Source: Limnothrix sp. FACHB-406 (GTDB lineage Bacteria > Cyanobacteriota > Cyanobacteriia > CACIAM-69d). Taken from it: a DNA stretch of 64,000 nt. Position numbers and translations under genes: made by a program. Positions 1 to 64,000 of this stretch are shown here, piece after piece (position 1 is the first letter of the stretch; each line of letters begins with the position of its first letter). The DNA lies in NCBI RefSeq assembly GCF_014698235.1, contig NZ_JACJSP010000010.1, forward strand, positions 62,001-126,000, written 5' to 3'. A model generated the notes under the pieces. That model was not told where the DNA came from. It worked only from the letters and a program-made list of their open reading frames with translations, and did not search any database.

Positions 1-2780
1 GCGCGATCGTCCAGCACTGCCAAGCCTTCGGGGGACTCATCGGGCCAAGCCAGCCCTCCGGCCAGGGCTGCGGCCAACTGCCAACGGGGCACACCCAACT
101 CGGGGCCAAATCGATCGGCATCCATCCCCGAGAGGAACTGACCCCGGTAGGCGCGATCGATCGCCGCCGCCGCCCAATAGCCCGATGGCACATCTTGAAA
201 GACCTTGCCCGATCGCCGATCGCCGGGATCGAAGGCTTTGACCAACACCGCCGCCAATTGGGCCCGGTTAATCGGCTCATCGGGATGGAACGAGCCGTCC
301 TCGTAACCGCTGAGAATGGCCTGTGCCGCCAGGGTATTGATGAAGGGGGCGGCCCAATGGTCGGTGATGTCGCTGAAGGCGCTGCTGGCCGGATCACTGT
401 TGGCGTTGTTGCTGCCCAAATCGACAATGTAGGGCGATCGCAGGGCGCTGGCCAGGCCCTTGGTGACCAGGGCTTGGTAAAGGAAGGCGGATACTTCCCC
501 CCGGGTGATGGCCCGCTCGGCTTCCAGGCGGGTGAGGTCGGGATAGTTCACCACCATGCGCCGCACTGTGGCCGTGGCGATCGCGTCGCGGGCAAAGTTG
601 GGAATCCGAATCGCATCGCTGTAATAGCTCAAAACACTCAAGGTTCCCCCCGTCAAACCCAGGCCATTCACCAGGGCGACCAACGCTTGGGCCCGGGTGA
701 GGTTGGCGTTGGGCTTAAAGCTGCCGTCGGGAAACCCTGCCAGCAATCCGCGTCGATAGCATTGGTCGATCGCCCCGGCAGCCCAAAAACTGGCCGGCAC
801 ATCCCAAAATTTCGCCCCCGATCGCAGGTTAGGCAAACTGGGAAAAGCCTTCACCAACAGGGCCGCAAACTGCCCCCGCGTCAGGTTGGTGTTGGGGCGA
901 AAGGTGCCATCCTCCTTGTAGCCGCTCATGATTTGCCGTTGGATCAACTGGCGAATAAACGCTTCGGCCCAATGGCCCGTCACGTCATCCCCCAGCGGGC
1001 CAGGACTGGGGGTTGGGCCGGGACTCGGAACCGGACTGCCGCCGCCCGCCCGTCGCCGGGCCTCCAACACCGCCTTGTAAGCGTTCACCTTGCCGTAGCC
1101 AAACCACCGGGAAAACCCGCGACTGTCATAGGAACCGTAGCGAAATCCAAACTGTGGATCGGCGTTGGTGTCCACAATTTTGTCCGCCGTTGATTCCAGA
1201 ATTTGTTTCACCTCCCGCGCCGTCAGGTTGGGATTCGCGGACAACACCAGGGCCGCCACACCCGCCACCACCGGGCAAGCGCTGGATGTGCCCCCAAAGT
1301 CGGCGGTGAAGTCCGTGCTGCTGTAGCCCGCTGACCCCAGGCGATCGGTCGTGAACACTCCGGCTCCGGCCAGGTTGCTGGTCACCTGGGGCGGAGTCAG
1401 AATTGCGCCGGTTTCCGGCAACCAAATTCCCGGTGATGCATTGTTGCTGGGGGCGCAAACGGAAATGTTATCGCCCCAATTGCTGTAGGCGGCTTTGCGG
1501 TTCAAGCTGGTGGAAGCGGCAACGGCAATCACGTCCGGATGGGCCGCAAACCCGGACAGCCATTCTGTGGATCCCGACAACACCTTGTTGGGCCAACCCT
1601 GCTCATTCACCGTGCCATTCACGGGCCGGTTCGCGTTGCCGGCCGCAAACACAATCACACAGCCTTTGCCATTGCGGCCCTGGGTGGCGGCTCGGTTGAG
1701 GGCTGCTCGCTGCCGGGTGGACAGGGGAAAGTAAATGCTGCCTGGGCCCCAGCTACAGGAAACCACGGCGGCCCCCCGGGACACGCACCAATCAAACAGT
1801 TCTTCCACCGCTTGGTCATCTAAATAGCCGGTGGTGCGAATGGGCATCAAGGCACAACGGGGAGCCACGCCCACAATGCCGCTGCCGTTTTCTTCGGCCA
1901 CGGCAACCCCAGCGCAGGCGGTTCCGTGGCTGTCGTCCCGCGTGCCAGGCAGGGGGTTAAAGTCGTTGTCTTTAAAGTCTTTGGGGCTGACAATTTTGCC
2001 GGTTCCCTGAAAGTCCGGGTGGCTGAGGTCGATGCCATCGTCGGCGATCGCGATGATGATGGATCGATCGCCCCGGGTAATGTCCCAGGCTTTTTCCGCA
2101 TCGATGTGGGAACCGGCGGTGATGCTGCTGCCCCCGTTGTTTTGCAAATACCACTGGGAACTGTAAAACCCATCCCGTGGCCGGTAGAAGGGTTGGCTTT
2201 CGAGGATGGCGTTGGGTTCGGCGCTCAGAACGGCCGGATTTTCCAGCAGGGTGTTGGCAATTTTCAGGGGGTTGAGGGGCGTTCGATCGCTCAGGCGATA
2301 GATGAACGCATTGGGAATGCCGTCCAGGGGTTTCACCAACACCAGCCCCAGGCCTTGGGCGATCGCATCCACCGCCTGGGCCACCAGGGTGGGATGGAAC
2401 ACGATCGTCACCTCATCCCCCAAATAAACCCTTGTGGCCCCCTGGCCTTGGTACTGGTAAACATGGCTCACGTAGTCAAAGGCTCCCGATCGGCGAGCCT
2501 CGTCCATCACCGAATCCAACCGGGCCGGAGCCACCAGCAACTCCACCAGGGCCACGCCTCGCCCCAGAGGTCGCACCTGGGTTACGTCCGGCAGACGGGT
2601 GGGATCGATCGACTGGGCGGCTTTGGGGCGCACCACGAAGCGATCGGGCACTTTTTCTAGGAGGACTTCATCTCCGCCCCGTTGCAACACCAGGCCCAGA
2701 AACTGGGGTGGCACACCAACAGCCCCCACAGAGTCCAAATCGGACGGCACGGGATGAGAAGAAGGTTGCAAATCCGCCAC
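1..2780 (-). CDS. S8 (subtilisin-like) serine peptidase with C-terminal SLH repeats, partial
   Basis: The gene runs off the left edge, so its C-terminus is missing (about 926 residues visible). The start is a GTG at 2780 preceded by AGGAG at 9-nt spacing; an in-frame ATG at 2852 lacks such a site. The catalytic triad is visible: Asp in IIIAIADDGIDLSHPD (about residue 248), His in DDSHGTACAGV (about 283) and Ser in GGTSSACPVVAGVAAL (about 497). A Pro/Gly-rich linker (PSPGPTPSPGP) follows near residue 590, then at least three SLH repeats, seen as H-W-A motifs and the repeated LTRGQFAALLVKAF / NRAQLAAVLVKAF pattern. SLH domains normally tether a protein to cell-wall polymers or the outer envelope, so this is inferred to be a surface-anchored protease. 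No classical signal peptide is obvious; the first 200 residues look like an N-terminal prodomain/fervidolysin-like region. Family assignment is firm, substrate unknown. Confidence 0.93.
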   Translation of the reverse strand, partial: MADLQPSSHPVPSDLDSVGAVGVPPQFLGLVLQRGGDEVLLEKVPDRFVVRPKAAQSIDPTRLPDVTQVRPLGRGVALVELLVAPARLDSVMDEARRSGAFDYVSHVYQYQGQGATRVYLGDEVTIVFHPTLVAQAVDAIAQGLGLVLVKPLDGIPNAFIYRLSDRTPLNPLKIANTLLENPAVLSAEPNAILESQPFYRPRDGFYSSQWYLQNNGGSSITAGSHIDAEKAWDITRGDRSIIIAIADDGIDLSHPDFQGTGKIVSPKDFKDNDFNPLPGTRDDSHGTACAGVAVAEENGSGIVGVAPRCALMPIRTTGYLDDQAVEELFDWCVSRGAAVVSCSWGPGSIYFPLSTRQRAALNRAATQGRNGKGCVIVFAAGNANRPVNGTVNEQGWPNKVLSGSTEWLSGFAAHPDVIAVAASTSLNRKAAYSNWGDNISVCAPSNNASPGIWLPETGAILTPPQVTSNLAGAGVFTTDRLGSAGYSSTDFTADFGGTSSACPVVAGVAALVLSANPNLTAREVKQILESTADKIVDTNADPQFGFRYGSYDSRGFSRWFGYGKVNAYKAVLEARRRAGGGSPVPSPGPTPSPGPLGDDVTGHWAEAFIRQLIQRQIMSGYKEDGTFRPNTNLTRGQFAALLVKAFPSLPNLRSGAKFWDVPASFWAAGAIDQCYRRGLLAGFPDGSFKPNANLTRAQALVALVNGLGLTGGTLSVLSYYSDAIRIPNFARDAIATATVRRMVVNYPDLTRLEAERAITRGEVSAFLYQALVTKGLASALRSPYIVDLGSNNANSDPASSAFSDITDHWAAPFINTLAAQAILSGYEDGSFHPDEPINRAQLAAVLVKAFDPGDRRSGKVFQDVPSGYWAAAAIDRAYRGQFLSGMDADRFGPELGVPRWQLAAALAGGLAWPDESPEGLAVLDDR

Positions 2781-2989
2781 GGGGAATATCTCCTGAAACA
2801 GGCTGGAAACAGGCTGGGAAGCAGATTGCCCTGAAGACGACAGGGGGATCATCGACGGCGACGGAAATCAGCCAGCCAGAATGGTCAATGCCGCCACCAA
2901 TCTAGGCTGATCGGGCGCGGAGGGGCCCAAGGGCGATCGAACCTTGTCGTAGAATAGAGCCGATTTGACCAAAGTAATGGATACAAGCC

Positions 2990-3180
2990 TCGCCCTTGGA
3001 GAGTGGCTTGATCCCAGTCGCGGGCGGGCAGTCCGAGACTCAAAACGGACGCAGAGGCCAGCGTGAATCCAGTTCGCTGGTGGCGGCCCATGAAGCGTCA
3101 ACCCATGGTCTAGTCGAGCAACCTCGGTTGCTTGGTTAGCACCAGAACCCCCACGCCTTTGGGGTGGGGAGGATGTCAAG
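2990..3180 (+). mobile_element. Decayed IS200/IS605-type right end / omega-RNA-like remnant
   Basis: The last 36 nt (3145-3180) begin GAACCCCCACGCC, form a hairpin (CCCCAC pairing with GTGGGG) and end GGGGAGGATGTCAAG. This is the layout of the right end of IS200/IS605/IS1341 elements, which is also the 3' end of the TnpB guide (omega) RNA. The upstream 150 nt are rich in short hairpins: GTCCG/CGGAC (3027-3047), CCAGCG/CGCTGG (3059-3081), CCATG/CATGG and AGCAACC/GGTTGCT (3115-3130). No tnpB reading frame remains. A second 36-nt end of equal length and pattern lies at 53679-53714. Recognised from memory of the family, not from a search. Confidence 0.55.
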
Positions 3181-3206
3181 CGGCTCCTAATCAATCCACC
3201 CAGCCC

Positions 3207-3785
3207 ATGCTAGCCCTTCGATTCCCCCGGTTGCTGCGTGTTGTTTTTCCCCTGTTGGCAGTTGCCGCGCTGGCCCCCAGCGTGCGGGCCCAAGAAACGA
3301 ATTTGCCCGATGCCACGCCAGCTAACCCTGAACCGGCGGTGGTTCAAGCAACGGGACTGTTGAGCATGGCCGGCGGTCAACGCTTGATGGACGAAGCTGC
3401 CCGCGCGATCGAGTCCCAAAACTACGGTTTGGCTCAACAGCGCTTGCAGCAAGCTCGACAGGTGTTTAACCAGTTGTCGAACTTCCATCAGCAATTGTCT
3501 GGTGCATTTTCCGCGATCGACAACCGCATTTCCCAAGAACAGCGCAAGAACGCCCTTGAAGCGGCCCAAATGCGCGATTTATCGACCTATCAGCTTGCCT
3601 TGGTTCACCGGGCCCAAAATCAACCGGAATTAGCCATTCCTCTGTTGGTGCAGATTGTTTCGAGCCAAAGCCCCACGCGAGATTTGGGAACCAAGGCCTA
3701 TCAACAACTGGCGGAGCTGGGCTTCATCAGTCCGGGGGCCCTGCGTCCAGCGCCCGCACCGGCTCCCGCTGCCACACCTCGCTAG
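3207..3785 (+). CDS. Exported helical protein of unknown function
   Basis: A 192-residue protein starting at ATG 3207. An upstream in-frame ATG at 3132 would extend it through the mobile-element remnant and is less likely. Residues 1-28 form a signal peptide (RRLL-type basic start, hydrophobic core, then VRAQ), so the protein is predicted to be exported to the periplasm or thylakoid lumen. The mature part is alpha-helical and Gln/Ala-rich (QNYGLAQQRLQQARQVFNQL, then ALVHRAQNQPELAIPLLVQIV), resembling a degenerate TPR-type repeat. The C-terminus is a Pro/Ala tail. I do not recognise a named family. It lies 15 nt before the DUF3685 gene on the same strand and may be co-transcribed. Confidence 0.8.
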   Translation: MLALRFPRLLRVVFPLLAVAALAPSVRAQETNLPDATPANPEPAVVQATGLLSMAGGQRLMDEAARAIESQNYGLAQQRLQQARQVFNQLSNFHQQLSGAFSAIDNRISQEQRKNALEAAQMRDLSTYQLALVHRAQNQPELAIPLLVQIVSSQSPTRDLGTKAYQQLAELGFISPGALRPAPAPAPAATPR

Positions 3786-3800
3786 TTGGGGTAGGGACAA

Positions 3801-5306
3801 TTGAGCCGACCGCCAGCCCTCAGCAATCGGCAGCGCTGGTTCCAATCCCAGTGGCTGGAGGTTGATCGGGCCCTACGAGACGGGGCCACGTTGGCCCAAC
3901 GACGCGATCGCCCTTGGTGGGATCAGTGGGTCTTGGCGGGCCGGCAGCGCGAGTTGCGGGCGGCCCGATCGGTTTTGGGCTGGTTGGCGGGTGGCATTCC
4001 CGACCCATCGATCAATATCGATCCGACCAATCCGACCAATATGGATCCAACCAATGTGGATCCAACGAATCGGGGCGGGAGCGGCTGGGATCCGGAGGAC
4101 GATACGGCATCGTCAGCATCGGTGCTCAATTCGCCTTTGGGTCGATCGGCAACGCGCCCGATTAACCGCTCACCAACGCAACCGGCCAATTCAGCCGCTA
4201 ATCAGGCTGCGGGTGGGGCCAATCCATCGGCCAATGCGCCACCCAATCGCCCGATCGGCTCCGGAGCGATCGACTCCAGCCGTAATCCACCCCCGCCCCC
4301 TGAGGATCCGGCAGGTGGTTCCACACCAACCGCCCTAGACCTGACCCTCTGGCGATCAACTCTCTTTGACGATGCGGTGGCCCGGCTGACGGTCGATCGA
4401 CTGGTGAATTTGACCGGTTCCCCCCTGGAAATTGAAATTTTGCATCCCGATCGCCGTCGGGAACTGTTGGCCCTGGTGTTGCGGCGGGTGGAACGGGGAC
4501 TGGAGGAAGTGCGCCGCGATCGACTGCGGGGCGATCGGCTGCTGGCCCAACAGGAAGCCTTGTTGCAAACCTGGTGGGTTCAGCTTCTGGATGACTTTTT
4601 AGGCGACTGGCTCACGGAGCGCTCAACCCTGCGATCGGGCAGTGGGGCCTTGCGGCTCCAACGAGATCGATTGCTTCAGGATTGGCCGATCGTGGCCACA
4701 GATATTCTGAATCGCGCCGTGGAATTGGGCCCCCTGCTAGAACATCTGCTGTGGGGTCTGCCCCTAACGGTGGATGGGGTGACGGTGGAGGCGGGAACCG
4801 GGGCCGCCCTCGATCGGGCCAGCGCCCTGCTGCATAACCTGGTGCTTTGTTTGGCCTGCGCCGTGGTGCAACCGGTTTTGAATCGCTATGGCGATCGGGA
4901 AGGCCTGAAGCTGGCTCTGTTCGATCGGCGCTGGTTGCCCACCCGGGAAGTGGAACGGTTTCGGAATGACCTGGCTTGGAAATATCGAGTGCAACGCTGG
5001 GTCAGCGAACCCAAAGCCATCTACGAAAGTCGCTATTGGCTGCTGACGGCCAGCGATCGGGGCATTGTGGCCCTGCCGGTTTATGCGCCTCGCAATCAGG
5101 AGTGGCGGGCCTTATCCGGTGTGCCCTTGGGGGTCACATTGCTGATTGAAGCCCGCGACGCGATCGCCCCTCGGGTGCGGGCCACGGTCACCCTGGCCGG
5201 TCGTGGGGCCCTGATGGTGCTCCAGGCGATCGGCCGAGGCCTCGGCTTCATTGGCCGCGGCATCATTCAAGGATTGGGCGATGCGCTCGATCGCCGTAAG
5301 ACTTGA
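3801..5306 (+). CDS. DUF3685 (Ycf55-like) protein
   Basis: A 501-residue cyanobacterial protein that begins with TTG at 3801, 15 nt after the previous gene. Residues 1-75 are conserved-looking and basic. Residues about 75-175 are a low-complexity Asn/Pro/Ser spacer with short repeats such as DPTNPTNMDPTNVDPTN. From about 180 to 501 it matches my memory of DUF3685, especially the block FRNDLAWKYRVQRW, then EPKAIYESRYWLL, IYAPR-like VYAPRNQEW, SGVPLGVTLLIEARDAIAPR and the hydrophobic end IGRGLGFIGRGIIQGLGDAL. This family is related to the algal plastid protein Ycf55; its function is not established. The end carries two hydrophobic stretches that may associate with membrane. No receiver domain is present at the N-terminus. 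Confidence 0.85.
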   Translation: MSRPPALSNRQRWFQSQWLEVDRALRDGATLAQRRDRPWWDQWVLAGRQRELRAARSVLGWLAGGIPDPSINIDPTNPTNMDPTNVDPTNRGGSGWDPEDDTASSASVLNSPLGRSATRPINRSPTQPANSAANQAAGGANPSANAPPNRPIGSGAIDSSRNPPPPPEDPAGGSTPTALDLTLWRSTLFDDAVARLTVDRLVNLTGSPLEIEILHPDRRRELLALVLRRVERGLEEVRRDRLRGDRLLAQQEALLQTWWVQLLDDFLGDWLTERSTLRSGSGALRLQRDRLLQDWPIVATDILNRAVELGPLLEHLLWGLPLTVDGVTVEAGTGAALDRASALLHNLVLCLACAVVQPVLNRYGDREGLKLALFDRRWLPTREVERFRNDLAWKYRVQRWVSEPKAIYESRYWLLTASDRGIVALPVYAPRNQEWRALSGVPLGVTLLIEARDAIAPRVRATVTLAGRGALMVLQAIGRGLGFIGRGIIQGLGDALDRRKT

Positions 5307-5415
5307 TGGATCGCAAGTCAAGACTTTTCTTTGGGGCTGCCGGATGGGCATTGCTCCCCTGCGACCCAACGCCCTCGATCGCTCGCCTTCGAGGATCATC
5401 ACTGGCCCCGATCGG

Positions 5416-5880
5416 CTAATCCGACACAATCTTCAGCAGCCGCACAAACAGCACCCCCAACAGGGCATAGGTCAGCATCGCCACGATCGCATTCAGATCT
5501 AACGCATTGAACTGGCCAAACCGAAACACCGGGAATAACGTCGAAAAGGGGCCAATGTAGGGACTGGCCAAAAACTCAATGCCCTGAGCAAAGGGACTGC
5601 GGGGATTCGCTCCCGTCAATTGCAACAGGAATCGCATCCCAATCAAAATTTCCAGCGCCACAATCAGGTAATAGGTTCCCTGTTGCACCCGCCGCAACAC
5701 CTCATTGCGCCGTGCGATCGCCATTTGCCGGGCCTCTTCCCGCAAGCGGCGCTCCTCCGCCCGCAACTGCATTTCATAGAGCTTGCGGGCGTAGTCTTCG
5801 GGGGGCAGTTGGTCACCCGGCAGGCTATCAGCGCCCGGTTGAGAGGGGCGATCGTGAAACGGATTGCCGTTGGTGCTCAT
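5416..5880 (-). CDS. YggT (Ycf19-related) family membrane protein
   Basis: A 154-residue protein. Residues 1-65 are hydrophilic and charged with a likely coiled-coil (QLRAEERRLREEARQMAIARR in two overlapping parts). Two membrane segments follow, YYLIVALEILIGMRFLLQL (about 70-88) and AIVAMLTYALLGVLFVRLL (about 130-149), separated by the family-typical turn NPRSPFAQGIEFLASPYIGPF. YggT/Ycf19 proteins in cyanobacteria and plastids are linked to thylakoid or division-related membrane organisation, but the role of this copy is inferred only. It is convergent with the DUF3685 gene and upstream of nothing obvious in the same operon. Confidence 0.88.
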   Translation of the reverse strand: MSTNGNPFHDRPSQPGADSLPGDQLPPEDYARKLYEMQLRAEERRLREEARQMAIARRNEVLRRVQQGTYYLIVALEILIGMRFLLQLTGANPRSPFAQGIEFLASPYIGPFSTLFPVFRFGQFNALDLNAIVAMLTYALLGVLFVRLLKIVSD

Positions 5881-6008
5881 GGATTCGGGATCAGGCCCTA
5901 AAAACAGCGATCGAATCCATGCAATCGTTTTGCGGCTCCGTCGTCAAGCGATCGCCCCTCCGAATCCATGATCCACGCAGCGGCCATTGGCTCGGCCTTA
6001 AGCCAGCC

Positions 6009-6761
6009 TTAGGCCAGGTCAAACAGCAACAGCTCCGCATTCTCGGAAGCCGTAATTTCCACCTGCTCCAGGGCCGTGATGGCCGCCGCGTCGCCCGCCT
6101 CCAGCATCACCCCATTCAGGGCGATCGCCCCACGAGCCACCTGCAACCATCCGCCACGCTCAGGGCTGGCAAATTGATGCACCACCCGATCGCCCGCCGC
6201 CAACGAGCTGGCAAAAATCAGCGCATCCTGATGAATCGTCACCGAGCCATCGCGACCATCGGGCGAAGCCACTACCCGTAACCGCCCCTGCTTGTCTTCC
6301 GGCGCAAAGAACACCTGCTCATAGCCCGGTTGCAAGTTGTTGCGATCGGGCAAAATCCAAATTTGCAACAGGTGCAGCGGCTCCGAATCCGACGCATTAA
6401 ATTCGCTATGCAAAATGCCCGTTCCGGCGCTCATCCGTTGCACATCGCCCGGCCGAATCAGGGAGCCGTTGCCAATGCTGTCCCGGTGCTCCAGCAACCC
6501 ACTCAGCACATAGGTCACAATTTCCATGTCGCGATGGCCATGGGTGCCAAACCCTTGCTTGGGAGCAATCACATCCTCATTGATCACTCGCAACGTCCGA
6601 AATCCCATGTGATTGGGGTCGTAGTAACTGCTGAACGAAAAACTGTGATAGCTATCCAACCAACCGTGATTGGCATGGCCCCGATCGCCCGATCGCCGAA
6701 TCGTGATGTTGCCCGCAGCGGTCGGGGCGATCGAGGCAGCAGCAGAAGACGAAATAGTCAT
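6009..6761 (-). CDS. Pirin family protein (YhhW-like bicupin)
   Basis: A 250-residue bicupin. The N-terminal cupin carries the pirin signature and metal-binding residues: [19 protein letters not shown], then [26 protein letters not shown] and [13 protein letters not shown]. The likely iron ligands are the two His of THGHRD, a later His (HSEFN) and a Glu. The C-terminal cupin is more divergent, as usual. Members such as E. coli YhhW have quercetin 2,3-dioxygenase activity in vitro; others act as redox-sensing cofactors. It lies downstream of a broken CDGSH gene on the same strand and opposite to an HxlR regulator, an arrangement that suggests a redox or electrophile-responsive cluster. Start chosen at 6761; a later Met is not apparent before the cupin. 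Confidence 0.95.
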
Positions 6762-6920
6762 GGCTCAATTACTCCACTGTTCAACCTAATCAAACCCTGC
6801 AAAATCCAGAAACGCAAAACTCAGAAATGCAAAATCCAGCAATCAGCAAATCACATCCACAACCGAAACCACCGGTAACGCCGATTCACCTCAGGATCAT
6901 GATCTGATCAGCCTCTGACT

Positions 6921-7009
6921 ACAGCCTTTACCTAAAATAATTGGCACGTCATATCGCAAATGCCATGAATCAACGGTTCGGTGGGCACTGCCCACCCTAC
7001 AGGCAACTG
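6921..7009 (+). repeat. Dispersed repeat, copy A (inverted copy at 46875-46962)
   Basis: About 88 bp containing the palindromic core GGTGGGCACTGCCCACC. The reverse complement of 46875-46962 aligns along its whole length with roughly 85 percent identity by eye. Copy A is bracketed by near-identical 16-bp direct repeats, CTGATCAGCCTCTGAC (6904-6919) and CTGATCAGCCTTTGAC (7007-7022). Copy B lacks these flanks. It may be a non-autonomous element; no coding potential was seen. Confidence 0.7.
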
Positions 7010-7068
7010 ATCAGCCTTTGACCATTTCAATGCACCGAAAAATCAGCCATTTTCACCGAATTCGAGTT

Positions 7069-7323
7069 CTAACCAGCCACCAGCGGCTGATGGGAACCAT
7101 CACAGAAAGGTGAATTTTGAGTTTGCTTGCAATTACAAATCGCGACCTTCTTCGTTTCTGTCACCTCAAAGGCGAAGGGCGTGAAGCTCGTTCCTTGGTG
7201 GGAACCATCGCAGAATTTCTTAGCAGCCGATCAACCACAAGTACACCAGAAATATTTTCCCGGTGTCAGTTCAATCACTTCAGGCTTTGTATCAGCAATC
7301 ACAGCCTCATTAGGAGCAGTCAT
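7069..7323 (-). pseudogene. CDGSH iron-sulfur protein gene interrupted by an in-frame TGA
   Basis: An 84-codon frame from ATG 7323 to TAG 7069-7071 encodes a small protein with two CDGSH cluster motifs. The first reads C27-T-C-G-stop-S-A-A-K-K-F-C-D-G-S-H; the second reads CNCKQTQNSPFCDGSH and is canonical. Codon 31 is TGA (7231-7233). Related bacterial proteins usually have Arg here (CGRS), so a single CGA to TGA change explains it. Everything downstream of the stop remains in frame with intact ligands, so the lesion is recent, is a sequencing error, or is read through. CDGSH proteins bind a labile 2Fe-2S cluster with three Cys and one His and act in redox or iron handling. The gene sits between pirin (same strand, downstream) and HxlR (divergent). 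Confidence 0.85.
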
Positions 7324-7744
7324 GCTTAAAACTCTCTCTCGGTTCAGTAAACTAGGCGATTGAATTGATCCTAGGGGCTTCTCTTGGCAGCAACAAGTAC
7401 GCACAAAAAAGTGCGGTAGTTACCAAAAAGAAACCACCCGGTCACTCAATCAACCCAATCAACCGAATTAACTAATTCAATGAAGAGACCTAAGAATAGG
7501 AAAAGCTTGAGAATATTCTTAAGTCAAAATTCAATTTTAGATTTTCTTGAAAATGCAATTTCTAAGTGCAATTTCTAAGTGCAGTTTTTCAGTGCAGTTT
7601 TTCAGCGCAGTTTCTAAAAAACTCAAGCGAGTATTCAAAAGCATGTTCAAGAAACATTTCAACCATCAACTTGAAGAAATTGATCTATATTGCTTTTGAT
7701 ATGGTTTGCCATGGCTTCCTTCGCTGTATGAGGATCGATCGCCC
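7324..7744. promoter_or_regulatory. Intergenic region between CDGSH/pirin and HxlR, AT-rich
   Basis: This 420-bp gap separates the divergent CDGSH gene and the HxlR gene and must hold their promoters. It is clearly more AT-rich than the surroundings. Positions 7551-7615 hold five tandem 13-bp units of the form AAGTGCAATTTCT/CAGTGCAGTTTTT, about 130 bp upstream of HxlR. No coding frame was supported. Which elements are operators cannot be decided from this sequence alone. Confidence 0.5.
7551..7615. repeat. Five tandem 13-bp repeats upstream of HxlR
   Basis: Units read AAATGCAATTTCT, AAGTGCAATTTCT, AAGTGCAGTTTTT, CAGTGCAGTTTTT and CAGCGCAGTTTCT. All are 13 bp with a shared GCA-R-TTT core. Position before the HxlR start allows a regulatory role, but slipped-strand expansion is equally possible. 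Confidence 0.8.
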
Positions 7745-8230
7745 ATGATTACCCCGAATCCAGCACCCACCACAGGCTTCACGCGCCTCAGTTGTGCCGT
7801 TGAGACAACACTCAACATTATTGATGGGCGATGGAAAGTCCTGATTTTGCGCGAGCTATTTGCAGGAACCATGCGCTTTGCTCAACTGCGGCGAGCGCTT
7901 CAGGGCGTGACGCAAAAAATGCTGACCCAGCAGTTGCGGGAGTTGGAAGCCGATGGCATTGTTCACCGGCAAGTTTATCCAGAAGTGCCGCCCAGGGTGG
8001 AATATTCCCTCACGCCGCTGGGCGAATCCCTGTGGTCAGTGCTGGAAGCGATGCATACTTGGGGGCTGCACTATCAAACCGCCCAAGGCATCGCTGATCA
8101 TCCGGTTCATGGGGAACCAGCATTGCCACGTTTGCCGATCGACTATGGTGATCCAGGCTATGGCGCTCAAGACTTAGACAATCAAGACTCTGGCGATCAC
8201 AATCTGGATGCTCAAGACTCGATCGATTAG
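7745..8230 (+). CDS. HxlR family transcriptional regulator
   Basis: A 161-residue winged-helix protein; start at ATG 7745 gives the usual short N-terminus (an upstream Met at 7706 is less likely). The HxlR signature is clear: LSCAVETTLNIIDGRWKVLILREL, with the conserved redox-type Cys at residue 17, then MRFAQLRRALQGVTQKMLTQQLRELEADGIVHRQVY and PRVEYSLTPLGESLWSVLEAM. Family members bind DNA as dimers and often sense electrophiles or oxidants through that Cys. The final 40 residues are an unusual Asp/Gln-rich tail with repeats (AQDLDNQDSGDHNLDAQDS). It is divergent from the CDGSH and pirin genes and probably controls them; this is inferred from position. Confidence 0.93.
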   Translation: MITPNPAPTTGFTRLSCAVETTLNIIDGRWKVLILRELFAGTMRFAQLRRALQGVTQKMLTQQLRELEADGIVHRQVYPEVPPRVEYSLTPLGESLWSVLEAMHTWGLHYQTAQGIADHPVHGEPALPRLPIDYGDPGYGAQDLDNQDSGDHNLDAQDSID

Positions 8231-8404
8231 TTCACTTGATTAGTTCACTGGGTTCAGATAGTTCTCAGATAGTTCAAGGTGCTGAAACCGTTTTTATAGC
8301 CCCGAATCAATCAGGTGAACCAAAATTTAAACCCCTACAACACCCAGATTTCAGAATACCGAAATTTCAGAACACCAGAGCCTAGCACGCCCAATCATAA
8401 TCAA

Positions 8405-8436
8405 AGGTTGGCTCAATGGTTTTCCACTCAGCCAAC
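8405..8436 (-). terminator. Hairpin downstream of fur
   Basis: GGTTGGCT (8405-8412) pairs perfectly with AGCCAACC (8429-8436), and the inner bases extend the stem with one mismatch and a wobble. It lies about 28 nt past the fur stop and between convergent genes (HxlR and fur). The T-run is weak. Confidence 0.5.
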
Positions 8437-8463
8437 CCCTAATTCAAGATCATTATTCACAGA

Positions 8464-8919
8464 CTAAAGCGGCAAGAGCGATCGCTGACAGGAGGGGCAA
8501 ATGGCGTGGATGGTTAACTGGCAATCGAGCAGATGGTAGCCCTCTTTTTCCGATTGCTTAATTCCCATTTTCAAAACCGAATCGTTCTTGAATTCGATCG
8601 TTTTGTTGCACTTAACGCAAATTAAGTGATGGTGATGATGGGGATAGGGCTGATTCAGTTCGTAGTGCTTGTGGCCTTCTGCTAATTCCAGTTCGCGCAA
8701 AATGCCCATGCGCGACATTAATTTCAGAGTTCGATAGATCGTAGAAAGGCTGATGCCTTGGTCTTGCTCTTCAAGCAAGTGATACAGATCTTCGGCGCTG
8801 AGGTGGCGACCTTCGGGCAGATCCTTGAAGACATTAAGGATCACTTCGCGTTGGGGAGTCATCCGCCAACCGCGCTCGTTTAACTCGGCTTTTAGGGACT
8901 GTGGTGTGTAGGAAAACAT
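8464..8919 (-). CDS. fur: Fur family ferric uptake regulator (FurA type)
   Basis: A 151-residue metalloregulator starting at ATG 8919; the longer frame from 8991 adds 24 residues that do not look conserved. The N-terminal winged helix (LKAELNERGWRMTPQREVILNVF, SLSTIYRTLKLMSRMGILREL) is followed by the dimerisation and metal domain with the run HHHHHLICVKCNKTIEF, the pair C-V-K-C and a C-terminal CPSC. The sequence closely resembles cyanobacterial FurA as I remember it (LNERGWR-TPQRE and FKNDSVLK), rather than Zur or PerR. Fur-Fe2+ represses iron uptake and other genes. It is transcribed alone: the next gene on the same strand ends 445 bp upstream. Confidence 0.9.
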   Translation of the reverse strand: MFSYTPQSLKAELNERGWRMTPQREVILNVFKDLPEGRHLSAEDLYHLLEEQDQGISLSTIYRTLKLMSRMGILRELELAEGHKHYELNQPYPHHHHHLICVKCNKTIEFKNDSVLKMGIKQSEKEGYHLLDCQLTIHAICPSCQRSLLPL

Positions 8920-9364
8920 AGGGGTTGGCGAGGTTTGACCTGAAGCGTTTCCCTCTGCCAAATGGTAACAGGTATAAATGAGCATTTGCAAGAAGCTCGC
9001 ATTATTGAGAATAAATCTTAAGTCGAGTTTCAGAGAATGGGTCGCTGGGGTCTTCCCGGGCCGATCGCCCTGACGATCGGGTGAGCCATCAAGTTGTTGA
9101 GGGGTGGGGCTTTAGGGCGATCGCGCCGGAATCGGGCCGGGTCAATTGGAGGACGATCGCCCCTTTGCAAAAGTTTATAGATCCCGAGGGATCAGAGCGA
9201 TTAACTTGCGATTAAGGGCGACAACCACCCTGTTTAAATGCAGATCTTTGCAAATATGGGCGCGATCGGGACGCTAAAGCGACCAAAAAGGAGAAATTGC
9301 AGCGATCGCGCTGGTCATGGTTGGTGAATTGGCCGCCGAGGCCTGGGCGATCGCCCGGATTGAT
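8920..9364. promoter_or_regulatory. fur upstream region
   Basis: This 445-bp stretch lies upstream of fur and downstream of the next minus-strand gene. It contains several CGATCG cores, a small dyad GATCCCGAGGGATC near 9183 and an AT-rich block (GAGAATAAATCTTAAG, around 9008-9023) within 110 bp of the fur start. No reading frame or RNA gene is supported. An autoregulatory Fur site is expected for this family, but I could not identify one with confidence. Confidence 0.3.
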
Positions 9365-10033
9365 TCAGGAGGGGTTCAAGTCCCGGAATTTGGCTCGCTT
9401 CAGTTGCTCATACCGAGCTTGGAGCGATCGAAAGTTGTGCTGAATGAGGGGAAACAGCTTGGACGGAAAGGGTTCGTTTAAATCCATTGGGTTCACCCCG
9501 CGCATGGATTCGATCGATCGCACAGCTTTGTAAATTGCCACATGTTTCAGATATTTCAGCAATTCTTCAATCAACTCTTGGCTATTTTCCGCCTGTTCAG
9601 CTAGGTGAATTTTGGATTCGATGATTGCAACAATTTCATCGTGATTTTTTAAAATAAAGTCTCGCTCAATAATTTCTCCGGCAGAATCCGGCAACGCATG
9701 ATCTCTTGCGCCCAAAGTGGCGATTCGCTGCCACATGGCGTTATCTTTTTCAAGGCGTAAGTAAATTGGCCAATAGAATTCGGAAATTTGGCGCTCCAAG
9801 AATTCCAGTTCCGCTTGATGACGAGCCAGCACAATTTCTTGTTCTAATTCGGCAACGCGCTGTTTCTGCTGATTTTCTAAATCGATTAGGATTTGGCGCT
9901 GGCGATATTTTTCATTAATGTCACTTTTGAAAATTTCAAATCGCTTGTTTAACCAATAACCGGCAATTAGCACAATGCCGCCAATGAGCACTTTATCAAC
10001 AACCAGTTCAATGAGTTTTTCAGAAAGGGCCAT
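9365..10033 (-). CDS. Membrane-anchored coiled-coil protein, unknown
   Basis: A 222-residue protein. Residues 10-28 form one membrane segment (VVDKVLIGGIVLIAGYWL). Residues about 35-90 are charged and strongly predicted coiled-coil (QRQILIDLENQQKQRVAELE onward). The remainder is helical and soluble (QISEFYWPIYLRLEKDNAMW, NHDEIVAIIESKIHL, EELLKYLKHVAIYKAV). The Trp-Pro-Ile-Tyr block and overall plan occur in bacterial proteins of unknown function. Topology suggests an N-terminal anchor and cytoplasmic body. No operon partner is evident: a palindromic repeat and 230 bp separate it from the sulfurtransferase. Confidence 0.8.
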   Translation of the reverse strand: MALSEKLIELVVDKVLIGGIVLIAGYWLNKRFEIFKSDINEKYRQRQILIDLENQQKQRVAELEQEIVLARHQAELEFLERQISEFYWPIYLRLEKDNAMWQRIATLGARDHALPDSAGEIIERDFILKNHDEIVAIIESKIHLAEQAENSQELIEELLKYLKHVAIYKAVRSIESMRGVNPMDLNEPFPSKLFPLIQHNFRSLQARYEQLKRAKFRDLNPS

Positions 10034-10146
10034 GTTGATGATGCTCCGTTGGAAGATTCAAGCTTTTTTAAGAGAAACTTTTGAGAAGCTAGTTGATTAG
10101 AAAAATTACCTTGAAAAGTTGATTCAAAGAACAACAACCATAGGAG

Positions 10147-10213
10147 CAAGGGGCTTAAGTCCCTTGTTTTTGGTGATTGCTAGCCCCTTGTTTTTGGTAA
10201 TTGCTAGCCCCTT
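10147..10213 (+). repeat. Palindromic AAGGGG/CCCCTT repeat with tandem half-arms
   Basis: CAAGGGGCTTAAGTCCCTTG (10147-10166, one mismatch in the dyad) is followed by a T-run and two further copies of the right arm with its tail (GCTAGCCCCTTGTTTTTGG). It belongs to the same family as 16203-16222, 24449-24468 and 33029-33048. It lies downstream of the sulfurtransferase and may act as a terminator. Confidence 0.7.
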
Positions 10214-10267
10214 GTCTTCAATGATCGATCAGTCAGCAGCGTGATCATTTAGGCTCCTCAAACATAC

Positions 10268-11140
10268 TCACTCAGCCGGAGCAGTGACTTTGGGTAAATC
10301 GGGATAGGAGCACCAGTCACTCCAACTGCCGACGTAGAGACGAGCTTGGGGCAGTCCAGCGCGGGCCAGGGCCCACAGGTTAACGCAGGCCGTCACGCCG
10401 GAACCGCAGTAGACGATCGGGGGTGGATTGGGGGGCAAGTCCTGAAAGTGGGATTTCAAGGAGGCGATCGAGTGGGCGCGGCCTTCTGGGTCGCAAACCT
10501 GCACCCAAGGATAGTTAATGGCTCCGGGAATGTGGCCAGCTACGGGGTCGATCGGCTCCACTTCGCCGCGATATCGAGCGGGTTCTCGGGAGTCAATGAT
10601 GGTTCCTTCTGCCAACCGCTGGGCTTGTTTGATGGTGTCGATCGAGGCCAGCAGTTCCAAGCGCGGGCGGGGCACAAACTGACGGACGATCGGGTGGCTG
10701 GGTTGGCTGGTGGTGGGCAAACCCGCTCTTCGCCAGGCTGACCAACCGCCATCCAGCAGCACCACTCGATCGTGGCCCAAATAGCGCAACAGCCACCAGA
10801 ACCGGGCCGCAAACCCAAATTGGGAATCGTCGTAGACCGCAACCCACCGATCGGCATCAATGCCCCAAAAGCCCAGTTGATCCACCAGGCGATCGATCAC
10901 GGGCAGCGGATGCCGACCGCCATGGGGGCCAACGGGCCCAGACAAATCCCGCTCCAAATCCGCATAGACCGCGCCGGGAATGTGGGCAGTTTGGTATTGC
11001 TGTTGTCCCAAGTTGCGATCGCCCAAGGAAAACCGACAGTCCACCACCACCCAATCCGGATCCGACAGCATTGGGGCCAACTGTTCCGGAGAAATCAGTT
11101 GCTCCAACAGCAATTTCGCGGCCATGGTTGAGTTTTCCAT
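10268..11140 (-). CDS. Two-domain sulfurtransferase (3-mercaptopyruvate/thiosulfate sulfurtransferase)
   Basis: About 290 residues with tandem rhodanese domains. The N-terminal, non-catalytic domain shows VVVDCRFSLGD, HIPGAVYADLERDLSG and VLLDGGWSAWRRAGLP. The C-terminal domain shows IIDSREPARYRGE, GHIPGAINYPW and the active loop CGSGVTAC. A CGSG(V/T)-type loop is characteristic of 3-mercaptopyruvate sulfurtransferases, whereas thiosulfate-specific enzymes usually have CRKGVT. The enzyme transfers sulfane sulfur from mercaptopyruvate or thiosulfate to acceptors such as cyanide or thiols. A second Cys lies at the end of the loop. Candidate starts are 11197, 11140 and 11125; 11140 is reported, and the first conserved residue is just after 11125. 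It is divergent from the LivF gene. Confidence 0.92.
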   Translation of the reverse strand: MENSTMAAKLLLEQLISPEQLAPMLSDPDWVVVDCRFSLGDRNLGQQQYQTAHIPGAVYADLERDLSGPVGPHGGRHPLPVIDRLVDQLGFWGIDADRWVAVYDDSQFGFAARFWWLLRYLGHDRVVLLDGGWSAWRRAGLPTTSQPSHPIVRQFVPRPRLELLASIDTIKQAQRLAEGTIIDSREPARYRGEVEPIDPVAGHIPGAINYPWVQVCDPEGRAHSIASLKSHFQDLPPNPPPIVYCGSGVTACVNLWALARAGLPQARLYVGSWSDWCSYPDLPKVTAPAE

Positions 11141-11240
11141 GCTGAACCCCAGGTCATTCGCCAAAACAAGGCATTTGCCAGAAATGGCATTTGCCAAAAA
11201 TGGTATTACGATTAGTTGAAACTTCCACCCCTGCTCGATC

Positions 11241-11963
11241 GTGTCAGTTCTCCTTGAAGTCCAAGACGTATACGCTGGCTACCTGAAGGGCCTCGACATC
11301 TTACAAGGGGTGAATTTGACCCTGGCCCCTGGCGAACTGGTGGCGATCATTGGCCCCAACGGTGCGGGTAAATCCACCTTAGGCAAAACGATCGCGGGGC
11401 TGCTGAACCCCAATCGGGGCCAGATTTTGTTCCATGGCGAGTCGATCGGGCACCTGAAGGCCAATGAGGTGGTGCAACGGGGCGTTTGCTATGTGCCGCA
11501 AATTGCCAACGTGTTTCGATCGCTCACGGTTGAAGAAAACCTGGAAATGGGCGCATTCATCCTAGAACGACCGATCGGGTCGTTGAAGGAACGCATCTTC
11601 ACCATGTTCCCCCGATTGCACGAGCGCCGCCACCAGCGAGCGGGCACATTGTCCGGCGGTGAGCGGCAAATGTTGGCCATGGGCAAGGCCCTGATGCTGG
11701 AACCGGCGTTGCTGGTGTTGGATGAGCCTTCCGCTGCGCTTTCGCCCATTTTGGTCAACGACGTGTTTGAGCAAATTAAGGCCATCAACAGCACGGGCAC
11801 TTCGATTATTTTGGTTGAGCAAAACGCCCGCAAGGCTTTGGAAATGGCCGATCGGGGCTATGTGCTAGAAGCAGGGCGCGATCGCTTCACGGGGCCCGGC
11901 CGCGATCTGCTCAACGATCCAAAGGTGGCGGAACTCTACCTCGGTGGCGCTGCCGCCCACTAG
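11241..11963 (+). CDS. ABC transporter ATP-binding protein, LivF/NatE type
   Basis: A 240-residue ATPase starting with GTG at 11241. Walker A is GPNGAGKST (residues 38-46), signature LSGGERQ near 135, Walker B ALLVLDEPSAAL and the switch His region is replaced by LVEQNARKAL, which is typical of the branched-chain amino-acid group (LivF). The Q-loop lies in VCYVPQIANVF. In cyanobacteria LivF homologues serve the neutral amino-acid (Nat) or urea (Urt) systems, but no permease, binding protein or LivG partner lies nearby, so the substrate is not determined here. Cyanobacterial NatE is often encoded alone, which fits. Confidence 0.92.
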   Translation: MSVLLEVQDVYAGYLKGLDILQGVNLTLAPGELVAIIGPNGAGKSTLGKTIAGLLNPNRGQILFHGESIGHLKANEVVQRGVCYVPQIANVFRSLTVEENLEMGAFILERPIGSLKERIFTMFPRLHERRHQRAGTLSGGERQMLAMGKALMLEPALLVLDEPSAALSPILVNDVFEQIKAINSTGTSIILVEQNARKALEMADRGYVLEAGRDRFTGPGRDLLNDPKVAELYLGGAAAH

Positions 11964-12262
11964 GCCGCCCAATAGTTGGTTGGTCGCCCATCCTTCCATT
12001 CCGTTGCTCTAATTCCTACTTCAAGATCCGTTGGCTGTGCGATCTTCGATCGGTTATCCCCAAGAACAGTCCACAGACTCCGAACCTGGGCCTTGCACCC
12101 ACAGATCTCGCCAGCCTTCTATACTGAAAGGCTGTCGCAAGATTTGGAATGCGATTGGGAATTGGGATCAGCATTGGGTGCGATTCACCTTATTGGGTGC
12201 AATTCACCTTTGGGATGCACCCGATCGATCGCCCGCTCTGGCCATCAGCCTTTCACCGAACC

Positions 12263-12781
12263 ATGAAACACACCCTTTCTGTACTTGTCGAGGACGAAGC
12301 CGGCGTTTTGACGCGCATCGCGGGTCTTTTTGCCCGCCGGGGATACAACATCGAAAGCCTGGCCGTCGGCCCTGCCGAGCAAGGGGGCGTATCGCGAATC
12401 ACGATGATCGTGTCCGGCGATGACCGGATCATTGAGCAAATCGTTAAACAGCTCTACAAACTGATCAACGTGATCAAAGTCCAAGACATCACCGAAGTGC
12501 CCTGTGTGGAACGGGAGTTGATGTTGGTGAAGGTGAATGCGCCGAGCAGTGCCCGATCGGAAATTATTGAACTGGCGCAAATTTTTCGGGCGCGGGTGGT
12601 GGATGTGTCTGACGACTCCCTGACGATCGAGGTGGTGGGCGACCCGGGCAAGATGGTAGCCATTCTGCAATTGCTGGAAAAATTTGGCGTTCGCGAGCTG
12701 GCCCGCACCGGCAAAATTGCCCTCACCCGTGAATCGGGCGTGAACACGGAATATCTGAAATCTGCTGACCTCCGCAACTAG
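12263..12781 (+). CDS. ilvN: Acetolactate synthase small (regulatory) subunit
   Basis: A 172-residue protein starting at ATG 12263. The N-terminal ACT domain ([34 protein letters not shown]) and the ferredoxin-like C-terminal domain ([40 protein letters not shown]) are complete. It binds valine and tunes the catalytic subunit that makes acetolactate in branched-chain amino-acid synthesis. In cyanobacteria this gene is normally unlinked to the large subunit, as here; it is also called ilvH. A two-copy 18-bp tandem (GGTGCGATTCACCTTATT-like, 12177-12212) lies in the leader. It ends 175 bp before pdhC. Confidence 0.96.
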
Positions 12782-12955
12782 GGCGCTCCCGGGGCCACCG
12801 ACCGGTGAGCACCCGGCGTGACACGATCGATCCCTGACTCCGACGGCTCGATCGCCAACCAACGCCACCACCGTCCCCAACAGACGGTAAAATCTGACTT
12901 TGGCGAATTGCAGCCCAACCATTCAAGTCCTAGCGTTCCCCGGTACGATCGGCCC

Positions 12956-14263
12956 ATGATTCACGAAGTCTTCATGCCTGCCCTTAGCTCCACGATGACC
13001 GAAGGCAAAATCGTCTCGTGGGAAAAAGCGCCGGGCGACAAAGTAGCCAAAGGCGAAACGATCCTCATCGTCGAGTCCGACAAGGCAGACATGGACGTGG
13101 AATCCTTTAACGAGGGCTACATGGCCGCGATCGTTGTTGATGCCGGTGGTTCCGCCCCTGTGGGTTCCACGATCGCCCTGATTGCCGAAACCGAAGCGGA
13201 AATTGAAGCCGCCAAGGCCCAAGCGGCCGGTCTGTCCGGTGGCGCAGCCAGCGCTGCCCCGGCCGCCGCTTCGGCCCCGGCCGCCACGCCCGTTGCCACC
13301 CCGGTGGCCGTGGCCGCTGCCCCCAGCAATGGAGCCAGCGCCCCCGCAGCCAGCCCCAGCGGCCGCACGATCGCCTCGCCCCGCGCCAAGAAGCTGGCCA
13401 AAGAACTGAAAGTTGACCTGAGTGGCCTGACCGGTTCGGGCCCCAACGGTCGGATCGTGGCTGAAGACGTGGAACGGGCCGCCGGTCGCACCCCGGCCGC
13501 TGCCCCCGCCCCGATCGCCGCACCCGTGGCCGTGCCCGCCGCTGCTCCCGCTCCGGCTGCCGCTGCTGCTGCACCCTTGCCACCCATGCCCGGTCAAGCC
13601 GTGGCCATGACCACCCTGCAAAAGGCCGTGGTCAACAACATGATGGTCAGCCTGAGCGTTCCCACCTTCCGCGTGGGCTACTCAATCACCACCGACAAGC
13701 TGGACGCACTCTACAAACAAGTGAAGTCCAAGGGCGTGACCATGACCGCCCTGCTGGCCAAGGCCGTGGCCCTCAGCCTGCGCAAGCACCCGGTGGTGAA
13801 CGCGGCCTACGCGACCGATGCGATCGCCTACCGCAGCGACATCAACATCGCCGTGGCCGTGGCCATGCCCGATGGTGGCCTGATCACGCCCGTGCTGAAG
13901 AATGCCGATCAGGTGGATCTCTATTCCCTGTCGCGCAACTGGCAAGACCTGGTGACCCGGGCCCGCAGCAAGCAGTTGCAGCCGGATGAGTACACCACCG
14001 GCACTTTCACCCTGTCGAACTTGGGCATGTTCGGGGTCGATCGCTTTGATGCGATTTTGCCGCCAGGCCAAGGGGCGATCTTGGCGGTGGGCGCTTCCAA
14101 GCCGACTGTGGTGGCCACCGATGACGGTTTGTTGGGCGTGAAGCGGGTGATGCAAGTGAACCTGACCGCTGATCACCGGATCATCTACGGTGCAGATTCG
14201 GCAGGCTTCCTGCGCGACTTGGCCGCCCTGATCGAAGGCGATGTGCAATCCCTGACGCTGTAG
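12956..14263 (+). CDS. pdhC: Pyruvate dehydrogenase E2, dihydrolipoamide acetyltransferase
   Basis: A 435-residue E2 subunit starting at ATG 12956; the longer frame from 12818 adds non-conserved residues. Residues 1-80 are one lipoyl domain with the lipoyl-Lys at 43 (VESDKADMDVES). Residues 90-135 are an Ala/Pro linker, 138-175 the E1/E3-binding domain (IASPRAKKLAKELKVDL, GSGPNGRIVAEDVERA), 178-208 a second Ala/Pro linker, and 212-435 the acyltransferase domain ending with the active motif ADHRIIYGADSAGFLRDL (His about 407). It transfers acetyl from E1 to CoA, giving acetyl-CoA. The only other PDH genes expected (pdhA, pdhB, lpd) are outside the window, which is usual in cyanobacteria. Confidence 0.96.
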   Translation: MIHEVFMPALSSTMTEGKIVSWEKAPGDKVAKGETILIVESDKADMDVESFNEGYMAAIVVDAGGSAPVGSTIALIAETEAEIEAAKAQAAGLSGGAASAAPAAASAPAATPVATPVAVAAAPSNGASAPAASPSGRTIASPRAKKLAKELKVDLSGLTGSGPNGRIVAEDVERAAGRTPAAAPAPIAAPVAVPAAAPAPAAAAAAPLPPMPGQAVAMTTLQKAVVNNMMVSLSVPTFRVGYSITTDKLDALYKQVKSKGVTMTALLAKAVALSLRKHPVVNAAYATDAIAYRSDINIAVAVAMPDGGLITPVLKNADQVDLYSLSRNWQDLVTRARSKQLQPDEYTTGTFTLSNLGMFGVDRFDAILPPGQGAILAVGASKPTVVATDDGLLGVKRVMQVNLTADHRIIYGADSAGFLRDLAALIEGDVQSLTL

Positions 14264-14318
14264 GTTTTCCTTAGCGCATTTTTCCGGCTGGCTCCAATTG
14301 TTCGTTGAGCATCATTAG

Positions 14319-14350
14319 CGCGATCGACCTAAACAGTCGATCGCGTTCTT
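14319..14350 (+). terminator. Terminator of pdhC
   Basis: A perfect 10-bp stem, CGCGATCGAC (14319-14328) and GTCGATCGCG (14336-14345), with a 7-nt loop and the tail TTCTT. It begins 55 nt past the pdhC stop. Confidence 0.7.
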
Positions 14351-14385
14351 GTTGGAGGCTAACTTCCGATCGCTTGCAGTTCTCC

Positions 14386-14471
14386 GGTAGGTTGGGTTGA
14401 GCTTTGCGAAACCCAACTCAATCACCACGAGCCTTACTGTTGTTGGGTTTCGTGCCTCAACCCAACCTACA
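14386..14471. repeat. Inverted-repeat element (cyanobacterial TAGGTTGGGTTGAG type)
   Basis: The left arm reads GGTAGGTTGGGTTGAG then GCGAAACCCAAC; the right arm reads GTTGGGTTTCGTGC then CTCAACCCAACCTAC. The arms are near-perfect inverted copies of about 31 nt, separated by about 25 nt. Elements of this sequence are scattered in many cyanobacterial genomes and are thought to be small non-autonomous mobile repeats. It lies in the gap between pdhC and the tRNA gene. Confidence 0.8.
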
Positions 14472-14709
14472 CAATGACCGTTGATCAGTCCATTTTGGGA
14501 AAGGGGTTAAGGATGAGGGCTTCTAACTGATTCGTGAAAGAAGTCTACTAGCCTAATGTTCCGCTTCAAGCTTGCTAGTGCGGCAAACAGGGAGTCTGAC
14601 CATTTGAAAATCAGCTCGATGGCCAATGATCTTAAAATGATCTTACTTTTACAGTTCTAAATACTGTTGCAAGTAATCTAAAAGCCTTGCAACACAAGTG
14701 TTTCAGCGA
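14472..14709. other. Intergenic stretch with nothing recognised
   Basis: Between the inverted-repeat element and the tRNA gene the sequence is AT-rich and shows no supported frame or structured RNA. Confidence 0.4.
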
Positions 14710-14782
14710 TGGCTCAGGCGGGATTTGAACCTGCGACCTTGGGCTTATGAGTCCCCTGCTCTAACCTCTGAGCTACTGAGCC
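14710..14782 (-). tRNA. tRNA-Met (anticodon CAT)
   Basis: The reverse strand folds as a cloverleaf: a perfect 7-bp acceptor stem GGCTCAG/CTGAGCC, D stem GCTC/GAGC, anticodon loop CTCATAA and T arm GCAGG-TTCAAAT-CCCGC, discriminator A. CCA is not encoded. The T stem has one A-C mismatch, which E. coli elongator tRNA-Met also has. The anticodon stem GGGGA/GCCCA shows mismatches at both ends. Elongator Met is favoured over lysidine-type Ile on this likeness; the choice is an inference. Confidence 0.88.
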
Positions 14783-16154
<1,372 letters not shown>

Positions 16155-16202
16155 AAATTGCTAGCAATTAGCAATTTGCGGTCAATGGCAATCGTTCAAG
16201 GG

Positions 16203-16230
16203 CAAGGGGTTTAAACCTCTTGTCTTTTTT
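16203..16230 (+). terminator. Terminator of por, AAGGGG palindrome family
   Basis: CAAGGGGTTTAAACCTCTTG (16203-16222) forms a 10-bp stem with one G-T wobble and is followed by TCTTTTTT. It lies 48 nt past the por stop. Confidence 0.75.
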
Positions 16231-16278
16231 GTTCTGATCTTTTTGATTCTGATCTTTTTTGTTGAAGTCTGAATTTCG

Positions 16279-17973
16279 TTAAAGTTTGAATTGCTCAAGG
16301 TTTGAATTTAACGGCATGGGCTTTTGGGCAGCGATCGGGGAAGGCAGTTGCAATCGATCGAGCCAGGCCATGTTGTCACCGCCGAGGGGTTGAATTTGCC
16401 CTTTTAATTCTGCCTCGATCGCCTCGCGAAACGGGGGCATCAGGTTTAGGACGTACAGATCGCTGATCGGTGGAGTCATTTGCCCGATCGCCGTTTTCAA
16501 CAATTGCAAATCACCGGGGTTGACCTGTCGAAAATCTGAGACCAAATAGAACGGCACATTGGGCCGCAGACGTAGGGCCAGGGCGATGGTGTTGCCAACT
16601 CGATAGCCAAATCCATCCGCAATCACCAAGGGGTTCGCGGCGGCGTTAATCTGTTCCGCAAAAGCAGGCAAGCTAACACTAATGCCCTTGGCCCAATTGG
16701 TGGTAGCGGTGATTAATTGCCAACTACCATGCAGGCTAATGGTTAATAACAGGCTGGCCCCGATCGCGGCGAGACTGCGGCGCAGGGTTTGCCCTTGGGT
16801 CAGGGATTGGGCAATCAGAATCGCGAGGGCAATTTGCAACCCCAGATAGGTCGGAGTCCAGTAGCGCGTTGAGACGGAGCGCAGCCCGCCATCGAACAGA
16901 TCGGGGATCACCAATAGGCTGGTGGAGACCAACGTGAGGGTCAGCACCCAACCGCTCACCCGCAGGGGAAACTGCCGTTGCAGCCAGATCAAGACTCCCA
17001 GGGCGATCGCGCAAAACAGCCCCGCCCCCCACCAACCAGCGCCCACGGGAACCCAATCCGTGAACCCTCGCAACACTTGGGTGACCAATCGGCGGAGCAC
17101 TTGAATGCGCGGCTCTTCATAGGCGGTCATCCAGGCGGTGAGCTGGCGAGCGGCTTCCCAATGGTTCAACAACACCAGCGCCCAAGGCAAGAACAGCAAC
17201 CCACCGGCCAAGCCGGCCAGAATGAGCGATCGCACCCGCCAGCCCAGTCGCCCCCGATCCAGCCACAGCACATACAACCCTTGACCTACGGACACATAAA
17301 CCGTCAACAGGGAGGTGTATAGCCCCAGCGCCAAAACCAAACTGTAGGGCCACCAGGCCCGCACCCGATCGCCCCAAGTGGCCGCCCGTTCTGTTAACCG
17401 CAAAGCACGCAGCAGCAGCGCCCCCAACACCAACAGCAACGCCGCCCACAGGCTATATTCCCGCACCTCTCGCCCATACAGCACATGAAACGGGGACAGG
17501 GCCACCAGCGCCATGGCCACCCAACCCACCAAGGGCGATCGGGTTAATTCCCAACAGACCCAGTACAGAGCAGGAAAAACCGCCAGCCCAAAAATCGTGG
17601 GCAAGCTCCGAAGGGCAAGGGCACTGCTGCCAAAGCATTCCATCCAAAACCGCGTTAACAGGTAATAGAGCGGTGGATGCTCTGGATTGCCAATCACGGA
17701 AGCAAAAACGGTGTGCCAAGGCTGTCCCTTGGGCCCCAAATAGGCGACCAACTCCGGCTGCATGACCAGTTTGTTGGCAAATTCACGAGCCTGGAGCACC
17801 GGCAAACGATGGCCGGCGGCACTGACAGCCGTTAGTACTTCGTCGTGCCAAAGGATATTGTGATCAATGGCCCAAAGACGCAGGCCAATGCCCAACACAA
17901 CACAGCCGATCGCCACCCAACGGATGACGGTTTGCCAAGATGAGGCGCTCGATCGAGTCGGGTTCATGGGCAA
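16279..17973 (-). CDS. Membrane glycosyltransferase, GT-C fold (family 39/PMT-like)
   Basis: A 564-residue protein with roughly ten to twelve membrane helices (for example VAIGCVVLGIGLRLWAI, LVGWVAMALVALSPF, SLVLALGLYTSLLTVYVSVG). The first extracytoplasmic loop carries the acidic pair in NILWHDEVLTAVS, the usual catalytic site of GT-C enzymes that use a polyprenyl-phosphate sugar donor. The following loop with NPEHPPLYYLLTRFW is also typical. The C-terminal 130 residues are soluble and periplasmic. It probably adds a sugar to an envelope acceptor; donor and acceptor are unknown. The start could be 17973 or 17967. Confidence 0.87.
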   Translation of the reverse strand: MPMNPTRSSASSWQTVIRWVAIGCVVLGIGLRLWAIDHNILWHDEVLTAVSAAGHRLPVLQAREFANKLVMQPELVAYLGPKGQPWHTVFASVIGNPEHPPLYYLLTRFWMECFGSSALALRSLPTIFGLAVFPALYWVCWELTRSPLVGWVAMALVALSPFHVLYGREVREYSLWAALLLVLGALLLRALRLTERAATWGDRVRAWWPYSLVLALGLYTSLLTVYVSVGQGLYVLWLDRGRLGWRVRSLILAGLAGGLLFLPWALVLLNHWEAARQLTAWMTAYEEPRIQVLRRLVTQVLRGFTDWVPVGAGWWGAGLFCAIALGVLIWLQRQFPLRVSGWVLTLTLVSTSLLVIPDLFDGGLRSVSTRYWTPTYLGLQIALAILIAQSLTQGQTLRRSLAAIGASLLLTISLHGSWQLITATTNWAKGISVSLPAFAEQINAAANPLVIADGFGYRVGNTIALALRLRPNVPFYLVSDFRQVNPGDLQLLKTAIGQMTPPISDLYVLNLMPPFREAIEAELKGQIQPLGGDNMAWLDRLQLPSPIAAQKPMPLNSNLEQFKL

Positions 17974-17992
17974 TGCTGATGGGTAACCGAAT

Positions 17993-18568
17993 TTAAAAGC
18001 TAACCGATCGATAAATTTTGGACAGGGGTAACGCTAAATTGCCGGTGGCGATCGAGCAGGTTTCTGTCAATCCTTCGGTTCTTCGCCAACGCCAGTCGCC
18101 GTCTTCACCCAACCAGAATCGATCGATTGCCGGTTCTTCCTGAGCCACCAACAGATATTCTCGGAACTCAGGAATGGAGCAATATTTACTAAACTTTTTC
18201 GTGCGATCATAATCCGCCGTTGAAGGCGACAAAACCTCAATGATCAGCGTGGGATTTAACACTTCATCTCGCCGTCCATCGGAAAAGCTGGGGTCACCTT
18301 CAATCACCATCAAATCAGGATAAGTTCCGTGATTGTAGGTCGGCAACCAAAGACGCATATCCAATGCAAAAACTGTGAAGGGTGGATCTAGATCTAGAAG
18401 CCGAATCAGGTTCAGACCAATTTGGTTATGACTTGAAGTACCACCGGTCATAGGGATTGATACTCCATCGCAATATTCATGACGGGTTTCGCTTTTTTCT
18501 TCAAGGGCGCGATACTCGTCGGGTGTGAGGCTGGCAGCAATTAACTGGGCGGCAATAGAAGCAGTCAT
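17993..18568 (-). CDS. Uma2 family (DUF820) putative restriction-endonuclease-like protein
   Basis: A 191-residue protein starting at ATG 18568 (MTASIAAQLIAASLTPDEYRALEE). The core motifs are ETRHEYCDGVSIPMTGGTSSHN, FALDMRLWLP, YPDLMVIEGD and LIIEVLSPSTADYDRTKKFSKY, giving the PD-(D/E)xK nuclease-like residues D, E-V-L-S and K. Uma2 genes are present in dozens of copies in many cyanobacteria and their physiological role is unclear. A second, distinct copy lies at 24499-25092. Confidence 0.93.
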   Translation of the reverse strand: MTASIAAQLIAASLTPDEYRALEEKSETRHEYCDGVSIPMTGGTSSHNQIGLNLIRLLDLDPPFTVFALDMRLWLPTYNHGTYPDLMVIEGDPSFSDGRRDEVLNPTLIIEVLSPSTADYDRTKKFSKYCSIPEFREYLLVAQEEPAIDRFWLGEDGDWRWRRTEGLTETCSIATGNLALPLSKIYRSVSF

Positions 18569-18681
18569 GGCAAGACGATCGCAATAACTCTCTCCAGCAT
18601 AGCCACTGAATTCAAATCCCATTCGGGGATGATTCCACACGATCGCCCAGCCGCTCAAAGTCGTCAACTTTCAGTCTGAAA

Positions 18682-19680
18682 TTAGGGATCGATCGCCAGG
18701 GCCAGCTTGCCAATCAAACCGCCTCGCTCCAGCAGTTGGTGGGCCTCAGCGGCGCGATCGAGCGGGAAGGTTTGGTGCAACTGAATTTTGAGTTGACCCG
18801 CATCAATCCAGGCCGCGCATTGACGCAGAATCTCCGCCTGATGCCGTAAGCCCGCATCCCAATGCTTCAGCAGCGGTGTGAGCATCAATTCCAGCCCAAT
18901 TCGCAAGTTGTGATTGCGGGCGACTTTCCAGTTGGTGTTGGCCGCGGGTTCCAAAATCGTCACCACGTCGCCGTAGGGCTTCACGGCCGGAAAGGTGGCC
19001 GTCAGCAACTCGCCACCCACCGTGTCAAAGGCAATATCTACGCCTTGGCCGCCCGTCCAGCCCTGCAAGGCGCTGACAAAATCCTCTTGGCGATAGAGAA
19101 TCGGGCGATCGCAGCCCAACCCAGCCACAAAATCCGCCTTCTCGGGCGTGCTGACCGTAGCGGCTACCTCCGCGCCCCAGAGCTTGGCCAACTGAATCGC
19201 CACATGGCCCACGCCGCCAGCCCCGGCATGGATCAGCACCTTTTGACCAGCGGTGATGCGTGCCCGATCGCGCAGGGCCTCCCAAGCCGTGATCAACACC
19301 AAGGGAGCCGCCGCCGCTTCCGCAAAACTCAGGCGATCGGGCTTGGGGGCCAGGCAACGGGCATCCACCGCCGCCCATTCCGCATAGTTGCCCGCCGGGC
19401 CGCCCAACCCGCCATAGCAAAAATAAACCGCTTGGCCCGGTTGCCACCCCGTCACCTCGGAGCCGATCGCCTCGATGATCCCCGCACCATCACACCCCAA
19501 CACCTGGGGCGTTGTGTCGGGGTAAAACGTGCCGCGCGATCGCAACTTGGTGTCGATCGGGTTAATGCCAGCCGCTTTGAGCTTCACCAACACCTGACCC
19601 GCCGTAATCTCCGGCTGGGGCAAATCCTGTAGCTGCAAATTTTCCGGCCCACCGGACTGACTCAGGGCGATCGCTTTCAT
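18682..19680 (-). CDS. NADPH:quinone oxidoreductase / zinc-independent MDR family dehydrogenase
   Basis: A 332-residue medium-chain dehydrogenase/reductase starting at ATG 19680 (MKAIALSQSGGPENLQLQDL). The N-terminal GroES-like fold (VLVKLKAAGINPIDTKLRSRG, LGCDGAGIIEAIGSEVTGW) is followed by the nucleotide-binding motif VLIHAGAGGVGHVAIQLAKLWGAEV. The structural and catalytic zinc Cys ligands are missing, as in quinone-oxidoreductase members. It likely reduces quinones or enones with NADPH. It is convergent with nothing and sits 114 bp upstream of the Uma2 gene on the same strand. Confidence 0.93.
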   Translation of the reverse strand: MKAIALSQSGGPENLQLQDLPQPEITAGQVLVKLKAAGINPIDTKLRSRGTFYPDTTPQVLGCDGAGIIEAIGSEVTGWQPGQAVYFCYGGLGGPAGNYAEWAAVDARCLAPKPDRLSFAEAAAAPLVLITAWEALRDRARITAGQKVLIHAGAGGVGHVAIQLAKLWGAEVAATVSTPEKADFVAGLGCDRPILYRQEDFVSALQGWTGGQGVDIAFDTVGGELLTATFPAVKPYGDVVTILEPAANTNWKVARNHNLRIGLELMLTPLLKHWDAGLRHQAEILRQCAAWIDAGQLKIQLHQTFPLDRAAEAHQLLERGGLIGKLALAIDP

Positions 19681-19938
19681 GGATTTCAGCTCGTTTTCTT
19701 TACAGTAAAATCCAATTTTACCGGCTGATTCTGAGCTAGTTAATCTGGCTTCAAACCTCATTCAGCATCTTGAGTTTTTCAGCTCAAGAATTACAAGCAT
19801 GAATTGATTATGAGCTAATTTCTAGAAGAGAAAGCTTGGCTTGATCAAACTCAATTTGGCTGAACTGACCTTGGGGCGATCGGCTCTTCAGTCGAGAGCT
19901 TCTCAGAATGCTCTAGAAGCTCTGGGAATTGTGGCTGG

Positions 19939-20145
19939 TTACCGATCGCCCTTGATTACTTCTCCGTCCACGTCCGGCGGGCCAGCGGGGCGATCGAGTT
20001 CTTTTTCATCGGGGTTCAGCTCATCGCGAAAACCGCGCAGGGTTTTGCCCAAGGCCCCGCCCAACTGGGGCAACTTCTTGGGCCCAAAGATCAGGATCGC
20101 CACCAGCAAAATCAACAGCACTTCCGGCCAGCCCAGTCCAAACAC
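19939..20145 (-). CDS. tatA: TatA/E family twin-arginine translocase subunit
   Basis: A 68-residue protein: a short N-terminus (MFGLGWPEV), one membrane helix (LLILLVAILIFGP), the hinge and amphipathic helix (KKLPQLGGALGKTLRGFRDEL) and an acidic tail. TatA polymerises with TatBC to export folded proteins across the cytoplasmic and thylakoid membranes. TatB and TatC are not in the window. It is divergent from ispG. Confidence 0.96.
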   Translation of the reverse strand: MFGLGWPEVLLILLVAILIFGPKKLPQLGGALGKTLRGFRDELNPDEKELDRPAGPPDVDGEVIKGDR

Positions 20146-20422
20146 GATCGCGCCTCTCCTAAACGACGAATGCCCGCGATCCCAGTTGCGATCGCCGCAT
20201 GATTGTCGATCGCTGCCTGTACCGCTGCCCCCATAGATAGCACCAATTGTCGGATCTGACTGACTCCATCACCAGCGCAAATCGTCAAATCCGCCACAAA
20301 CCCCAAGCGATCGCCCAAAGTATGGCAACCTAAAAAACTGGGAAACCCATTTATTTGGGCAACCCCTTGAACCATCCGCGCCTTCAGACATACCCCGCGC
20401 CATCCGCGATCGGAGCGAAGCC

Positions 20423-21667
20423 ATGCAAACCCTGCCGAAACCCCCCGTTCCCAACGGCAGCATCGCCACCAACCTAGACGATCGACTGTTTGACACCACG
20501 ATCCATCGTCGCCAAACCCGCCCCGTGCAAGTGGGCGACATCACGATCGGTGGCGGCCATCCGGTCGTGGTGCAGTCGATGATCAATGAAGACACCCTCG
20601 ACATTCCCGGGTCTGTGGCCGCCATTCGTCGCCTCCACGAAATCGGCTGCGAAATTGTGCGCGTCACCGTCCCCAGCCTGGCCCACGCCAAGGCTATGGA
20701 AAGCATTCGCAAAACCCTGGAAGACACCTATCGCCCTGTGCCCCTGGTGGCCGATGTTCACCACAACGGCATGAAAATCGCCCTGGAAGTGGCAAAACAC
20801 GTTGATAAGGTGCGGATTAATCCGGGCTTGTATGTGTTTGAAAAGCCCCGCGCTGACCAGGACTACAGCGCCGCCGAATTTGAGGCGATCGGTAAGAAAA
20901 TCCGCGAAACCCTGCAACCCCTGGTGGAAACCCTGGGCGAGCAAAACAAATGTATGCGGATTGGCGTGAACCACGGCTCCCTGGCGGAGCGGATGGTGTT
21001 TACCTATGGCGACACGCCCTTGGGCATGGTGGAATCGGCGCTGGAATTCCTGCGGATTTGCGAAGACATGCAATTCCAAAACCTGGTGATTTCCATGAAG
21101 GCCTCGCGCGTGCCCGTGATGCTGGCGGCCTATCGGTTGTTGGCCAAGCGGCTGGATGAAGCCGGGATGCCCTACCCGATCCATTTGGGCGTGACGGAAG
21201 CGGGCGACGGCGACTATGGCCGGGTCAAGTCCACCGCCGGGATCGCCACCCTGCTGGCGGAAGGGATCGGCGACACGATCCGCGTTTCCCTGACGGAAGC
21301 CCCCGAAAAGGAAATCCCCGTTTGCTACAGCATTCTGCAATCGCTGGGCCTGCGGAAAACGATGGTGGAATATGTGGCCTGCCCGTCCTGTGGGCGGACG
21401 CTGTTTAGCCTTGAAGAGGTGCTGCACCAAGTGCGGGAAGCGACGAAGCACCTGGTGGGCTTGGATATTGCCGTGATGGGCTGCATTGTGAACGGGCCGG
21501 GCGAAATGGCCGATGCGGACTACGGCTATGTGGGCAAAACGCCGGGGACGATCGCCCTGTATCGGGGTCGCGACGAAATCAAGCGCGTGCCGGAAACCGA
21601 AGGCGTATCGGCGCTGATTGAGCTGATTAAGGCCGATGGCCGTTGGGTGGATCCGCCGACCAGTTAA
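20423..21667 (+). CDS. ispG: (E)-4-hydroxy-3-methylbut-2-enyl-diphosphate synthase
   Basis: A 414-residue enzyme of the MEP isoprenoid pathway (also gcpE). It converts methylerythritol cyclodiphosphate to HMBPP using a 4Fe-4S cluster. The TIM-barrel segment contains [25 protein letters not shown] and KVRINPG; the C-terminal cluster domain has CPSCGRTLF and [10 protein letters not shown], giving the three Cys ligands and the neighbouring Glu. Cyanobacterial enzymes take electrons from ferredoxin. The window also carries ispF from the same pathway. The start at 20423 yields a typical N-terminal extension; no strong ribosome-binding site was seen. Confidence 0.97.
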
Positions 21668-21980
21668 ACCGGGCGATCGACTGTTTTTGATGCGGCCCTA
21701 GCCCCCAACCAGCTTCCCAGACTGTCCCTCAAGCTCGCCTTTGCGCTTGGTGGCCGGACGCTGGCGAGCTGGTTTGGCATAGCCATTTGGCATCACTGTT
21801 TGGCACATTTGGCGGCAAAAGTCAGTGGCCAATCACACTTGCCAATAACATTGCCCATGCGAATTGGCAATCCTGGGCTAGAATCATTACAGATTTTTAC
21901 AAAAATCGTCTTTCCGAGACCCAACCTGCTGGACTGCTTGCTGTCAGCGGGGCCCGTGTGAACCCATCGCTAATCAACCT
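21668..21980. promoter_or_regulatory. ispG-typA intergenic region
   Basis: A 313-bp gap that becomes AT-rich near 21880-21905, probably holding the typA promoter. No gene or terminator with a clear T-run was recognised. Confidence 0.3.
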
Positions 21981-23774
21981 ATGAGCCTCCCGATTCGTAA
22001 CGTTGCCATCATTGCCCACGTTGACCATGGTAAAACCACCCTGGTTGACGCGCTGCTGAAGCAATCTGGCATTTTCCGCGAGGGCGAAGAAGTGCCCACC
22101 TGCGTGATGGACTCCAACGACCTCGAACGGGAGCGCGGCATCACGATTCTGTCAAAAAATACTGCGGTTCGTTACAAAGAAACACTGATCAACATCGTTG
22201 ACACCCCTGGCCACGCAGACTTCGGTGGCGAAGTGGAGCGGGTGTTGGGCATGGTTGATGGCTGCGTGCTGATTGTGGATGCCAACGAAGGGCCGATGCC
22301 CCAAACGCGCTTCGTGCTGAAGAAAGCGCTGGAAAAGGGTCTCCGCCCGATCGTGGTGGTCAACAAGATCGATCGCCCGCGTGTGGAACCCATGACCGCC
22401 GTAGATAAGGTGTTGGATCTGTTCATCGAGCTGGGAGCCGATGACGACCAATGCGACTTCCCTTACCTGTTCGCTTCGGGGATGGCTGGCTTTGCCAAGA
22501 ACGACTTGGCCGACGAAAACAAGGATATGCAGCCCTTGTTTGAAGCGATTCTGGAGCATGTGCCCGCGCCCGTGGGCGACCCCGAAAAACCCTTCCAACT
22601 GCAAGTGACCACCCTGGACTATTCCGAATATCTGGGTCGGATTGTGATTGGCCGGATCCATAACGGGACGGTCACCGCCGGTCAACAAGCGGCTTTGATT
22701 AAGGAAGACGGGTCAATCACCAAGGGGCGGATTACCAAGCTGTTGGGCTTTGAAGGGCTGCAACGGGTGGAAATCGAGCAGGCTTCGGCCGGTAACCTGG
22801 TGGCCATTTCCGGTTTTGCCGATGCCAACATTGGGGAAACTTTGGCCAGCGCCGAAAACCCCGAAGCGCTGCCGCTGATCAAGGTGGACGAGCCGACGCT
22901 GCAAATGACCTTTGTGGTCAACGATTCGCCCTTTGCCGGTCGTGAGGGCAAGTTTGTGACCTCGCGGCAAGTGCGCGATCGGCTGATGCGCGAATTGGAA
23001 ACCAACGTGGCTCTGCGTGTGGAAGAAACGGACTCGCCCGATCGCTGGGCCGTGTCCGGTCGGGGTGAACTGCACCTGGGCATCTTGATCGAAACCATGC
23101 GCCGCGAGGGCTACGAGTTCCAAGTGTCGCAGCCACAGGTGATCTTCCGCGAAGTGAACGGCCAACCCTGCGAACCTTACGAATTGTTAGTGTTGGATGT
23201 GCCCGACGATGCATCCGGCAGTTGCATCGAAAAGCTGGGGACTCGTCGCGCTGAAATGCAGGACATGCGTGTGGGCGAAAACGGCCGCACCCAATTGGAA
23301 TTCATCATCCCGGCGCGGGGTCTGATCGGGTTCCGGGGCGAGTTTATGCGCATGACCCGAGGCGAAGGGATCATGAACCACAGCTTCCATGACTACCGCC
23401 CGATCGTGGGAGACATCGACACCCGCCGCAACGGGGTGATGATTTCCTTTGAAGAAGGCGTGGCCACCTTCTACGCCATGAAGAACGCTGAAGATCGCGG
23501 TGTGTTCTTCATTGAACCGGGCACGAAGGTTTACAAGGGCATGATTGTGGGTGAGCACAACCGCCCGCAAGACATTGACCTGAACGTGTGCAAAACCAAG
23601 CAGCTCACCAACCATCGCGCAGCCGGTGGCGATGAATTGGTGCAGTTGCAAGCGCCGGTACAAATGACGCTGGAACGGGCGCTGGAATATATCGGCTCCG
23701 ATGAAATGGTGGAGGTCACTCCCGAATCGATTCGGTTGCGGAAGCTCCCGGCAAAAAAGCTCGCTAAGCGCTAA
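21981..23774 (+). CDS. typA: Ribosome-associated GTPase TypA/BipA
   Basis: A 597-residue translational GTPase. G1 is AHVDHGKTT (residues 12-20), G2 lies around [12 protein letters not shown]3 is DTPGHADF, G4 VVNKIDRP. After the EF-G-like domains II, III and V comes the BipA-specific C-terminal domain ([16 protein letters not shown] through [16 protein letters not shown]). It binds ribosomes and aids 50S assembly and stress adaptation. Length equals the family norm. It is monocistronic and followed by a hairpin. Confidence 0.97.
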
Positions 23775-23786
23775 GTCGTTTTAGGG

Positions 23787-23810
23787 CGATCGCTCCGGGG
23801 CGATCGTCTT
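23787..23810 (+). terminator. Hairpin after typA
   Basis: CGATCGC (23787-23793) and GCGATCG (23800-23806) form a 7-bp stem with loop TCCGGG, followed by TCTT. It starts 13 nt after the typA stop. Confidence 0.55.
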
Positions 23811-23883
23811 CCCCACCTGGCAGGAGAGGCACTGATTTCTTCTGCCTTTTTGCTGTCTAGAATTTTGTGCTAGCCTCGATGGG

Positions 23884-23974
23884 GGTAGTGCCTGTGAGGT
23901 GATGATTTTTGGTGACTGATCGCCTACACCGCAAGACTTTCACCAGCTCATTATTACTGAATTACGGCACTACC
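23884..23974. repeat. 91-bp segment with 9-bp terminal inverted repeats
   Basis: The ends are GGTAGTGCC (23884-23892) and GGCACTACC (23966-23974), a perfect inverted pair. The stop codon of the HEPN fragment is made by the right repeat, so this segment may be what cut the toxin gene. No continuation of the HEPN frame was found on its far side. Confidence 0.4.
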
Positions 23975-24071
23975 TTGATCCATAGCTATCTAAATCTGAC
24001 TGAATGAGAAGGTTTGCAATTTGCCAATCCTCTTCAGATTGCTTTAGCCACTCTTGAATAACTTGCGTCAT
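23970..24071 (-). pseudogene. Truncated HEPN (HepT-like) toxin gene
   Basis: A 33-codon frame starts at ATG 24071, inside the end of the MNT gene (38-nt overlap), and stops at TAG 23970-23972. It reads MTQVIQEWLKQSEEDWQIA then NLLIQSDLDSYGSR, which looks like helix 1 of HEPN nuclease toxins. Full HEPN partners have about 100-140 residues with an R-x4-6-H motif, absent here. In MNT-HEPN modules the HEPN gene normally follows and overlaps the MNT gene, as in this arrangement. The identification rests on a short stretch plus context. Confidence 0.6.
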
Positions 24072-24393
24072 AAAGAACCTTTCCTTGATCAATCGCTACT
24101 CGCACTAGCGGATCAAACTGTTGATATCGCCATTGAATTTCATAGGAGGTCTTGACAATAAAATTCACTGAAAATTCCGGCTTTGTTGCTCGCCAAAGCT
24201 CCACAGATAAATCGATTGCCCGTCCCTCGAAATCCATAATTACCAACAAATCGAGATCGCTCCACTCGTGAGGTTGACCGTAAGCATAGGAACCAAACAA
24301 GATAATTTTTTCAGGTTGAAACTGCTCAACAATAGCCTGACAAATTTCTGAAATCTGTTGATCGGTAATCAGACGAATCGATGAATTTATCAT
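24034..24393 (-). CDS. MNT-type minimal nucleotidyltransferase (antitoxin family)
   Basis: A 119-residue protein with the nucleotidyltransferase signature LFGSYAYGQPHEWSDLDLLV, giving G-S-x(n)-D-x-D and the third acidic position downstream. MNT proteins in MNT-HEPN (MntA-HepT) toxin-antitoxin modules inactivate the HEPN RNase by adding AMP to a Tyr. Here the partner gene downstream is truncated, so this may be an orphan antitoxin. A stand-alone nucleotidyltransferase role is also possible. Confidence 0.9.
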   Translation of the reverse strand: MINSSIRLITDQQISEICQAIVEQFQPEKIILFGSYAYGQPHEWSDLDLLVIMDFEGRAIDLSVELWRATKPEFSVNFIVKTSYEIQWRYQQFDPLVRVAIDQGKVLYDASYSRVAKAI

Positions 24394-24448
24394 TCAACAC
24401 TCCTAGTAAAAATAGAGTGATTGATTGTCTTATTCCCAGACTTTATTG

Positions 24449-24468
24449 TAAGGAGCTTAAGCCCCTTA
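24449..24468 (-). repeat. AAGGGG/CCCCTT palindrome downstream of Uma2
   Basis: TAAGGAGCTTAAGCCCCTTA is a 20-bp dyad with one mismatch, 30 nt past the stop of the minus-strand Uma2 gene. It belongs to the same family as the repeats at 10147, 16203 and 33029 and may act as a terminator. Confidence 0.65.
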
Positions 24469-24498
24469 CCCTTATGATCTTGTGTCGGCAAATTTGGA

Positions 24499-25092
24499 CT
24501 ATTCCTCAAATATAATTCCTTCATAGAATTCCTCGATCGCCACGGTTAGCCCAATACTTTGCAGTTCGACCCGATCGCCCGATCGATAGCTCAAAATCAC
24601 CCAATCTCCCGCACTGTTTCTGTGATAAATCTCAACGGCCACCTCTTCGGAACTGACTAACACGTAATCAATCAGATTCGGATTGCGGCGATATTTTTCA
24701 AACTTCCTACCGCGATCGTAAGCTTCCGTACTCGGTGATAGAATCTCCACAATCAAGCAGGGATAGGTATTGTAAAGCGTTGTTTCTCGATCCCTTGAAT
24801 CGCAAGTAATGCTTAAATCTGGATAGACATAGTCCGATGTGTTCAGAATATTAATCTTGATATCGGAGTTGAAAACTTTATATTTCCCTCCCCGCAAGTG
24901 GGGCTTAATTCTCAGCAGAATATTACCGGCAATCAAACTATGATCCTTCGGACTGTAGTTATGGTTTGTTCTGTCACTTCCCACTTCGTAGACATGACCA
25001 TCGATTAGCTCATGCCGTTCGAGCTGTTGGGCTTCCCACTCAAAATAGGCTTCCGGTGTGAAATGGGGCTGATTCTCTCTTGCAGCAACCAT
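24499..25092 (-). CDS. Uma2 family (DUF820) protein
   Basis: A 197-residue second Uma2 copy. Key blocks are YFEWEAQQLERHELIDGHVYEV, VFNSDIKINI, YVYPDLSITC and CLIVEILSPSTEAYDRGRKFEKYR, giving the D, E and K residues of the nuclease-like fold. It differs clearly from the copy at 17993-18568, so they are not a recent duplication. Function unknown. The start at 25092 is the first Met before conserved sequence. Confidence 0.93.
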   Translation of the reverse strand: MVAARENQPHFTPEAYFEWEAQQLERHELIDGHVYEVGSDRTNHNYSPKDHSLIAGNILLRIKPHLRGGKYKVFNSDIKINILNTSDYVYPDLSITCDSRDRETTLYNTYPCLIVEILSPSTEAYDRGRKFEKYRRNPNLIDYVLVSSEEVAVEIYHRNSAGDWVILSYRSGDRVELQSIGLTVAIEEFYEGIIFEE

Positions 25093-25167
25093 TGTTTTTC
25101 TCCTGGCTTTTTGGGCTAATTCTATTGTGCTTCAGGTCAACGAGAAAAACATCAGCCAAGCGTCTAA

Positions 25168-25860
25168 CTAGCTTCTGAAGAGGCGGCTATATTGGGTTTC
25201 GTGGATCATGCTGGCGATCGAGAGACCCCAACCGCAAGCAAACCAATCATCATCGGTGTCGGCGGTGGCGAGTTGCTGAATTTCAGCGATGGCGGCGGTT
25301 AAATCGGGCCATAAATTGAGTAATGTTTGCTGACCTTGGGTTTGACCGATCGGGATCGAGCGAACCCCGGCGCTCACCAAATTACTAGCCCAAGATTGTA
25401 GATAGGCGGTCAACATTTCTGCATGGCTCAGTTGCCAATGGGCAGCCAAACTAGCAAAGGCGATCGCGTAGTTTACCGGTTGCAAGTTCAGTGCCACTAA
25501 GGTGGCATCGGTTGGGTTGAGATCTTTGGCCAAGGTGACCAACGATCGCCCCATTTGCCAACTTTGTAACCGCAACTCCTCCGTTTCTCGTAGGGCCGAA
25601 ATCCATTGATTCCAGTGGTGAATGGAGTCCCGATCGCCCTGCTCGATCGCCTGTCGGGCCTTCAATAGGGCCGCCGCTTCCAGGCGAATGCTGCCCACCT
25701 GTAACTCCTGCCGTAACCAGTCGGTCAAATCGGCTGCCGATCGCACCCGGCCCTTGTCCACCAAGGTTTCGATCGCCTCGGAATAGCTGAAGGCTCCCAC
25801 GGGCAAGGCCGGGCTAGCCAATTGCAACAGGGCAAGCGATCGGGACAGTGGCTCACTCAT
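25168..25860 (-). CDS. ureF: Urease accessory protein UreF
   Basis: A 230-residue helical protein starting at ATG 25860 (MSEPLSRSLALLQLASPALPVGAFSYSEAIETLVDKG). The family hallmark LPVGAFSYSxxIE and the C-terminal IASMIHETQYSRLFRS are present. UreF joins UreD and UreG to insert nickel into apo-urease and gates the GTPase UreG. It overlaps ureE by 8 nt, so the two are co-translated. UreG and the structural subunits are not adjacent. Confidence 0.96.
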   Translation of the reverse strand: MSEPLSRSLALLQLASPALPVGAFSYSEAIETLVDKGRVRSAADLTDWLRQELQVGSIRLEAAALLKARQAIEQGDRDSIHHWNQWISALRETEELRLQSWQMGRSLVTLAKDLNPTDATLVALNLQPVNYAIAFASLAAHWQLSHAEMLTAYLQSWASNLVSAGVRSIPIGQTQGQQTLLNLWPDLTAAIAEIQQLATADTDDDWFACGWGLSIASMIHETQYSRLFRS

Positions 25861-26488
25861 GGTGGTGGGAATGGGCGTGGTCGTGGTGATGGTTATGGGC
25901 ATGGTGGGCGCGATCGACCGTTGCATAGGCTCCCGGATCCGGCAAAAAGGGAGCAATTTCCTCAATCACCTGGAGGCCGCGCCGTTCCAGCAAATCCTTC
26001 AGGGTGGGATCCGGCGCAAGCCGCAAATAGTCGATCGCGATTTCCAGGGGCGCATGGCGGTTGCCCAAATGATAGGCCGCTTGCAACAGGGATAGCCGAT
26101 CGGGCGATCGCACCGTCAGCACCGGTTCCGGTTGCGCCACCACCCGGCAACAGTCGCCCTGGGCAGTGCGCAGTCGATCGCCCGGCCGCAGCACCGTGCC
26201 CCGAGCCAGTTGCAACCAAGCCACCGTCCCATCATCAAGGGTGACCTGTCGGCGCACCTTGACCCGATCTTCAGCAACCAAGGCCAACTGATGCAGGCCA
26301 TGATCGGCAGCGGCGGGATCGAAGGCGGCAGAATCCTGGGCCTGAGTCTTGGGCAGTTCCGGGCGATCGACCTGAGTGAACACCCAGTGAGGCGGAACTG
26401 TGGACTCAGTTGAGTTATTGGGTTGTTGGGTCAAATTTCCCGGGATCACGAGGGCTACTCCAGCACAACTCATTTGATCATTACCCAT
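25853..26488 (-). CDS. ureE: Urease accessory protein UreE, His-rich nickel chaperone
   Basis: About 211 residues from ATG 26488. The recognisable UreE part starts near residue 65 (ALVAEDRVKVRRQVTLDDGT) and includes the peptide-binding domain and the metal-binding segment LGNRHAPLEI with its conserved His. The C-terminus is a His-rich tail (AHHAHNHHHDHAHSHHHE), which binds several nickel ions. UreE delivers nickel to UreG for urease maturation. The first 60 residues are not typical, so the true start may lie further downstream. It is divergent from the Cys-rich gene at 26614. Confidence 0.94.
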   Translation of the reverse strand: MGNDQMSCAGVALVIPGNLTQQPNNSTESTVPPHWVFTQVDRPELPKTQAQDSAAFDPAAADHGLHQLALVAEDRVKVRRQVTLDDGTVAWLQLARGTVLRPGDRLRTAQGDCCRVVAQPEPVLTVRSPDRLSLLQAAYHLGNRHAPLEIAIDYLRLAPDPTLKDLLERRGLQVIEEIAPFLPDPGAYATVDRAHHAHNHHHDHAHSHHHE

Positions 26489-26537
26489 TCAATTGTCCTA
26501 CCCGATAAATTGTCTTACCCGATCGCGCCGCCTCTTG

Positions 26538-26566
26538 ACTCTATAGCTCACTAGAGAGAATAGAGT
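26538..26566. promoter_or_regulatory. Dyad in the ureE/Cys-rich gene divergent region
   Basis: ACTCTAT (26538-26544) and ATAGAGT (26560-26566) are perfect inverted copies with centres 22 bp apart, about two helical turns. The dyad lies 48 bp before the Cys-rich gene and 50 bp before ureE. It is a candidate operator; no matching regulator is known to me. Confidence 0.35.
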
Positions 26567-26613
26567 TGAGCTGTTAGTCAAACTTGCCCTTGTGCAAGCA
26601 GGAGAACGAACCC

Positions 26614-26799
26614 ATGACTCAACAGACTTCGACATCGCAATCGCCTAAGGGTCGCCGCACGATCAAGATTGTGGGTGCTGTGGCTGCTGCTTTGACCGTG
26701 ATCGCGCCGACTGCTGCCTATGCCTCAGGCTGTGGTTGCGGTGGTTCCGGTTCCTGTACCTGCGGTGTGAACTGTACCTGCACGAATTGCGGCAATTAG
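26614..26799 (+). CDS. Small exported Cys-rich (metallothionein-like) protein
   Basis: A 61-residue protein starting at ATG 26614 with a good Shine-Dalgarno AGGAG 9 nt before it (an upstream Met at 26584 has none). The N-terminus carries GRRTIKIVGAVAAALTVIAP, a Tat-like or Sec-like signal with paired Arg, ending AYA before a 24-residue tail. The tail holds seven Cys spaced as CxC pairs (GCGCGG, SCTCGVNCTCTNCG), a pattern suited to binding soft metals such as Cu, Zn or Cd. I recognise no named family. It is divergent from the nickel chaperone gene ureE. It is a plausible periplasmic or lumenal metal-binding peptide; a precursor of a modified peptide is a second possibility. Confidence 0.75.
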   Translation: MTQQTSTSQSPKGRRTIKIVGAVAAALTVIAPTAAYASGCGCGGSGSCTCGVNCTCTNCGN

Positions 26800-27132
26800 G
26801 GTTGGCAACTCTGACACCGCTTAAGCTGGAGAGAATGTCAAGACAGCGCTGATGATGACGGCCCCGACCGTGCGATCGTGGTCTGCACTGTGGAGTACTG
26901 ACCACGGCCCCGGCATGATCAACGGTGGGCCGCCATCAATAACGCCGTCAACAATCTCGTTAACCGATCTGCCGATCGACCAGTTCCCAACCGCCCCAGT
27001 CTTGAACTTTGAACAGGCTATGATGATGGATTTTGCGGAATGGAGCGATCGCCCATAATTGCCCATAACGTTAATCTCTGGAATTTCTGAAATTTCTGAA
27101 ATTTCTGAGTCGCTGCCTGGTGTGGGTAGATC
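26800..27132. other. Intergenic stretch before the glycosyltransferase
   Basis: This 333-bp stretch contains a 68-codon frame (26852-27058) with no recognisable features and a run of GAAATTTCT 10-bp repeats at 27078-27107. No gene is supported. Confidence 0.4.
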
Positions 27133-28089
27133 ATGCCTAAGGTTTCAGTCATCATTCCGGCCTATAACGCGGCGGCCACCTTGCCCGAAACCCTCGCCGC
27201 CTTGCGATCGCAGACTTGGACAGATTGGGAAGCGATCGTGGTGGATGATGGCTCCACGGATCAGACGGGGGAGATTGCCCTGCAAACGGCTGATCCGCGA
27301 ATTCGGGTGTTGCGCCAACCCAACGGGGGTCAGGCGATCGCCCGGAATTGTGGCTTGGTGGCGGCGCGGGGATCCCTGATTGCCTTTTTGGATGCGGATG
27401 ATTGGTGGACGGCAACGGCCTTGGCCGATCGGGTGGCGGCCTTGGAGGAGAACCCGGCCGCTGTGTTGGCCTACAGTTGGACGGACTATGTGGATGATGA
27501 CAACCAACTGCGTCACCCGGGTTTTCGCGATCGCCATCAGGGCCAGGTGTTCACCGCCCTGTTGCTGAATAATTTCATTGAAAATGGCTCCAATCCCCTG
27601 ATTCGTCGATCGGCCCTGGAGCAGGTGGGGGGCTTCCAAACGGAACTCATTCCGGCGGAAGACTGGGACTTGTGGTTGCGCTTGGCTGGGTTGGGTGAAT
27701 TTGTGATGATTCCCGAGGCCCAAGTGCGCTACCGGGTTTCGGATCGATCGTCCTCGGCCAATTTGCGGCGGTTGGAGCGGGCCTGTAATGCGGTGTTAGA
27801 GCGCCATTTGGCCCAGGCGGGGCCAAGGTCTCAGGCTTTGGGGCGATCGGCGCGATCGCGGTTTTACAAAGGATTAGCCTGCAAAGCGCTGACGGCGGGG
27901 CCGCGCGATCGGGGGCGTGGGTGGCGATCGGCTCGGTTGCTGTTGTTGGCCCTGTGGTTTGGGCCGCACCTGTGGCGAGAATGGCGATTTTTGGCAATCC
28001 TCAGCGGCAAGATTGGCCTCACGATTCTGTTGGGGCCAACGCGGTTCGATCGCCTGTGGTCGCGATCGGGTGCGTCCAAATTTGGTTGA
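27133..28089 (+). CDS. Family 2 glycosyltransferase
   Basis: A 318-residue GT-A enzyme. The nucleotide-sugar fold is complete: VSVIIPAYNAAATLPETLAAL, IVVDDGSTDQTGEIA, NGGQAIARNCGLVAARG, and the DxD-type motif AFLDADDWW. The catalytic base lies in LIPAEDWDLWLRLAG. A C-terminal hydrophobic/basic region (about 265-318) may sit on the membrane. It probably adds a sugar to an envelope polysaccharide. It is convergent with the ABC exporter gene, with a clear terminator between. Confidence 0.95.
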   Translation: MPKVSVIIPAYNAAATLPETLAALRSQTWTDWEAIVVDDGSTDQTGEIALQTADPRIRVLRQPNGGQAIARNCGLVAARGSLIAFLDADDWWTATALADRVAALEENPAAVLAYSWTDYVDDDNQLRHPGFRDRHQGQVFTALLLNNFIENGSNPLIRRSALEQVGGFQTELIPAEDWDLWLRLAGLGEFVMIPEAQVRYRVSDRSSSANLRRLERACNAVLERHLAQAGPRSQALGRSARSRFYKGLACKALTAGPRDRGRGWRSARLLLLALWFGPHLWREWRFLAILSGKIGLTILLGPTRFDRLWSRSGASKFG

Positions 28090-28112
28090 TCAACTTCTGA
28101 TCAACTTTTTTT
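28085..28112 (+). terminator. Rho-independent terminator of the glycosyltransferase
   Basis: GTTGATCA (28085-28092), loop ACTTC, TGATCAAC (28098-28105), then TTTTTTT. The stem begins inside the stop codon. Confidence 0.85.
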
Positions 28113-28161
28113 GATCAACACTCGTGATACCCAACCCGTAATACTCAACAACCCTCTGCGC

Positions 28162-30756
28162 CTAAGCAGTTAAGGGCGTGGCGCGGGTTTCAATGGCCGC
28201 CAGTCGATCGAGCAGCGAAATCGACACATCGTAGGCCGCGCGATAGTCATTTTGACGATTGGCCTGTTGGGAAATGGACTGATCGGGCAGTAATTCATCA
28301 ATCAACTCGCTGGCCAAAATCTCCAGCATTTCCGCCAACTGTTTCACCTGCGGATAAACCGCGCGGGAAATGGAGGTTTGCGCCTCATCGCGATCGCCCT
28401 TTTTGCCCGATCGGGGTTTGAACTCCAGCCCCCCGGTGGCATCCTCCAACAACTCCAGCGTGGCCAGCAATTGCATGGTGGCTCGGTAGGCCTCCTTCAA
28501 GGATTCATATTCCTCCTGGGGCGACTCCACCAACCCATCCGCCAACAGCGCCAACGTGCCAATCACCGCATTCAACCGCAACCGTCCTTCGTAGGACAAC
28601 CGCTCCACCAACACCACCGATCGCATCCGAATTTGTTCAATCAGTGGATGCCGCTCATCTTCCCAATGGGATTGCTGGACTTGTTCGATCGCCTCCGCCA
28701 CCCGATCGCTGACCGTCGATCGCCACACATCTTCCGCCACATAGCGCTGAAACGCAGCCCCTTCTTGGGTGGCCGCATAGAGCGACGGCAACCGGTTCAG
28801 GGCCCAAGCCATCACACTGCCCGGATCGAAGGCAATCTTCACCCCCTCCGCTTCCAGTGCCCCCAACTGGGAAATGGTTTCCTCCATCACCAGTTTTTCC
28901 ATGGCGTTGTCGCAGCGCACGGGGGTTTTCGTGGCGCTTTCGGAAAACTGCACCGCGTAAAGGCGAGCATAGTAACCTCGCTTGCTCAGCAACTCCGCAT
29001 GGGTTCCCACTTCCACCACCTGCCCCTTATCGAGCACGGCGATTTGGTCGGCATTTTGCACCGTGGACAGGCGGTGAGCAATCACGATCGTGGTGCGATC
29101 GCGGCTTAACTCGTTAATGGCCTGTTGCACCTGGCGCTCCGAGACCGTATCCAGGGCGCTGGTGGCCTCATCCAAAATCAAAATATCGGGGTTGCGCAAC
29201 AGGGCCCGGGCGATCGCAATTCGCTGCTGTTGACCCCCAGACAGGCGCACCCCCCGATCGCCCAGCATGGTTTCAAACTGCTCCGGCAAATCCATGATGA
29301 AGTCATAGGCATTGGCTCGCCTGGCCGCTTCCATCACCGCCTTGTCTGTTAACTCCTCGCAGCCATAGGCAATATTGGCCCGCACCGTGTCGTTAAACAA
29401 AAAGGTGTCTTGGCTGACGATGCCCATGGACTGGTGCAAACTGCGGAGGGAAAACGTGCGCAAATCCTGGCCATCAATCGTGATCCGGCCGCCCGTGGGG
29501 TCATAAAACCGAATCATCAAATCCGCCAGGGTGGACTTGCCGGCCCCTGAGGAGCCAACCAGGGCCAGGGTTGTCCCCCGAGGAATGCGCAAACTGACCC
29601 GATCGAGCACCCGGCTTTTGTCGCGGCTGGGGTAAGCAAAGGACACATTTTCAAACCGAATTTCTTGCCGCAGACCGGGAAAGGGCACTGCTCCATCGGG
29701 CACAAAATGTTTGCCTTGGCGGCTTAAAAAACGCACCATGGCATCCACCGCCGCCGAGCAAAGGGCTAAGTTATTGAGCGCCTTCCCGAGGGTGGTGACA
29801 AAGGCAAAAACCCGCGAAATTAAGAATAGGTAAGTTAATAGAATGGCCGCATAGGCTTCGAGGGATCCGGGAAATACAAATCGCCCAATCCAGACGATCG
29901 AGAGCAACGAAGCCACCACCAAAAATTCATTGACCGAAGCCACAAAAGAGCTGAAGGTTTGGGAATGTAAATCCACCCGTTGCCGCTTCAGCAATGTGCC
30001 CGTTAAGCGGTTATATTCCAAATCCTCGCTGCTGGTGGCCTTGATTAACCGAATCCCCCCGATCGCCTCCAAAAGCTGACTGGTATAAAGCCGACTGAGC
30101 TGCACCCCCCGTTTGCCATATTCCTTAAGTTTTTTGGCAAATCGTTGGTTACTAAGCACCACCAATAGGGCAAAAATACTGGAAATGATCGTGAGTTGCC
30201 AGGAAATGGCCACCAATAAACCAATGAAGGTGAGCAAGGTGACCATGGTGGCCACAATTTGCACCACGGTGTTGATTGTGCCCACGGCTCCGCTCATTTC
30301 CGAGCCAAGGCGTTGAATTAAATCGCCAGCTTTGGTGCGGCTATAAAAATCCAAACCCACCCCGAGGAGCATCCGAATTCCTTGAAATGTGCCGTCATTG
30401 ACCAGGGCCCGGGACAAGTGCCCCCCAACGGCGGTGCTCAAAAAAGCCAGGATGTTTTTAATCAAAATGGCTCCCACGATGGTGGCCACCATGGCAGCAC
30501 CCCGCTGCTCTTCGGGCAAGGCATCAAAGGTGGAAAGGAGGTTGCGCACCAGTTCTGGGGCATCGGCTCCGAGGTCAATTTTGCGACCCAAAAAAGCCAG
30601 GATGCCCGGAACCAGGAGGGCAATGCTGACACCGTTAAAGATGCCGCTCCAGAAACTCAGAATCACCGTCCCAAGAATCCAAAGCCAATTGCGAAGGGCA
30701 ATGGCAAACAGTAAACGGTTGCTGGGCGAAAGTTTCATGCCAAGGGGGCCAATCAA
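28162..30756 (-). CDS. MsbA-like ABC exporter fused to a ComFB domain
   Basis: An 864-residue protein (start 30756, or 30738 for MKLSPSNRL). Residues 1-340 are a six-helix exporter domain. Residues 366-605 are the ATPase: Walker A GSSGAGKST (401-409), signature LSGGQQQR (505), Walker B ILILDEATSALD (525), H-loop IAHRLST. This half resembles lipid flippase MsbA and cyanobacterial heterocyst/exopolysaccharide exporters. Residues 615-695 match ComFB: CDNAMEKLVMEETISQLGAL and the hallmark AWALNRLPSLYAAT. ComFB proteins (CdgR in Synechocystis) are reported receptors of cyclic dinucleotides. Residues 700-864 are an extra helical tail with no recognised domain. The combination suggests transport controlled by a second messenger; that is inference. 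Confidence 0.9.
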   Translation of the reverse strand: MIGPLGMKLSPSNRLLFAIALRNWLWILGTVILSFWSGIFNGVSIALLVPGILAFLGRKIDLGADAPELVRNLLSTFDALPEEQRGAAMVATIVGAILIKNILAFLSTAVGGHLSRALVNDGTFQGIRMLLGVGLDFYSRTKAGDLIQRLGSEMSGAVGTINTVVQIVATMVTLLTFIGLLVAISWQLTIISSIFALLVVLSNQRFAKKLKEYGKRGVQLSRLYTSQLLEAIGGIRLIKATSSEDLEYNRLTGTLLKRQRVDLHSQTFSSFVASVNEFLVVASLLSIVWIGRFVFPGSLEAYAAILLTYLFLISRVFAFVTTLGKALNNLALCSAAVDAMVRFLSRQGKHFVPDGAVPFPGLRQEIRFENVSFAYPSRDKSRVLDRVSLRIPRGTTLALVGSSGAGKSTLADLMIRFYDPTGGRITIDGQDLRTFSLRSLHQSMGIVSQDTFLFNDTVRANIAYGCEELTDKAVMEAARRANAYDFIMDLPEQFETMLGDRGVRLSGGQQQRIAIARALLRNPDILILDEATSALDTVSERQVQQAINELSRDRTTIVIAHRLSTVQNADQIAVLDKGQVVEVGTHAELLSKRGYYARLYAVQFSESATKTPVRCDNAMEKLVMEETISQLGALEAEGVKIAFDPGSVMAWALNRLPSLYAATQEGAAFQRYVAEDVWRSTVSDRVAEAIEQVQQSHWEDERHPLIEQIRMRSVVLVERLSYEGRLRLNAVIGTLALLADGLVESPQEEYESLKEAYRATMQLLATLELLEDATGGLEFKPRSGKKGDRDEAQTSISRAVYPQVKQLAEMLEILASELIDELLPDQSISQQANRQNDYRAAYDVSISLLDRLAAIETRATPLTA

Positions 30757-31166
30757 CAGCGATTGAACAGAAATTGAACAGGAATTGAACAGGGGCTAGA
30801 CAGTGATCAAACGGTGATTACTTTGCTGCGGCTTCCTGGCGGTTTCCTCGGGGTGCTCTGTTGAAATCGTGACAGAAAATGCAGAATTCGGGAGGCCCCA
30901 TTGAAGGCCAGCGTTTCTGCATGGACTGCTTGGGGCAGCGGAACAGGAAAGCGGGGCGATCGAGTCCTGCGATCAAAGTATCGCGAAATGTTCAGGGGCT
31001 ATGGCTAACGCGCCAATCGGTTTTCGCCAATTTTTACCAATTTTCGCCAATATTTTCTATCGAACGGCAATTGAATGGCGATTGGCGGGCGATCGCCCTT
31101 GGAAATCCCGAAGCGGCGCGCCCTGTCCTGAAGAGGAGATTACGCTCGTGCTTCTGGACGCTGGCC

Positions 31167-32975
31167 ATGCCCACTTTGCTGCCTATCCTGTCAAGTTTTG
31201 CCGGTTCCGGTTCGTCCTTGCTGGAAGTGCCGGGGGTTGCTCGGTCTGCCCGTCGATCGAGCCAGAGTTTGACCGATCGCCCTCGGGCCAGCCGTTCGAT
31301 CGCCCGTTCCGCCGCGGCCGGCAGTTGGAACCAAGAGCTATATCAACGGTTGCGGCTGTCCTTGGGGTTGGGGTTGCGGCGGCAGGTGTTTTTAGTGGTT
31401 TGTGATGATTTGCCCCTGCGCGATCGACTGGCGGGACGGTTGGCCCAGGAGTTGCCCGCGCCGCAGTTAACCACTTTGCGCCTGGAACCCCATCAACCCA
31501 CCCTGGCGGGGGCGATCGAGTCCCTTTCCGAAACCACGGTGCAACTGTTGGGGGTGGAACAACTGACCCGGCAAGCGGCCCGGCTGCAACGGCAATTTTT
31601 AGCGGAATTGGAAGCCTTGGCCAGCAATTGGGCCCATGGGAATTTGAGTCTGTTGTTGTGGGTTCCCCGACCTTGGCTATACACGATTCGGGAATCGGCT
31701 CCGCAGTTTTGGGCCTGTTGCACGGGCACGTTTGAGTTTGAAGGCCAGCCAGCGGTGTTGCTGAATCCCTTGTCGGGAGCCGATCGGGCAGCATCCTGGG
31801 TTGGGCGCGATCGGGGACGGCCGACCCTGACGGTGTTGCCCCGACCCAACGAAGGAGCCAAGCCGATTGTGCCGCCCTGTCCGCCCGCGCCGACGATTTG
31901 GGAGCGGTGGGTGATGGAAGCCACGGCGGCCCGCGCCAAGGCTGCGGTCAAGGGAGTGGCGGCGGAGGTGGCCCGGGCCAGCTTGGAAACGGCGGCCCAG
32001 TGCTATCAACGGGCGATCGACTGGGTGAAAACTCACGGAGAGCCGGCCGCCCTCCGATCGCTTTACTACGATCTGGGCGGAGTTTATGGCGATTGGGTGC
32101 GCTGGGGCGATCCGGCCTGGGCTTGGGAGCGGGCGGTGCTGGCCTACCGAGCGGCGATCGGGGATGGCTCCGGTGGCGATCGGGCTTGGCGAGTGGCGGC
32201 CCGCAATAATTTGGGCACGGCCCTTTGGAGTTGGGCCCGCTATGGCGACTCGGTGACCCGGTTGCAAGGGGCGATCGACAGTTACCGAGCAGCTTTGGCG
32301 GACTATGCAGAACAGCCAGGGGCCGAACCGGCCGCCGGGCGATCGCATCCCGGTGATGAGCGCCTGCCACCCGACTTGCTCTATGGCACGGTGCAGGCGA
32401 ATTTGGGAACCGCCTACCTAAACCTGGCCCAAGTGGATACCCAAGAACAATGGCTGCTGCTGGCCGCCAGCGCCTTTGAAGCGGCCTTGCCCTATCGCAG
32501 CCCGGCTGATCGCCCTGCTGCCTATGCGGCCACCCAAAACAACCTGGGCACAACCTATTGGCAACTGGGGCGGCAACTGCAACCGCTGGATCCCCAACGG
32601 CGGCGAGACTGCTGGCAACGGGCCGCCCAGGCCTATGCCCAAGCCCTGACCATTGACCCCACCATTCCCGTTGGGTTCGATCGCGCCGCCGCCGCCAGCC
32701 AGTTGGCCTGGATTTACTTACAGTTGGGCATCGATTCCTACTTGCCCCTGACGGTGAGCGATCGGGCAGTCCAGCTCGATCGGGCCCTCGCGACCTACGT
32801 GCAAATTCTGACCGTCCATGGGGATCAGCCTCCCCTGCGCGATCGGGCCCTCAGCGGGGCGATTGCCACCATTCGCGCCATCTATCAACATCTGGGCCTT
32901 GAGGGCCAAAGCCGCGCCCTCTCCAGCATTCCCGGCCAATGGCTGCCGGCCGTGATCGATCGCCTCACCCACTAA
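31167..32975 (+). CDS. TPR protein with N-terminal P-loop-like region
   Basis: About 602 residues from ATG 31167; the frame is open back to 30879 but the added part is not conserved-looking. Residues about 50-220 form an alpha/beta domain (LGLRRQVFLVVCDDLPLRDRLAGRL, LLGVEQLTRQAARLQRQFL, LSLLLWVPRPWLYTIRESAPQFW). It lacks a clear Walker A and resembles an NTPase-like region seen in several cyanobacterial TPR proteins. From about 280 the sequence is TPR-type helices (AQCYQRAIDWVKTH, LYYDLGGVYGDW, AARNNLGTALWSWARYGD, TVQANLGTAYLNLAQ, TQNNLGTTYWQLG). TPRs mediate protein contacts; the partner is unknown. Confidence 0.83.
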   Translation: MPTLLPILSSFAGSGSSLLEVPGVARSARRSSQSLTDRPRASRSIARSAAAGSWNQELYQRLRLSLGLGLRRQVFLVVCDDLPLRDRLAGRLAQELPAPQLTTLRLEPHQPTLAGAIESLSETTVQLLGVEQLTRQAARLQRQFLAELEALASNWAHGNLSLLLWVPRPWLYTIRESAPQFWACCTGTFEFEGQPAVLLNPLSGADRAASWVGRDRGRPTLTVLPRPNEGAKPIVPPCPPAPTIWERWVMEATAARAKAAVKGVAAEVARASLETAAQCYQRAIDWVKTHGEPAALRSLYYDLGGVYGDWVRWGDPAWAWERAVLAYRAAIGDGSGGDRAWRVAARNNLGTALWSWARYGDSVTRLQGAIDSYRAALADYAEQPGAEPAAGRSHPGDERLPPDLLYGTVQANLGTAYLNLAQVDTQEQWLLLAASAFEAALPYRSPADRPAAYAATQNNLGTTYWQLGRQLQPLDPQRRRDCWQRAAQAYAQALTIDPTIPVGFDRAAAASQLAWIYLQLGIDSYLPLTVSDRAVQLDRALATYVQILTVHGDQPPLRDRALSGAIATIRAIYQHLGLEGQSRALSSIPGQWLPAVIDRLTH

Positions 32976-33028
32976 TCCTTCGCCCTTCTGCCCCGAGCAC
33001 CCACTCACCAGAGCACCCACCCACCACA

Positions 33029-33048
33029 CAAGGGGTTTAAACCCCTTG
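33029..33048. repeat. Perfect AAGGGG/CCCCTT palindrome
   Basis: CAAGGGGTTTAAACCCCTTG is a perfect 20-bp dyad, 54 nt after the TPR gene. It is the best-preserved of four related copies in the window and may end the TPR transcript. Confidence 0.75.
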
Positions 33049-33126
33049 CCCCCGAGGATCCTGTGGCCCCTGGGACTCTTGCAGCGGATGCTTGGTGAAT
33101 GCTTAGTCGATCGCCCTGGCCAGCCC

Positions 33127-33172
33127 AAAAAAATGCGCCAAACCCGGGGGATGCTGTCCCGGAGTTTGGCGC
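33127..33172 (-). terminator. Rho-independent terminator on the psaK strand
   Basis: On the minus strand GCGCCAAAC-TCCGGG pairs with CCCGGG-TTTGGCGC and is followed by A-TTTTTTT. It lies 277 nt beyond the psaK stop, so the psaK mRNA would carry a long 3' region. Confidence 0.8.
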
Positions 33173-33448
33173 GTCAACCATTCGTTATCAATCAGTTCTG
33201 AAGAAGCTTTGGATTAGAGGAGTCGCTTTGGAATTCAAAACGCAACCCTACCCGATCGGCACACAAACGATTGCTAGACGATGGCGGTGCGAGGAGTGGA
33301 AACTATTTTTGGCACACCAACTTTTAGCACATTGCGGCCCGAGTCTTGCGAAATTGCAGGTCTCCTTTGGACACGCGCCCTGCCAAAACCTGGGTGAGTT
33401 CGATGCACCCTGAATGACCAGGTAGTTTCAAGATCGGGCGATCGCCCC
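33173..33448 (-). other. Long 3' region of psaK
   Basis: This 276-bp stretch between the psaK stop and its probable terminator holds no supported gene. A 35-codon TTG-initiated frame (33324-33431, minus) exists without a ribosome-binding site. It could be an untranslated tail or host a processed small RNA. Confidence 0.35.
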
Positions 33449-33715
33449 TTACAGCGCACCCAGGTAGGACAAGCCCAGGATCGTCCCCAACCCGAGAATG
33501 TGGCCAAAGCTCGTGGTGGCCAGCAGGGCCGGGAAACCCATCCCCCCAAACAAAGCGGGCGAGGGCAGGGCCGGAGCCGCACTGGGATACTTAATCGAGT
33601 ATTTGCCGATGGCGATCGCCAGCACATTGCAAGCAATCATCACCGCACCCACCTTCGGACTCCATTCGAGAGTTGTGGGGACAGCCGCCAGCAAGGACAA
33701 GGAAACGTTCAGCAT
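33449..33715 (-). CDS. psaK: Photosystem I subunit X
   Basis: An 88-residue protein starting at ATG 33715; the longer frame from 33913 is not conserved-looking. It has two membrane helices joined by a cytoplasmic loop: VGAVMIACNVLAIAIGKYSI and FPALLATTSFGHILGLGTILGL. The loop YPSAAPALPSPALFGGMGFPALLA in two parts is typical of PsaK. PsaK sits at the edge of the photosystem I core, binds chlorophyll and carotenoid and helps energy transfer from antennae. It is a single gene with a hairpin in its leader. Confidence 0.95.
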   Translation of the reverse strand: MLNVSLSLLAAVPTTLEWSPKVGAVMIACNVLAIAIGKYSIKYPSAAPALPSPALFGGMGFPALLATTSFGHILGLGTILGLSYLGAL

Positions 33716-33845
33716 AGATTCTGAAGGGGTGAAACGCCCGAAACACAGCAAATTTGAGGCTATCTTGAACCGAAACCTTGGGGAACGGTGGAGTTTGTTT
33801 GCAAGATTTAACGTTTCTTTGAAGAGTTCCAGCAATTTCTTAAGC

Positions 33846-33862
33846 GGGCCCCTCAGGGGCCC
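33846..33862 (-). promoter_or_regulatory. GC-rich perfect hairpin in the psaK upstream region
   Basis: GGGCCCCT (33846-33853) and AGGGGCCC (33855-33862) are perfect inverted copies, about 130 nt before the psaK start. It may stabilise the leader or end a transcript from upstream. Confidence 0.45.
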
Positions 33863-34091
33863 TACGGAATATTGCGAATCTTCCGATCCCCTATTCTGAT
33901 CCTCCAGACCCAACCGATCGCCCGAGATCGCCTAAGATTGCCCGATCGCCCGCCCCCAGACTCGCCCCAGCCGCACCCCAGACCAGTTTGGCCCTCGGAT
34001 GCCCACGAAGGACAACCCCGCGTGGCACAATAGCCCCCGGATTCCCCATTCGCTTCAGTTCCCCATCAACCGGCTCAAGGCGCGATCGACC

Positions 34092-35750
34092 ATGCAAGTC
34101 GTTAACCAATGGTTCACCCTCGGGCGCAATACCCTGCGCGATCGCCCCAATCTGCGCCATGTTTGCATCGTGGCCGCCCTGTTCGGCGCAGTGACCCTGA
34201 TCCTGGGTTTGCACCGCTACTTCACCCTCTACGCCTCCTACGATCAGGGCATCTTTAACCAAGTTTTTTGGAATAACCTGCACGGGCGCTGGTTCGAGAG
34301 TTCTCTCTCTTCCTCCCTCTCCAGTGCCGTCAAACAAGATGGGCAAGCCGCCGAAGTGTTCTATCGCCGTTTGGGGCAACACTTCACCCCCGCCTTGCTC
34401 CTGTGGCTGCCGATTTATGCCCTCCATTCCCAAGCAGTCACCCTGGTGTTTTTGCAAGTGGGGCTAATTACCGCCGCTGGCTTTGTGCTGTATGCCCTGG
34501 CCCGGCAACACCTCAGTGGCCCCGTTTCCGCTTGGATTGTCACGGGCTACTATGCGGCCAACGCCGTCATTGGCCCCACCTTTTCCAACTTTCACGATCT
34601 GTGCCAAATTCCGCTCTTTTTCTTCACCATTTTGTTGGCCATGGAAAAGCGGATTTGGTGGCTGTTTTGGCTGGTGGCAGGCCTCAGCCTATTGGTGCGT
34701 GAAGATCAAGGGATTGGGTTATTTGGCATTGGGGCTTACATGGTCTTGAGTCGCCGGTTTCCATCCCAAGGATTGGGGCTTTGTACCCTGTCGTTTCTGT
34801 ATGTGGTGACCTGTACTAATGTCTTCATGCCCTTCTTTTCGCCAGATATTTCCAAGCGATTCATGATCGAGCGCTTTGGGCAATATGTGGGAGAAGAGGA
34901 GGCTTCCTCGATCGACATTTTGAAAGCCATGTTGACCCAGCCTTGGCTGTTGGTTTGGGAACTGGTGAATCCGCCCTTTGAAACATTGAAATATTTGGCG
35001 GGTCATTGGTTGCCTTTGGCTTTTGTGCCGGCCTTGTCTCCCGCCAGTTGGATTATTTCTGGGTTCGGGTTGCTGAAAATTTTCTTGCAGCAAGGGGAAT
35101 CGGCCCTGTCCATTAATATTCGCTACGCGATCACGATCGTGCCGGGGATGTTCTATGGGGCGATTTTGTGGTGGAAGTCCCATGGCGATCGATTCAAACA
35201 ACCGAAATTTCGGCGGTTTTGGGCCGCTTGCATTGCCCTCTCGCTGCTGTTTTCCTTCACCTCCAATCCCCATCGAGCTTTATATTTTCTGATTCCCGAT
35301 TCGGTGCAGCCTTGGGTTTATGTGTCGCTGCCGGAACAGTGGAGCCATGTGGGCCATGTGCGCAAGGTTTTGGCCCAAATTCCTGAAGATGCGAGCATTG
35401 CGGCCACGACCTATTTGGTTCCGCCCCTTTCCAGCCGCCGAGCGATTATTCGCCTCCCTTGGACGGAAATTCGCCGTGATGATCAACAGATTTATTTCGC
35501 TGATTATTTGGTGGCGGATACTTGGCATTTAGCCCGCTATCAGGTGGCCTTCAGCAAGGAACGGGGGGAATTGCGGGAGTTTGTTCCCTTAGTCGATCGC
35601 ACGTTGGCCCAAGGTCAATATGGAGTGCAAATGGTGGAAGATGGGGTAGTTTTGCTGAAGCTCAATACCCCTTCGGATCCGGCGGCTTTGGCTGCTTGGA
35701 ATCAACGGCGATCGGAGCTATTGCCGCTGATTCAACCTACCCAATCCTAG
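34092..35750 (+). CDS. DUF2079 membrane protein
   Basis: A 552-residue polytopic protein starting at ATG 34092. It matches my memory of DUF2079: the N-terminal helix (HVCIVAALFGAVTLILGLH) followed by YDQGIFNQVFWNNLHGRWFESS, then GQHFTPALLLWLPIYAL, FSNFHDLCQIPLFFF, LVREDQGIGLFGIGAYM. About nine to eleven helices are visible; the C-terminal 130 residues are soluble and include ASIAATTYLVPPLSSR. DUF2079 proteins resemble GT-C glycosyltransferases (acidic pair in the first loop, here YDQGIFNQ), so an envelope sugar transfer role is possible but unproven. Confidence 0.9.
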   Translation: MQVVNQWFTLGRNTLRDRPNLRHVCIVAALFGAVTLILGLHRYFTLYASYDQGIFNQVFWNNLHGRWFESSLSSSLSSAVKQDGQAAEVFYRRLGQHFTPALLLWLPIYALHSQAVTLVFLQVGLITAAGFVLYALARQHLSGPVSAWIVTGYYAANAVIGPTFSNFHDLCQIPLFFFTILLAMEKRIWWLFWLVAGLSLLVREDQGIGLFGIGAYMVLSRRFPSQGLGLCTLSFLYVVTCTNVFMPFFSPDISKRFMIERFGQYVGEEEASSIDILKAMLTQPWLLVWELVNPPFETLKYLAGHWLPLAFVPALSPASWIISGFGLLKIFLQQGESALSINIRYAITIVPGMFYGAILWWKSHGDRFKQPKFRRFWAACIALSLLFSFTSNPHRALYFLIPDSVQPWVYVSLPEQWSHVGHVRKVLAQIPEDASIAATTYLVPPLSSRRAIIRLPWTEIRRDDQQIYFADYLVADTWHLARYQVAFSKERGELREFVPLVDRTLAQGQYGVQMVEDGVVLLKLNTPSDPAALAAWNQRRSELLPLIQPTQS

Positions 35751-35854
35751 AGGTGGATTAAGCAGGATTAAGCAGGATTAAGCAAATCAATTTGGGCTGT
35801 TCAGACATGCTCAACAGTGGCTGAATTGGGGATGCAAATACAGGAGGAAAAACG

Positions 35855-36337
35855 ATGGCAATTCGGATTGGCAATGGCTATGACATTCATCGCCTGGGGC
35901 CCGATCGGGACTTGATCTTGGGCGGCATCAAAATCGATCACGAGTTGGGATTAGAAGGCCACAGCGATGCGGATGTGCTGACCCACGCAATTATGGATGC
36001 GATGTTGGGGGCCCTCAGCTTGGGCGATATTGGTCACTACTTTCCGCCCACGGATCCCCAATGGAAAGGGGCAGACAGCCTGAAGCTTTTGGCGCAGGTG
36101 AACCAGCTTTTGCGCGATCGGGGTTGGCAGGTCAGCAACATTGACTCGGTGGTGGTGGCGGAACGGCCCAAACTGAAACCCCACATCAACGCCATCCGAT
36201 CGCGCCTTGCGGAAGTTTTGGGCATTGAACCCGATCGCGTTGGTGTGAAGGCCACCACCAACGAAAAATTGGGCCCCACGGGACGCGAGGAGGGCATCTG
36301 TGCCTATGCCGTGGCGCTCTTGGAAACCGTTGCCTAG
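35855..36337 (+). CDS. ispF: 2-C-methyl-D-erythritol 2,4-cyclodiphosphate synthase
   Basis: A 160-residue enzyme with a strong ribosome-binding site AGGAGG 8 nt before ATG 35855. Metal ligands are in GYDIHRL (D8, H10) and the later His in [39 protein letters not shown] and [15 protein letters not shown] are also conserved. It cyclises CDP-methylerythritol phosphate in the MEP pathway. Its pathway partner ispG is in the same window but unlinked. A three-unit GGATTAAGCA tandem lies 60 bp upstream. Confidence 0.98.
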
Positions 36338-36363
36338 GGGATGTTTGAGGCCGGTGGCGACAA

Positions 36364-37059
36364 CTAGCGAGGGTTGGCGGGCGCTGCGTTGGGGCTGGGG
36401 TTGGGCTGAATTTGGGGTTGGGCTGGCTGGAAGGGTTTTTGCTTGCTGTCCATGATCGGCCGCACCAGGGCAAAGCTAATGCCAAAGGCCGTCATGGCAA
36501 TCAGGGCGATCGCTAAAATGGGCCAAATGCCAGAGCTGGACTCGCCGGAGCCGCCGTTGGGGGTCGATCGCCCAAAGTTGCCCAAGCCTCCCAGCCGGGT
36601 CGATTGCGGTTCGTTGGCGGCTCCATAGAACTCTGCCATGGGTTCCAAGTCTGGCAAGGCGTTCCAATCGCTCACGGCTGCTTGCTGGAACGGATCTCCC
36701 GCGATCGGGGCGTTGGGGGCCAAGGCGGGCTGGGGCGGCCTGGCGGCCATCGGCGGTGGCGGGGCGATCGGGGCGCTGGGCGCAACACTCAAGGGATTGG
36801 GATCTAAGGGGCGCGGGGCATCCTGGGGCGTGGCGTTGGCCCGCAGGGTGGCCACGGCTTCCGCCAAGGCATCCAAGTCCGATCGCAGGCGATCGCGCTG
36901 TTGGGTCAGTTGGGCATTGTGCTTTTGCACCGCTTCCAACATGGCGCGGGTAGCTTGCAGCTCCGAAGCCAATTGGCGATAAACCGCCACGGGAATTGTG
37001 CCTTGGGAACCGCTTGGCCCGGATGACACAAGGGACTTCGGCGAAACGTTGCTATCCAT
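36364..37059 (-). CDS. Single-pass membrane protein with N-terminal coiled coil, unknown
   Basis: A 231-residue protein. Residues 24-75 form a coiled coil (VAVYRQLASELQATRAML, EAVQKHNAQLTQQRDRLRSD). Residues 78-165 are Pro/Ala-rich and disordered. One membrane helix lies at about 183-203 (IWPILAIALIAMTAFGISFAL), followed by a Pro/Gln/Asn-rich tail. The pattern is found in cyanobacterial hypothetical proteins. It is divergent from queF and convergent with ispF. No function can be given. Confidence 0.8.
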   Translation of the reverse strand: MDSNVSPKSLVSSGPSGSQGTIPVAVYRQLASELQATRAMLEAVQKHNAQLTQQRDRLRSDLDALAEAVATLRANATPQDAPRPLDPNPLSVAPSAPIAPPPPMAARPPQPALAPNAPIAGDPFQQAAVSDWNALPDLEPMAEFYGAANEPQSTRLGGLGNFGRSTPNGGSGESSSGIWPILAIALIAMTAFGISFALVRPIMDSKQKPFQPAQPQIQPNPSPNAAPANPR

Positions 37060-37295
37060 AGCTCAACTCAACCCAACGTTGAATAACGGCAAAGACTCCC
37101 GGCCATTATCAACGATCGCCCTCAGGATCGACTGCCCAATCTGGGTTGTGGACTGGCGCGATGTGGATTTCCCGATCGGGCTAGGGCGATCGGCCGCGCG
37201 ATCGCCCGTGGCCGAAATGGGGCTAGTTGGCTGGAGTCAGTCCATCAAGTTTTGTAAACTGTTCTCCAGTCTCGCAACCTCACAGAGCCACAGTC

Positions 37296-37709
37296 ATGAG
37301 CCAAGCCACCGCTGACACCGCCCACGAACCCGTGAAATACGGTGAGCGCCAAATCGAAGAAGGGCAATTGATCACCTTCCCCAATCCGCGGCCGGGTCGG
37401 ATCTATCATGTGCAAATTAGCTTGCCGGAATTTACTTGCAAATGCCCCTTTTCCGGCTATCCCGACTTTGCCAAAATTTCGATCGACTATGTGCCCGATC
37501 AAAAAGTTGTGGAACTGAAGGCGATCAAGCTCTATATCAACAGCTACCGCGATCGCTACATTTCCCACGAGGAATCCATTAACCAAATTTTGGACGACTT
37601 TGTGGCAGCCGCTGATCCGTTGGAAGCGACGATCGTTGGTGATTTTAACCCCCGTGGCAATGTCCACACCGTGGTGGAAGTGCGCCACCAAAAACCCGCC
37701 CAAGCCTAG
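37296..37709 (+). CDS. queF: NADPH-dependent 7-cyano-7-deazaguanine reductase
   Basis: A 137-residue short-type QueF (T-fold) starting at ATG 37296. The catalytic Cys is C50 in FTCKCPFSGYPDF, the Asp of YPDF acts with it, and SHEESINQILDDF carries the NADPH/E-site motif. It reduces preQ0 to preQ1, a step in queuosine synthesis of tRNA. Length fits the YkvM group. No preQ1 riboswitch was recognised upstream. A membrane protein gene follows 21 nt later. Confidence 0.97.
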   Translation: MSQATADTAHEPVKYGERQIEEGQLITFPNPRPGRIYHVQISLPEFTCKCPFSGYPDFAKISIDYVPDQKVVELKAIKLYINSYRDRYISHEESINQILDDFVAAADPLEATIVGDFNPRGNVHTVVEVRHQKPAQA

Positions 37710-37730
37710 CCCAATTTCGGAGTCGATCGC

Positions 37731-38138
37731 GTGAGCCAACCTTGGCGACAAATTACCCAACAACCCTGGGGATCCATGGCCGGTGCGGCGGCCCTCAGCC
37801 TCGCCCTGGCCATGGCGATCGACCAAGGCGTAATTGTCCTGGCCGAAGCCTGGCCGCCCCTCGCGGCGGGGCTGATGGGGTTGGGATCCTGGTCTATTTT
37901 TTTAATCCTGGCGATCGGGCTGGGTGTGGGAGCCTTGGCGGTGCATTGTGCCGAGCGGCTGTTTCCGCAAGTGCGACTCAATGGGGGCAGCCTGTGGACC
38001 CTGGTGGCTTGTGTGGGGGGCGAGCTGGGTCTTTTGAGTTTGTTGCCGTTGCCGGTGTTGCTGATTTCCTTCAGCGAGCTGATGGTGATGGCGATTTTGG
38101 TCGGTGTGTTTTGGCGGGGCCGGGCCCACTGGCGTTGA
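37731..38138 (+). CDS. Small polytopic membrane protein, unknown
   Basis: A 135-residue protein starting with GTG at 37731. It has about four hydrophobic helices (AGAAALSLALAMAIDQGVIVL, SIFLILAIGLGVGALAV, LWTLVACVGGELGLLSL, PVLLISFSELMVMAILVGVF). The 21-nt spacing to queF suggests co-transcription, but there is no evident functional link. I do not recognise a family. Confidence 0.7.
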   Translation: MSQPWRQITQQPWGSMAGAAALSLALAMAIDQGVIVLAEAWPPLAAGLMGLGSWSIFLILAIGLGVGALAVHCAERLFPQVRLNGGSLWTLVACVGGELGLLSLLPLPVLLISFSELMVMAILVGVFWRGRAHWR

Positions 38139-38160
38139 GCCAGATTGCCAGCTTTCCAAG

Positions 38161-38262
38161 ATTTCTAGATTTCTAGAATCCCAATTTCTAAATTTCTAAA
38201 ATCCCAATTTCCAAAATCTAAATTTCTAGACTTCTAGAATCCCAATTTCTAAATTTCTAAAA
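38161..38262. repeat. Duplicated 41-bp block, 61-bp period
   Basis: Two nearly identical 41-bp blocks (38161-38201 and 38222-38262, one mismatch) are built from ATTTCTAGA/AAATTTCTAAAA units. They lie in the 359-bp gap between 38138 and the CHRD gene. Confidence 0.8.
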
Positions 38263-38397
38263 GACTGCATCCAAAACGCGATCGGGTGACGTACTCCAAT
38301 CGAGCGATCGCGCAGGGTGGCTGATCTCAGTGCAGCCTGTTGGTCAATGGGCCTGGTGTGCAATAGGCGCGCAATATTTTTGTGCAACTTTCAATAC

Positions 38398-38437
38398 AAC
38401 CGGCCGTTAGTACAACCGGCCGTTAGTGCAACCGGCC
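38398..38437. repeat. 16-bp tandem repeat, 2.5 copies
   Basis: Units AACCGGCCGTTAGTAC and AACCGGCCGTTAGTGC plus AACCGGCC, 60 bp before the CHRD start. A regulatory role is possible but not shown. Confidence 0.75.
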
Positions 38438-38497
38438 TTGCTTCTGCGCGATCGCCCCGAGGTCTCAAACCCGATTTTGATTTCAGGATGATCTTTC

Positions 38498-39214
38498 ATG
38501 CGCCATAATCCATTGCCCCGTCCTGTTGCCCAAGGTGCTGTTTCTGCCGTTCGCTGGCGATTGTGGGTGCGATCGGCCCTGTTGTTTGTGCTTAGTGGTT
38601 TGTTAACCGTTGTATTTCACGGTTTTGCCCTGGCTCCAGTGGGTGGCCCAGGGGCGGCCTGGGCGGGCGATCGCCCTATGCTCGTGGAAGCGAGCCAGTT
38701 TGGCCCGATGCAGCCAGCAAATTTGCTCGATCGCGCCGTGTATCAAAATCTGCAAGCGGCCAAGGCAACCCTGTTGGCCAGCGGAGCCAAAGCCAGCGAG
38801 CTAAAAACCTTTGTGGCCAAAATGAGCACCGCTGAGACAGTGCCCGTGCGAGCCAACAGCGGCGCTTGGGGAACCGTGGGAGCCGTCCTGTCGGGTAACC
38901 GCTTGGTGGTGCGGGGCAGTTTTCGGGAGCTATCCAGCCCCCTGCGCAACTACGTTACGGATCCCGTTAGCCCCCCGAACCCGAACATCACCTCCGCCTT
39001 TCACATTCACCGAGGCATGGCCACCGAAAATGGCCCTTTCCAATACGCCCTGCAAGTGATGACCGATGACAGTGGCTTACTGGGCAGCGCCATGGGTGAC
39101 TACATGCTCACGGTGGAACAGTTGGATGCGTTGAGCAAGGGGATGCTCTATGTGGATTTGCACACCACTAAAAACCGTGGTGGCGAGCTGCGGGCCGTGT
39201 TGAAGCCGCTTTAG
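38498..39214 (+). CDS. CHRD domain-containing exported protein
   Basis: A 238-residue protein. Residues 20-55 are a signal or anchor segment (WVRSALLFVLSGLLTVVFHGFAL, ending AAWAGD). The CHRD fold occupies about 120-238: SGAWGTVGAVLSGNRLVVRGSF, SAFHIHRGMATENGPF, LTVEQLDALSKGMLYVDLHTTKNRGGELRAVL. CHRD domains bind extracellular partners; bacterial roles are unclear. The gene directly precedes an ECF sigma/anti-sigma pair, 325 bp away, and may be under its control (inference). Confidence 0.88.
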   Translation: MRHNPLPRPVAQGAVSAVRWRLWVRSALLFVLSGLLTVVFHGFALAPVGGPGAAWAGDRPMLVEASQFGPMQPANLLDRAVYQNLQAAKATLLASGAKASELKTFVAKMSTAETVPVRANSGAWGTVGAVLSGNRLVVRGSFRELSSPLRNYVTDPVSPPNPNITSAFHIHRGMATENGPFQYALQVMTDDSGLLGSAMGDYMLTVEQLDALSKGMLYVDLHTTKNRGGELRAVLKPL

Positions 39215-39538
39215 CTTCTCCCTTGGCTGAAGCACGGAGGCGCTCAGCTTTGGGGTTGACGGACTCCCCGCGATCAATCGACGGGGAGCCGGCCGCTGGC
39301 TAGAGTACATCGGGAAATTGCAGAAAGTTAGGGTCTGAAACTCCGCGCTTTTGGAGCGTGCTAGGCTGCAATTGGCCGCGAGGTTCGTGGCTTCAGTCTG
39401 TGGGTTTGCAATTCTCGAGCTGCCTGTGGCGGGGAGAATGCCAACAGCATTACGCAGACCGATGCTTCGCCCGTGGCCCCAGCCCTCAGAGGCCCAGGAT
39501 TGCCGGTATCAAGACAGCCAGATCCACCGCCATTGCCT
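39215..39538. promoter_or_regulatory. Region between CHRD and sigma factor genes
   Basis: A 324-bp gap with a GC-rich inverted stretch around 39257-39295 (GACTCCCCGCG and CGACGGGGAG) that could end the CHRD transcript. No gene is supported. Confidence 0.3.
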
Positions 39539-40174
39539 ATGGATGCCCAATCCCCTGAGCTTGGCTCCGGCCCAGATTGGGCAGCGGAGGAAAAAAGCCA
39601 AGTTGTGGGCCCGCCCGAGCCGAGTGATGCGGTTCTGTGGCAGGCGCTGCGACGGGGGGAGCGGGCCGCCTTGGGGCAGCTCTACGATCGCCATGTGGGG
39701 GTGGTCTATGCGATCGCCCTGCGATTGTTGGGTAATGTGCAGGATGCGGAAGATTTAACTCAGGAAATCTTTTTGCAACTTGGGCGCAGTGCCTATGACC
39801 CCGATCGGGGATCCTTGCGCACATTTTTGGCAATTTTGACGCGATCGCGCGGCCTTGATCGGCTGCGGGCCCAACGCCGGGCGCGGGCTTCCTTGGAAAC
39901 TTGGCAAACGGAACAACAACAGGCCATTGCTCAACCGCCGGATCTGTTGGCGGAGTCGCTCGATCGAGCCGAGACGGCGGCCCAGGTGCGTGCGGCCCTG
40001 GCCCAACTGTCTGAAAATCAGCGCCAAGTTTTGCAGTTAGCCTACAGCGACGGCCTGAGCCAGTCGGCCATTGCCGAGCGCCTTGGTCTTCCCCTCGGAA
40101 CGGTCAAAGCTTGGGCCCGACGGGGATTGCTGAAGCTGCGCCAAACCTTGCAGCCCGCTGTGGAGGATGCCTAG
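39539..40174 (+). CDS. ECF-type RNA polymerase sigma factor
   Basis: A 211-residue sigma-70 family member starting at ATG 39539. Region 2 is present (AALGQLYDRHVGVVYAIALRLLGNVQDAEDLTQEIFL, then RGSLRTFLAILTRSRGLDRLRAQRR), as is region 4 (LAQLSENQRQVLQLAYSDGLSQSAIAERLGLPLGTVKAWARRGLLKL). Region 3 is absent, so it is an ECF (group 4) factor. The overlapping downstream gene is its probable anti-sigma factor. In cyanobacteria such pairs often control envelope stress genes. Confidence 0.95.
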   Translation: MDAQSPELGSGPDWAAEEKSQVVGPPEPSDAVLWQALRRGERAALGQLYDRHVGVVYAIALRLLGNVQDAEDLTQEIFLQLGRSAYDPDRGSLRTFLAILTRSRGLDRLRAQRRARASLETWQTEQQQAIAQPPDLLAESLDRAETAAQVRAALAQLSENQRQVLQLAYSDGLSQSAIAERLGLPLGTVKAWARRGLLKLRQTLQPAVEDA

Positions 40175-41135
40175 CCCCATGACTTCTCCCATCCTTCCCC
40201 CCCATTCCGACGGCTCCAACCCCGTGCCCGAGCCAGCCCCCACCGCTGAACCGTTGGCCAATGCTGACGCAGCCGATCGCGCCCTGGAGCCGATCGAGCC
40301 GATCGAGCCGATCGAGATGGATTGGTTGTTGGCGGGCTATGTGTTGAATGATTTGGATGCGGATGAGGCGGCCGCCCTGGCCCAACGGTGGGATGAGGCG
40401 GCGATTCAACAAACCTTGCAAGAACTGCAAACCAGTTGGGACTTGGTGAACTTGCCTGCGCCCGTGCAGCCTGCTGCTGCCTTGCGATCGCGCATTTTGG
40501 CGGAAGCTGACCCAGCGGCTCGATCGCTGGACTCTGCACCACCGGAGCCATTGGCATTGTCCGCCGCGTCGGATTCGGCTTTACCATCGCCTCCCTTCAC
40601 CCGATCGACCCGATCGACCTGGTGGGCAGAAGTTCAGCAATTGCCTCGTTGGGCCCAGCGGGCCGGTTGGGCGGCGGCGGCGATCATTGCGGCCTTGACG
40701 GCGAGTAATTGGTGGTTGTGGCGATCGTTGCAAACCCAACAGGCCCAAGCGCCCGGCCGCCCGATCGTCGTGGTGTTGCGCACCGCCAATCAGGAATCGC
40801 CTGCTGGCCGAACCAACGCAGCGGTGGCGATCGAGGTTGATCCGTCCCGGATGGTCGGTCGTTTGCGAGTGGATCAATTGCCGCCCCTCGCGCCGGGCAA
40901 GGTCTATGTGCTCTGGACGGTGGTGGATCCCCAGGCTCCATTCACAACGGATCATAAAAATGCCATCTTGACCCATGTGTTTTCGGTGAATCAACCAAGC
41001 GATCGGGTTCAAAATTTAGTGTTGCCGAAGGCTTTTTTAGATCTTGAATATGTCAAGGCGTTGGCCATTTCGGTTGAAGATGCCAAAGCGCCCCAACGCC
41101 ACCAGTCACCGCCCATTTTGATTGAACGTCTTTAA
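40167..41135 (+). CDS. Anti-sigma factor, RskA-like, single membrane span
   Basis: A 322-residue protein overlapping the sigma gene by 8 nt (alternative ATG at 40179). The cytoplasmic part has the anti-sigma-like helix MDWLLAGYVLNDLDADEAAALAQ; no HxxxCxxC zinc motif is present. One membrane helix (AGWAAAAIIAALTASNWWLW, about 170-190) precedes the extracytoplasmic RskA domain (RPIVVVLRTANQ, VGRLRVDQLPPLAPGKVYVLWTV, VLPKAFLDLEYVKALAISVEDA). It likely holds the ECF factor at the membrane until a signal on the outside is sensed. Confidence 0.92.
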   Translation: MPSPMTSPILPPHSDGSNPVPEPAPTAEPLANADAADRALEPIEPIEPIEMDWLLAGYVLNDLDADEAAALAQRWDEAAIQQTLQELQTSWDLVNLPAPVQPAAALRSRILAEADPAARSLDSAPPEPLALSAASDSALPSPPFTRSTRSTWWAEVQQLPRWAQRAGWAAAAIIAALTASNWWLWRSLQTQQAQAPGRPIVVVLRTANQESPAGRTNAAVAIEVDPSRMVGRLRVDQLPPLAPGKVYVLWTVVDPQAPFTTDHKNAILTHVFSVNQPSDRVQNLVLPKAFLDLEYVKALAISVEDAKAPQRHQSPPILIERL

Positions 41136-41188
41136 TCAAGTGCCGCTGATCTAGCCTTCAGTGATCTGAAACTTCAGCCCAGATTTGC

Positions 41189-42100
41189 CTAGGTTCTCGG
41201 ATCCGTTTTCCAAAGCACCATAAAAGCGCCACTACTATTGGTCAGCTTCACCAAACTGAAAAAGAAAGTAATCCCACCGGTATTTTTAGCCATGAACAAT
41301 TTGGATCCGCCGTAGTTGGGATCCATTTCCGTGACTTCAAATCCCAGTTTTTGCGACAGGGTTGGCTCAATGTAATCCAAATAAGCAGCATTGGCAGACA
41401 TTTGAGGAATTGCCAACGAGGCAAAGGCCCCGCGATCGACCAAAATTTGGCCATCGGCTCCCACAAAATCCCCATAAATTCCCTCAGGAATAGTTTCAGG
41501 AATACTGACCATAAATTCCTGAAGCGTGGCCTCATCATTCGTGCCACTTTCCAGCAATTTAGCCAGGATTTCTTTGCTTAATTCATCCACCAATCCCTTG
41601 CCGCTGCCGGTGCTGTCGCCGCCCGCCTGATTCACGGGGGGCGTGTTGACTGGTGGCGTATTGGCTAAGGGATCTTCGCCTTGGGGATCGGGCTTGGGGG
41701 TGGGTTCCGGCTTTGCGGTGGGGGTGGGTTTGGCTGGTTCCGTAGGCTGGGGTTTGGGTTTGGGCGGCGTGGCTACCAACGCGGGCGATCGCCTGGGGGG
41801 CGTGGCTTTGGGCTTTTGGGGCTTCGGTTTTGGGGGCTTGGGCTTGGCGTTTTTGGGTTTTTGAGGCTTCGGTTTTGGGGGGGCGGCGCTCAATTGGGAA
41901 ACCTTAATCACTTCCTTGGGGGGCTGTTTTTCGGTTTCAGTGCGATCGGGTGTGGGCAACATCAACACCGCCACATGCAACCCGATCGCCACAAACAGCA
42001 ATGGCCGATTGCACAGGTTCAGCAAATAGGGAATCGATCGCTGAATCTGTTTCCACTGGTTGGCAGCCCAGGGTAGGGAATCAAGTTTAAAGTTCAGCAT
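41189..42100 (-). CDS. TonB-like protein with Lys-Pro spacer
   Basis: A 303-residue protein from ATG 42100 (42115 also possible). A short cytoplasmic N-terminus and one membrane helix (RPLLFVAIGLHVAVLMLP) are followed by a long Pro/Lys spacer of about 90 residues (PKPKPQKPKNAKPKPPKPKP), as in TonB/TolA proteins that span the periplasm. The C-terminus (about 175-303; LVDELSKEILAKLLESG, YLDYIEPTLSQKLGFEVTEM) is globular but does not show the usual TonB YP motif. ExbB/ExbD partners lie at 47475-49372. It is downstream of pstB on the same strand. Confidence 0.8.
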   Translation of the reverse strand: MLNFKLDSLPWAANQWKQIQRSIPYLLNLCNRPLLFVAIGLHVAVLMLPTPDRTETEKQPPKEVIKVSQLSAAPPKPKPQKPKNAKPKPPKPKPQKPKATPPRRSPALVATPPKPKPQPTEPAKPTPTAKPEPTPKPDPQGEDPLANTPPVNTPPVNQAGGDSTGSGKGLVDELSKEILAKLLESGTNDEATLQEFMVSIPETIPEGIYGDFVGADGQILVDRGAFASLAIPQMSANAAYLDYIEPTLSQKLGFEVTEMDPNYGGSKLFMAKNTGGITFFFSLVKLTNSSGAFMVLWKTDPRT

Positions 42101-42160
42101 TGGTGAAGAACCCATGGGAGGCGATCGTCCAAGTGAGTAATGGCAACCGGTCTAAATAGC

Positions 42161-42240
42161 AATCAAAATCAAAGCCAAAATCAAAGCCAAAATCAAAGTC
42201 AAGGCCAAAGTTAAAATCAAAGCCAAAATCAAAAGCAACG
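42161..42240. repeat. Tandem 12-bp repeat (AATCAAAGCCAA)
   Basis: About six imperfect copies of a 12-bp unit fill the gap between pstB and the TonB-like gene. The minus strand reads as alternating Phe/Asp/Gly codons within a 63-codon frame (42087-42278), which I regard as a product of the repeat. Confidence 0.8.
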
Positions 42241-42284
42241 CCAATTAACAGTTCAGCAATGAATGCTAAAAATCTCAAAATTCT

Positions 42285-43088
42285 TTAGCCAACACTGCCC
42301 GATAAATAGGATTGGGTCAGTGGATCTTGTGGTTCAGCAAACAGCTTTGTCGTTTTTTGAAATTCCACAAGTTTTCCCAAATACATAAAAGCGGCATAGT
42401 CTGAAAACCGTGCTGCCTGCTGCAAGCTGTGGGTCACAATCAAGATCGTGACTTGGGCTTTCAGTTGCCGCATTAATTCTTCAATATGCGCCGTTGACAT
42501 TGGATCCAACGCAGAGGTTGGCTCGTCAAATAACACTAAATCGGGGTTGGTTACGAGGGCACGAGCAATGCAAAGCCGCTGTTGTTGACCACCGGAAAGA
42601 TTAAAAGCCGGCTCTTTTAGGCGATCTTTTACCTCATGCCAAAGGGCGGCTGATTTGAGGGCCGCTTCCACCTTTTCATCCAAGTCCGATCGCTGAGTTC
42701 GACCCTGAACCCGTAAACCGTAGGCTACATTTTCATAAACCGATTTTGGAAAAGGGTTCGGTTTCTGAAAAACCATCCCAATTCGCATCCGCACCTCGAT
42801 CGGGTCAATGGTGGGACTGAGAATATTGTGTCGTTGATCTAAGAGAATTTCGCCCCGATAGCGATTGTTAGGATATAGATCATGCATTCGGTTAAAACAC
42901 CGCAGCAAGGTTGTTTTGCCGCACCCCGAAGGCCCCATGAGGGCTGTAATTTGCCGATCGGGAATCGCAAGGTTGATATCTTTCAGCACCTGGGACTGGC
43001 CGTAGTAGAAATCAAGCGATCGCACTTCGGCTTTAATGGGAAATTGGCTATCAAGTCGCTGCATAGTCTGTGAACTGCTGGTTACCAT
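42285..43088 (-). CDS. pstB: Phosphate ABC transporter ATP-binding protein
   Basis: A 267-residue ATPase. Walker A is [21 protein letters not shown] (GPSGCGKTT, about residues 53-61), signature [16 protein letters not shown], Walker [14 protein letters not shown], switch [24 protein letters not shown], all typical of PstB. It powers high-affinity phosphate uptake through PstC/PstA. The start overlaps the pstA end by 7 nt. No phoU follows. Confidence 0.97.
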
Positions 43089-44023
43089 TTGATTCCTTGA
43101 CGCAGACGATAGCGGAGATAAATTGCAAGGCCATTCATCAGCAAAGTCATGGTCATTAACACTGTGCCTGCTGCTGCCGCGTTAACCTGAAATTCAGGAT
43201 TGGGCCGAGAAACCCAATTGAACATTTGAATTGGCATCACGGTGAAGGGAGAATTCAACCATTCCCAGGACACAAAAGGTGGCTTGCCTTGAAAAGGAGA
43301 CTCGGGCAAAAAGGCAATGAAGGTTAAAGCACCAATTGTGATCAAGCTAGAGGTTTCACCAATCGCCCGCGACAAACCAATGATCGTTCCCGTCAAAATG
43401 CCCCCGATCGAGTAGGGCAAAACATGGTGCCAAATCACTTGCCATTGGGTGGCTCCCACCGCATAGGCTGCCTCGCGAACCATTTGCGGAATCGATCGCA
43501 AGGACTCTCGCGTGGTCACAATTACGATCGGCAAAATCAACAGCGCCAGCGTGCAACCAGCCGTTAAAACACTACGCCCAAACTTGAATTCATAGACAAA
43601 CACACCCAAGGCCAAGAGTCCATAAATAATGGAAGGAACTCCAGCCAAGTTGGTGACGTTTATCTCAATCAATTCTGACAGCCAATTTTTGCGAGCATAT
43701 TCTTCCAAATAAATACCCGCTGCTACCCCGATCGGCACTGCCACAATGGCAGTCACCGAAATCACTAACAAACTGCCAACCCAAGCGGCTAAAATACCGG
43801 CGCGTTCTGGGCGGCGGCTGGCAAAAGCCGTGAAAAATTCCCAGGTACTGAGCCTTGGCCAGCCACTCATGGCCATATGAATAATCAAGGCTGCCAGGGT
43901 GAACAATGCCACCATAATTGCCACCAAACCCATCACCATAAAGCCCAGATTCAGCAGCTTGCGTTGATGGAGTTGGTGACCCAATTGGGGTGTAATGAGG
44001 TCTGAAAATTTGGCAGCTAACAT
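43082..44023 (-). CDS. pstA: Phosphate ABC transporter permease PstA
   Basis: A 313-residue permease with six predicted membrane helices. The EAA-type loop is in [44 protein letters not shown]. The N-terminal helix ([21 protein letters not shown]) and [15 protein letters not shown] fit PstA. It forms the membrane channel with PstC. Its start overlaps the pstC stop by one base. Confidence 0.97.
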
Positions 44024-45033
44024 CAGTAACGCTCGCGATAACGTTTTGTCAGTAAGTGACCAATAATGTTCAGGACAAGGGTTAAAAGAACCAGCGTTAA
44101 TCCTGCGGCAAAAATGGTTTGATATTGCAAAGTGCCGTGGGGCAAATCGCCCATACTGACCTGCACAATGTAGGCGGTGATGGTGGCAGCTTGCTCAAAG
44201 GGATTGAAGGTGAGGGTGGGTTGCAACCCCGCCGCGATCGTCACGATCATCGTTTCCCCCAAGGCGCGGGATGTGCCCAAAATATAGGCGGACATAATCC
44301 CGGAAATAGCTGACGGAAACACCACTTTCAACGCCGTTTGTAGCTTGGTTGCCCCCATGGCATAGGATCCCTCGCGCAGGGTATTGGGCACGGCTTGCAT
44401 GGCATCTTCACTGATGGAACTCACCAGCGGAATAATGGCTAATCCCATGACTGCGCCCGCGCTGATCATATTGAAACCAGGGAGCCAAGGAAGCACCTGT
44501 TGCAATAGGGGCGTGACTACCAACAGGGCAAAGTAGCCATAAACAACGCTGGGCACACCGGCTAATAATTCCAGCAGTGGTTTTAGAATTTCGCGCACCG
44601 TGGCGGGTGCAAATTCACTGGAATAAATGGCGATCGCAGTGCCGAAGGGAATGGCAATGAGCAAAGCCACAAAGGTGGTCGTTAAGGTTCCAGACAGCAG
44701 CGGCCAAATGCCATATTTAGGATCGCCAAACAGCGGTGTCCAGCGGGTTTCGGTAATGAATTCCCAAAGGGAAACTTGCTGAAAAAACTGTAGGGATTCA
44801 CCCACCAAAACGTAAAGAATGCCGAGCAGGGTGGCGATCGAAGAGAGGGCCGCCAGCAACAGCAACAGTTCGATCGCCCGTTCAGTCCAGCGCTGTCGAT
44901 CGCGCGATCGCCGCCAAGGGTTGAGGGGAGTTGAATCTCGCAAAGCCATAGGTCTTGATATCAAAGGAGCAAGCGATCGACCCCATCGGCAGACCGCTTG
45001 CCCCAGTTCATTCGGTTTGATTCGCTCAAGCAC
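44023..45033 (-). CDS. pstC: Phosphate ABC transporter permease PstC
   Basis: Up to 336 residues from ATG 45033; ATG 44949 (MALRDSTPLNPW) is an equally reasonable start. Six membrane helices are visible. PstC hallmarks are GTAIAIYSSEFAP, LLELLAGVPSVVYGYFAL and the cytoplasmic loop LREGSYAMGATKLQTALKVVFPSAISGIMSAYILGTSRALGETM. It pairs with PstA. pstS lies 90 bp upstream on the same strand, so pstSCAB is one operon. Confidence 0.96.
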   Translation of the reverse strand: MLERIKPNELGQAVCRWGRSLAPLISRPMALRDSTPLNPWRRSRDRQRWTERAIELLLLLAALSSIATLLGILYVLVGESLQFFQQVSLWEFITETRWTPLFGDPKYGIWPLLSGTLTTTFVALLIAIPFGTAIAIYSSEFAPATVREILKPLLELLAGVPSVVYGYFALLVVTPLLQQVLPWLPGFNMISAGAVMGLAIIPLVSSISEDAMQAVPNTLREGSYAMGATKLQTALKVVFPSAISGIMSAYILGTSRALGETMIVTIAAGLQPTLTFNPFEQAATITAYIVQVSMGDLPHGTLQYQTIFAAGLTLVLLTLVLNIIGHLLTKRYRERY

Positions 45034-45123
45034 TGGGCCACCGTCGCGATCGACCCATAATCCCCAGTGGAGTTCGATCGATGCGCAGTTGCCCAGAGCC
45101 GCCTGCTATCTGGGCGATCGAGC

Positions 45124-46101
45124 CTACAGGCCCGCCCGCAACGGCTTGCGGCCCACTTCCCGTTGGCTCAAGCGTTGGGTTGCCGCTTGGTAGTCCGCAT
45201 CCGGCAGCGGCACGTAGTCCACTTCCCGCACCAGACGAGTCGCATTCTTCAGGTAAAACTCCGAAAACTCGCGCACCTCCGCGCGATCGAGCGCCGACTT
45301 CTTCACGTAGATGTAGATGGGGCGCGACAGCGGCTTATAGGTTCCGTCATTCACCGTTGCTACGGCCGGCATCACAGCACCCTTGCCCGAGTCAATGGCC
45401 ACCGCCTTCACGCGGCTCTTGTTCAGGTCATAGTAGGCGAAGCCGAAATAGCCCAAGGCGTTTTGATCGCGCGAAACGCCCTGCACCAAAACGTTGTCAT
45501 CTTCGCTGGGCGTGTAGTCCGTGCGGCTCTTGTTGTCCTTGCCCAAAATCACTTCATTGAAGTAGTCAAACGTGCCCGAATCTGCACCGGGGCCAAACAG
45601 CGTGAACTTCACATCCGGCCAGCCGGGACGAACTTGGCTCCACTTCGTAATTTTTCCTTCCGCAGCCCCTTCCCACATCGCCTTCAATTCTGCGGTGGTC
45701 ATGCTAGCGGCCCAAGTGTTGCGGGGGTTCACCACCACCGTCAGCGCATCGTAGGCAACTGGCAGTTCCACGTACTCAATTCCCTTGGCGGCGCAAGCCT
45801 GTTGCTCGCTTTCCTTAATCGGCCGCGATGCGTTGCTGATATCCAATTCACCGTTGCAGAACTTCTTGAAACCACCGCCGGTTCCCGAGATTCCAACCGT
45901 CACCCGCACCGCGCCCCGCTTGGAAGCTTGGAACTCTTCAGCCACCGCTTCCGTAATGGGGAACACCGTGCTCGACCCATCAATGGCGATCGTGTTGTTC
46001 TGGGACTGAGCGGCTTGGGTACCCCAGTTCGTAACAAATGCCAGCGCTGCCACTGCTCCGGCCAAAATCGCGCTCCGACGACGCAACTTCGTAGAGATCA
46101 T
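45124..46101 (-). CDS. pstS: Phosphate-binding protein PstS
   Basis: A 325-residue periplasmic binding protein starting at ATG 46101. A Sec signal ([20 protein letters not shown] then [12 protein letters not shown]) precedes the mature domain with phosphate-binding motifs [39 protein letters not shown] and [16 protein letters not shown]. No lipobox Cys is present, so it is a soluble periplasmic protein (SphX/PstS-like). It feeds phosphate to PstCAB. A Pho-box-like direct repeat lies about 385 bp upstream. Confidence 0.97.
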
Positions 46102-46485
46102 AAACACTTCACTCCAGCACAAAGATTGATTACGAACACCAGCAACCCACCCCAAGACCCAGCCCGCAGCCGTCAGTCAATGTTCAAGCTCTGGCCCAAT
46201 AGCGAAACCTTAAAACCATTGGCGATTGAAACTGCTGGCTCAGATCTTGGCCGCACTCAATTGGTGCGGAATTGATGCAGTCTTTTGTGTGATGCCAACA
46301 GAGCATCGACATTGCCTTGGGTTGGCTTGCGATTCATTGAAAATTTGCTGGCAATTGAATCACCGACTCAACACCTGTCTGCCTGAAGTGGGTGATCAAA
46401 AACAAACAAATTTCAAGAAGTTGTTAAAAAATTCCAACTTAGCAGCCTCATTATTTCGGAAATCGGTTATTGGAAGTCTGCTATT

Positions 46486-46515
46486 GAATTAAGAATGGGT
46501 TAAAGAAAATTTAAG
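46486..46515 (-). promoter_or_regulatory. Putative Pho box upstream of pstS
   Basis: On the minus strand three 8-bp units occur with exact 11-bp period: CTTAAATT, TTTAACCC and CTTAATTC, separated by 3-nt spacers. This matches the cyanobacterial PhoB (SphR) site layout, CTTAACCT-type repeats spaced 3 bp. The distance to the pstS start (385 bp) is large, implying a long leader or a further site. Confidence 0.5.
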
Positions 46516-47474
46516 CTCATTCTGGTTCGTCGTGAACTTCTAACAAAGTGACCAAAAATCGTGTAATTTCGCGTCTTACGCAAAAATTTAATTACATTTA
46601 AACTTTTCTTAATTTAAGCAAGATTGACTTTAGACAAGAGCAATCAAAAACAGCTTTGAACGCCTAAATGGATTGATTAAGGTGCTCAATCAACCCTCAT
46701 TAGTTCTCAATAGTCACATTTCCAGCTAAAAATCTGCACGACCCAATAGAATCGCCTAAGTTAAGAGCATTTCACGGGCGACTGTCGAAGCAGATTCGAG
46801 GGCTTCTTTCAAAATCCTTCCGAAGCAAAGCACTTCTAAAGCTTCCATACAGCCCTTACTTCGATTACTAAGCACAGTCGTCCGTAGGGTGGGCAGTGCC
46901 CACCAAACCGTTGCTTTATGGCATCTGCAATATGGCGTGCCAATAATTCTAGGTAAAGGTTGTATGATTCTTAGAAAGCATTTTAGAAAGTATTTTTAAA
47001 AAGCATTCTAGAGAGCATCTTTTCAAGAATTTCTCTTCTAAGAATTGCTGAAAAATTGCAAGCCAATTTCAGAATTTAATTTAACTGTATTGGTAAAATT
47101 CAGATTAGTTCTGGCTCCTTTTGTTTTTTCTTCTTGCATTAATTTCCTGGTTTTTCTTGCATTGTATTGACGAGTTGATCAGTGAATTGATTGACCTGTG
47201 AATCAATGACACGAATGAACTGATAAATAATTGGTATTTTCTGATATTTTGTGATTGATTACGGACTCTGCCATCGCACTGAACCAATCAGGCGAAGGCC
47301 GTGAGTTAAGGGTGCGATCGAACCTTGCAGCTACCCGGGGATCGGTTAGGACATCGATCAACTGACCAAATCGACTAACCAATGGGATGCTTGGGACTGG
47401 TAGGGGCGATCGAGCGGGATCAATGGGAATCGGCAACGCTAGGTATCACAACGCTTTTGGGTTTTAGGGCGGCC
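46516..47474. other. AT-rich intergenic region between pst operon and exbB
   Basis: Nearly 1 kb without a supported gene. It holds a second Pho-box-like run near 46597-46620 (plus strand), the dispersed repeat copy B (46875-46962), short AGAAAGCATTTT tandem units at 46972-47025, and presumably the exbB promoter. Minus-strand frames at 47105-47287 and 47203-47436 show no protein-like features. Confidence 0.45.
46875..46962 (-). repeat. Dispersed repeat, copy B (see 6921-7009)
   Basis: Inverted copy of the element at 6921-7009, with the same GGTGGGCACTGCCCACC core. The flanking 16-bp direct repeats seen around copy A are absent. Confidence 0.7.
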
Positions 47475-48221
47475 ATGTCTCAGGTTTTTGATTTGCTGGT
47501 GAAAGGGGGGCCGGTCATGTGGCCCCTGCTGGGAATGTCGATCGCGACGGTGGCCGTGACCCTGGAGCGGGCAGTGTTTTGGGTGCGGTTAATGGCCCAG
47601 GAAGATCGCATTGTCCATGATGTATTGGCGGCGGCAAAGTATAGCCTGGAGGATGCAGCGATCACGGCTCGCGAGGCCCAAACCCTCCCGATCGGGCGAT
47701 TTTTGTTGGCTCCCTTGATGTTGAAACAAGCCACCCCGGAAACGTTTAATTTGGCGCTGGAAACGGCCGCCGAACGGGAGTTCGTGAAAATGCGACGGGG
47801 CGATAAATTGCTGGAGACGATCGTGGCCGTTGCCCCCCTGCTGGGACTGCTGGGAACGGTGACGGGGCTAATTGCCACCTTCAATAACTTGAACATTGGT
47901 GGCGGCGGCGACACCAAGGCCGCCACGGCCGCCGCAGCGGGGATCGGTGAAGCCCTGTTGACCACGGCCTTTGGCATGATTGTGGCGATTATGGCTTTGG
48001 TGGTGTTTCGGGTGTTGGTGGTGCTGCAATCTCAGCAAATTGACTACTTCACCGAGGTGGGCAGTCGCTTGGAGCTGATCTATCGCCAGGTTTGGTATGA
48101 ACCCCTGTTCCCCACGCCAGACTTGCCCAGCGGTGGCGGTCGATCGCCCGGTGGGGAACGGCCAACCCATGGGTTTGACCCCTTGCCCTATGCCGATCGC
48201 CCGCCGTCGTTGGTGGATTAG
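47475..48221 (+). CDS. exbB: MotA/TolQ/ExbB family proton channel protein
   Basis: A 248-residue protein starting at ATG 47475. Three membrane helices are visible: PVMWPLLGMSIATVAVTLERAVF, then ETIVAVAPLLGLLGTVTGLIATF and GIGEALLTTAFGMIVAIMALVVF, with the ExbB/TolQ proton-channel motif APLLGLLGTVTGL and the later GIGEALLTTAFG. With ExbD it uses the proton gradient to energise an outer-membrane transport partner. Two ExbD genes follow at once. Confidence 0.94.
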   Translation: MSQVFDLLVKGGPVMWPLLGMSIATVAVTLERAVFWVRLMAQEDRIVHDVLAAAKYSLEDAAITAREAQTLPIGRFLLAPLMLKQATPETFNLALETAAEREFVKMRRGDKLLETIVAVAPLLGLLGTVTGLIATFNNLNIGGGGDTKAATAAAAGIGEALLTTAFGMIVAIMALVVFRVLVVLQSQQIDYFTEVGSRLELIYRQVWYEPLFPTPDLPSGGGRSPGGERPTHGFDPLPYADRPPSLVD

Positions 48222-48250
48222 GAGTGGATTAGGACAGGAAACCAGGCCCC

Positions 48251-48661
48251 ATGCGACCCAAGACCCGATCGGCCAATCAGCTCCCAGATGTCAACCTCGT
48301 GCCGATGATGGACGTGTTGATGACGGTGCTCACGTTCTTTATTTTGGTGTCGATGACCCTGACCGGGGCGCAGATGCCCAACGTGCAGTTGCCCAAGGCC
48401 AAAACCTCAGCGGCGGCGACAGTTCCCAAGGATCCGCTGCTGGTGGGGCTAGACCAAAAAAAGCAGATTTTGCTGAATGACAAACCGGTGACCCCGGCGG
48501 AACTGGACCAAGCCGTGGCGGACTATTTTGCCAAACAGCCGGATGGGATGGTGGTGTTGAAGGCCGATCGCACCTTGCCGTTTCGATCGATTGAAGAAGT
48601 CTTGACGCGCCTGAAAGCTGTGGGGGGCGATCGGGTCGGTCTTTCCTTCGAGCAGGGTTAA
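48251..48661 (+). CDS. exbD: ExbD/TolR family protein, first copy
   Basis: A 136-residue protein. One membrane helix with the essential Asp occurs at NLVPMMDVLMTVLTFFILVSM (Asp in MMDVL). The periplasmic domain shows KKQILLNDKPVTPAELDQAV and VVLKADRTLPFRSIEEVL. It lies 29 nt after exbB. It works with ExbB as the proton-conducting stator. Confidence 0.94.
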   Translation: MRPKTRSANQLPDVNLVPMMDVLMTVLTFFILVSMTLTGAQMPNVQLPKAKTSAAATVPKDPLLVGLDQKKQILLNDKPVTPAELDQAVADYFAKQPDGMVVLKADRTLPFRSIEEVLTRLKAVGGDRVGLSFEQG

Positions 48662-48757
48662 TCAACCGCCAGGCCGGTTAGTTCTTGTGGCCGTTGCCTG
48701 CCGCTGCCTTGTTCCTTTGGCGCTCATGCCCCCCTCAACCGGAGTGGATTCTCAACC

Positions 48758-49372
48758 ATGCGATCGCGCAATCGACAGACTCACCACAAGCCCCCGGAAG
48801 TCAACCTTGTGCCGATGCTGGACGTGTTGATGACGGTGCTCACCTTTTTCATCATTTTGTCCATGGTGTTGGGCAGCCAAAACAGCCTGGAAGTGAACCT
48901 GCCCGCCAGCGGTGAGGATGCGCCTGCGGAACCCGACCAGGGGCCGCCGCCACCGCCCTTGTTGATTAAGCTGGATCGCCAGGGACAAACGGTGGTGCTC
49001 GATCGCGCCATTCCCAAGGATCAACTCAAGGCGGATATTCAGAACTACCTCAAGAATCCCAAGGGTGTGGTGTTAATTCAGCCCGATCGCAACTTGCCCT
49101 ACGAAAAGGTGTTGCAGTTGGTCAGTGAGCTGCGGGCCGCCGGCCCCGATCGGGTCACCCTGGCGATCGGGGAAGAATGGGCAACGCCTGCGGAGAATGC
49201 CCCGGAAAGCGAAGCCGCATCGAATGCGGAAGCGGCCGCCCCGGCGGAAGATGCCACCAACGAAGCCACCAACGATGCCAACAACAACGAAGCCGCCGAG
49301 GCAGAAACAGCCCCAGCGGCTTCGACTCCCGGCCGAGTGCTCTCGGATGTGCCGGACGTAACGAACGATTAG
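48758..49372 (+). CDS. ExbD/TolR family protein, second copy with acidic Ala-rich tail
   Basis: A 204-residue ExbD paralogue 96 bp after the first. The helix NLVPMLDVLMTVLTFFIILSM keeps the essential Asp. The periplasmic core (QGQTVVLDRAIPKDQLKADI) ends near 137. The last 65 residues are Ala/Glu/Asn-rich and probably disordered, unlike the first copy. Two unequal ExbD proteins could make a hetero-dimer with ExbB. Confidence 0.92.
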   Translation: MRSRNRQTHHKPPEVNLVPMLDVLMTVLTFFIILSMVLGSQNSLEVNLPASGEDAPAEPDQGPPPPPLLIKLDRQGQTVVLDRAIPKDQLKADIQNYLKNPKGVVLIQPDRNLPYEKVLQLVSELRAAGPDRVTLAIGEEWATPAENAPESEAASNAEAAAPAEDATNEATNDANNNEAAEAETAPAASTPGRVLSDVPDVTND

Positions 49373-49399
49373 GAGAATCGGCCCCTGGAGAATCGGCCC

Positions 49400-50932
49400 C
49401 TAACGTCGGGCCCCCAAGAACGAGGGCGTGAGGTTCAGGTTTTCGGGCCCCCAGGCGGGAAACCAATTGGCCAGCAGCCGTTGATAGAGCCAAGCGCCCC
49501 CCACCCGCATCATGATCGAGGGATGAAATAGAGCTTGGGGAGAGAGGATCATGTGCTGGATTTTCCAGACAGTTTCATGGATGTCCTTGTGGGCATCGGT
49601 GAGATGCAAAACTCGCTCCAGATAAGCTTGCATCCAGCGCGTAGGGCGATCGGGTCGCGGCCCTTCGGTGGCGGGCCAACGCAGGTCTTCCCCCGTGGCC
49701 ATCAACCAAGGCAACTGAATCACGCGGGCCAACTCTTGCCGGAACAGGTGGGTAAATTGTCCCCAATCTAAGCCCAGTTCCGATTGGGCCCGATCGAGAC
49801 AATCACCCAAGGTCACCGCGCCGAGTGCGGCCCCGGTCATGCCCTGGCCATAAATTGGGTTGAAGGTGCAAACCGCATCCCCCAACAGGGCCAGCCCGAT
49901 CGGGAACGTGGCCAACTGTTCGTAATGTCGCCAGCGGTTAGCCGTGCCCCGATAGAGCTTGATGTCTGAAATCGGTTGCGCCGAGGCGATCGCCCGCGCA
50001 ATGGCCGGATCCCGCAAGCTGCGAACAAAGGCCAGAAACCCTTCCTCATCGGCCGGGGGATAGTCGCCATTGGTTCCCGAAACCGTCACCACCCAGCGGT
50101 TACCCTCCACCGGATAGAGCACCCCGGCGCGGGGTTGGTGGGGCGGCTTGGCCCACAGCAAAATCGATTTCCAGGTGTTTTCCGGATCCTGGGCCACCTG
50201 GGCCAAATAGTCGGCGGGCATTTGATACCAACGGCTGGCGTAACCCAACTTGGCATCGATCGTCACTTCCGGAACGGAGCCATAGCCCAACTGTTGCAGC
50301 CAGCGGGGCATTTGGGAATTGCGTCCCATGGCATCCACCACCAATTGGGCCCCCAAGAGGGTTTCCGTGGCCAAGGTGCTCACCAGGTTTTGGGCAGAGT
50401 TCCCTTCTAGGCGCACTCCCGTCACCCGATCGCCCGCCACCACTAGCCCTTGAACCGCAACCCCCGACATAAAAATCACGTTGGGAATGGCCTGTAACCG
50501 TCGCCGCACCAAGTTTTCCAAGAGCGATCGGCTGCTGGTGCGGGTCACCAAATCCGATGAAACCCGTGGATTCCAACTGCCGAGGCCCATCATGGCGCAG
50601 TCGGCTGTCCAGTTCACTTCCACTGCTCCGGATGTGGCCAAATCATTGGCGAATCCAGGAAAGAGCGATTCCAAAATCTGCTGTCCCCGCGCCAACAGCA
50701 CATGCACATGGTCAGCCTGGGGCGTGCCAGGGCGGCGATTGCACCAGGTTTCGTCCGGGGTTTCGGGTCGTTCCCAGGGGGTGGGCAGGGGATCCCGTTC
50801 CAAAACCAAGACGGTTTGGAAGCGATCGGCCAAAACTCGGGCGGCCAACAGACCCGCCAAACTTCCTCCGAGGACAATGGCGCGATCGGGCTGCGAGTGG
50901 GTGGCCGCCGCCTGATCCATCACCGGATTCAT
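49400..50932 (-). CDS. FAD-dependent oxidoreductase (PHBH-like monooxygenase/reductase)
   Basis: About 510 residues from ATG 50932 (50980 is possible; the frame continues into the divergent ppx gene, which is not real coding). The Rossmann motif is AIVLGGSLAGLLAARVLADRFQTVLVLERD; the second FAD motif is FPIGLALLGDAVCTFNPIYGQGMTGAALGA. Between them lies the segment LVVDAMGRNSQMPRWL. Relatives include geranylgeranyl reductase-like and halogenase-like enzymes. The substrate is unknown. It is divergent from ppx. Confidence 0.88.
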   Translation of the reverse strand: MNPVMDQAAATHSQPDRAIVLGGSLAGLLAARVLADRFQTVLVLERDPLPTPWERPETPDETWCNRRPGTPQADHVHVLLARGQQILESLFPGFANDLATSGAVEVNWTADCAMMGLGSWNPRVSSDLVTRTSSRSLLENLVRRRLQAIPNVIFMSGVAVQGLVVAGDRVTGVRLEGNSAQNLVSTLATETLLGAQLVVDAMGRNSQMPRWLQQLGYGSVPEVTIDAKLGYASRWYQMPADYLAQVAQDPENTWKSILLWAKPPHQPRAGVLYPVEGNRWVVTVSGTNGDYPPADEEGFLAFVRSLRDPAIARAIASAQPISDIKLYRGTANRWRHYEQLATFPIGLALLGDAVCTFNPIYGQGMTGAALGAVTLGDCLDRAQSELGLDWGQFTHLFRQELARVIQLPWLMATGEDLRWPATEGPRPDRPTRWMQAYLERVLHLTDAHKDIHETVWKIQHMILSPQALFHPSIMMRVGGAWLYQRLLANWFPAWGPENLNLTPSFLGARR

Positions 50933-51127
50933 CCACAATTGGCTATGGGCTGTAATCGATCGAAGAGTAGACAACAGCATCGGACGCACTCGCAGGGTGT
51001 AAAGCAGCGTTGCAATACACTTCGCAAAATCAAGTGCCCAATCCGGAGTTTCTCTGCTGTTCAGCCAATCCACAAACTGGAATGCGCATCTGATCAACTG
51101 CGGTATTAAAATCGGCCTAGACCCGCC

Positions 51128-52777
51128 ATGCAAACCATGCAAACCCTGTCTCCTTCGCCTGCCCCGCTCGCTTTTCGATCGAGCCGTCCCGTTGTGGCCG
51201 CCATCGACATCGGCACAAACTCCATTCACATGGCCATTGTGCAGGTGGATCCCAGTTTGCCCGCCTTCGACATCATTTCCCGCGAGAAAAGTACGGTGCG
51301 GTTGGGTGAGCGCGATCCCAAAACCGGTGATTTGACAGAGGCAGCCATGGATCGGGCGATCGCTGCCCTGCAACGGTGCTATGACCTGGCCCTGAGCCTG
51401 CAAGTGGATGAAGTGATTGCCGTGGCCACCAGTGCCGTGCGGGAAGCTCCCAACGGCCGAGACTTTTTGCGACGGGTGGCGCGGGATGTGGGCATGAAGG
51501 TGAATGCGATCGCCGGGCCCGAAGAAGCCCGCCGCATTTATCTAGGGGTGTTGTCGGCCATGGAGTTAGATGGCAAGCCCCACGCCATCATCGACATTGG
51601 CGGTGGCTCCACGGAGTTGATTTTGGGGGATGGGCGTGAACCCCTTTACCTGAGCAGCACCAAGGTGGGGGCCGTGCGGCTCACCACGGAATTTGTCCGC
51701 ACCGACCCGATCACGGACATGGACTATGAGGCGCTGCGGGCCTATGCCCGGGGCATGTTGGAGCGGGCGGTGGAAGAATTGCATGGGGAACTGGTCAAAC
51801 ATCCCCTCGCAGATCAACTGACCCTGGTGGGCACGTCGGGCACGGCAGAATGCTTGGCGGCCATCCATGCGGCGGACAGCACGGGCTATGTTCCCTCCCC
51901 GTTGCAGGGCTGTGAGTTGCCGTTGGCGGCCTTGCGAGAATGGGTCGATCGACTGCGCCGCATGGACATTGAGGAGCGATCGACCCTGCCGGAAATGAGC
52001 GATCGGCGGGCGGAAATTATCCTGGCCGGAGCCGTGGTGTTGCAAGAGGCTATGGATCTGTTGGGAGTCGATCGACTGGTGGTGTGCGAGCGATCGCTCC
52101 GGGAAGGCGTAATCGTTGACTGGATGTTGCAGCACCAACTGATTGACGATCGCCTGCGGTTCCAAAGCTCCGTGCGCGAACGCAGCGTTCTGGCGTTGGC
52201 CAAAAAATATCAGGTGAACCTGCCTTCCGCCGAGCATGTGGCCGCCATGGCCCTCACCCTGTTTGACCAAACCCAAGGGCTATTGCACAACTGGGATGAC
52301 AATAGCCGCGAGTTGCTGTGGGCCGCCGCCGTCCTGCACCAATGCGGCCATCACGTGGGCCATGATGCCCACCACAAGCACGCCTATTACCTGATCCGCC
52401 ACGGGCAACTGCTGGGCTACACGGAAACGGAAATTGAAGTGATTGCCAACCTGGCCCGCTACCACCGCAAGAGCGCTCCCAAAAAACGACACGAGGGCTA
52501 TCAGGCCCTGGCTGGCAAGCGCTATCGGCAAATGGTGGACGAGCTGAGCGCCATTTTGCGCCTGGCCGCAGCCCTCGATCGCCGTCAAATTCAAGCGGTG
52601 CGCCGGGTGCAATGCCAGTTTCGGCCCCCCAGTCGCGAATTTCGATTGTTGTTGGAACCGGCCGATCGCCACGATGACTGCGCGATCGAGCGGTGGAGTC
52701 TGGACTGTGAATGTCCCATTTTCGAGACCCAATTCAGCGTGGATCTGGTGACGATCATGGAACCCAGCGGTTGCTAG
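51128..52777 (+). CDS. ppx: Exopolyphosphatase (Ppx/GppA family)
   Basis: A 549-residue protein. The ASKHA phosphatase domain shows AAIDIGTNSIHMAIVQVD and IIDIGGGSTELILGDG, with the catalytic Glu in VATSAVREAPN. A C-terminal HD-like domain follows (LLWAAAVLHQCGHHVGHDAHHKHAYYLI, with the His/Asp metal residues). The enzyme releases phosphate from polyphosphate or cleaves pppGpp. The Pst operon about 5 kb away works on the same nutrient. Confidence 0.96.
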   Translation: MQTMQTLSPSPAPLAFRSSRPVVAAIDIGTNSIHMAIVQVDPSLPAFDIISREKSTVRLGERDPKTGDLTEAAMDRAIAALQRCYDLALSLQVDEVIAVATSAVREAPNGRDFLRRVARDVGMKVNAIAGPEEARRIYLGVLSAMELDGKPHAIIDIGGGSTELILGDGREPLYLSSTKVGAVRLTTEFVRTDPITDMDYEALRAYARGMLERAVEELHGELVKHPLADQLTLVGTSGTAECLAAIHAADSTGYVPSPLQGCELPLAALREWVDRLRRMDIEERSTLPEMSDRRAEIILAGAVVLQEAMDLLGVDRLVVCERSLREGVIVDWMLQHQLIDDRLRFQSSVRERSVLALAKKYQVNLPSAEHVAAMALTLFDQTQGLLHNWDDNSRELLWAAAVLHQCGHHVGHDAHHKHAYYLIRHGQLLGYTETEIEVIANLARYHRKSAPKKRHEGYQALAGKRYRQMVDELSAILRLAAALDRRQIQAVRRVQCQFRPPSREFRLLLEPADRHDDCAIERWSLDCECPIFETQFSVDLVTIMEPSGC

Positions 52778-52798
52778 CCCTGGAGCCGCTGCAACCTA

Positions 52799-52860
52799 TC
52801 CAACTGACCGACCGACCAACTGACTAATCCAACTGACCAACCAACTAACCGACTAACCGA
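52799..52860. repeat. Low-complexity CCAACTGACC repeats after ppx
   Basis: Degenerate tandem units of CAACTGAC/CCGACTAAC type fill the gap between ppx and the convergent FHA gene. Confidence 0.7.
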
Positions 52861-52879
52861 AAAAAACAACAGTAAAACC

Positions 52880-53623
52880 CTAAAACGCAAATCCCTCGGG
52901 ATCCGGCAGCGGCGGCCCCAAATCATCCTCACCATCCACCGGGGCATTATTCTCGCCGGCCCCTTCGCCGCTGGCCAGCATCGTTTCCTCCGCCGCCAAC
53001 TTCTCCGCCAGCGGCACGGATAACGCATCCTTGTAGCGCAAGCTGGAATCCGTTTCCTCGGGAATCGGCATGGCTTGGAGTTGGGCAATCAAATCGGCCG
53101 GGGCCGAATTCACCGTTTGGGAGCTGTAGCAGATAAAGAAATCAAACGAAAAGCCCCCCAACCGCAGTCGATCGCCATCCCGCAACCGGTGGCGACCCCG
53201 CACCAGCCGACCGTTAATGAACGAGCCGTTGGTGCTGCCCAAATCCACCAAATAAAAACCCCGGCGCGGAATGTATTGAATTACTGCGTGACGACGGGAA
53301 AGACGCTGATCGGGAATCGGCAATGCTGCTTGGGGATCGCGCCCCATCATCCAAATCATTTGGTATTGCAGCAGGGATTGGCTTTTGCCATTAATCAGGT
53401 TGGAAATCAGATAGGCCTGCTGACCGCGCACCATGCCCTGGACATAACGGCTGCTGCGGAGGTGTTCACCCACCTGTTGCTGATCCGCATCCAGCAGCTC
53501 ATCAAAGAAGTCGCGATGGTTGTTGTAAAGCTTTAGAAACAGCTCATAGGCTTGCTCTCGATGCTCGTCAGCATCGATCGGGGGGCGATCGGGAGTGCGA
53601 GGATCGACAGCGCGGGGGTTCAT
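52880..53623 (-). CDS. FHA domain protein
   Basis: A 247-residue protein. The forkhead-associated domain spans about 92-170: MGRDPQAALPIPDQRLSRRHAVIQYIPRRGFYLVDLGSTNGSFINGRLV in several blocks, with the phosphothreonine-binding R-SRRH and STNG motifs. The N-terminus is helical (YELFLKLYNNHRDFFDELL), the C-terminus acidic and disordered. FHA domains bind phosphothreonine on partners, so this protein acts in Ser/Thr kinase signalling. It is convergent with ppx. Confidence 0.95.
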   Translation of the reverse strand: MNPRAVDPRTPDRPPIDADEHREQAYELFLKLYNNHRDFFDELLDADQQQVGEHLRSSRYVQGMVRGQQAYLISNLINGKSQSLLQYQMIWMMGRDPQAALPIPDQRLSRRHAVIQYIPRRGFYLVDLGSTNGSFINGRLVRGRHRLRDGDRLRLGGFSFDFFICYSSQTVNSAPADLIAQLQAMPIPEETDSSLRYKDALSVPLAEKLAAEETMLASGEGAGENNAPVDGEDDLGPPLPDPEGFAF

Positions 53624-53678
53624 AGGGGCAGGATGTTAAAACGCAATCAACCGCGAAGCGCAGAGGTTGAGGTAGACA

Positions 53679-53714
53679 CTTGACACCCTCCTCAGCTTAG
53701 GGGCATGAGGATTC
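53679..53714 (-). mobile_element. Second IS200/IS605-type right-end remnant
   Basis: On the minus strand 36 nt begin GAATCCTCATGCCCC, form CCTCA/TGAGG and end GAGGAGGGTGTCAAG. Length and layout match the end at 3145-3180 (GAACCCCCACGCC ... GGAGGATGTCAAG). No tnpB frame lies upstream; the preceding 220 bp (53715-53935) are non-coding and include the dyad ACCGAGTAATTACTGAG near 53762. Confidence 0.5.
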
Positions 53715-53935
53715 CAACGATACACACAACCACCCCCGAGTTGCCACCTGCATTTTGAGCGACCGAGTAATTACTGAGTCATGGCTGCGTGCTGACTGGG
53801 CGATCGCGCAGGTCGGCCACCGGTCTTGATGGCGCACTGGGGGAAATTGGACTCATCCATGGTGCAACGTTTGCATGGTGCAACGTTGGCAATGTCCCAG
53901 CGTACCGGCCACCAAGCGCGGTTTGCTGTTTAACC
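53715..53935. other. Intergenic region before the IS605-type end
   Basis: Non-coding stretch between the DUF1815 stop and the remnant. It carries a small direct repeat CATGGTGCAACGTT (about 53860 and 53875) and could be the body of an old omega RNA. Nothing else is supported. Confidence 0.3.
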
Positions 53936-54328
53936 TTAGCCCACCAACATCTGGGTTGAAGCGTTTGGAGCCGTTGTGCCCATGACGGGGGATTGGGGAA
54001 CGGAACGATCGGCTAATGGGGAATTTTCAGAAACCTTCAGCAGTTTGGCCAGTTCCTGGAGCTGCCCGATCGCCTCAGCCCCTTCAATTTTCATGAGTTC
54101 GCGATCATCGCGCATCTCCGTCCAGGTAATTCCATAGTCGGATACCAGGAACCGGATCAGGTGATTATCGCCGAGACTAACCATAAACGATGCGCTGTTC
54201 ATGCGATCGCCACAGGTATAGCACGAGGCCAAATAGCCCCGGCGTTCTAGAACATTGGCCAAGGCCTGCAGGCTCATGACGAGATCCCTGACAAACTGGC
54301 GATGTTGCTCGGCAAGTCTGAGAAACAC
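53936..54328 (-). CDS. DUF1815 family protein
   Basis: A 130-residue protein found only in cyanobacteria. The family core is clear: MFLRLAEQHRQFVRDLVMSLQALANVLERRGYLASCYTCGDRMNSASFMVSLGDNHLIRFLVSDYGITWTEMRD in segments, with the C-Y-T-C-G-D pair. Residues 100-130 are a variable tail. In other cyanobacteria the gene responds to nitrogen status; I see no perfect GTA-N8-TAC NtcA site upstream (GTA-N9-TAC is present at 54357-54371). Function unknown. Confidence 0.92.
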   Translation of the reverse strand: MFLRLAEQHRQFVRDLVMSLQALANVLERRGYLASCYTCGDRMNSASFMVSLGDNHLIRFLVSDYGITWTEMRDDRELMKIEGAEAIGQLQELAKLLKVSENSPLADRSVPQSPVMGTTAPNASTQMLVG

Positions 54329-55144
54329 GGCTTACCCTCGATCTTCTGGTTTCATTGTAGAGGCTGATTACGATTTTTATAGTCTCTTAAGAATTTCAGC
54401 AAGCAATCAACGGATTGATTGGTTTCGCTGATTCGATTGATGTGATGCTTGGGGCGATCGCCCTGGGCTGCCCCTTAACAATGGAAGGCGACAAAGGCCC
54501 TAGTCTGCCCAATGCTGGGTTTGGGATGGTTATCCCTAGTGCAAGGGCGGCATCGGTGACCTGTAAACTGCTGGCAAGATCCCACTAATCTGTGTCACCA
54601 GTCCGTATGAAAGAACACAGTGCTTCGAGTGGTTTCGGGATCAAACTTTGGCCAGCATTGAGCAGATTTTCCTGAAAAATCACTGAAGAAACGCTCATCA
54701 ATTTCCAAGGATCCTGGAGCTTGGGCCCTTAGAAATTGCCCCTGAAAACCCTGATCCAAACTTTTGGCTACGTTGTTCGGATTGTTACATTGACCGTCCC
54801 CGGGGAATGGATGATCGGGATGGCAGGTCAGGGGGTGAATGGCAGTGGATGCGGAACTGCCTGGGGGTTTCTTCGCAACGGATTGGCGCGGATCTTGGCA
54901 CGGATGTTTTAAGCCAAGGAAGCGCTCAAAGTCCGACATGATGGGGACTATTGCGATCTTCCCATGGTTTGATTCGGATCCGGGGGGATAGGAACAACCG
55001 TTGAGAATTCTTAGGATTCGATCGCAACAGGTCACAGGGGGCCGGTTGCCCAATTGAGCAGAGCAGACGCTTCCCAAAGATTTCCCAAGGGTATCAATAA
55101 TGGCGCGATGATGGCGCGATTATTGGACGATCGCCCCACTGATT
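54329..55144. other. Gap between DUF1815 and DUF2839 genes
   Basis: An 816-bp region. A 160-codon minus-strand frame (54595-55077) exists but reads like non-coding sequence (many Cys, Pro and His, no fold pattern, no ribosome-binding site). I therefore do not call a gene here. The DUF1815 promoter is expected near 54340-54420. Confidence 0.4.
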
Positions 55145-55360
55145 TTAGTTAACCTGCCACCAGCCAAAGGCCGGCCCCACAAATCGAATGGTGAGCCAAG
55201 CGGCCAACAGCGTGCCGATCCCAATCCAAGCCCCGCGACTGGTGATCTTCACGAACCGATCGGCTTGCTGTTTGGTAATTGGCACGTTGGGCAAAATCGT
55301 TTCTTGAGCCTTGCCGTAGTCGTCCCCAAGGAGGGATTTGCGGCGTTTGGATTCACCCAT
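55145..55360 (-). CDS. DUF2839 family protein
   Basis: A 71-residue cyanobacterial protein. The basic start (MGESKRRKSLLGDDYGK), the central LPNVPITKQQADRFVKIT and one membrane helix (GAWIGIGTLLAAWLTIRFVGP) followed by AFGWWQVN match DUF2839 as I remember it. Function unknown; single-gene unit. Confidence 0.9.
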   Translation of the reverse strand: MGESKRRKSLLGDDYGKAQETILPNVPITKQQADRFVKITSRGAWIGIGTLLAAWLTIRFVGPAFGWWQVN

Positions 55361-55595
55361 TGTTCATCTCCACCCAGTTTTTTTGTAGATAAAGGATATC
55401 TGTTAATTAACCCTGAAACGATCGCGAAATGGTTGGGCTGGCAGTTCGATTGGGGAGCAGAGCGATCAAAAATTCGCCCGATCGCCCCCGAGGGAAATGA
55501 GCTTAGACGAACATTTCGCAAGAATTCTTCAACTTTGGATTCAGATTTCTAGCCCGTCGGCGCTGCCCTGGAAATTTCTGGACATTTCTGGAAAT

Positions 55596-57173
55596 TTAAA
55601 GCCAACGGGGTTCGAGGTCGTTCATCCGCTCCACGGGATCCAAGGCCGCCAGCACCTGGGAGCCATAGCTGCGGCGCACCACCCGAGTGTCCAGCAGGGC
55701 CAACAGCGGGGGCGCATTGGGATCAGGGGTCGATCGCTCCCGCAATGGGGCGATCGACCGTTGTAGATCGCTAAGGGCCGAGGGCAACAGATACCAGCGA
55801 AACCAGTCCCGACGCTGGCGCTTGTAGGCGCTGACCCGGGCGGCCACCAGGGGATCTTCGAGGGAGGGAATGGGCAAAGCCGCAATCACCAGCAGGTGGG
55901 GAGCGGGCAGCCGATCGCTGTGGTTGCGCCAAAAGTCCCACCCGGTGACCAAAATGCCGTTGTCATCGGGGGCGGTGCGTTCCAGTTGGACGCGGGAGCC
56001 AAATTCCGCCGCCAGTTGAGCCGCCAGCCGGCCCTTGAGGGGCACATCCCCCACCAACACCACGGTGAAGCCGGTGGGCCCTTGCCAAGCCAACAGGGCA
56101 TAGAGCTGCTGAATCAGGGCCGCCTGAAATTGCGGGGTGTTGGGGAGGGGCAACTGCTCGGGTAAATAGAACCCGATCGCCTCTTGCTGTCGATCGGGCG
56201 TGAATTTCAAGCAGGTCAGCCGCTGCTCATCGCCGTTGTCCAGCCCCAACCGCGCTTGATATAAGGGAGCTTCCACTTCCAAATCCAGGAAGCTGCCAAT
56301 CAGGGCGATCGGCTGGGCTTGCCAGAGAGGGCGCAAGATTTCGGCCACGTCGATCGGTTGGCATTGCAGGTGAAATTGCCCCGTTTGGCGATCGGGCTGG
56401 GCCAGGATCGGCCATTGCTGGTCTCCGGCCCGGTGCAGCAGCGTTCGCCACAGGGGCGGCAGTTGAACCGCTAATAATCGCAATGTTTGCAGCAAGGCCG
56501 CCGCTTCCGGCTCATCCAACAGCCAAGCGCCGTAGGGATTGGGGGGATGTTGCAGCAGTCCATGGGCGATCGCCACTTCCAAGTCATGGATGACCTGGGC
56601 GCGATCGGGACAGGCCAAACGCCACCGATGCCAATCGGCCGGGCTAATGTCCAGTCGCAGGGTTTCTTGCGTCCAGCGCTCCAGATCATCGGCCCCATCA
56701 ATCAGGGTGGGCAGGCCGGCCAAGCGCGATCGCTGGCCCGACAGTTCCAGGCGATCGGCCAGCCATTGACTGGGGGACAAAATCCAGAGACCCGGTTGAT
56801 CGGCCCGCAAGGTGGCCGCCAGGGCCTGCGCGGCTTCCGGGGGCTGATCAACCAGGCAATGCACCGGAGGCAAGGGGAGATCGCTCTGGGCCAGCCACAA
56901 CCGCAACCGAGCCAAGTCCACTTCTAAAAGCCGCTGTTGCACCGCCGGGGGAACCACCAACACCACCGCCTGCTCGCAGAGCAGGGCCGGAGCCAGATAG
57001 CTGAGGCGATGGCGGCCGGCGGCCACGGCCGTGCCCCCTTGGATCAGGGAACTGCGGCCCGATCGCAAGACCCGCGCCACCAACCGCGCCAGGGTTAGGT
57101 GATGCAGCCAGGGGCGATCGCCACAGGCCCGCAAAAATGCGCGTAACTGTTGGTGGACTTCAACTTCCAGCAT
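55596..57173 (-). CDS. Degenerate DinG-like helicase-family protein
   Basis: About 525 residues from ATG 57173 (57215 is an upstream alternative). It resembles a cyanobacterial group annotated as ATP-dependent DNA helicase. The region expected to hold Walker A reads RSSLIQGGTAVAAGRHRLSY, with no GK(S/T). The C-terminal half keeps helicase C2-like features (VVLVGDVPLKGRLAAQLAAEF, LSDLQRSIAPLRER, LLALLDTRVVRRSYGSQVL). It probably does not hydrolyse ATP in the usual way. Role unknown; a DNA repair or nuclease-related function is a guess. Confidence 0.7.
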   Translation of the reverse strand: MLEVEVHQQLRAFLRACGDRPWLHHLTLARLVARVLRSGRSSLIQGGTAVAAGRHRLSYLAPALLCEQAVVLVVPPAVQQRLLEVDLARLRLWLAQSDLPLPPVHCLVDQPPEAAQALAATLRADQPGLWILSPSQWLADRLELSGQRSRLAGLPTLIDGADDLERWTQETLRLDISPADWHRWRLACPDRAQVIHDLEVAIAHGLLQHPPNPYGAWLLDEPEAAALLQTLRLLAVQLPPLWRTLLHRAGDQQWPILAQPDRQTGQFHLQCQPIDVAEILRPLWQAQPIALIGSFLDLEVEAPLYQARLGLDNGDEQRLTCLKFTPDRQQEAIGFYLPEQLPLPNTPQFQAALIQQLYALLAWQGPTGFTVVLVGDVPLKGRLAAQLAAEFGSRVQLERTAPDDNGILVTGWDFWRNHSDRLPAPHLLVIAALPIPSLEDPLVAARVSAYKRQRRDWFRWYLLPSALSDLQRSIAPLRERSTPDPNAPPLLALLDTRVVRRSYGSQVLAALDPVERMNDLEPRWL

Positions 57174-57261
57174 TCTCAGCTCCCACGACCCAGGGCGGGC
57201 ATCTTCACCCCCCAAGGATGCAACTAGGGGGAATTTGACTGAGCTAGGCCAACGAAGGCGA

Positions 57262-57289
57262 CAAAAATGGGGCGATCGAACCGCCCCAT
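57262..57289 (-). terminator. Rho-independent terminator of psb27
   Basis: On the minus strand ATGGGGCG, loop GTTCGAT, CGCCCCAT, then TTTTTG. It lies 31 nt past the psb27 stop. Confidence 0.85.
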
Positions 57290-57319
57290 GCTCAGTGTAT
57301 TGAGTGTATCGAAACTTTC

Positions 57320-57724
57320 CTAAGCGCCTCGATTCAGGGCCGCTTCCACTTGCCGGAACTCAGTTTCCAAACGCTTTTGTAACTTTTCAGGCACGGGGCG
57401 GTTGGGATAGGCCGAATAGTGGGCCGCCAGCGAATTCAAAGCCGTGCGCATGGTGGTGTAGGAATTTAGCCCAGCCACGCGGGTATCCCGGCGGTAGTGG
57501 GAAGCATAGGAATTGATTTTGGCGCGAGCATCGGCTTGGGCTGCTCGTTTTGCGGGATCGCTATCGGCCATGGTGATGGCATTCCGCAGGCTGCCGACCA
57601 AGGCGAGGGTATCAGCTTGGTAGTTGCCGCTGATGCCGTTGGCCGAGTCACCCGCCGCACAGCCCGTTAGGCCGATCGACACCACCATCACCAGCGCCAG
57701 TAGCCCAGAGAGAAATCGCTTCAT
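57320..57724 (-). CDS. psb27: Photosystem II assembly lipoprotein Psb27
   Basis: A 134-residue lipoprotein. The signal peptide ends in the lipobox LTGC with Cys22. The mature four-helix bundle shows YQADTLALVGSLRNAITMADSD, KINSYASHYRRDTRVAGLNSYTTMRTALNSLAAHY and the end VPEKLQKRLETEFRQVEAAL. Psb27 binds CP43 on the lumenal side of immature photosystem II and keeps the manganese site open during assembly and repair. LspA, which matures such lipoproteins, is encoded 2 kb away. Confidence 0.96.
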   Translation of the reverse strand: MKRFLSGLLALVMVVSIGLTGCAAGDSANGISGNYQADTLALVGSLRNAITMADSDPAKRAAQADARAKINSYASHYRRDTRVAGLNSYTTMRTALNSLAAHYSAYPNRPVPEKLQKRLETEFRQVEAALNRGA

Positions 57725-58074
57725 AAAACGTTAAAAACCTGCTAGTGCTTTTAATGCCAAGACTTTGAGCCACGGGCTGAATCGATGGTAGCCATTGCCA
57801 CAGACCGAGCGCTTGACAAACTAAGCCCTATCCTACCGTGCTGGATGGCCAGCCCGATCGCCCCATCGAGGCGATCGCCCCGGAGGGCCAAGGGTGGGCA
57901 GCGAATCAACCGTGTACAATTTGGAGTCACCCGTGGCCTGTTTTCCGCCACTCGGGAAGGACATCGGCTGTCCTGTGCTGATGACCGGCTCCGAATATGG
58001 ATCTGGCGCAATGGATCTGGTGGTGGATGGGGCCGTTGGGGGTTCTTTGGGTTTCTTTGTTGGAGGAGTCAGCC
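57725..58074. promoter_or_regulatory. psb27/bioB divergent region
   Basis: A 350-bp gap between two divergent genes. The bioB start is marked by GGAGG at 58062-58066. The psb27 promoter lies to the left. No further gene is supported. Confidence 0.35.
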
Positions 58075-59190
58075 GTGGTTCAAGCGCTTCCGTCTTCGGT
58101 TCGATCGGCCACCCCTTGGCAGCCGTCTGCTGTGTCTGAGGGTCTCACGGGTGCGGTGCTCGGCCAGTGGTTAGATCAATTAGCCGATCGAGTCATTGCA
58201 GGCGAGGCGATCGATCGAGCCACGGCCCTGATCCTGACCCAAATTGATGATCAGGCAGATATTTTGGCCCTTTGTGCCGCCGCCGATCGCGTGCGCCAAG
58301 CCCGCTGCGGCAACGTGGTTGATCTGTGCAGCATCGGCAACGTGAAATCCGGTTCCTGCTCGGAAAATTGCTCCTTCTGTGCCCAGTCGGCTCATCACCC
58401 CGGTCAGGAGTCCCCGATCTATGGTTTGCGGACTCCCGAGGAAATTTTGGCCCAAGCCAAGGCCGCCGAAGCCGCCGGAGCCAAGCGCTTTTGTCTGGTG
58501 AGCCAAGGGCGCGGCCCCAAGTATGGCGGTCGCCAGGAAAGCGAATTTGAACAAATTCTGGAAACGGTGCGGCAAATTATTGCGGAAACCAACATCAAGC
58601 CCTGCTGCGCCTTGGGCGAAGTGAATGCGGATCAGGCCCAAGCCCTCAAGGAAGCGGGTGTGACGCGCTATAACCACAACCTGGAAGCGTCGGAGGCCTT
58701 TTTCCCGAACGTGGCCACCACCCATAGCTGGCAAGACCGCGTTGCCACCATCAAAACCCTGAAAGCGGCGGGCATCCAAGCCTGCACCGGGGGCATTTTG
58801 GGCATGGGCGAAACCTGGGCAGACCGGGTGGATTTGGCCCTGGCGCTGCGGGATTTGGAGGTGGAATCAATTCCGCTGAACCTGCTGAACCCCCGAGCTG
58901 GCACGCCCATGGGCGATCGCCCCAAGCTGGATCCCTACGAAGCGGCCAAGGCGATCGCCATTTTCCGGATGATTTTGCCCGATCGCATCCTGCGCTATGC
59001 GGGTGGCCGAGAAGTGGTGATGGGTGAGCTGCAAGCCCTGGGTCTGAAAGCCGGGTTGAACGCCATGCTGATTGGCCATTACCTGACCACCATGGGCCAA
59101 CCCCCCGAGAAGGATCATGAAATGTTGGCGGAATTGGGCCTGGTGGGTGGCGAAGCGCCCGTCGTTGGCGCAACGGCCGCAACGATTTAA
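58075..59190 (+). CDS. bioB: Biotin synthase
   Basis: A 371-residue radical-SAM enzyme. The GTG start at 58075 has GGAGGAG 8 nt upstream; the open frame back to 57997 lacks such a site. The cluster motif is C95-SEN-C99-SF-C102. VVDLCSIGNVKSG, FCLVSQGRGPKYGG, YNHNLEASEAFFPN and LNPRAGTPMG are typical of BioB. It inserts sulfur into dethiobiotin, the last step of biotin synthesis. The BioY transporter follows 140 bp later. Confidence 0.97.
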   Translation: MVQALPSSVRSATPWQPSAVSEGLTGAVLGQWLDQLADRVIAGEAIDRATALILTQIDDQADILALCAAADRVRQARCGNVVDLCSIGNVKSGSCSENCSFCAQSAHHPGQESPIYGLRTPEEILAQAKAAEAAGAKRFCLVSQGRGPKYGGRQESEFEQILETVRQIIAETNIKPCCALGEVNADQAQALKEAGVTRYNHNLEASEAFFPNVATTHSWQDRVATIKTLKAAGIQACTGGILGMGETWADRVDLALALRDLEVESIPLNLLNPRAGTPMGDRPKLDPYEAAKAIAIFRMILPDRILRYAGGREVVMGELQALGLKAGLNAMLIGHYLTTMGQPPEKDHEMLAELGLVGGEAPVVGATAATI

Positions 59191-59329
59191 ATGAACGATC
59201 GGGTTAAGTGAACGATCGGGAGTGCGATCGCCCGGAGGGTGACCCCGGCGGTTGCGCTCCCTTGGGCGTTAATGGGGTATTCATAGGGCGTTGATGGGGC
59301 GTTAATGGGGCGTTAATGGGGCGATCGTC
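59191..59329 (+). promoter_or_regulatory. bioB-bioY gap with GGGGCGTTAAT tandem
   Basis: Four or so 11-bp units (GGGGCGTTAAT/GGGGCGTTGAT) occupy 59270-59318, just before bioY. They may be a protein-binding array or slippage product. Confidence 0.4.
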
Positions 59330-59887
59330 ATGCGCCTAGAAACCTTGCTGTGGGCGGCCATCGGGGTCTTACTCTCGATCGCCGCCTCCTTTGTGGAAGT
59401 CTTCGTGCCCACGGCTCCTTGGGATTGGCTCCAAGAGGGGGTGCGGGTGGTGTCTTTGGGCACGCGCTACCAAGTGGCGGCATTGCTGCTGGTGGCCTGC
59501 TTGGGTGGGGGCACGGCGGCGGCCCTCTCGCAAATTGCCTACCTGCTGTTGGGGTTGGCGGGGTTGCCCATCTTTGAAGGGGGCGGCGGTTGGCAATATA
59601 TCCAAGAACCCAGCTTTGGCTATCTCTTGGGCTTTGTGCCGGCCGGTTGGCTCTGCGGGCGCTGGGCCTTTTTGGGGCCGCCCAAGGTGGAGCAGTTGGC
59701 GATCGGCTGTGCGATCGGGTTGGTGGTGCTCCATGGGGTGGGGCTGTTGTATGCCATGGCCCTGCGAGCCAACGAATTTGAGGCGATCGCCACCACCTAC
59801 TCCCAAGCGGTTTTGCCGGGGCAACTGGTGGCCGCCTGTGCCGCCGCCACGATCGCTTCAGTTTTTCGACATCTCGTGTTCTACTGA
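59330..59887 (+). CDS. bioY: Biotin transporter BioY
   Basis: A 185-residue membrane protein (S-component of an ECF-type transporter) with about six helices. The conserved region TRYQVAALLLVACLGGGTAAALSQIAYLLLGLAGLPIF and GPSFGYLLGF-like EPSFGYLLGFVPAGWLCG identify the family. BioY binds biotin with high affinity and can work alone or with EcfAT. It is placed next to bioB, so synthesis and uptake are linked. No BirA box was identified. Confidence 0.95.
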   Translation: MRLETLLWAAIGVLLSIAASFVEVFVPTAPWDWLQEGVRVVSLGTRYQVAALLLVACLGGGTAAALSQIAYLLLGLAGLPIFEGGGGWQYIQEPSFGYLLGFVPAGWLCGRWAFLGPPKVEQLAIGCAIGLVVLHGVGLLYAMALRANEFEAIATTYSQAVLPGQLVAACAAATIASVFRHLVFY

Positions 59888-59945
59888 AAGTTGGCGATCC
59901 TGCGGGCATCCCATCACCCCCAGAGAACCGCCACCGTTGAATTTT

Positions 59946-60491
59946 GTGGATAGTCCGGTGCCAGAGTCTCGATCCAAACCGATTCCCGCCTGGGCCAAAT
60001 CCTGTGGCCGCCTGGTCTCCAAGAATGGCTGGTTTTGGGTGGTGGCCGTTGCCAGCGTCGGGGTCGATCGCATCACCAAAGCCTGGGTCGCCAGCACCTT
60101 CGCCCTCACGATTCCGCCCCAGACCATCCCGCTGATCCCCGGTTGGTTTCACTTCACCTACGTGGTCAACTCCGGCGCGGCCTTCAGCCTGTTCCAGGGC
60201 AGCGGCTGGCTGCGGTGGCTCTCGTTGGCGGTCAGTGCGGCCCTGATGGCCCTGGCCCTGGGCAGCCCGCGCATGAACCGCTGGGAACAGTGGGGCTATG
60301 GGTTCGTGCTGGGGGGCGCATTGGGCAACGGAATCGATCGCTTTGCCCTGGGCCATGTGATTGATTTTCTGGATTTCCGGCTGATTCGGTTCCCGGTGTT
60401 TAACCTGGCGGATGTGTCGATTAATGTGGGCATCATTTGTCTGTTGATTGCCATGTTGCAACGACCCGATCGCCCCAACACCGCCGACTAA
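59946..60491 (+). CDS. lspA: Lipoprotein signal peptidase (signal peptidase II)
   Basis: About 181 residues. No ATG is available before the fold; GTG at 59946 (or 59958) and TTG at 59937 are the possible starts. Four membrane helices and the aspartyl active site are visible: VVNSGAAFSLFQG, GGALGNGIDRFALGHVIDFLD and FNLADVSINVG. LspA cuts prolipoproteins before the lipidated Cys. Lipoproteins in the window include Psb27 and the DsbA-like protein directly downstream. Confidence 0.93.
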   Translation: MDSPVPESRSKPIPAWAKSCGRLVSKNGWFWVVAVASVGVDRITKAWVASTFALTIPPQTIPLIPGWFHFTYVVNSGAAFSLFQGSGWLRWLSLAVSAALMALALGSPRMNRWEQWGYGFVLGGALGNGIDRFALGHVIDFLDFRLIRFPVFNLADVSINVGIICLLIAMLQRPDRPNTAD

Positions 60492-60664
60492 GGAACTGGC
60501 TAATGGCCTCCCCTATCCGTCTTTGCGGGGACAGATCATGGCCCCAGGGCAGCGCTTGGGTCGCTGATTGGGTCACCCTGCCCCCGTCTGGTCGTCTGCG
60601 CCGCTGGCCGTTGCTCCGTTTGTTTTTTAATCGCTCTCAGGATCTTTCATTTAGGCTCAGGCCC

Positions 60665-61495
60665 ATGCTCAAGGCATTCCAGACCCTCCAAACCCTTTTT
60701 CAAACCTTCTTTCAAACCCTGGCCCATTGGTTGTTTCGGGCATCCTCCCTGCGCTTTTGGGCCGGAGCCGGAGCCTTAGCCCTGTCCACCACCGTCTTCT
60801 TGGTGGCTTGCCAGCCGATCGCCCTGTCCGCTGGGGGCAATGTGGATGCGGACTTTGAAGCCAAAGTGCTGGACGTGATCCGCAAAAATCCGCAAGTGAT
60901 TTTGGAATCTGTGGCGGACTATAACCAACAGCAGTCCCAAAAGCAGCGGGAATTGCGGCAAAACTTCGCCCGCGATGCCAAATCTGACCCGAAAAAGGTG
61001 ATTGGCAATTCTCCCACCCTTGGCAAGGGACGGGTGCTGTTGGTGGAGTTTTCCGATTTTCAATGTCCCTACTGCGGTCGGGCCTTGGCTCCCCTGAAGC
61101 AGTTCATGGAGGACTATCAAGATCGGGTGATTCTGACCTTTAAGCATTTCCCCCTCACCAGCATCCATCCCCAGGCGGTTCCCGCTGCCCAGGCCGCTTG
61201 GGCTGCCCAGCAACAGGGTAAGTTCTGGGAATATCACGATGAACTGTTTGCCAACCAATCGCGCTTGGCCGATGGCTTGTATGGGGAATTGGCTAAGAAG
61301 TTGGGATTGGATTTGAACCGATTTGAGCGCGATCGCAACAGCGAGGCGGCCAAAAAAGCCGTGACCGCCGATGCTGAGTTGGCAGAAAGCTTGGGTTTGG
61401 AAGGCACTCCCACCTTTTTGATGGCCGGTGAACCGGTGCAGGGTGCGCCCAGTCCTGAGGCGTTCAAGGCCGCCTTTGAGCGGGCCAGCAAGTAA
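60665..61495 (+). CDS. DsbA-like thioredoxin-fold lipoprotein
   Basis: A 276-residue protein starting at ATG 60665. The hydrophobic segment ends in FLVAC49, a lipobox-type site, so it is probably lipid anchored. The thioredoxin fold has the redox motif C134-PY-C137 (FSDFQCPYCGRAL) and the cis-Pro loop EGTPTF. It resembles the DsbA/Com1 group that makes or isomerises disulfides outside the cytoplasm. It is followed immediately (ATG next to the stop) by the amidase gene, so the two are co-translated. Confidence 0.92.
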   Translation: MLKAFQTLQTLFQTFFQTLAHWLFRASSLRFWAGAGALALSTTVFLVACQPIALSAGGNVDADFEAKVLDVIRKNPQVILESVADYNQQQSQKQRELRQNFARDAKSDPKKVIGNSPTLGKGRVLLVEFSDFQCPYCGRALAPLKQFMEDYQDRVILTFKHFPLTSIHPQAVPAAQAAWAAQQQGKFWEYHDELFANQSRLADGLYGELAKKLGLDLNRFERDRNSEAAKKAVTADAELAESLGLEGTPTFLMAGEPVQGAPSPEAFKAAFERASK

Positions 61496-63259
61496 ATGAG
61501 ACCGTGGGAACTGGGGGGCGCTTCCCAACTGATGGTGGGGGCGATCGCGCCGTTGCTATGGGCGGGGGTGGCGATCGCCCAGCCGGCCCCCAGTTCCTCG
61601 GAATTACGGTTGGTTTATCCGCCGGAGGGTCATCAAACCTCGAGCGATCGCATCTTTTTTCTAGGCACTGCGCCACCCACCGGTTCGGTCACGATCAATG
61701 GCCAAGGGGTGAATCGCAGTGCCTTTGGGCATTTTGCCCCCAGTTTTCCGCTGCAACTGGGCCCCAACCGATTTGAAATCCGCTGGGGCGATCGCACGGA
61801 AATTCGCACGATCACCCGCATTTCCAATCAGCCGTTGTTGAGCACACCCCTGGCCACCCTGGAGCCGATGGCCGATTGGGGCTGGCCGATCGGGGAGCCA
61901 ATTTGCCTGCGGGTGACGGGGCGGCCCAACTTGACCATTGATGCGCGGGTGGCGGAACGGACGTTTCCGATGTTGCCCCGCCCATCCGCTGGATCGCCGT
62001 TACCCAATTCTTCGGTACTGACGGGCAGCGATCCCCCGCCACCATCGTTGACCACCTATGAGGGCTGCTTCACGCCCGATCGCCCCGATGATTGGGGTCA
62101 GGTGCGGTTTTACATCGATGGCGAAATGCCCATGACCCCTCGCGGTCGAATCACCATTTGGCCGCGCGATCGACGCGATCGGGCCCGGGTGACGGTTCCT
62201 TGGGGCGTGGCGCGCACGGGCCCCAGCACTGACCACAGCCGCCTCACCCCCTTGCCCCAAGGCAGCCAAGCCACCATCACCGGCCGCCAGGGCGATTGGT
62301 TGCGCCTTGGCTATGGGGCTTGGATCCAGGCCAGTGAAGTGGCGATCGAACCCAGCTCCACTCCCCTGCAAGCGGTGGTGCAAGGGATTCGGGCCCAAAA
62401 TCAGGGAACGGCCGTGGAAGTGCAGTTGCCCCTGAGCGAGCCGGTGCCCGTGGAAGTGCGCCAAGAGAATCAAGACTTGGTGCTGACGCTGCATCAGGCG
62501 ATCGCCCAAACCGATACCGTCTTTTTGCAACGCAACCCGGCCATCAGTCAGCTTACTTGGCAGGTGTTGCCGGGAAATCGTCTGGAATATCGGGCCCGGC
62601 TCGCCACCGCCCAGGCTTGGGGCTGGACTCTGCGCTACGAAGGGAACACCTTGATCTGGCGAATTAAGCATCCGCCCGTGCGATCGGGGCGATCGCCCCT
62701 TTCGGGGATCACGATTTTGCTGGATCCGGGCCATGGGGGCCGGGAGCCGGGCGCGATTAATGCGGCCGGCATCCCCGAAAAGACTCCCAACTTGCAAACC
62801 AGCCTGAAACTGCAAGCGGCCTTGGAGCGACGCGGGGCGCGGGTGGTACTGACTCGATCGACCGATCAAGATTTGCCCATTCCCGATCGCCTGGCCCAAA
62901 TTGCCGAACTGGAACCGACGATCGCCCTCTCGGTGCACTACAACGCCTTGCCCGACGATGGCAACGCCGAAACCACCCAAGGGATCGGCATGTTTTGGTA
63001 TCACGCCCAAGCCCAGGACTTGGCGCAGTTTTTGCATGACGAGCTGACCCGCCGACTTGATCGCCCGTCCTATGGTGTGTTTTGGGGCAACCTGGCCCTG
63101 GCTCGCCCCACGATCGCCCCCTCCGTGTTGATGGAACTGGGCTTTATGAGCCACCCCACCGAATCCGAGTGGATTACCAATCCAGCCGAGCAGGATCGGT
63201 TGGCAGAGGCGATCGCCGCGAGCTTAGAAACCTGGTTCGATCGCCTCGCACCGAACTGA
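61496..63259 (+). CDS. N-acetylmuramoyl-L-alanine amidase
   Basis: A 587-residue protein with a signal peptide (LMVGAIAPLLWAGVAIAQ). Residues about 35-400 carry beta-rich domains, including an SH3-like block (LPQGSQATITGRQGDWLRLGYGAWIQ) and an AMIN-like region. The catalytic Amidase_3 domain begins near 402: zinc ligands H413 (LDPGHGG), E428 and H481 (SVHYNA), catalytic E547 (LMELGF). It cleaves the bond between muramic acid and the stem peptide in septal or growing peptidoglycan. The gene is directly after the DsbA-like gene. Confidence 0.95.
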   Translation: MRPWELGGASQLMVGAIAPLLWAGVAIAQPAPSSSELRLVYPPEGHQTSSDRIFFLGTAPPTGSVTINGQGVNRSAFGHFAPSFPLQLGPNRFEIRWGDRTEIRTITRISNQPLLSTPLATLEPMADWGWPIGEPICLRVTGRPNLTIDARVAERTFPMLPRPSAGSPLPNSSVLTGSDPPPPSLTTYEGCFTPDRPDDWGQVRFYIDGEMPMTPRGRITIWPRDRRDRARVTVPWGVARTGPSTDHSRLTPLPQGSQATITGRQGDWLRLGYGAWIQASEVAIEPSSTPLQAVVQGIRAQNQGTAVEVQLPLSEPVPVEVRQENQDLVLTLHQAIAQTDTVFLQRNPAISQLTWQVLPGNRLEYRARLATAQAWGWTLRYEGNTLIWRIKHPPVRSGRSPLSGITILLDPGHGGREPGAINAAGIPEKTPNLQTSLKLQAALERRGARVVLTRSTDQDLPIPDRLAQIAELEPTIALSVHYNALPDDGNAETTQGIGMFWYHAQAQDLAQFLHDELTRRLDRPSYGVFWGNLALARPTIAPSVLMELGFMSHPTESEWITNPAEQDRLAEAIAASLETWFDRLAPN

Positions 63260-63365
63260 GCGAAGATCCGTCAGTCATCACTCGTCGTTCATCTCCGCAA
63301 GCTAGGCGGGTGCGATCGCCCCTGGGGTCTTGACGATGGTTGGGGAATTGTTCAAACTATTGAGT

Positions 63366-63381
63366 AAGTAAGTGCTTACTT
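63366..63381. promoter_or_regulatory. Palindromic operator before the TetR gene
   Basis: AAGTAAG-TG-CTTACTT is a perfect inverted repeat ending 3 bp before the start codon. TetR-type repressors commonly bind such sites to control their own gene and neighbours. Confidence 0.7.
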
Positions 63382-63384
63382 TTT

Positions 63385-64000
63385 ATGCCTCGCCCACCCA
63401 AAATCACCAACGAAGCTATCTTGACTGCCGCTCGTCAGGTGTTTTTGGAGCAAGGCGTGAAGGCTTCAACGGTGGAAATTGCCCGACGCGCTGGCATTTC
63501 GGAAGCCTCGGTGTTTAAACGGTTTCCTACCAAGCAAGCCCTGTTTTTTGCCGCCATGGGGGTGACTGAAACGCCCGACTGGGTGAAGCGCTTGTCCGAT
63601 CGCCAGCCCACCGCCAACATCAAAGCCGAGTTGACGGAAATCTGTGGCGAAATGTTGGCGTTCTATCAAGAAGGCTTGCCACGGGTGTTCATGATGATGG
63701 CGCAAAAAAAAATGCCTCATCCGCCCCACTCCCCCAACTCACTACCGCCCCCGGCACGCGATAGCTACATGCTGGCGGCGTTTTTGGAGCGGGCCGTGGC
63801 GAGGGGCTGGTTGCGGACGATCGACTCGATGGCGCTGGCTCACCTGCTCGTGGGCAGCATCATCAACTATGTCATTGCCCATGAACTACCCCCGATGGCT
63901 CAGTCGCTGCCACAGATGCCACCCCTTGCACAAGGGCCCAAAATCCGACCAGAACCCCAACCACTCGAGGTGAAGCCAAACAGCCGGATTGAACCATCGC
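63385..64000 (+). CDS. TetR/AcrR family transcriptional regulator, partial
   Basis: At least 205 residues; the C-terminus lies beyond the right edge. The helix-turn-helix is clear: NEAILTAARQVFLEQGVKASTVEIARRAGISEASVFKRFPTKQALFFAAM. The ligand domain follows, with an unusually Pro-rich end near the window edge. The run of nine A at 63704-63712 keeps the frame open. The regulator has its own operator just upstream and probably controls a downstream efflux gene, not visible here. Confidence 0.9.
   Translation, partial: MPRPPKITNEAILTAARQVFLEQGVKASTVEIARRAGISEASVFKRFPTKQALFFAAMGVTETPDWVKRLSDRQPTANIKAELTEICGEMLAFYQEGLPRVFMMMAQKKMPHPPHSPNSLPPPARDSYMLAAFLERAVARGWLRTIDSMALAHLLVGSIINYVIAHELPPMAQSLPQMPPLAQGPKIRPEPQPLEVKPNSRIEPS

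Follow-up and report, generated by a model that had tools for sequence, protein, structure and literature searches.

Does a TGA codon inside an otherwise perfect iron-sulfur protein gene of the freshwater cyanobacterium Limnothrix sp. FACHB-406 mark a gene that has been lost, a gene that is read through, or a gene that was misread by the sequencer? The gene is predicted to encode a CDGSH protein and lies in a stretch of 64,000 nucleotides, referred to here as the window. A preliminary description of this DNA placed the TGA within the first cluster motif and left very recent loss, a base-call error and readthrough as its possible causes. Here, we compare the locus with its counterparts in two congeners, in 48 relatives and in genomes sampled across the phylum, and examine the genome for the components of recoding. 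Very recent loss emerges as the best supported of the three options, and the gene probably encoded a type 6 CISD protein until it recently became a nonsense pseudogene, of an ordinary kind.

Results

Translation of the minus strand from 7323 to 7069 gives MTAPNEAVIADTKPEVIELTPGKYFWCTCG*SAAKKFCDGSHQGTSFTPFAFEVTETKKVAICNCKQTQNSPFCDGSHQPLVAG* (asterisks mark stops), with an ATG start, a single internal TGA and a terminal TAG, and so bears out the coordinates, the codon number, the CDGSH motif and the in-frame TGA of the preliminary description (Table 1). In the read-through frame, the two CDGSH motifs are CTCG*SAAKKFCDGSH and CNCKQTQNSPFCDGSH. All eight cluster ligands are present in this frame, at residues 27, 29, 38 and 42 and at residues 63, 65, 74 and 78 (C-x-C...C...H in each case), confirming that the ligands are intact on either side of the TGA. 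Consistently, the Pfam zf-CDGSH model matches the read-through protein in two stretches (E = 4.6e-19). No second copy of a CDGSH gene was found in the genome.

Table 1. Features of the CDGSH locus, in window coordinates
Feature	Coordinates	Strand	Remarks
Pirin (quercetinase-type) gene	6009..6761	minus	next downstream of the CDGSH gene; found beside CDGSH in many cyanobacteria
CDGSH gene with two CDGSH motifs, type 6 CISD-like	7069..7323	minus	84 codons and TAG, interrupted at codon 31
Codon 35, AAG (Lys)	7219..7221	minus	Gln in CACIAM 69d and 42 of 48 relatives; 0 of 48 with Lys
In-frame TGA, codon 31	7231..7233	minus	CGA in Limnothrix sp. CACIAM 69d
HxlR-family regulator gene	7745..8230	plus	divergent from the CDGSH gene; recurrent neighbour
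Fur-family regulator gene	8464..8991	minus	directly after pirin in the congener without hxlR and CDGSH

The two motifs lie about 20 residues apart in the read-through frame. Type 6 CISD or class II CDGSH proteins, such as MmCISD (PDB 3tbn) and human CISD3/Miner2 (PDB 6avj), likewise carry two motifs at this spacing and eight ligands on one short polypeptide, and the uninterrupted gene of a congener (see below) matches these two sequences with E values of 3e-18 and 2.3e-19, respectively. A fused glutamate synthase domain, which would denote type 5, is absent, as the frame stops at the TAG after 84 codons and the pirin gene follows. The window copy is unlike type 6 CISD proteins in having a stop inside motif 1, so that the full-length frame is interrupted at codon 31, and it is a broken rather than a working member of this type.

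The window genome was compared with two congeners, Limnothrix sp. CACIAM 69d (G001; contig MKGP02000063.1) and G002. In CACIAM 69d, the CDGSH gene (L017/L112) occupies the same locus, between hxlR and pirin, and contains no stop, providing an intact orthologue in a close relative. Its product is 96% identical to that of the window copy over 83 residues (95.7% identity in DNA), and the existence of so close an uninterrupted homologue indicates that the CDGSH frame did not arise by chance. CACIAM 69d has CGA at codon 31, Ser34, Gln35 and Asn84, whereas the window copy has TGA, Ala, Lys and Gly at these positions; a single C-to-T difference thus sets the two apart at codon 31, which supports the change that had been proposed from the window sequence. 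Ten codons differ between the two genes, six synonymously and four non-synonymously (the stop included), which are too few to show relaxed selection. Between the two genomes, DNA divergence is ~2-4% for most of the neighbouring genes and 10% for hxlR. In the six neighbouring genes that were compared, neither genome has an internal stop, and there are no frameshifts. The differences in the HxlR gene comprise 28 synonymous and 15 non-synonymous codons, far above those of its neighbours.

In G002, pirin is followed by fur (L102, 1501-2948) with ~170 bases between the matched stretches, and the hxlR-CDGSH block is missing. The counterpart of this gap in the window spans ~1.7 kb and contains both hxlR and the CDGSH gene. 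Together, the three Limnothrix genomes thus present the gene as intact (CACIAM 69d), stopped (FACHB-406) and absent (G002).

Across the phylum, a CDGSH match was found in 43 of 386 sampled genomes. This patchy distribution agrees with published surveys: class II CDGSH proteins were confined to a few cyanobacteria (PMC5859297), and types 5 and 6 were the dominant CISDs in Cyanobacteria (PMC3174974). An independent disruption within the family is found in G028, a single-contig genome, where TAA TGA interrupts the CDGSH frame (L024, 1480-1510, minus strand) immediately ahead of the second motif and the remainder of the motif can be read in a different frame, as results from a frameshift. Candidate internal TAG or TAA codons in G036, G013, G094 and G258 were rejected, as the residue-level alignments contain no internal stop and these codons are taken to be the regular stops with which the matches end. 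At L054 and L055, the CDGSH matches fall inside open frames of ~590-620 codons, consistent with the expectation for type 5 glutamate synthase fusions.

None of the 48 relatives has a stop within the matched stretch. At the position of codon 31, they encode Gln (12), Arg (11), Lys (8), Leu (5), Asn (3), Ser (3), Glu (2), Ala (2), His (1) or Tyr (1), and in no case Cys. The earlier statement that relatives have Arg at the site of the stop is accurate for the nearest congener and for the 11 relatives with Arg, but Gln is as common and the position is variable. Because it varies and is never Cys, codon 31 is a site at which many residues are tolerated, and nothing points to a redox role for it. 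Lys35 occurs only in the window copy, where most relatives have Gln, and may be read as a mild sign of relaxed constraint, though not a decisive one.

At 39 cyanobacterial CDGSH loci (L017-L055), a hand count within 1.5 kb found pirin at 21, hxlR at 14 and both at 10, all of which are lower bounds given that flanks of 1.5 kb are short. The linkage of CDGSH, pirin and HxlR suggests a shared redox or iron-related role, possibly in iron stress. Among the papers listed by our search of the literature for CDGSH selenoproteins or for a CDGSH-pirin-HxlR module, none was relevant.

The genome was also searched for the components of selenocysteine use and of stop suppression. No match to selA was found, and the best match to selB scored 183 bits, below the cut-off of 242, and covered model positions 1-265 only, which we take to be the part common to other translation GTPases. 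The preliminary description had proposed a search for Sec or suppressor tRNA genes, and neither was found in the genome. Eight matches to tRNA-Sec were obtained, all under the gathering score of the family and called as Ser, Arg, Gly and Tyr tRNAs by ARAGORN, and no UCA-anticodon (suppressor) tRNA is present among the tRNAs at the 42 tRNA loci of the genome. Over the 60 nt that begin with the TGA, the sole hairpin is one of 5 bp, and a SECIS-like fold was not detected, the sequence folding slightly less well than its shuffled versions (z = +0.95, with 166 of 200 shuffles folding at least as well). Around the CDGSH gene, all Rfam families stayed below their gathering scores.

Discussion

We infer that the living strain does carry the TGA and that translation terminates there. 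A C-to-T transition would have converted CGA (Arg31) to TGA in the gene for a small, predicted two-cluster [2Fe-2S] protein resembling CISD3/Miner2. Translation would then end after 30 residues, and of the eight ligands only the two leading Cys of motif 1 would remain. With the product truncated at this point and most ligands lost, no cluster protein would be made, and the rest of the frame would still be intact because too little time has elapsed. Bacterial nonsense pseudogenes likewise show a single transition to a stop, an intact remainder, an intact orthologue in a close relative and absence from another, and we see no difference between these and the window copy. Counting against the pseudogene reading, the gene has only a single disabling change, with no frameshift, no deletion and every ligand codon intact; no decay is visible so far beyond one or two codons. 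To judge from its distribution, the gene is dispensable, being absent from the third Limnothrix genome, frameshifted in G028 and matched in a minority of the sampled genomes.

The main rival to a recent nonsense pseudogene, which we consider unlikely, is an error of base calling or assembly at the TGA, with an intact gene in the living strain. A lone transition in an otherwise perfect frame, at a codon that is CGA in the congener, speaks for such an error. However, the assembly of 38 contigs is rated 100% complete and 0% contaminated, and given the real divergence of most neighbouring genes from the congener, one further difference more likely reflects a real change. The freedom of the six neighbouring genes from internal stops and frameshifts points the same way, as does Lys35, which lies near the TGA at a near-invariant Gln and fits real relaxed constraint, though neither is decisive.

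In the congener, codon 31 is part of a CGATCG site, a sequence that forms the core of the HIP1 repeat and is a possible target of C5 methylation. Within the window (1-64000), CGATCG occurs 418 times, where ~19 occurrences would be expected from dinucleotides; GCGATCGC (HIP1) occurs 79 times, compared with 2 expected. A methylation hot spot was considered and rejected, as the outer C of CGATCG shows a C-to-T change at 3 of 162 sites between the two genomes, which is not raised over the background of 3.4%.

The readthrough or selenocysteine option of the preliminary description draws no support from the tRNAs of the genome, from the search for Sec genes, from RNA folding at the site or from the conservation of the residue, and leaky readthrough and recoding are remote even when taken jointly. 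If the UGA were subject to ordinary leaky readthrough, with tRNA-Trp as one candidate, full-length protein would be produced at a low level and would possibly still be useful. Many residues, Tyr among them, are tolerated at codon 31, so Trp might be accepted there as well, and the frame 3′ of the TGA is intact; yet none of the 48 relatives has a stop at codon 31, and the genome offers no suppressor tRNA and the site no local structure, making such readthrough very improbable. It is just as doubtful that a leaky UGA, placed where many residues are tolerated, keeps a two-cluster iron-sulfur protein at a low dose beside the HxlR regulator. A UGA read as selenocysteine would yield a CxCGU-type redox-active CDGSH protein, and the TGA does adjoin cysteines in a redox protein, but this recoding is not supported by our analysis and we treat it as ruled out, its probability being close to negligible: selA is missing, selB is below its cut-off, the tRNA-Sec matches are ordinary tRNAs, the downstream sequence folds no better than shuffled sequence and matches no Rfam family, and the Cys homologues that mark the UGA position of selenoproteins are lacking (0 of 48). 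In addition, Cyanobacteria appear to lack Sec use according to a review (PMC9312934). Reassignment of TGA is dismissed, as TGA ends 13 of the 49 long open reading frames of the window and prfB (release factor 2) is present over its cut-off. In Limnothrix sp. FACHB-406, TGA is thus a working stop.

As a single event, the loss of this gene matters little, adding one more loss to a patchily distributed NEET-type protein. The recurring surroundings of the CDGSH gene across cyanobacteria, with pirin and a divergent HxlR gene, are of some use. Moreover, the intact, stopped and absent states of the CDGSH gene in three Limnothrix genomes provide a natural comparison for testing the role of the gene.
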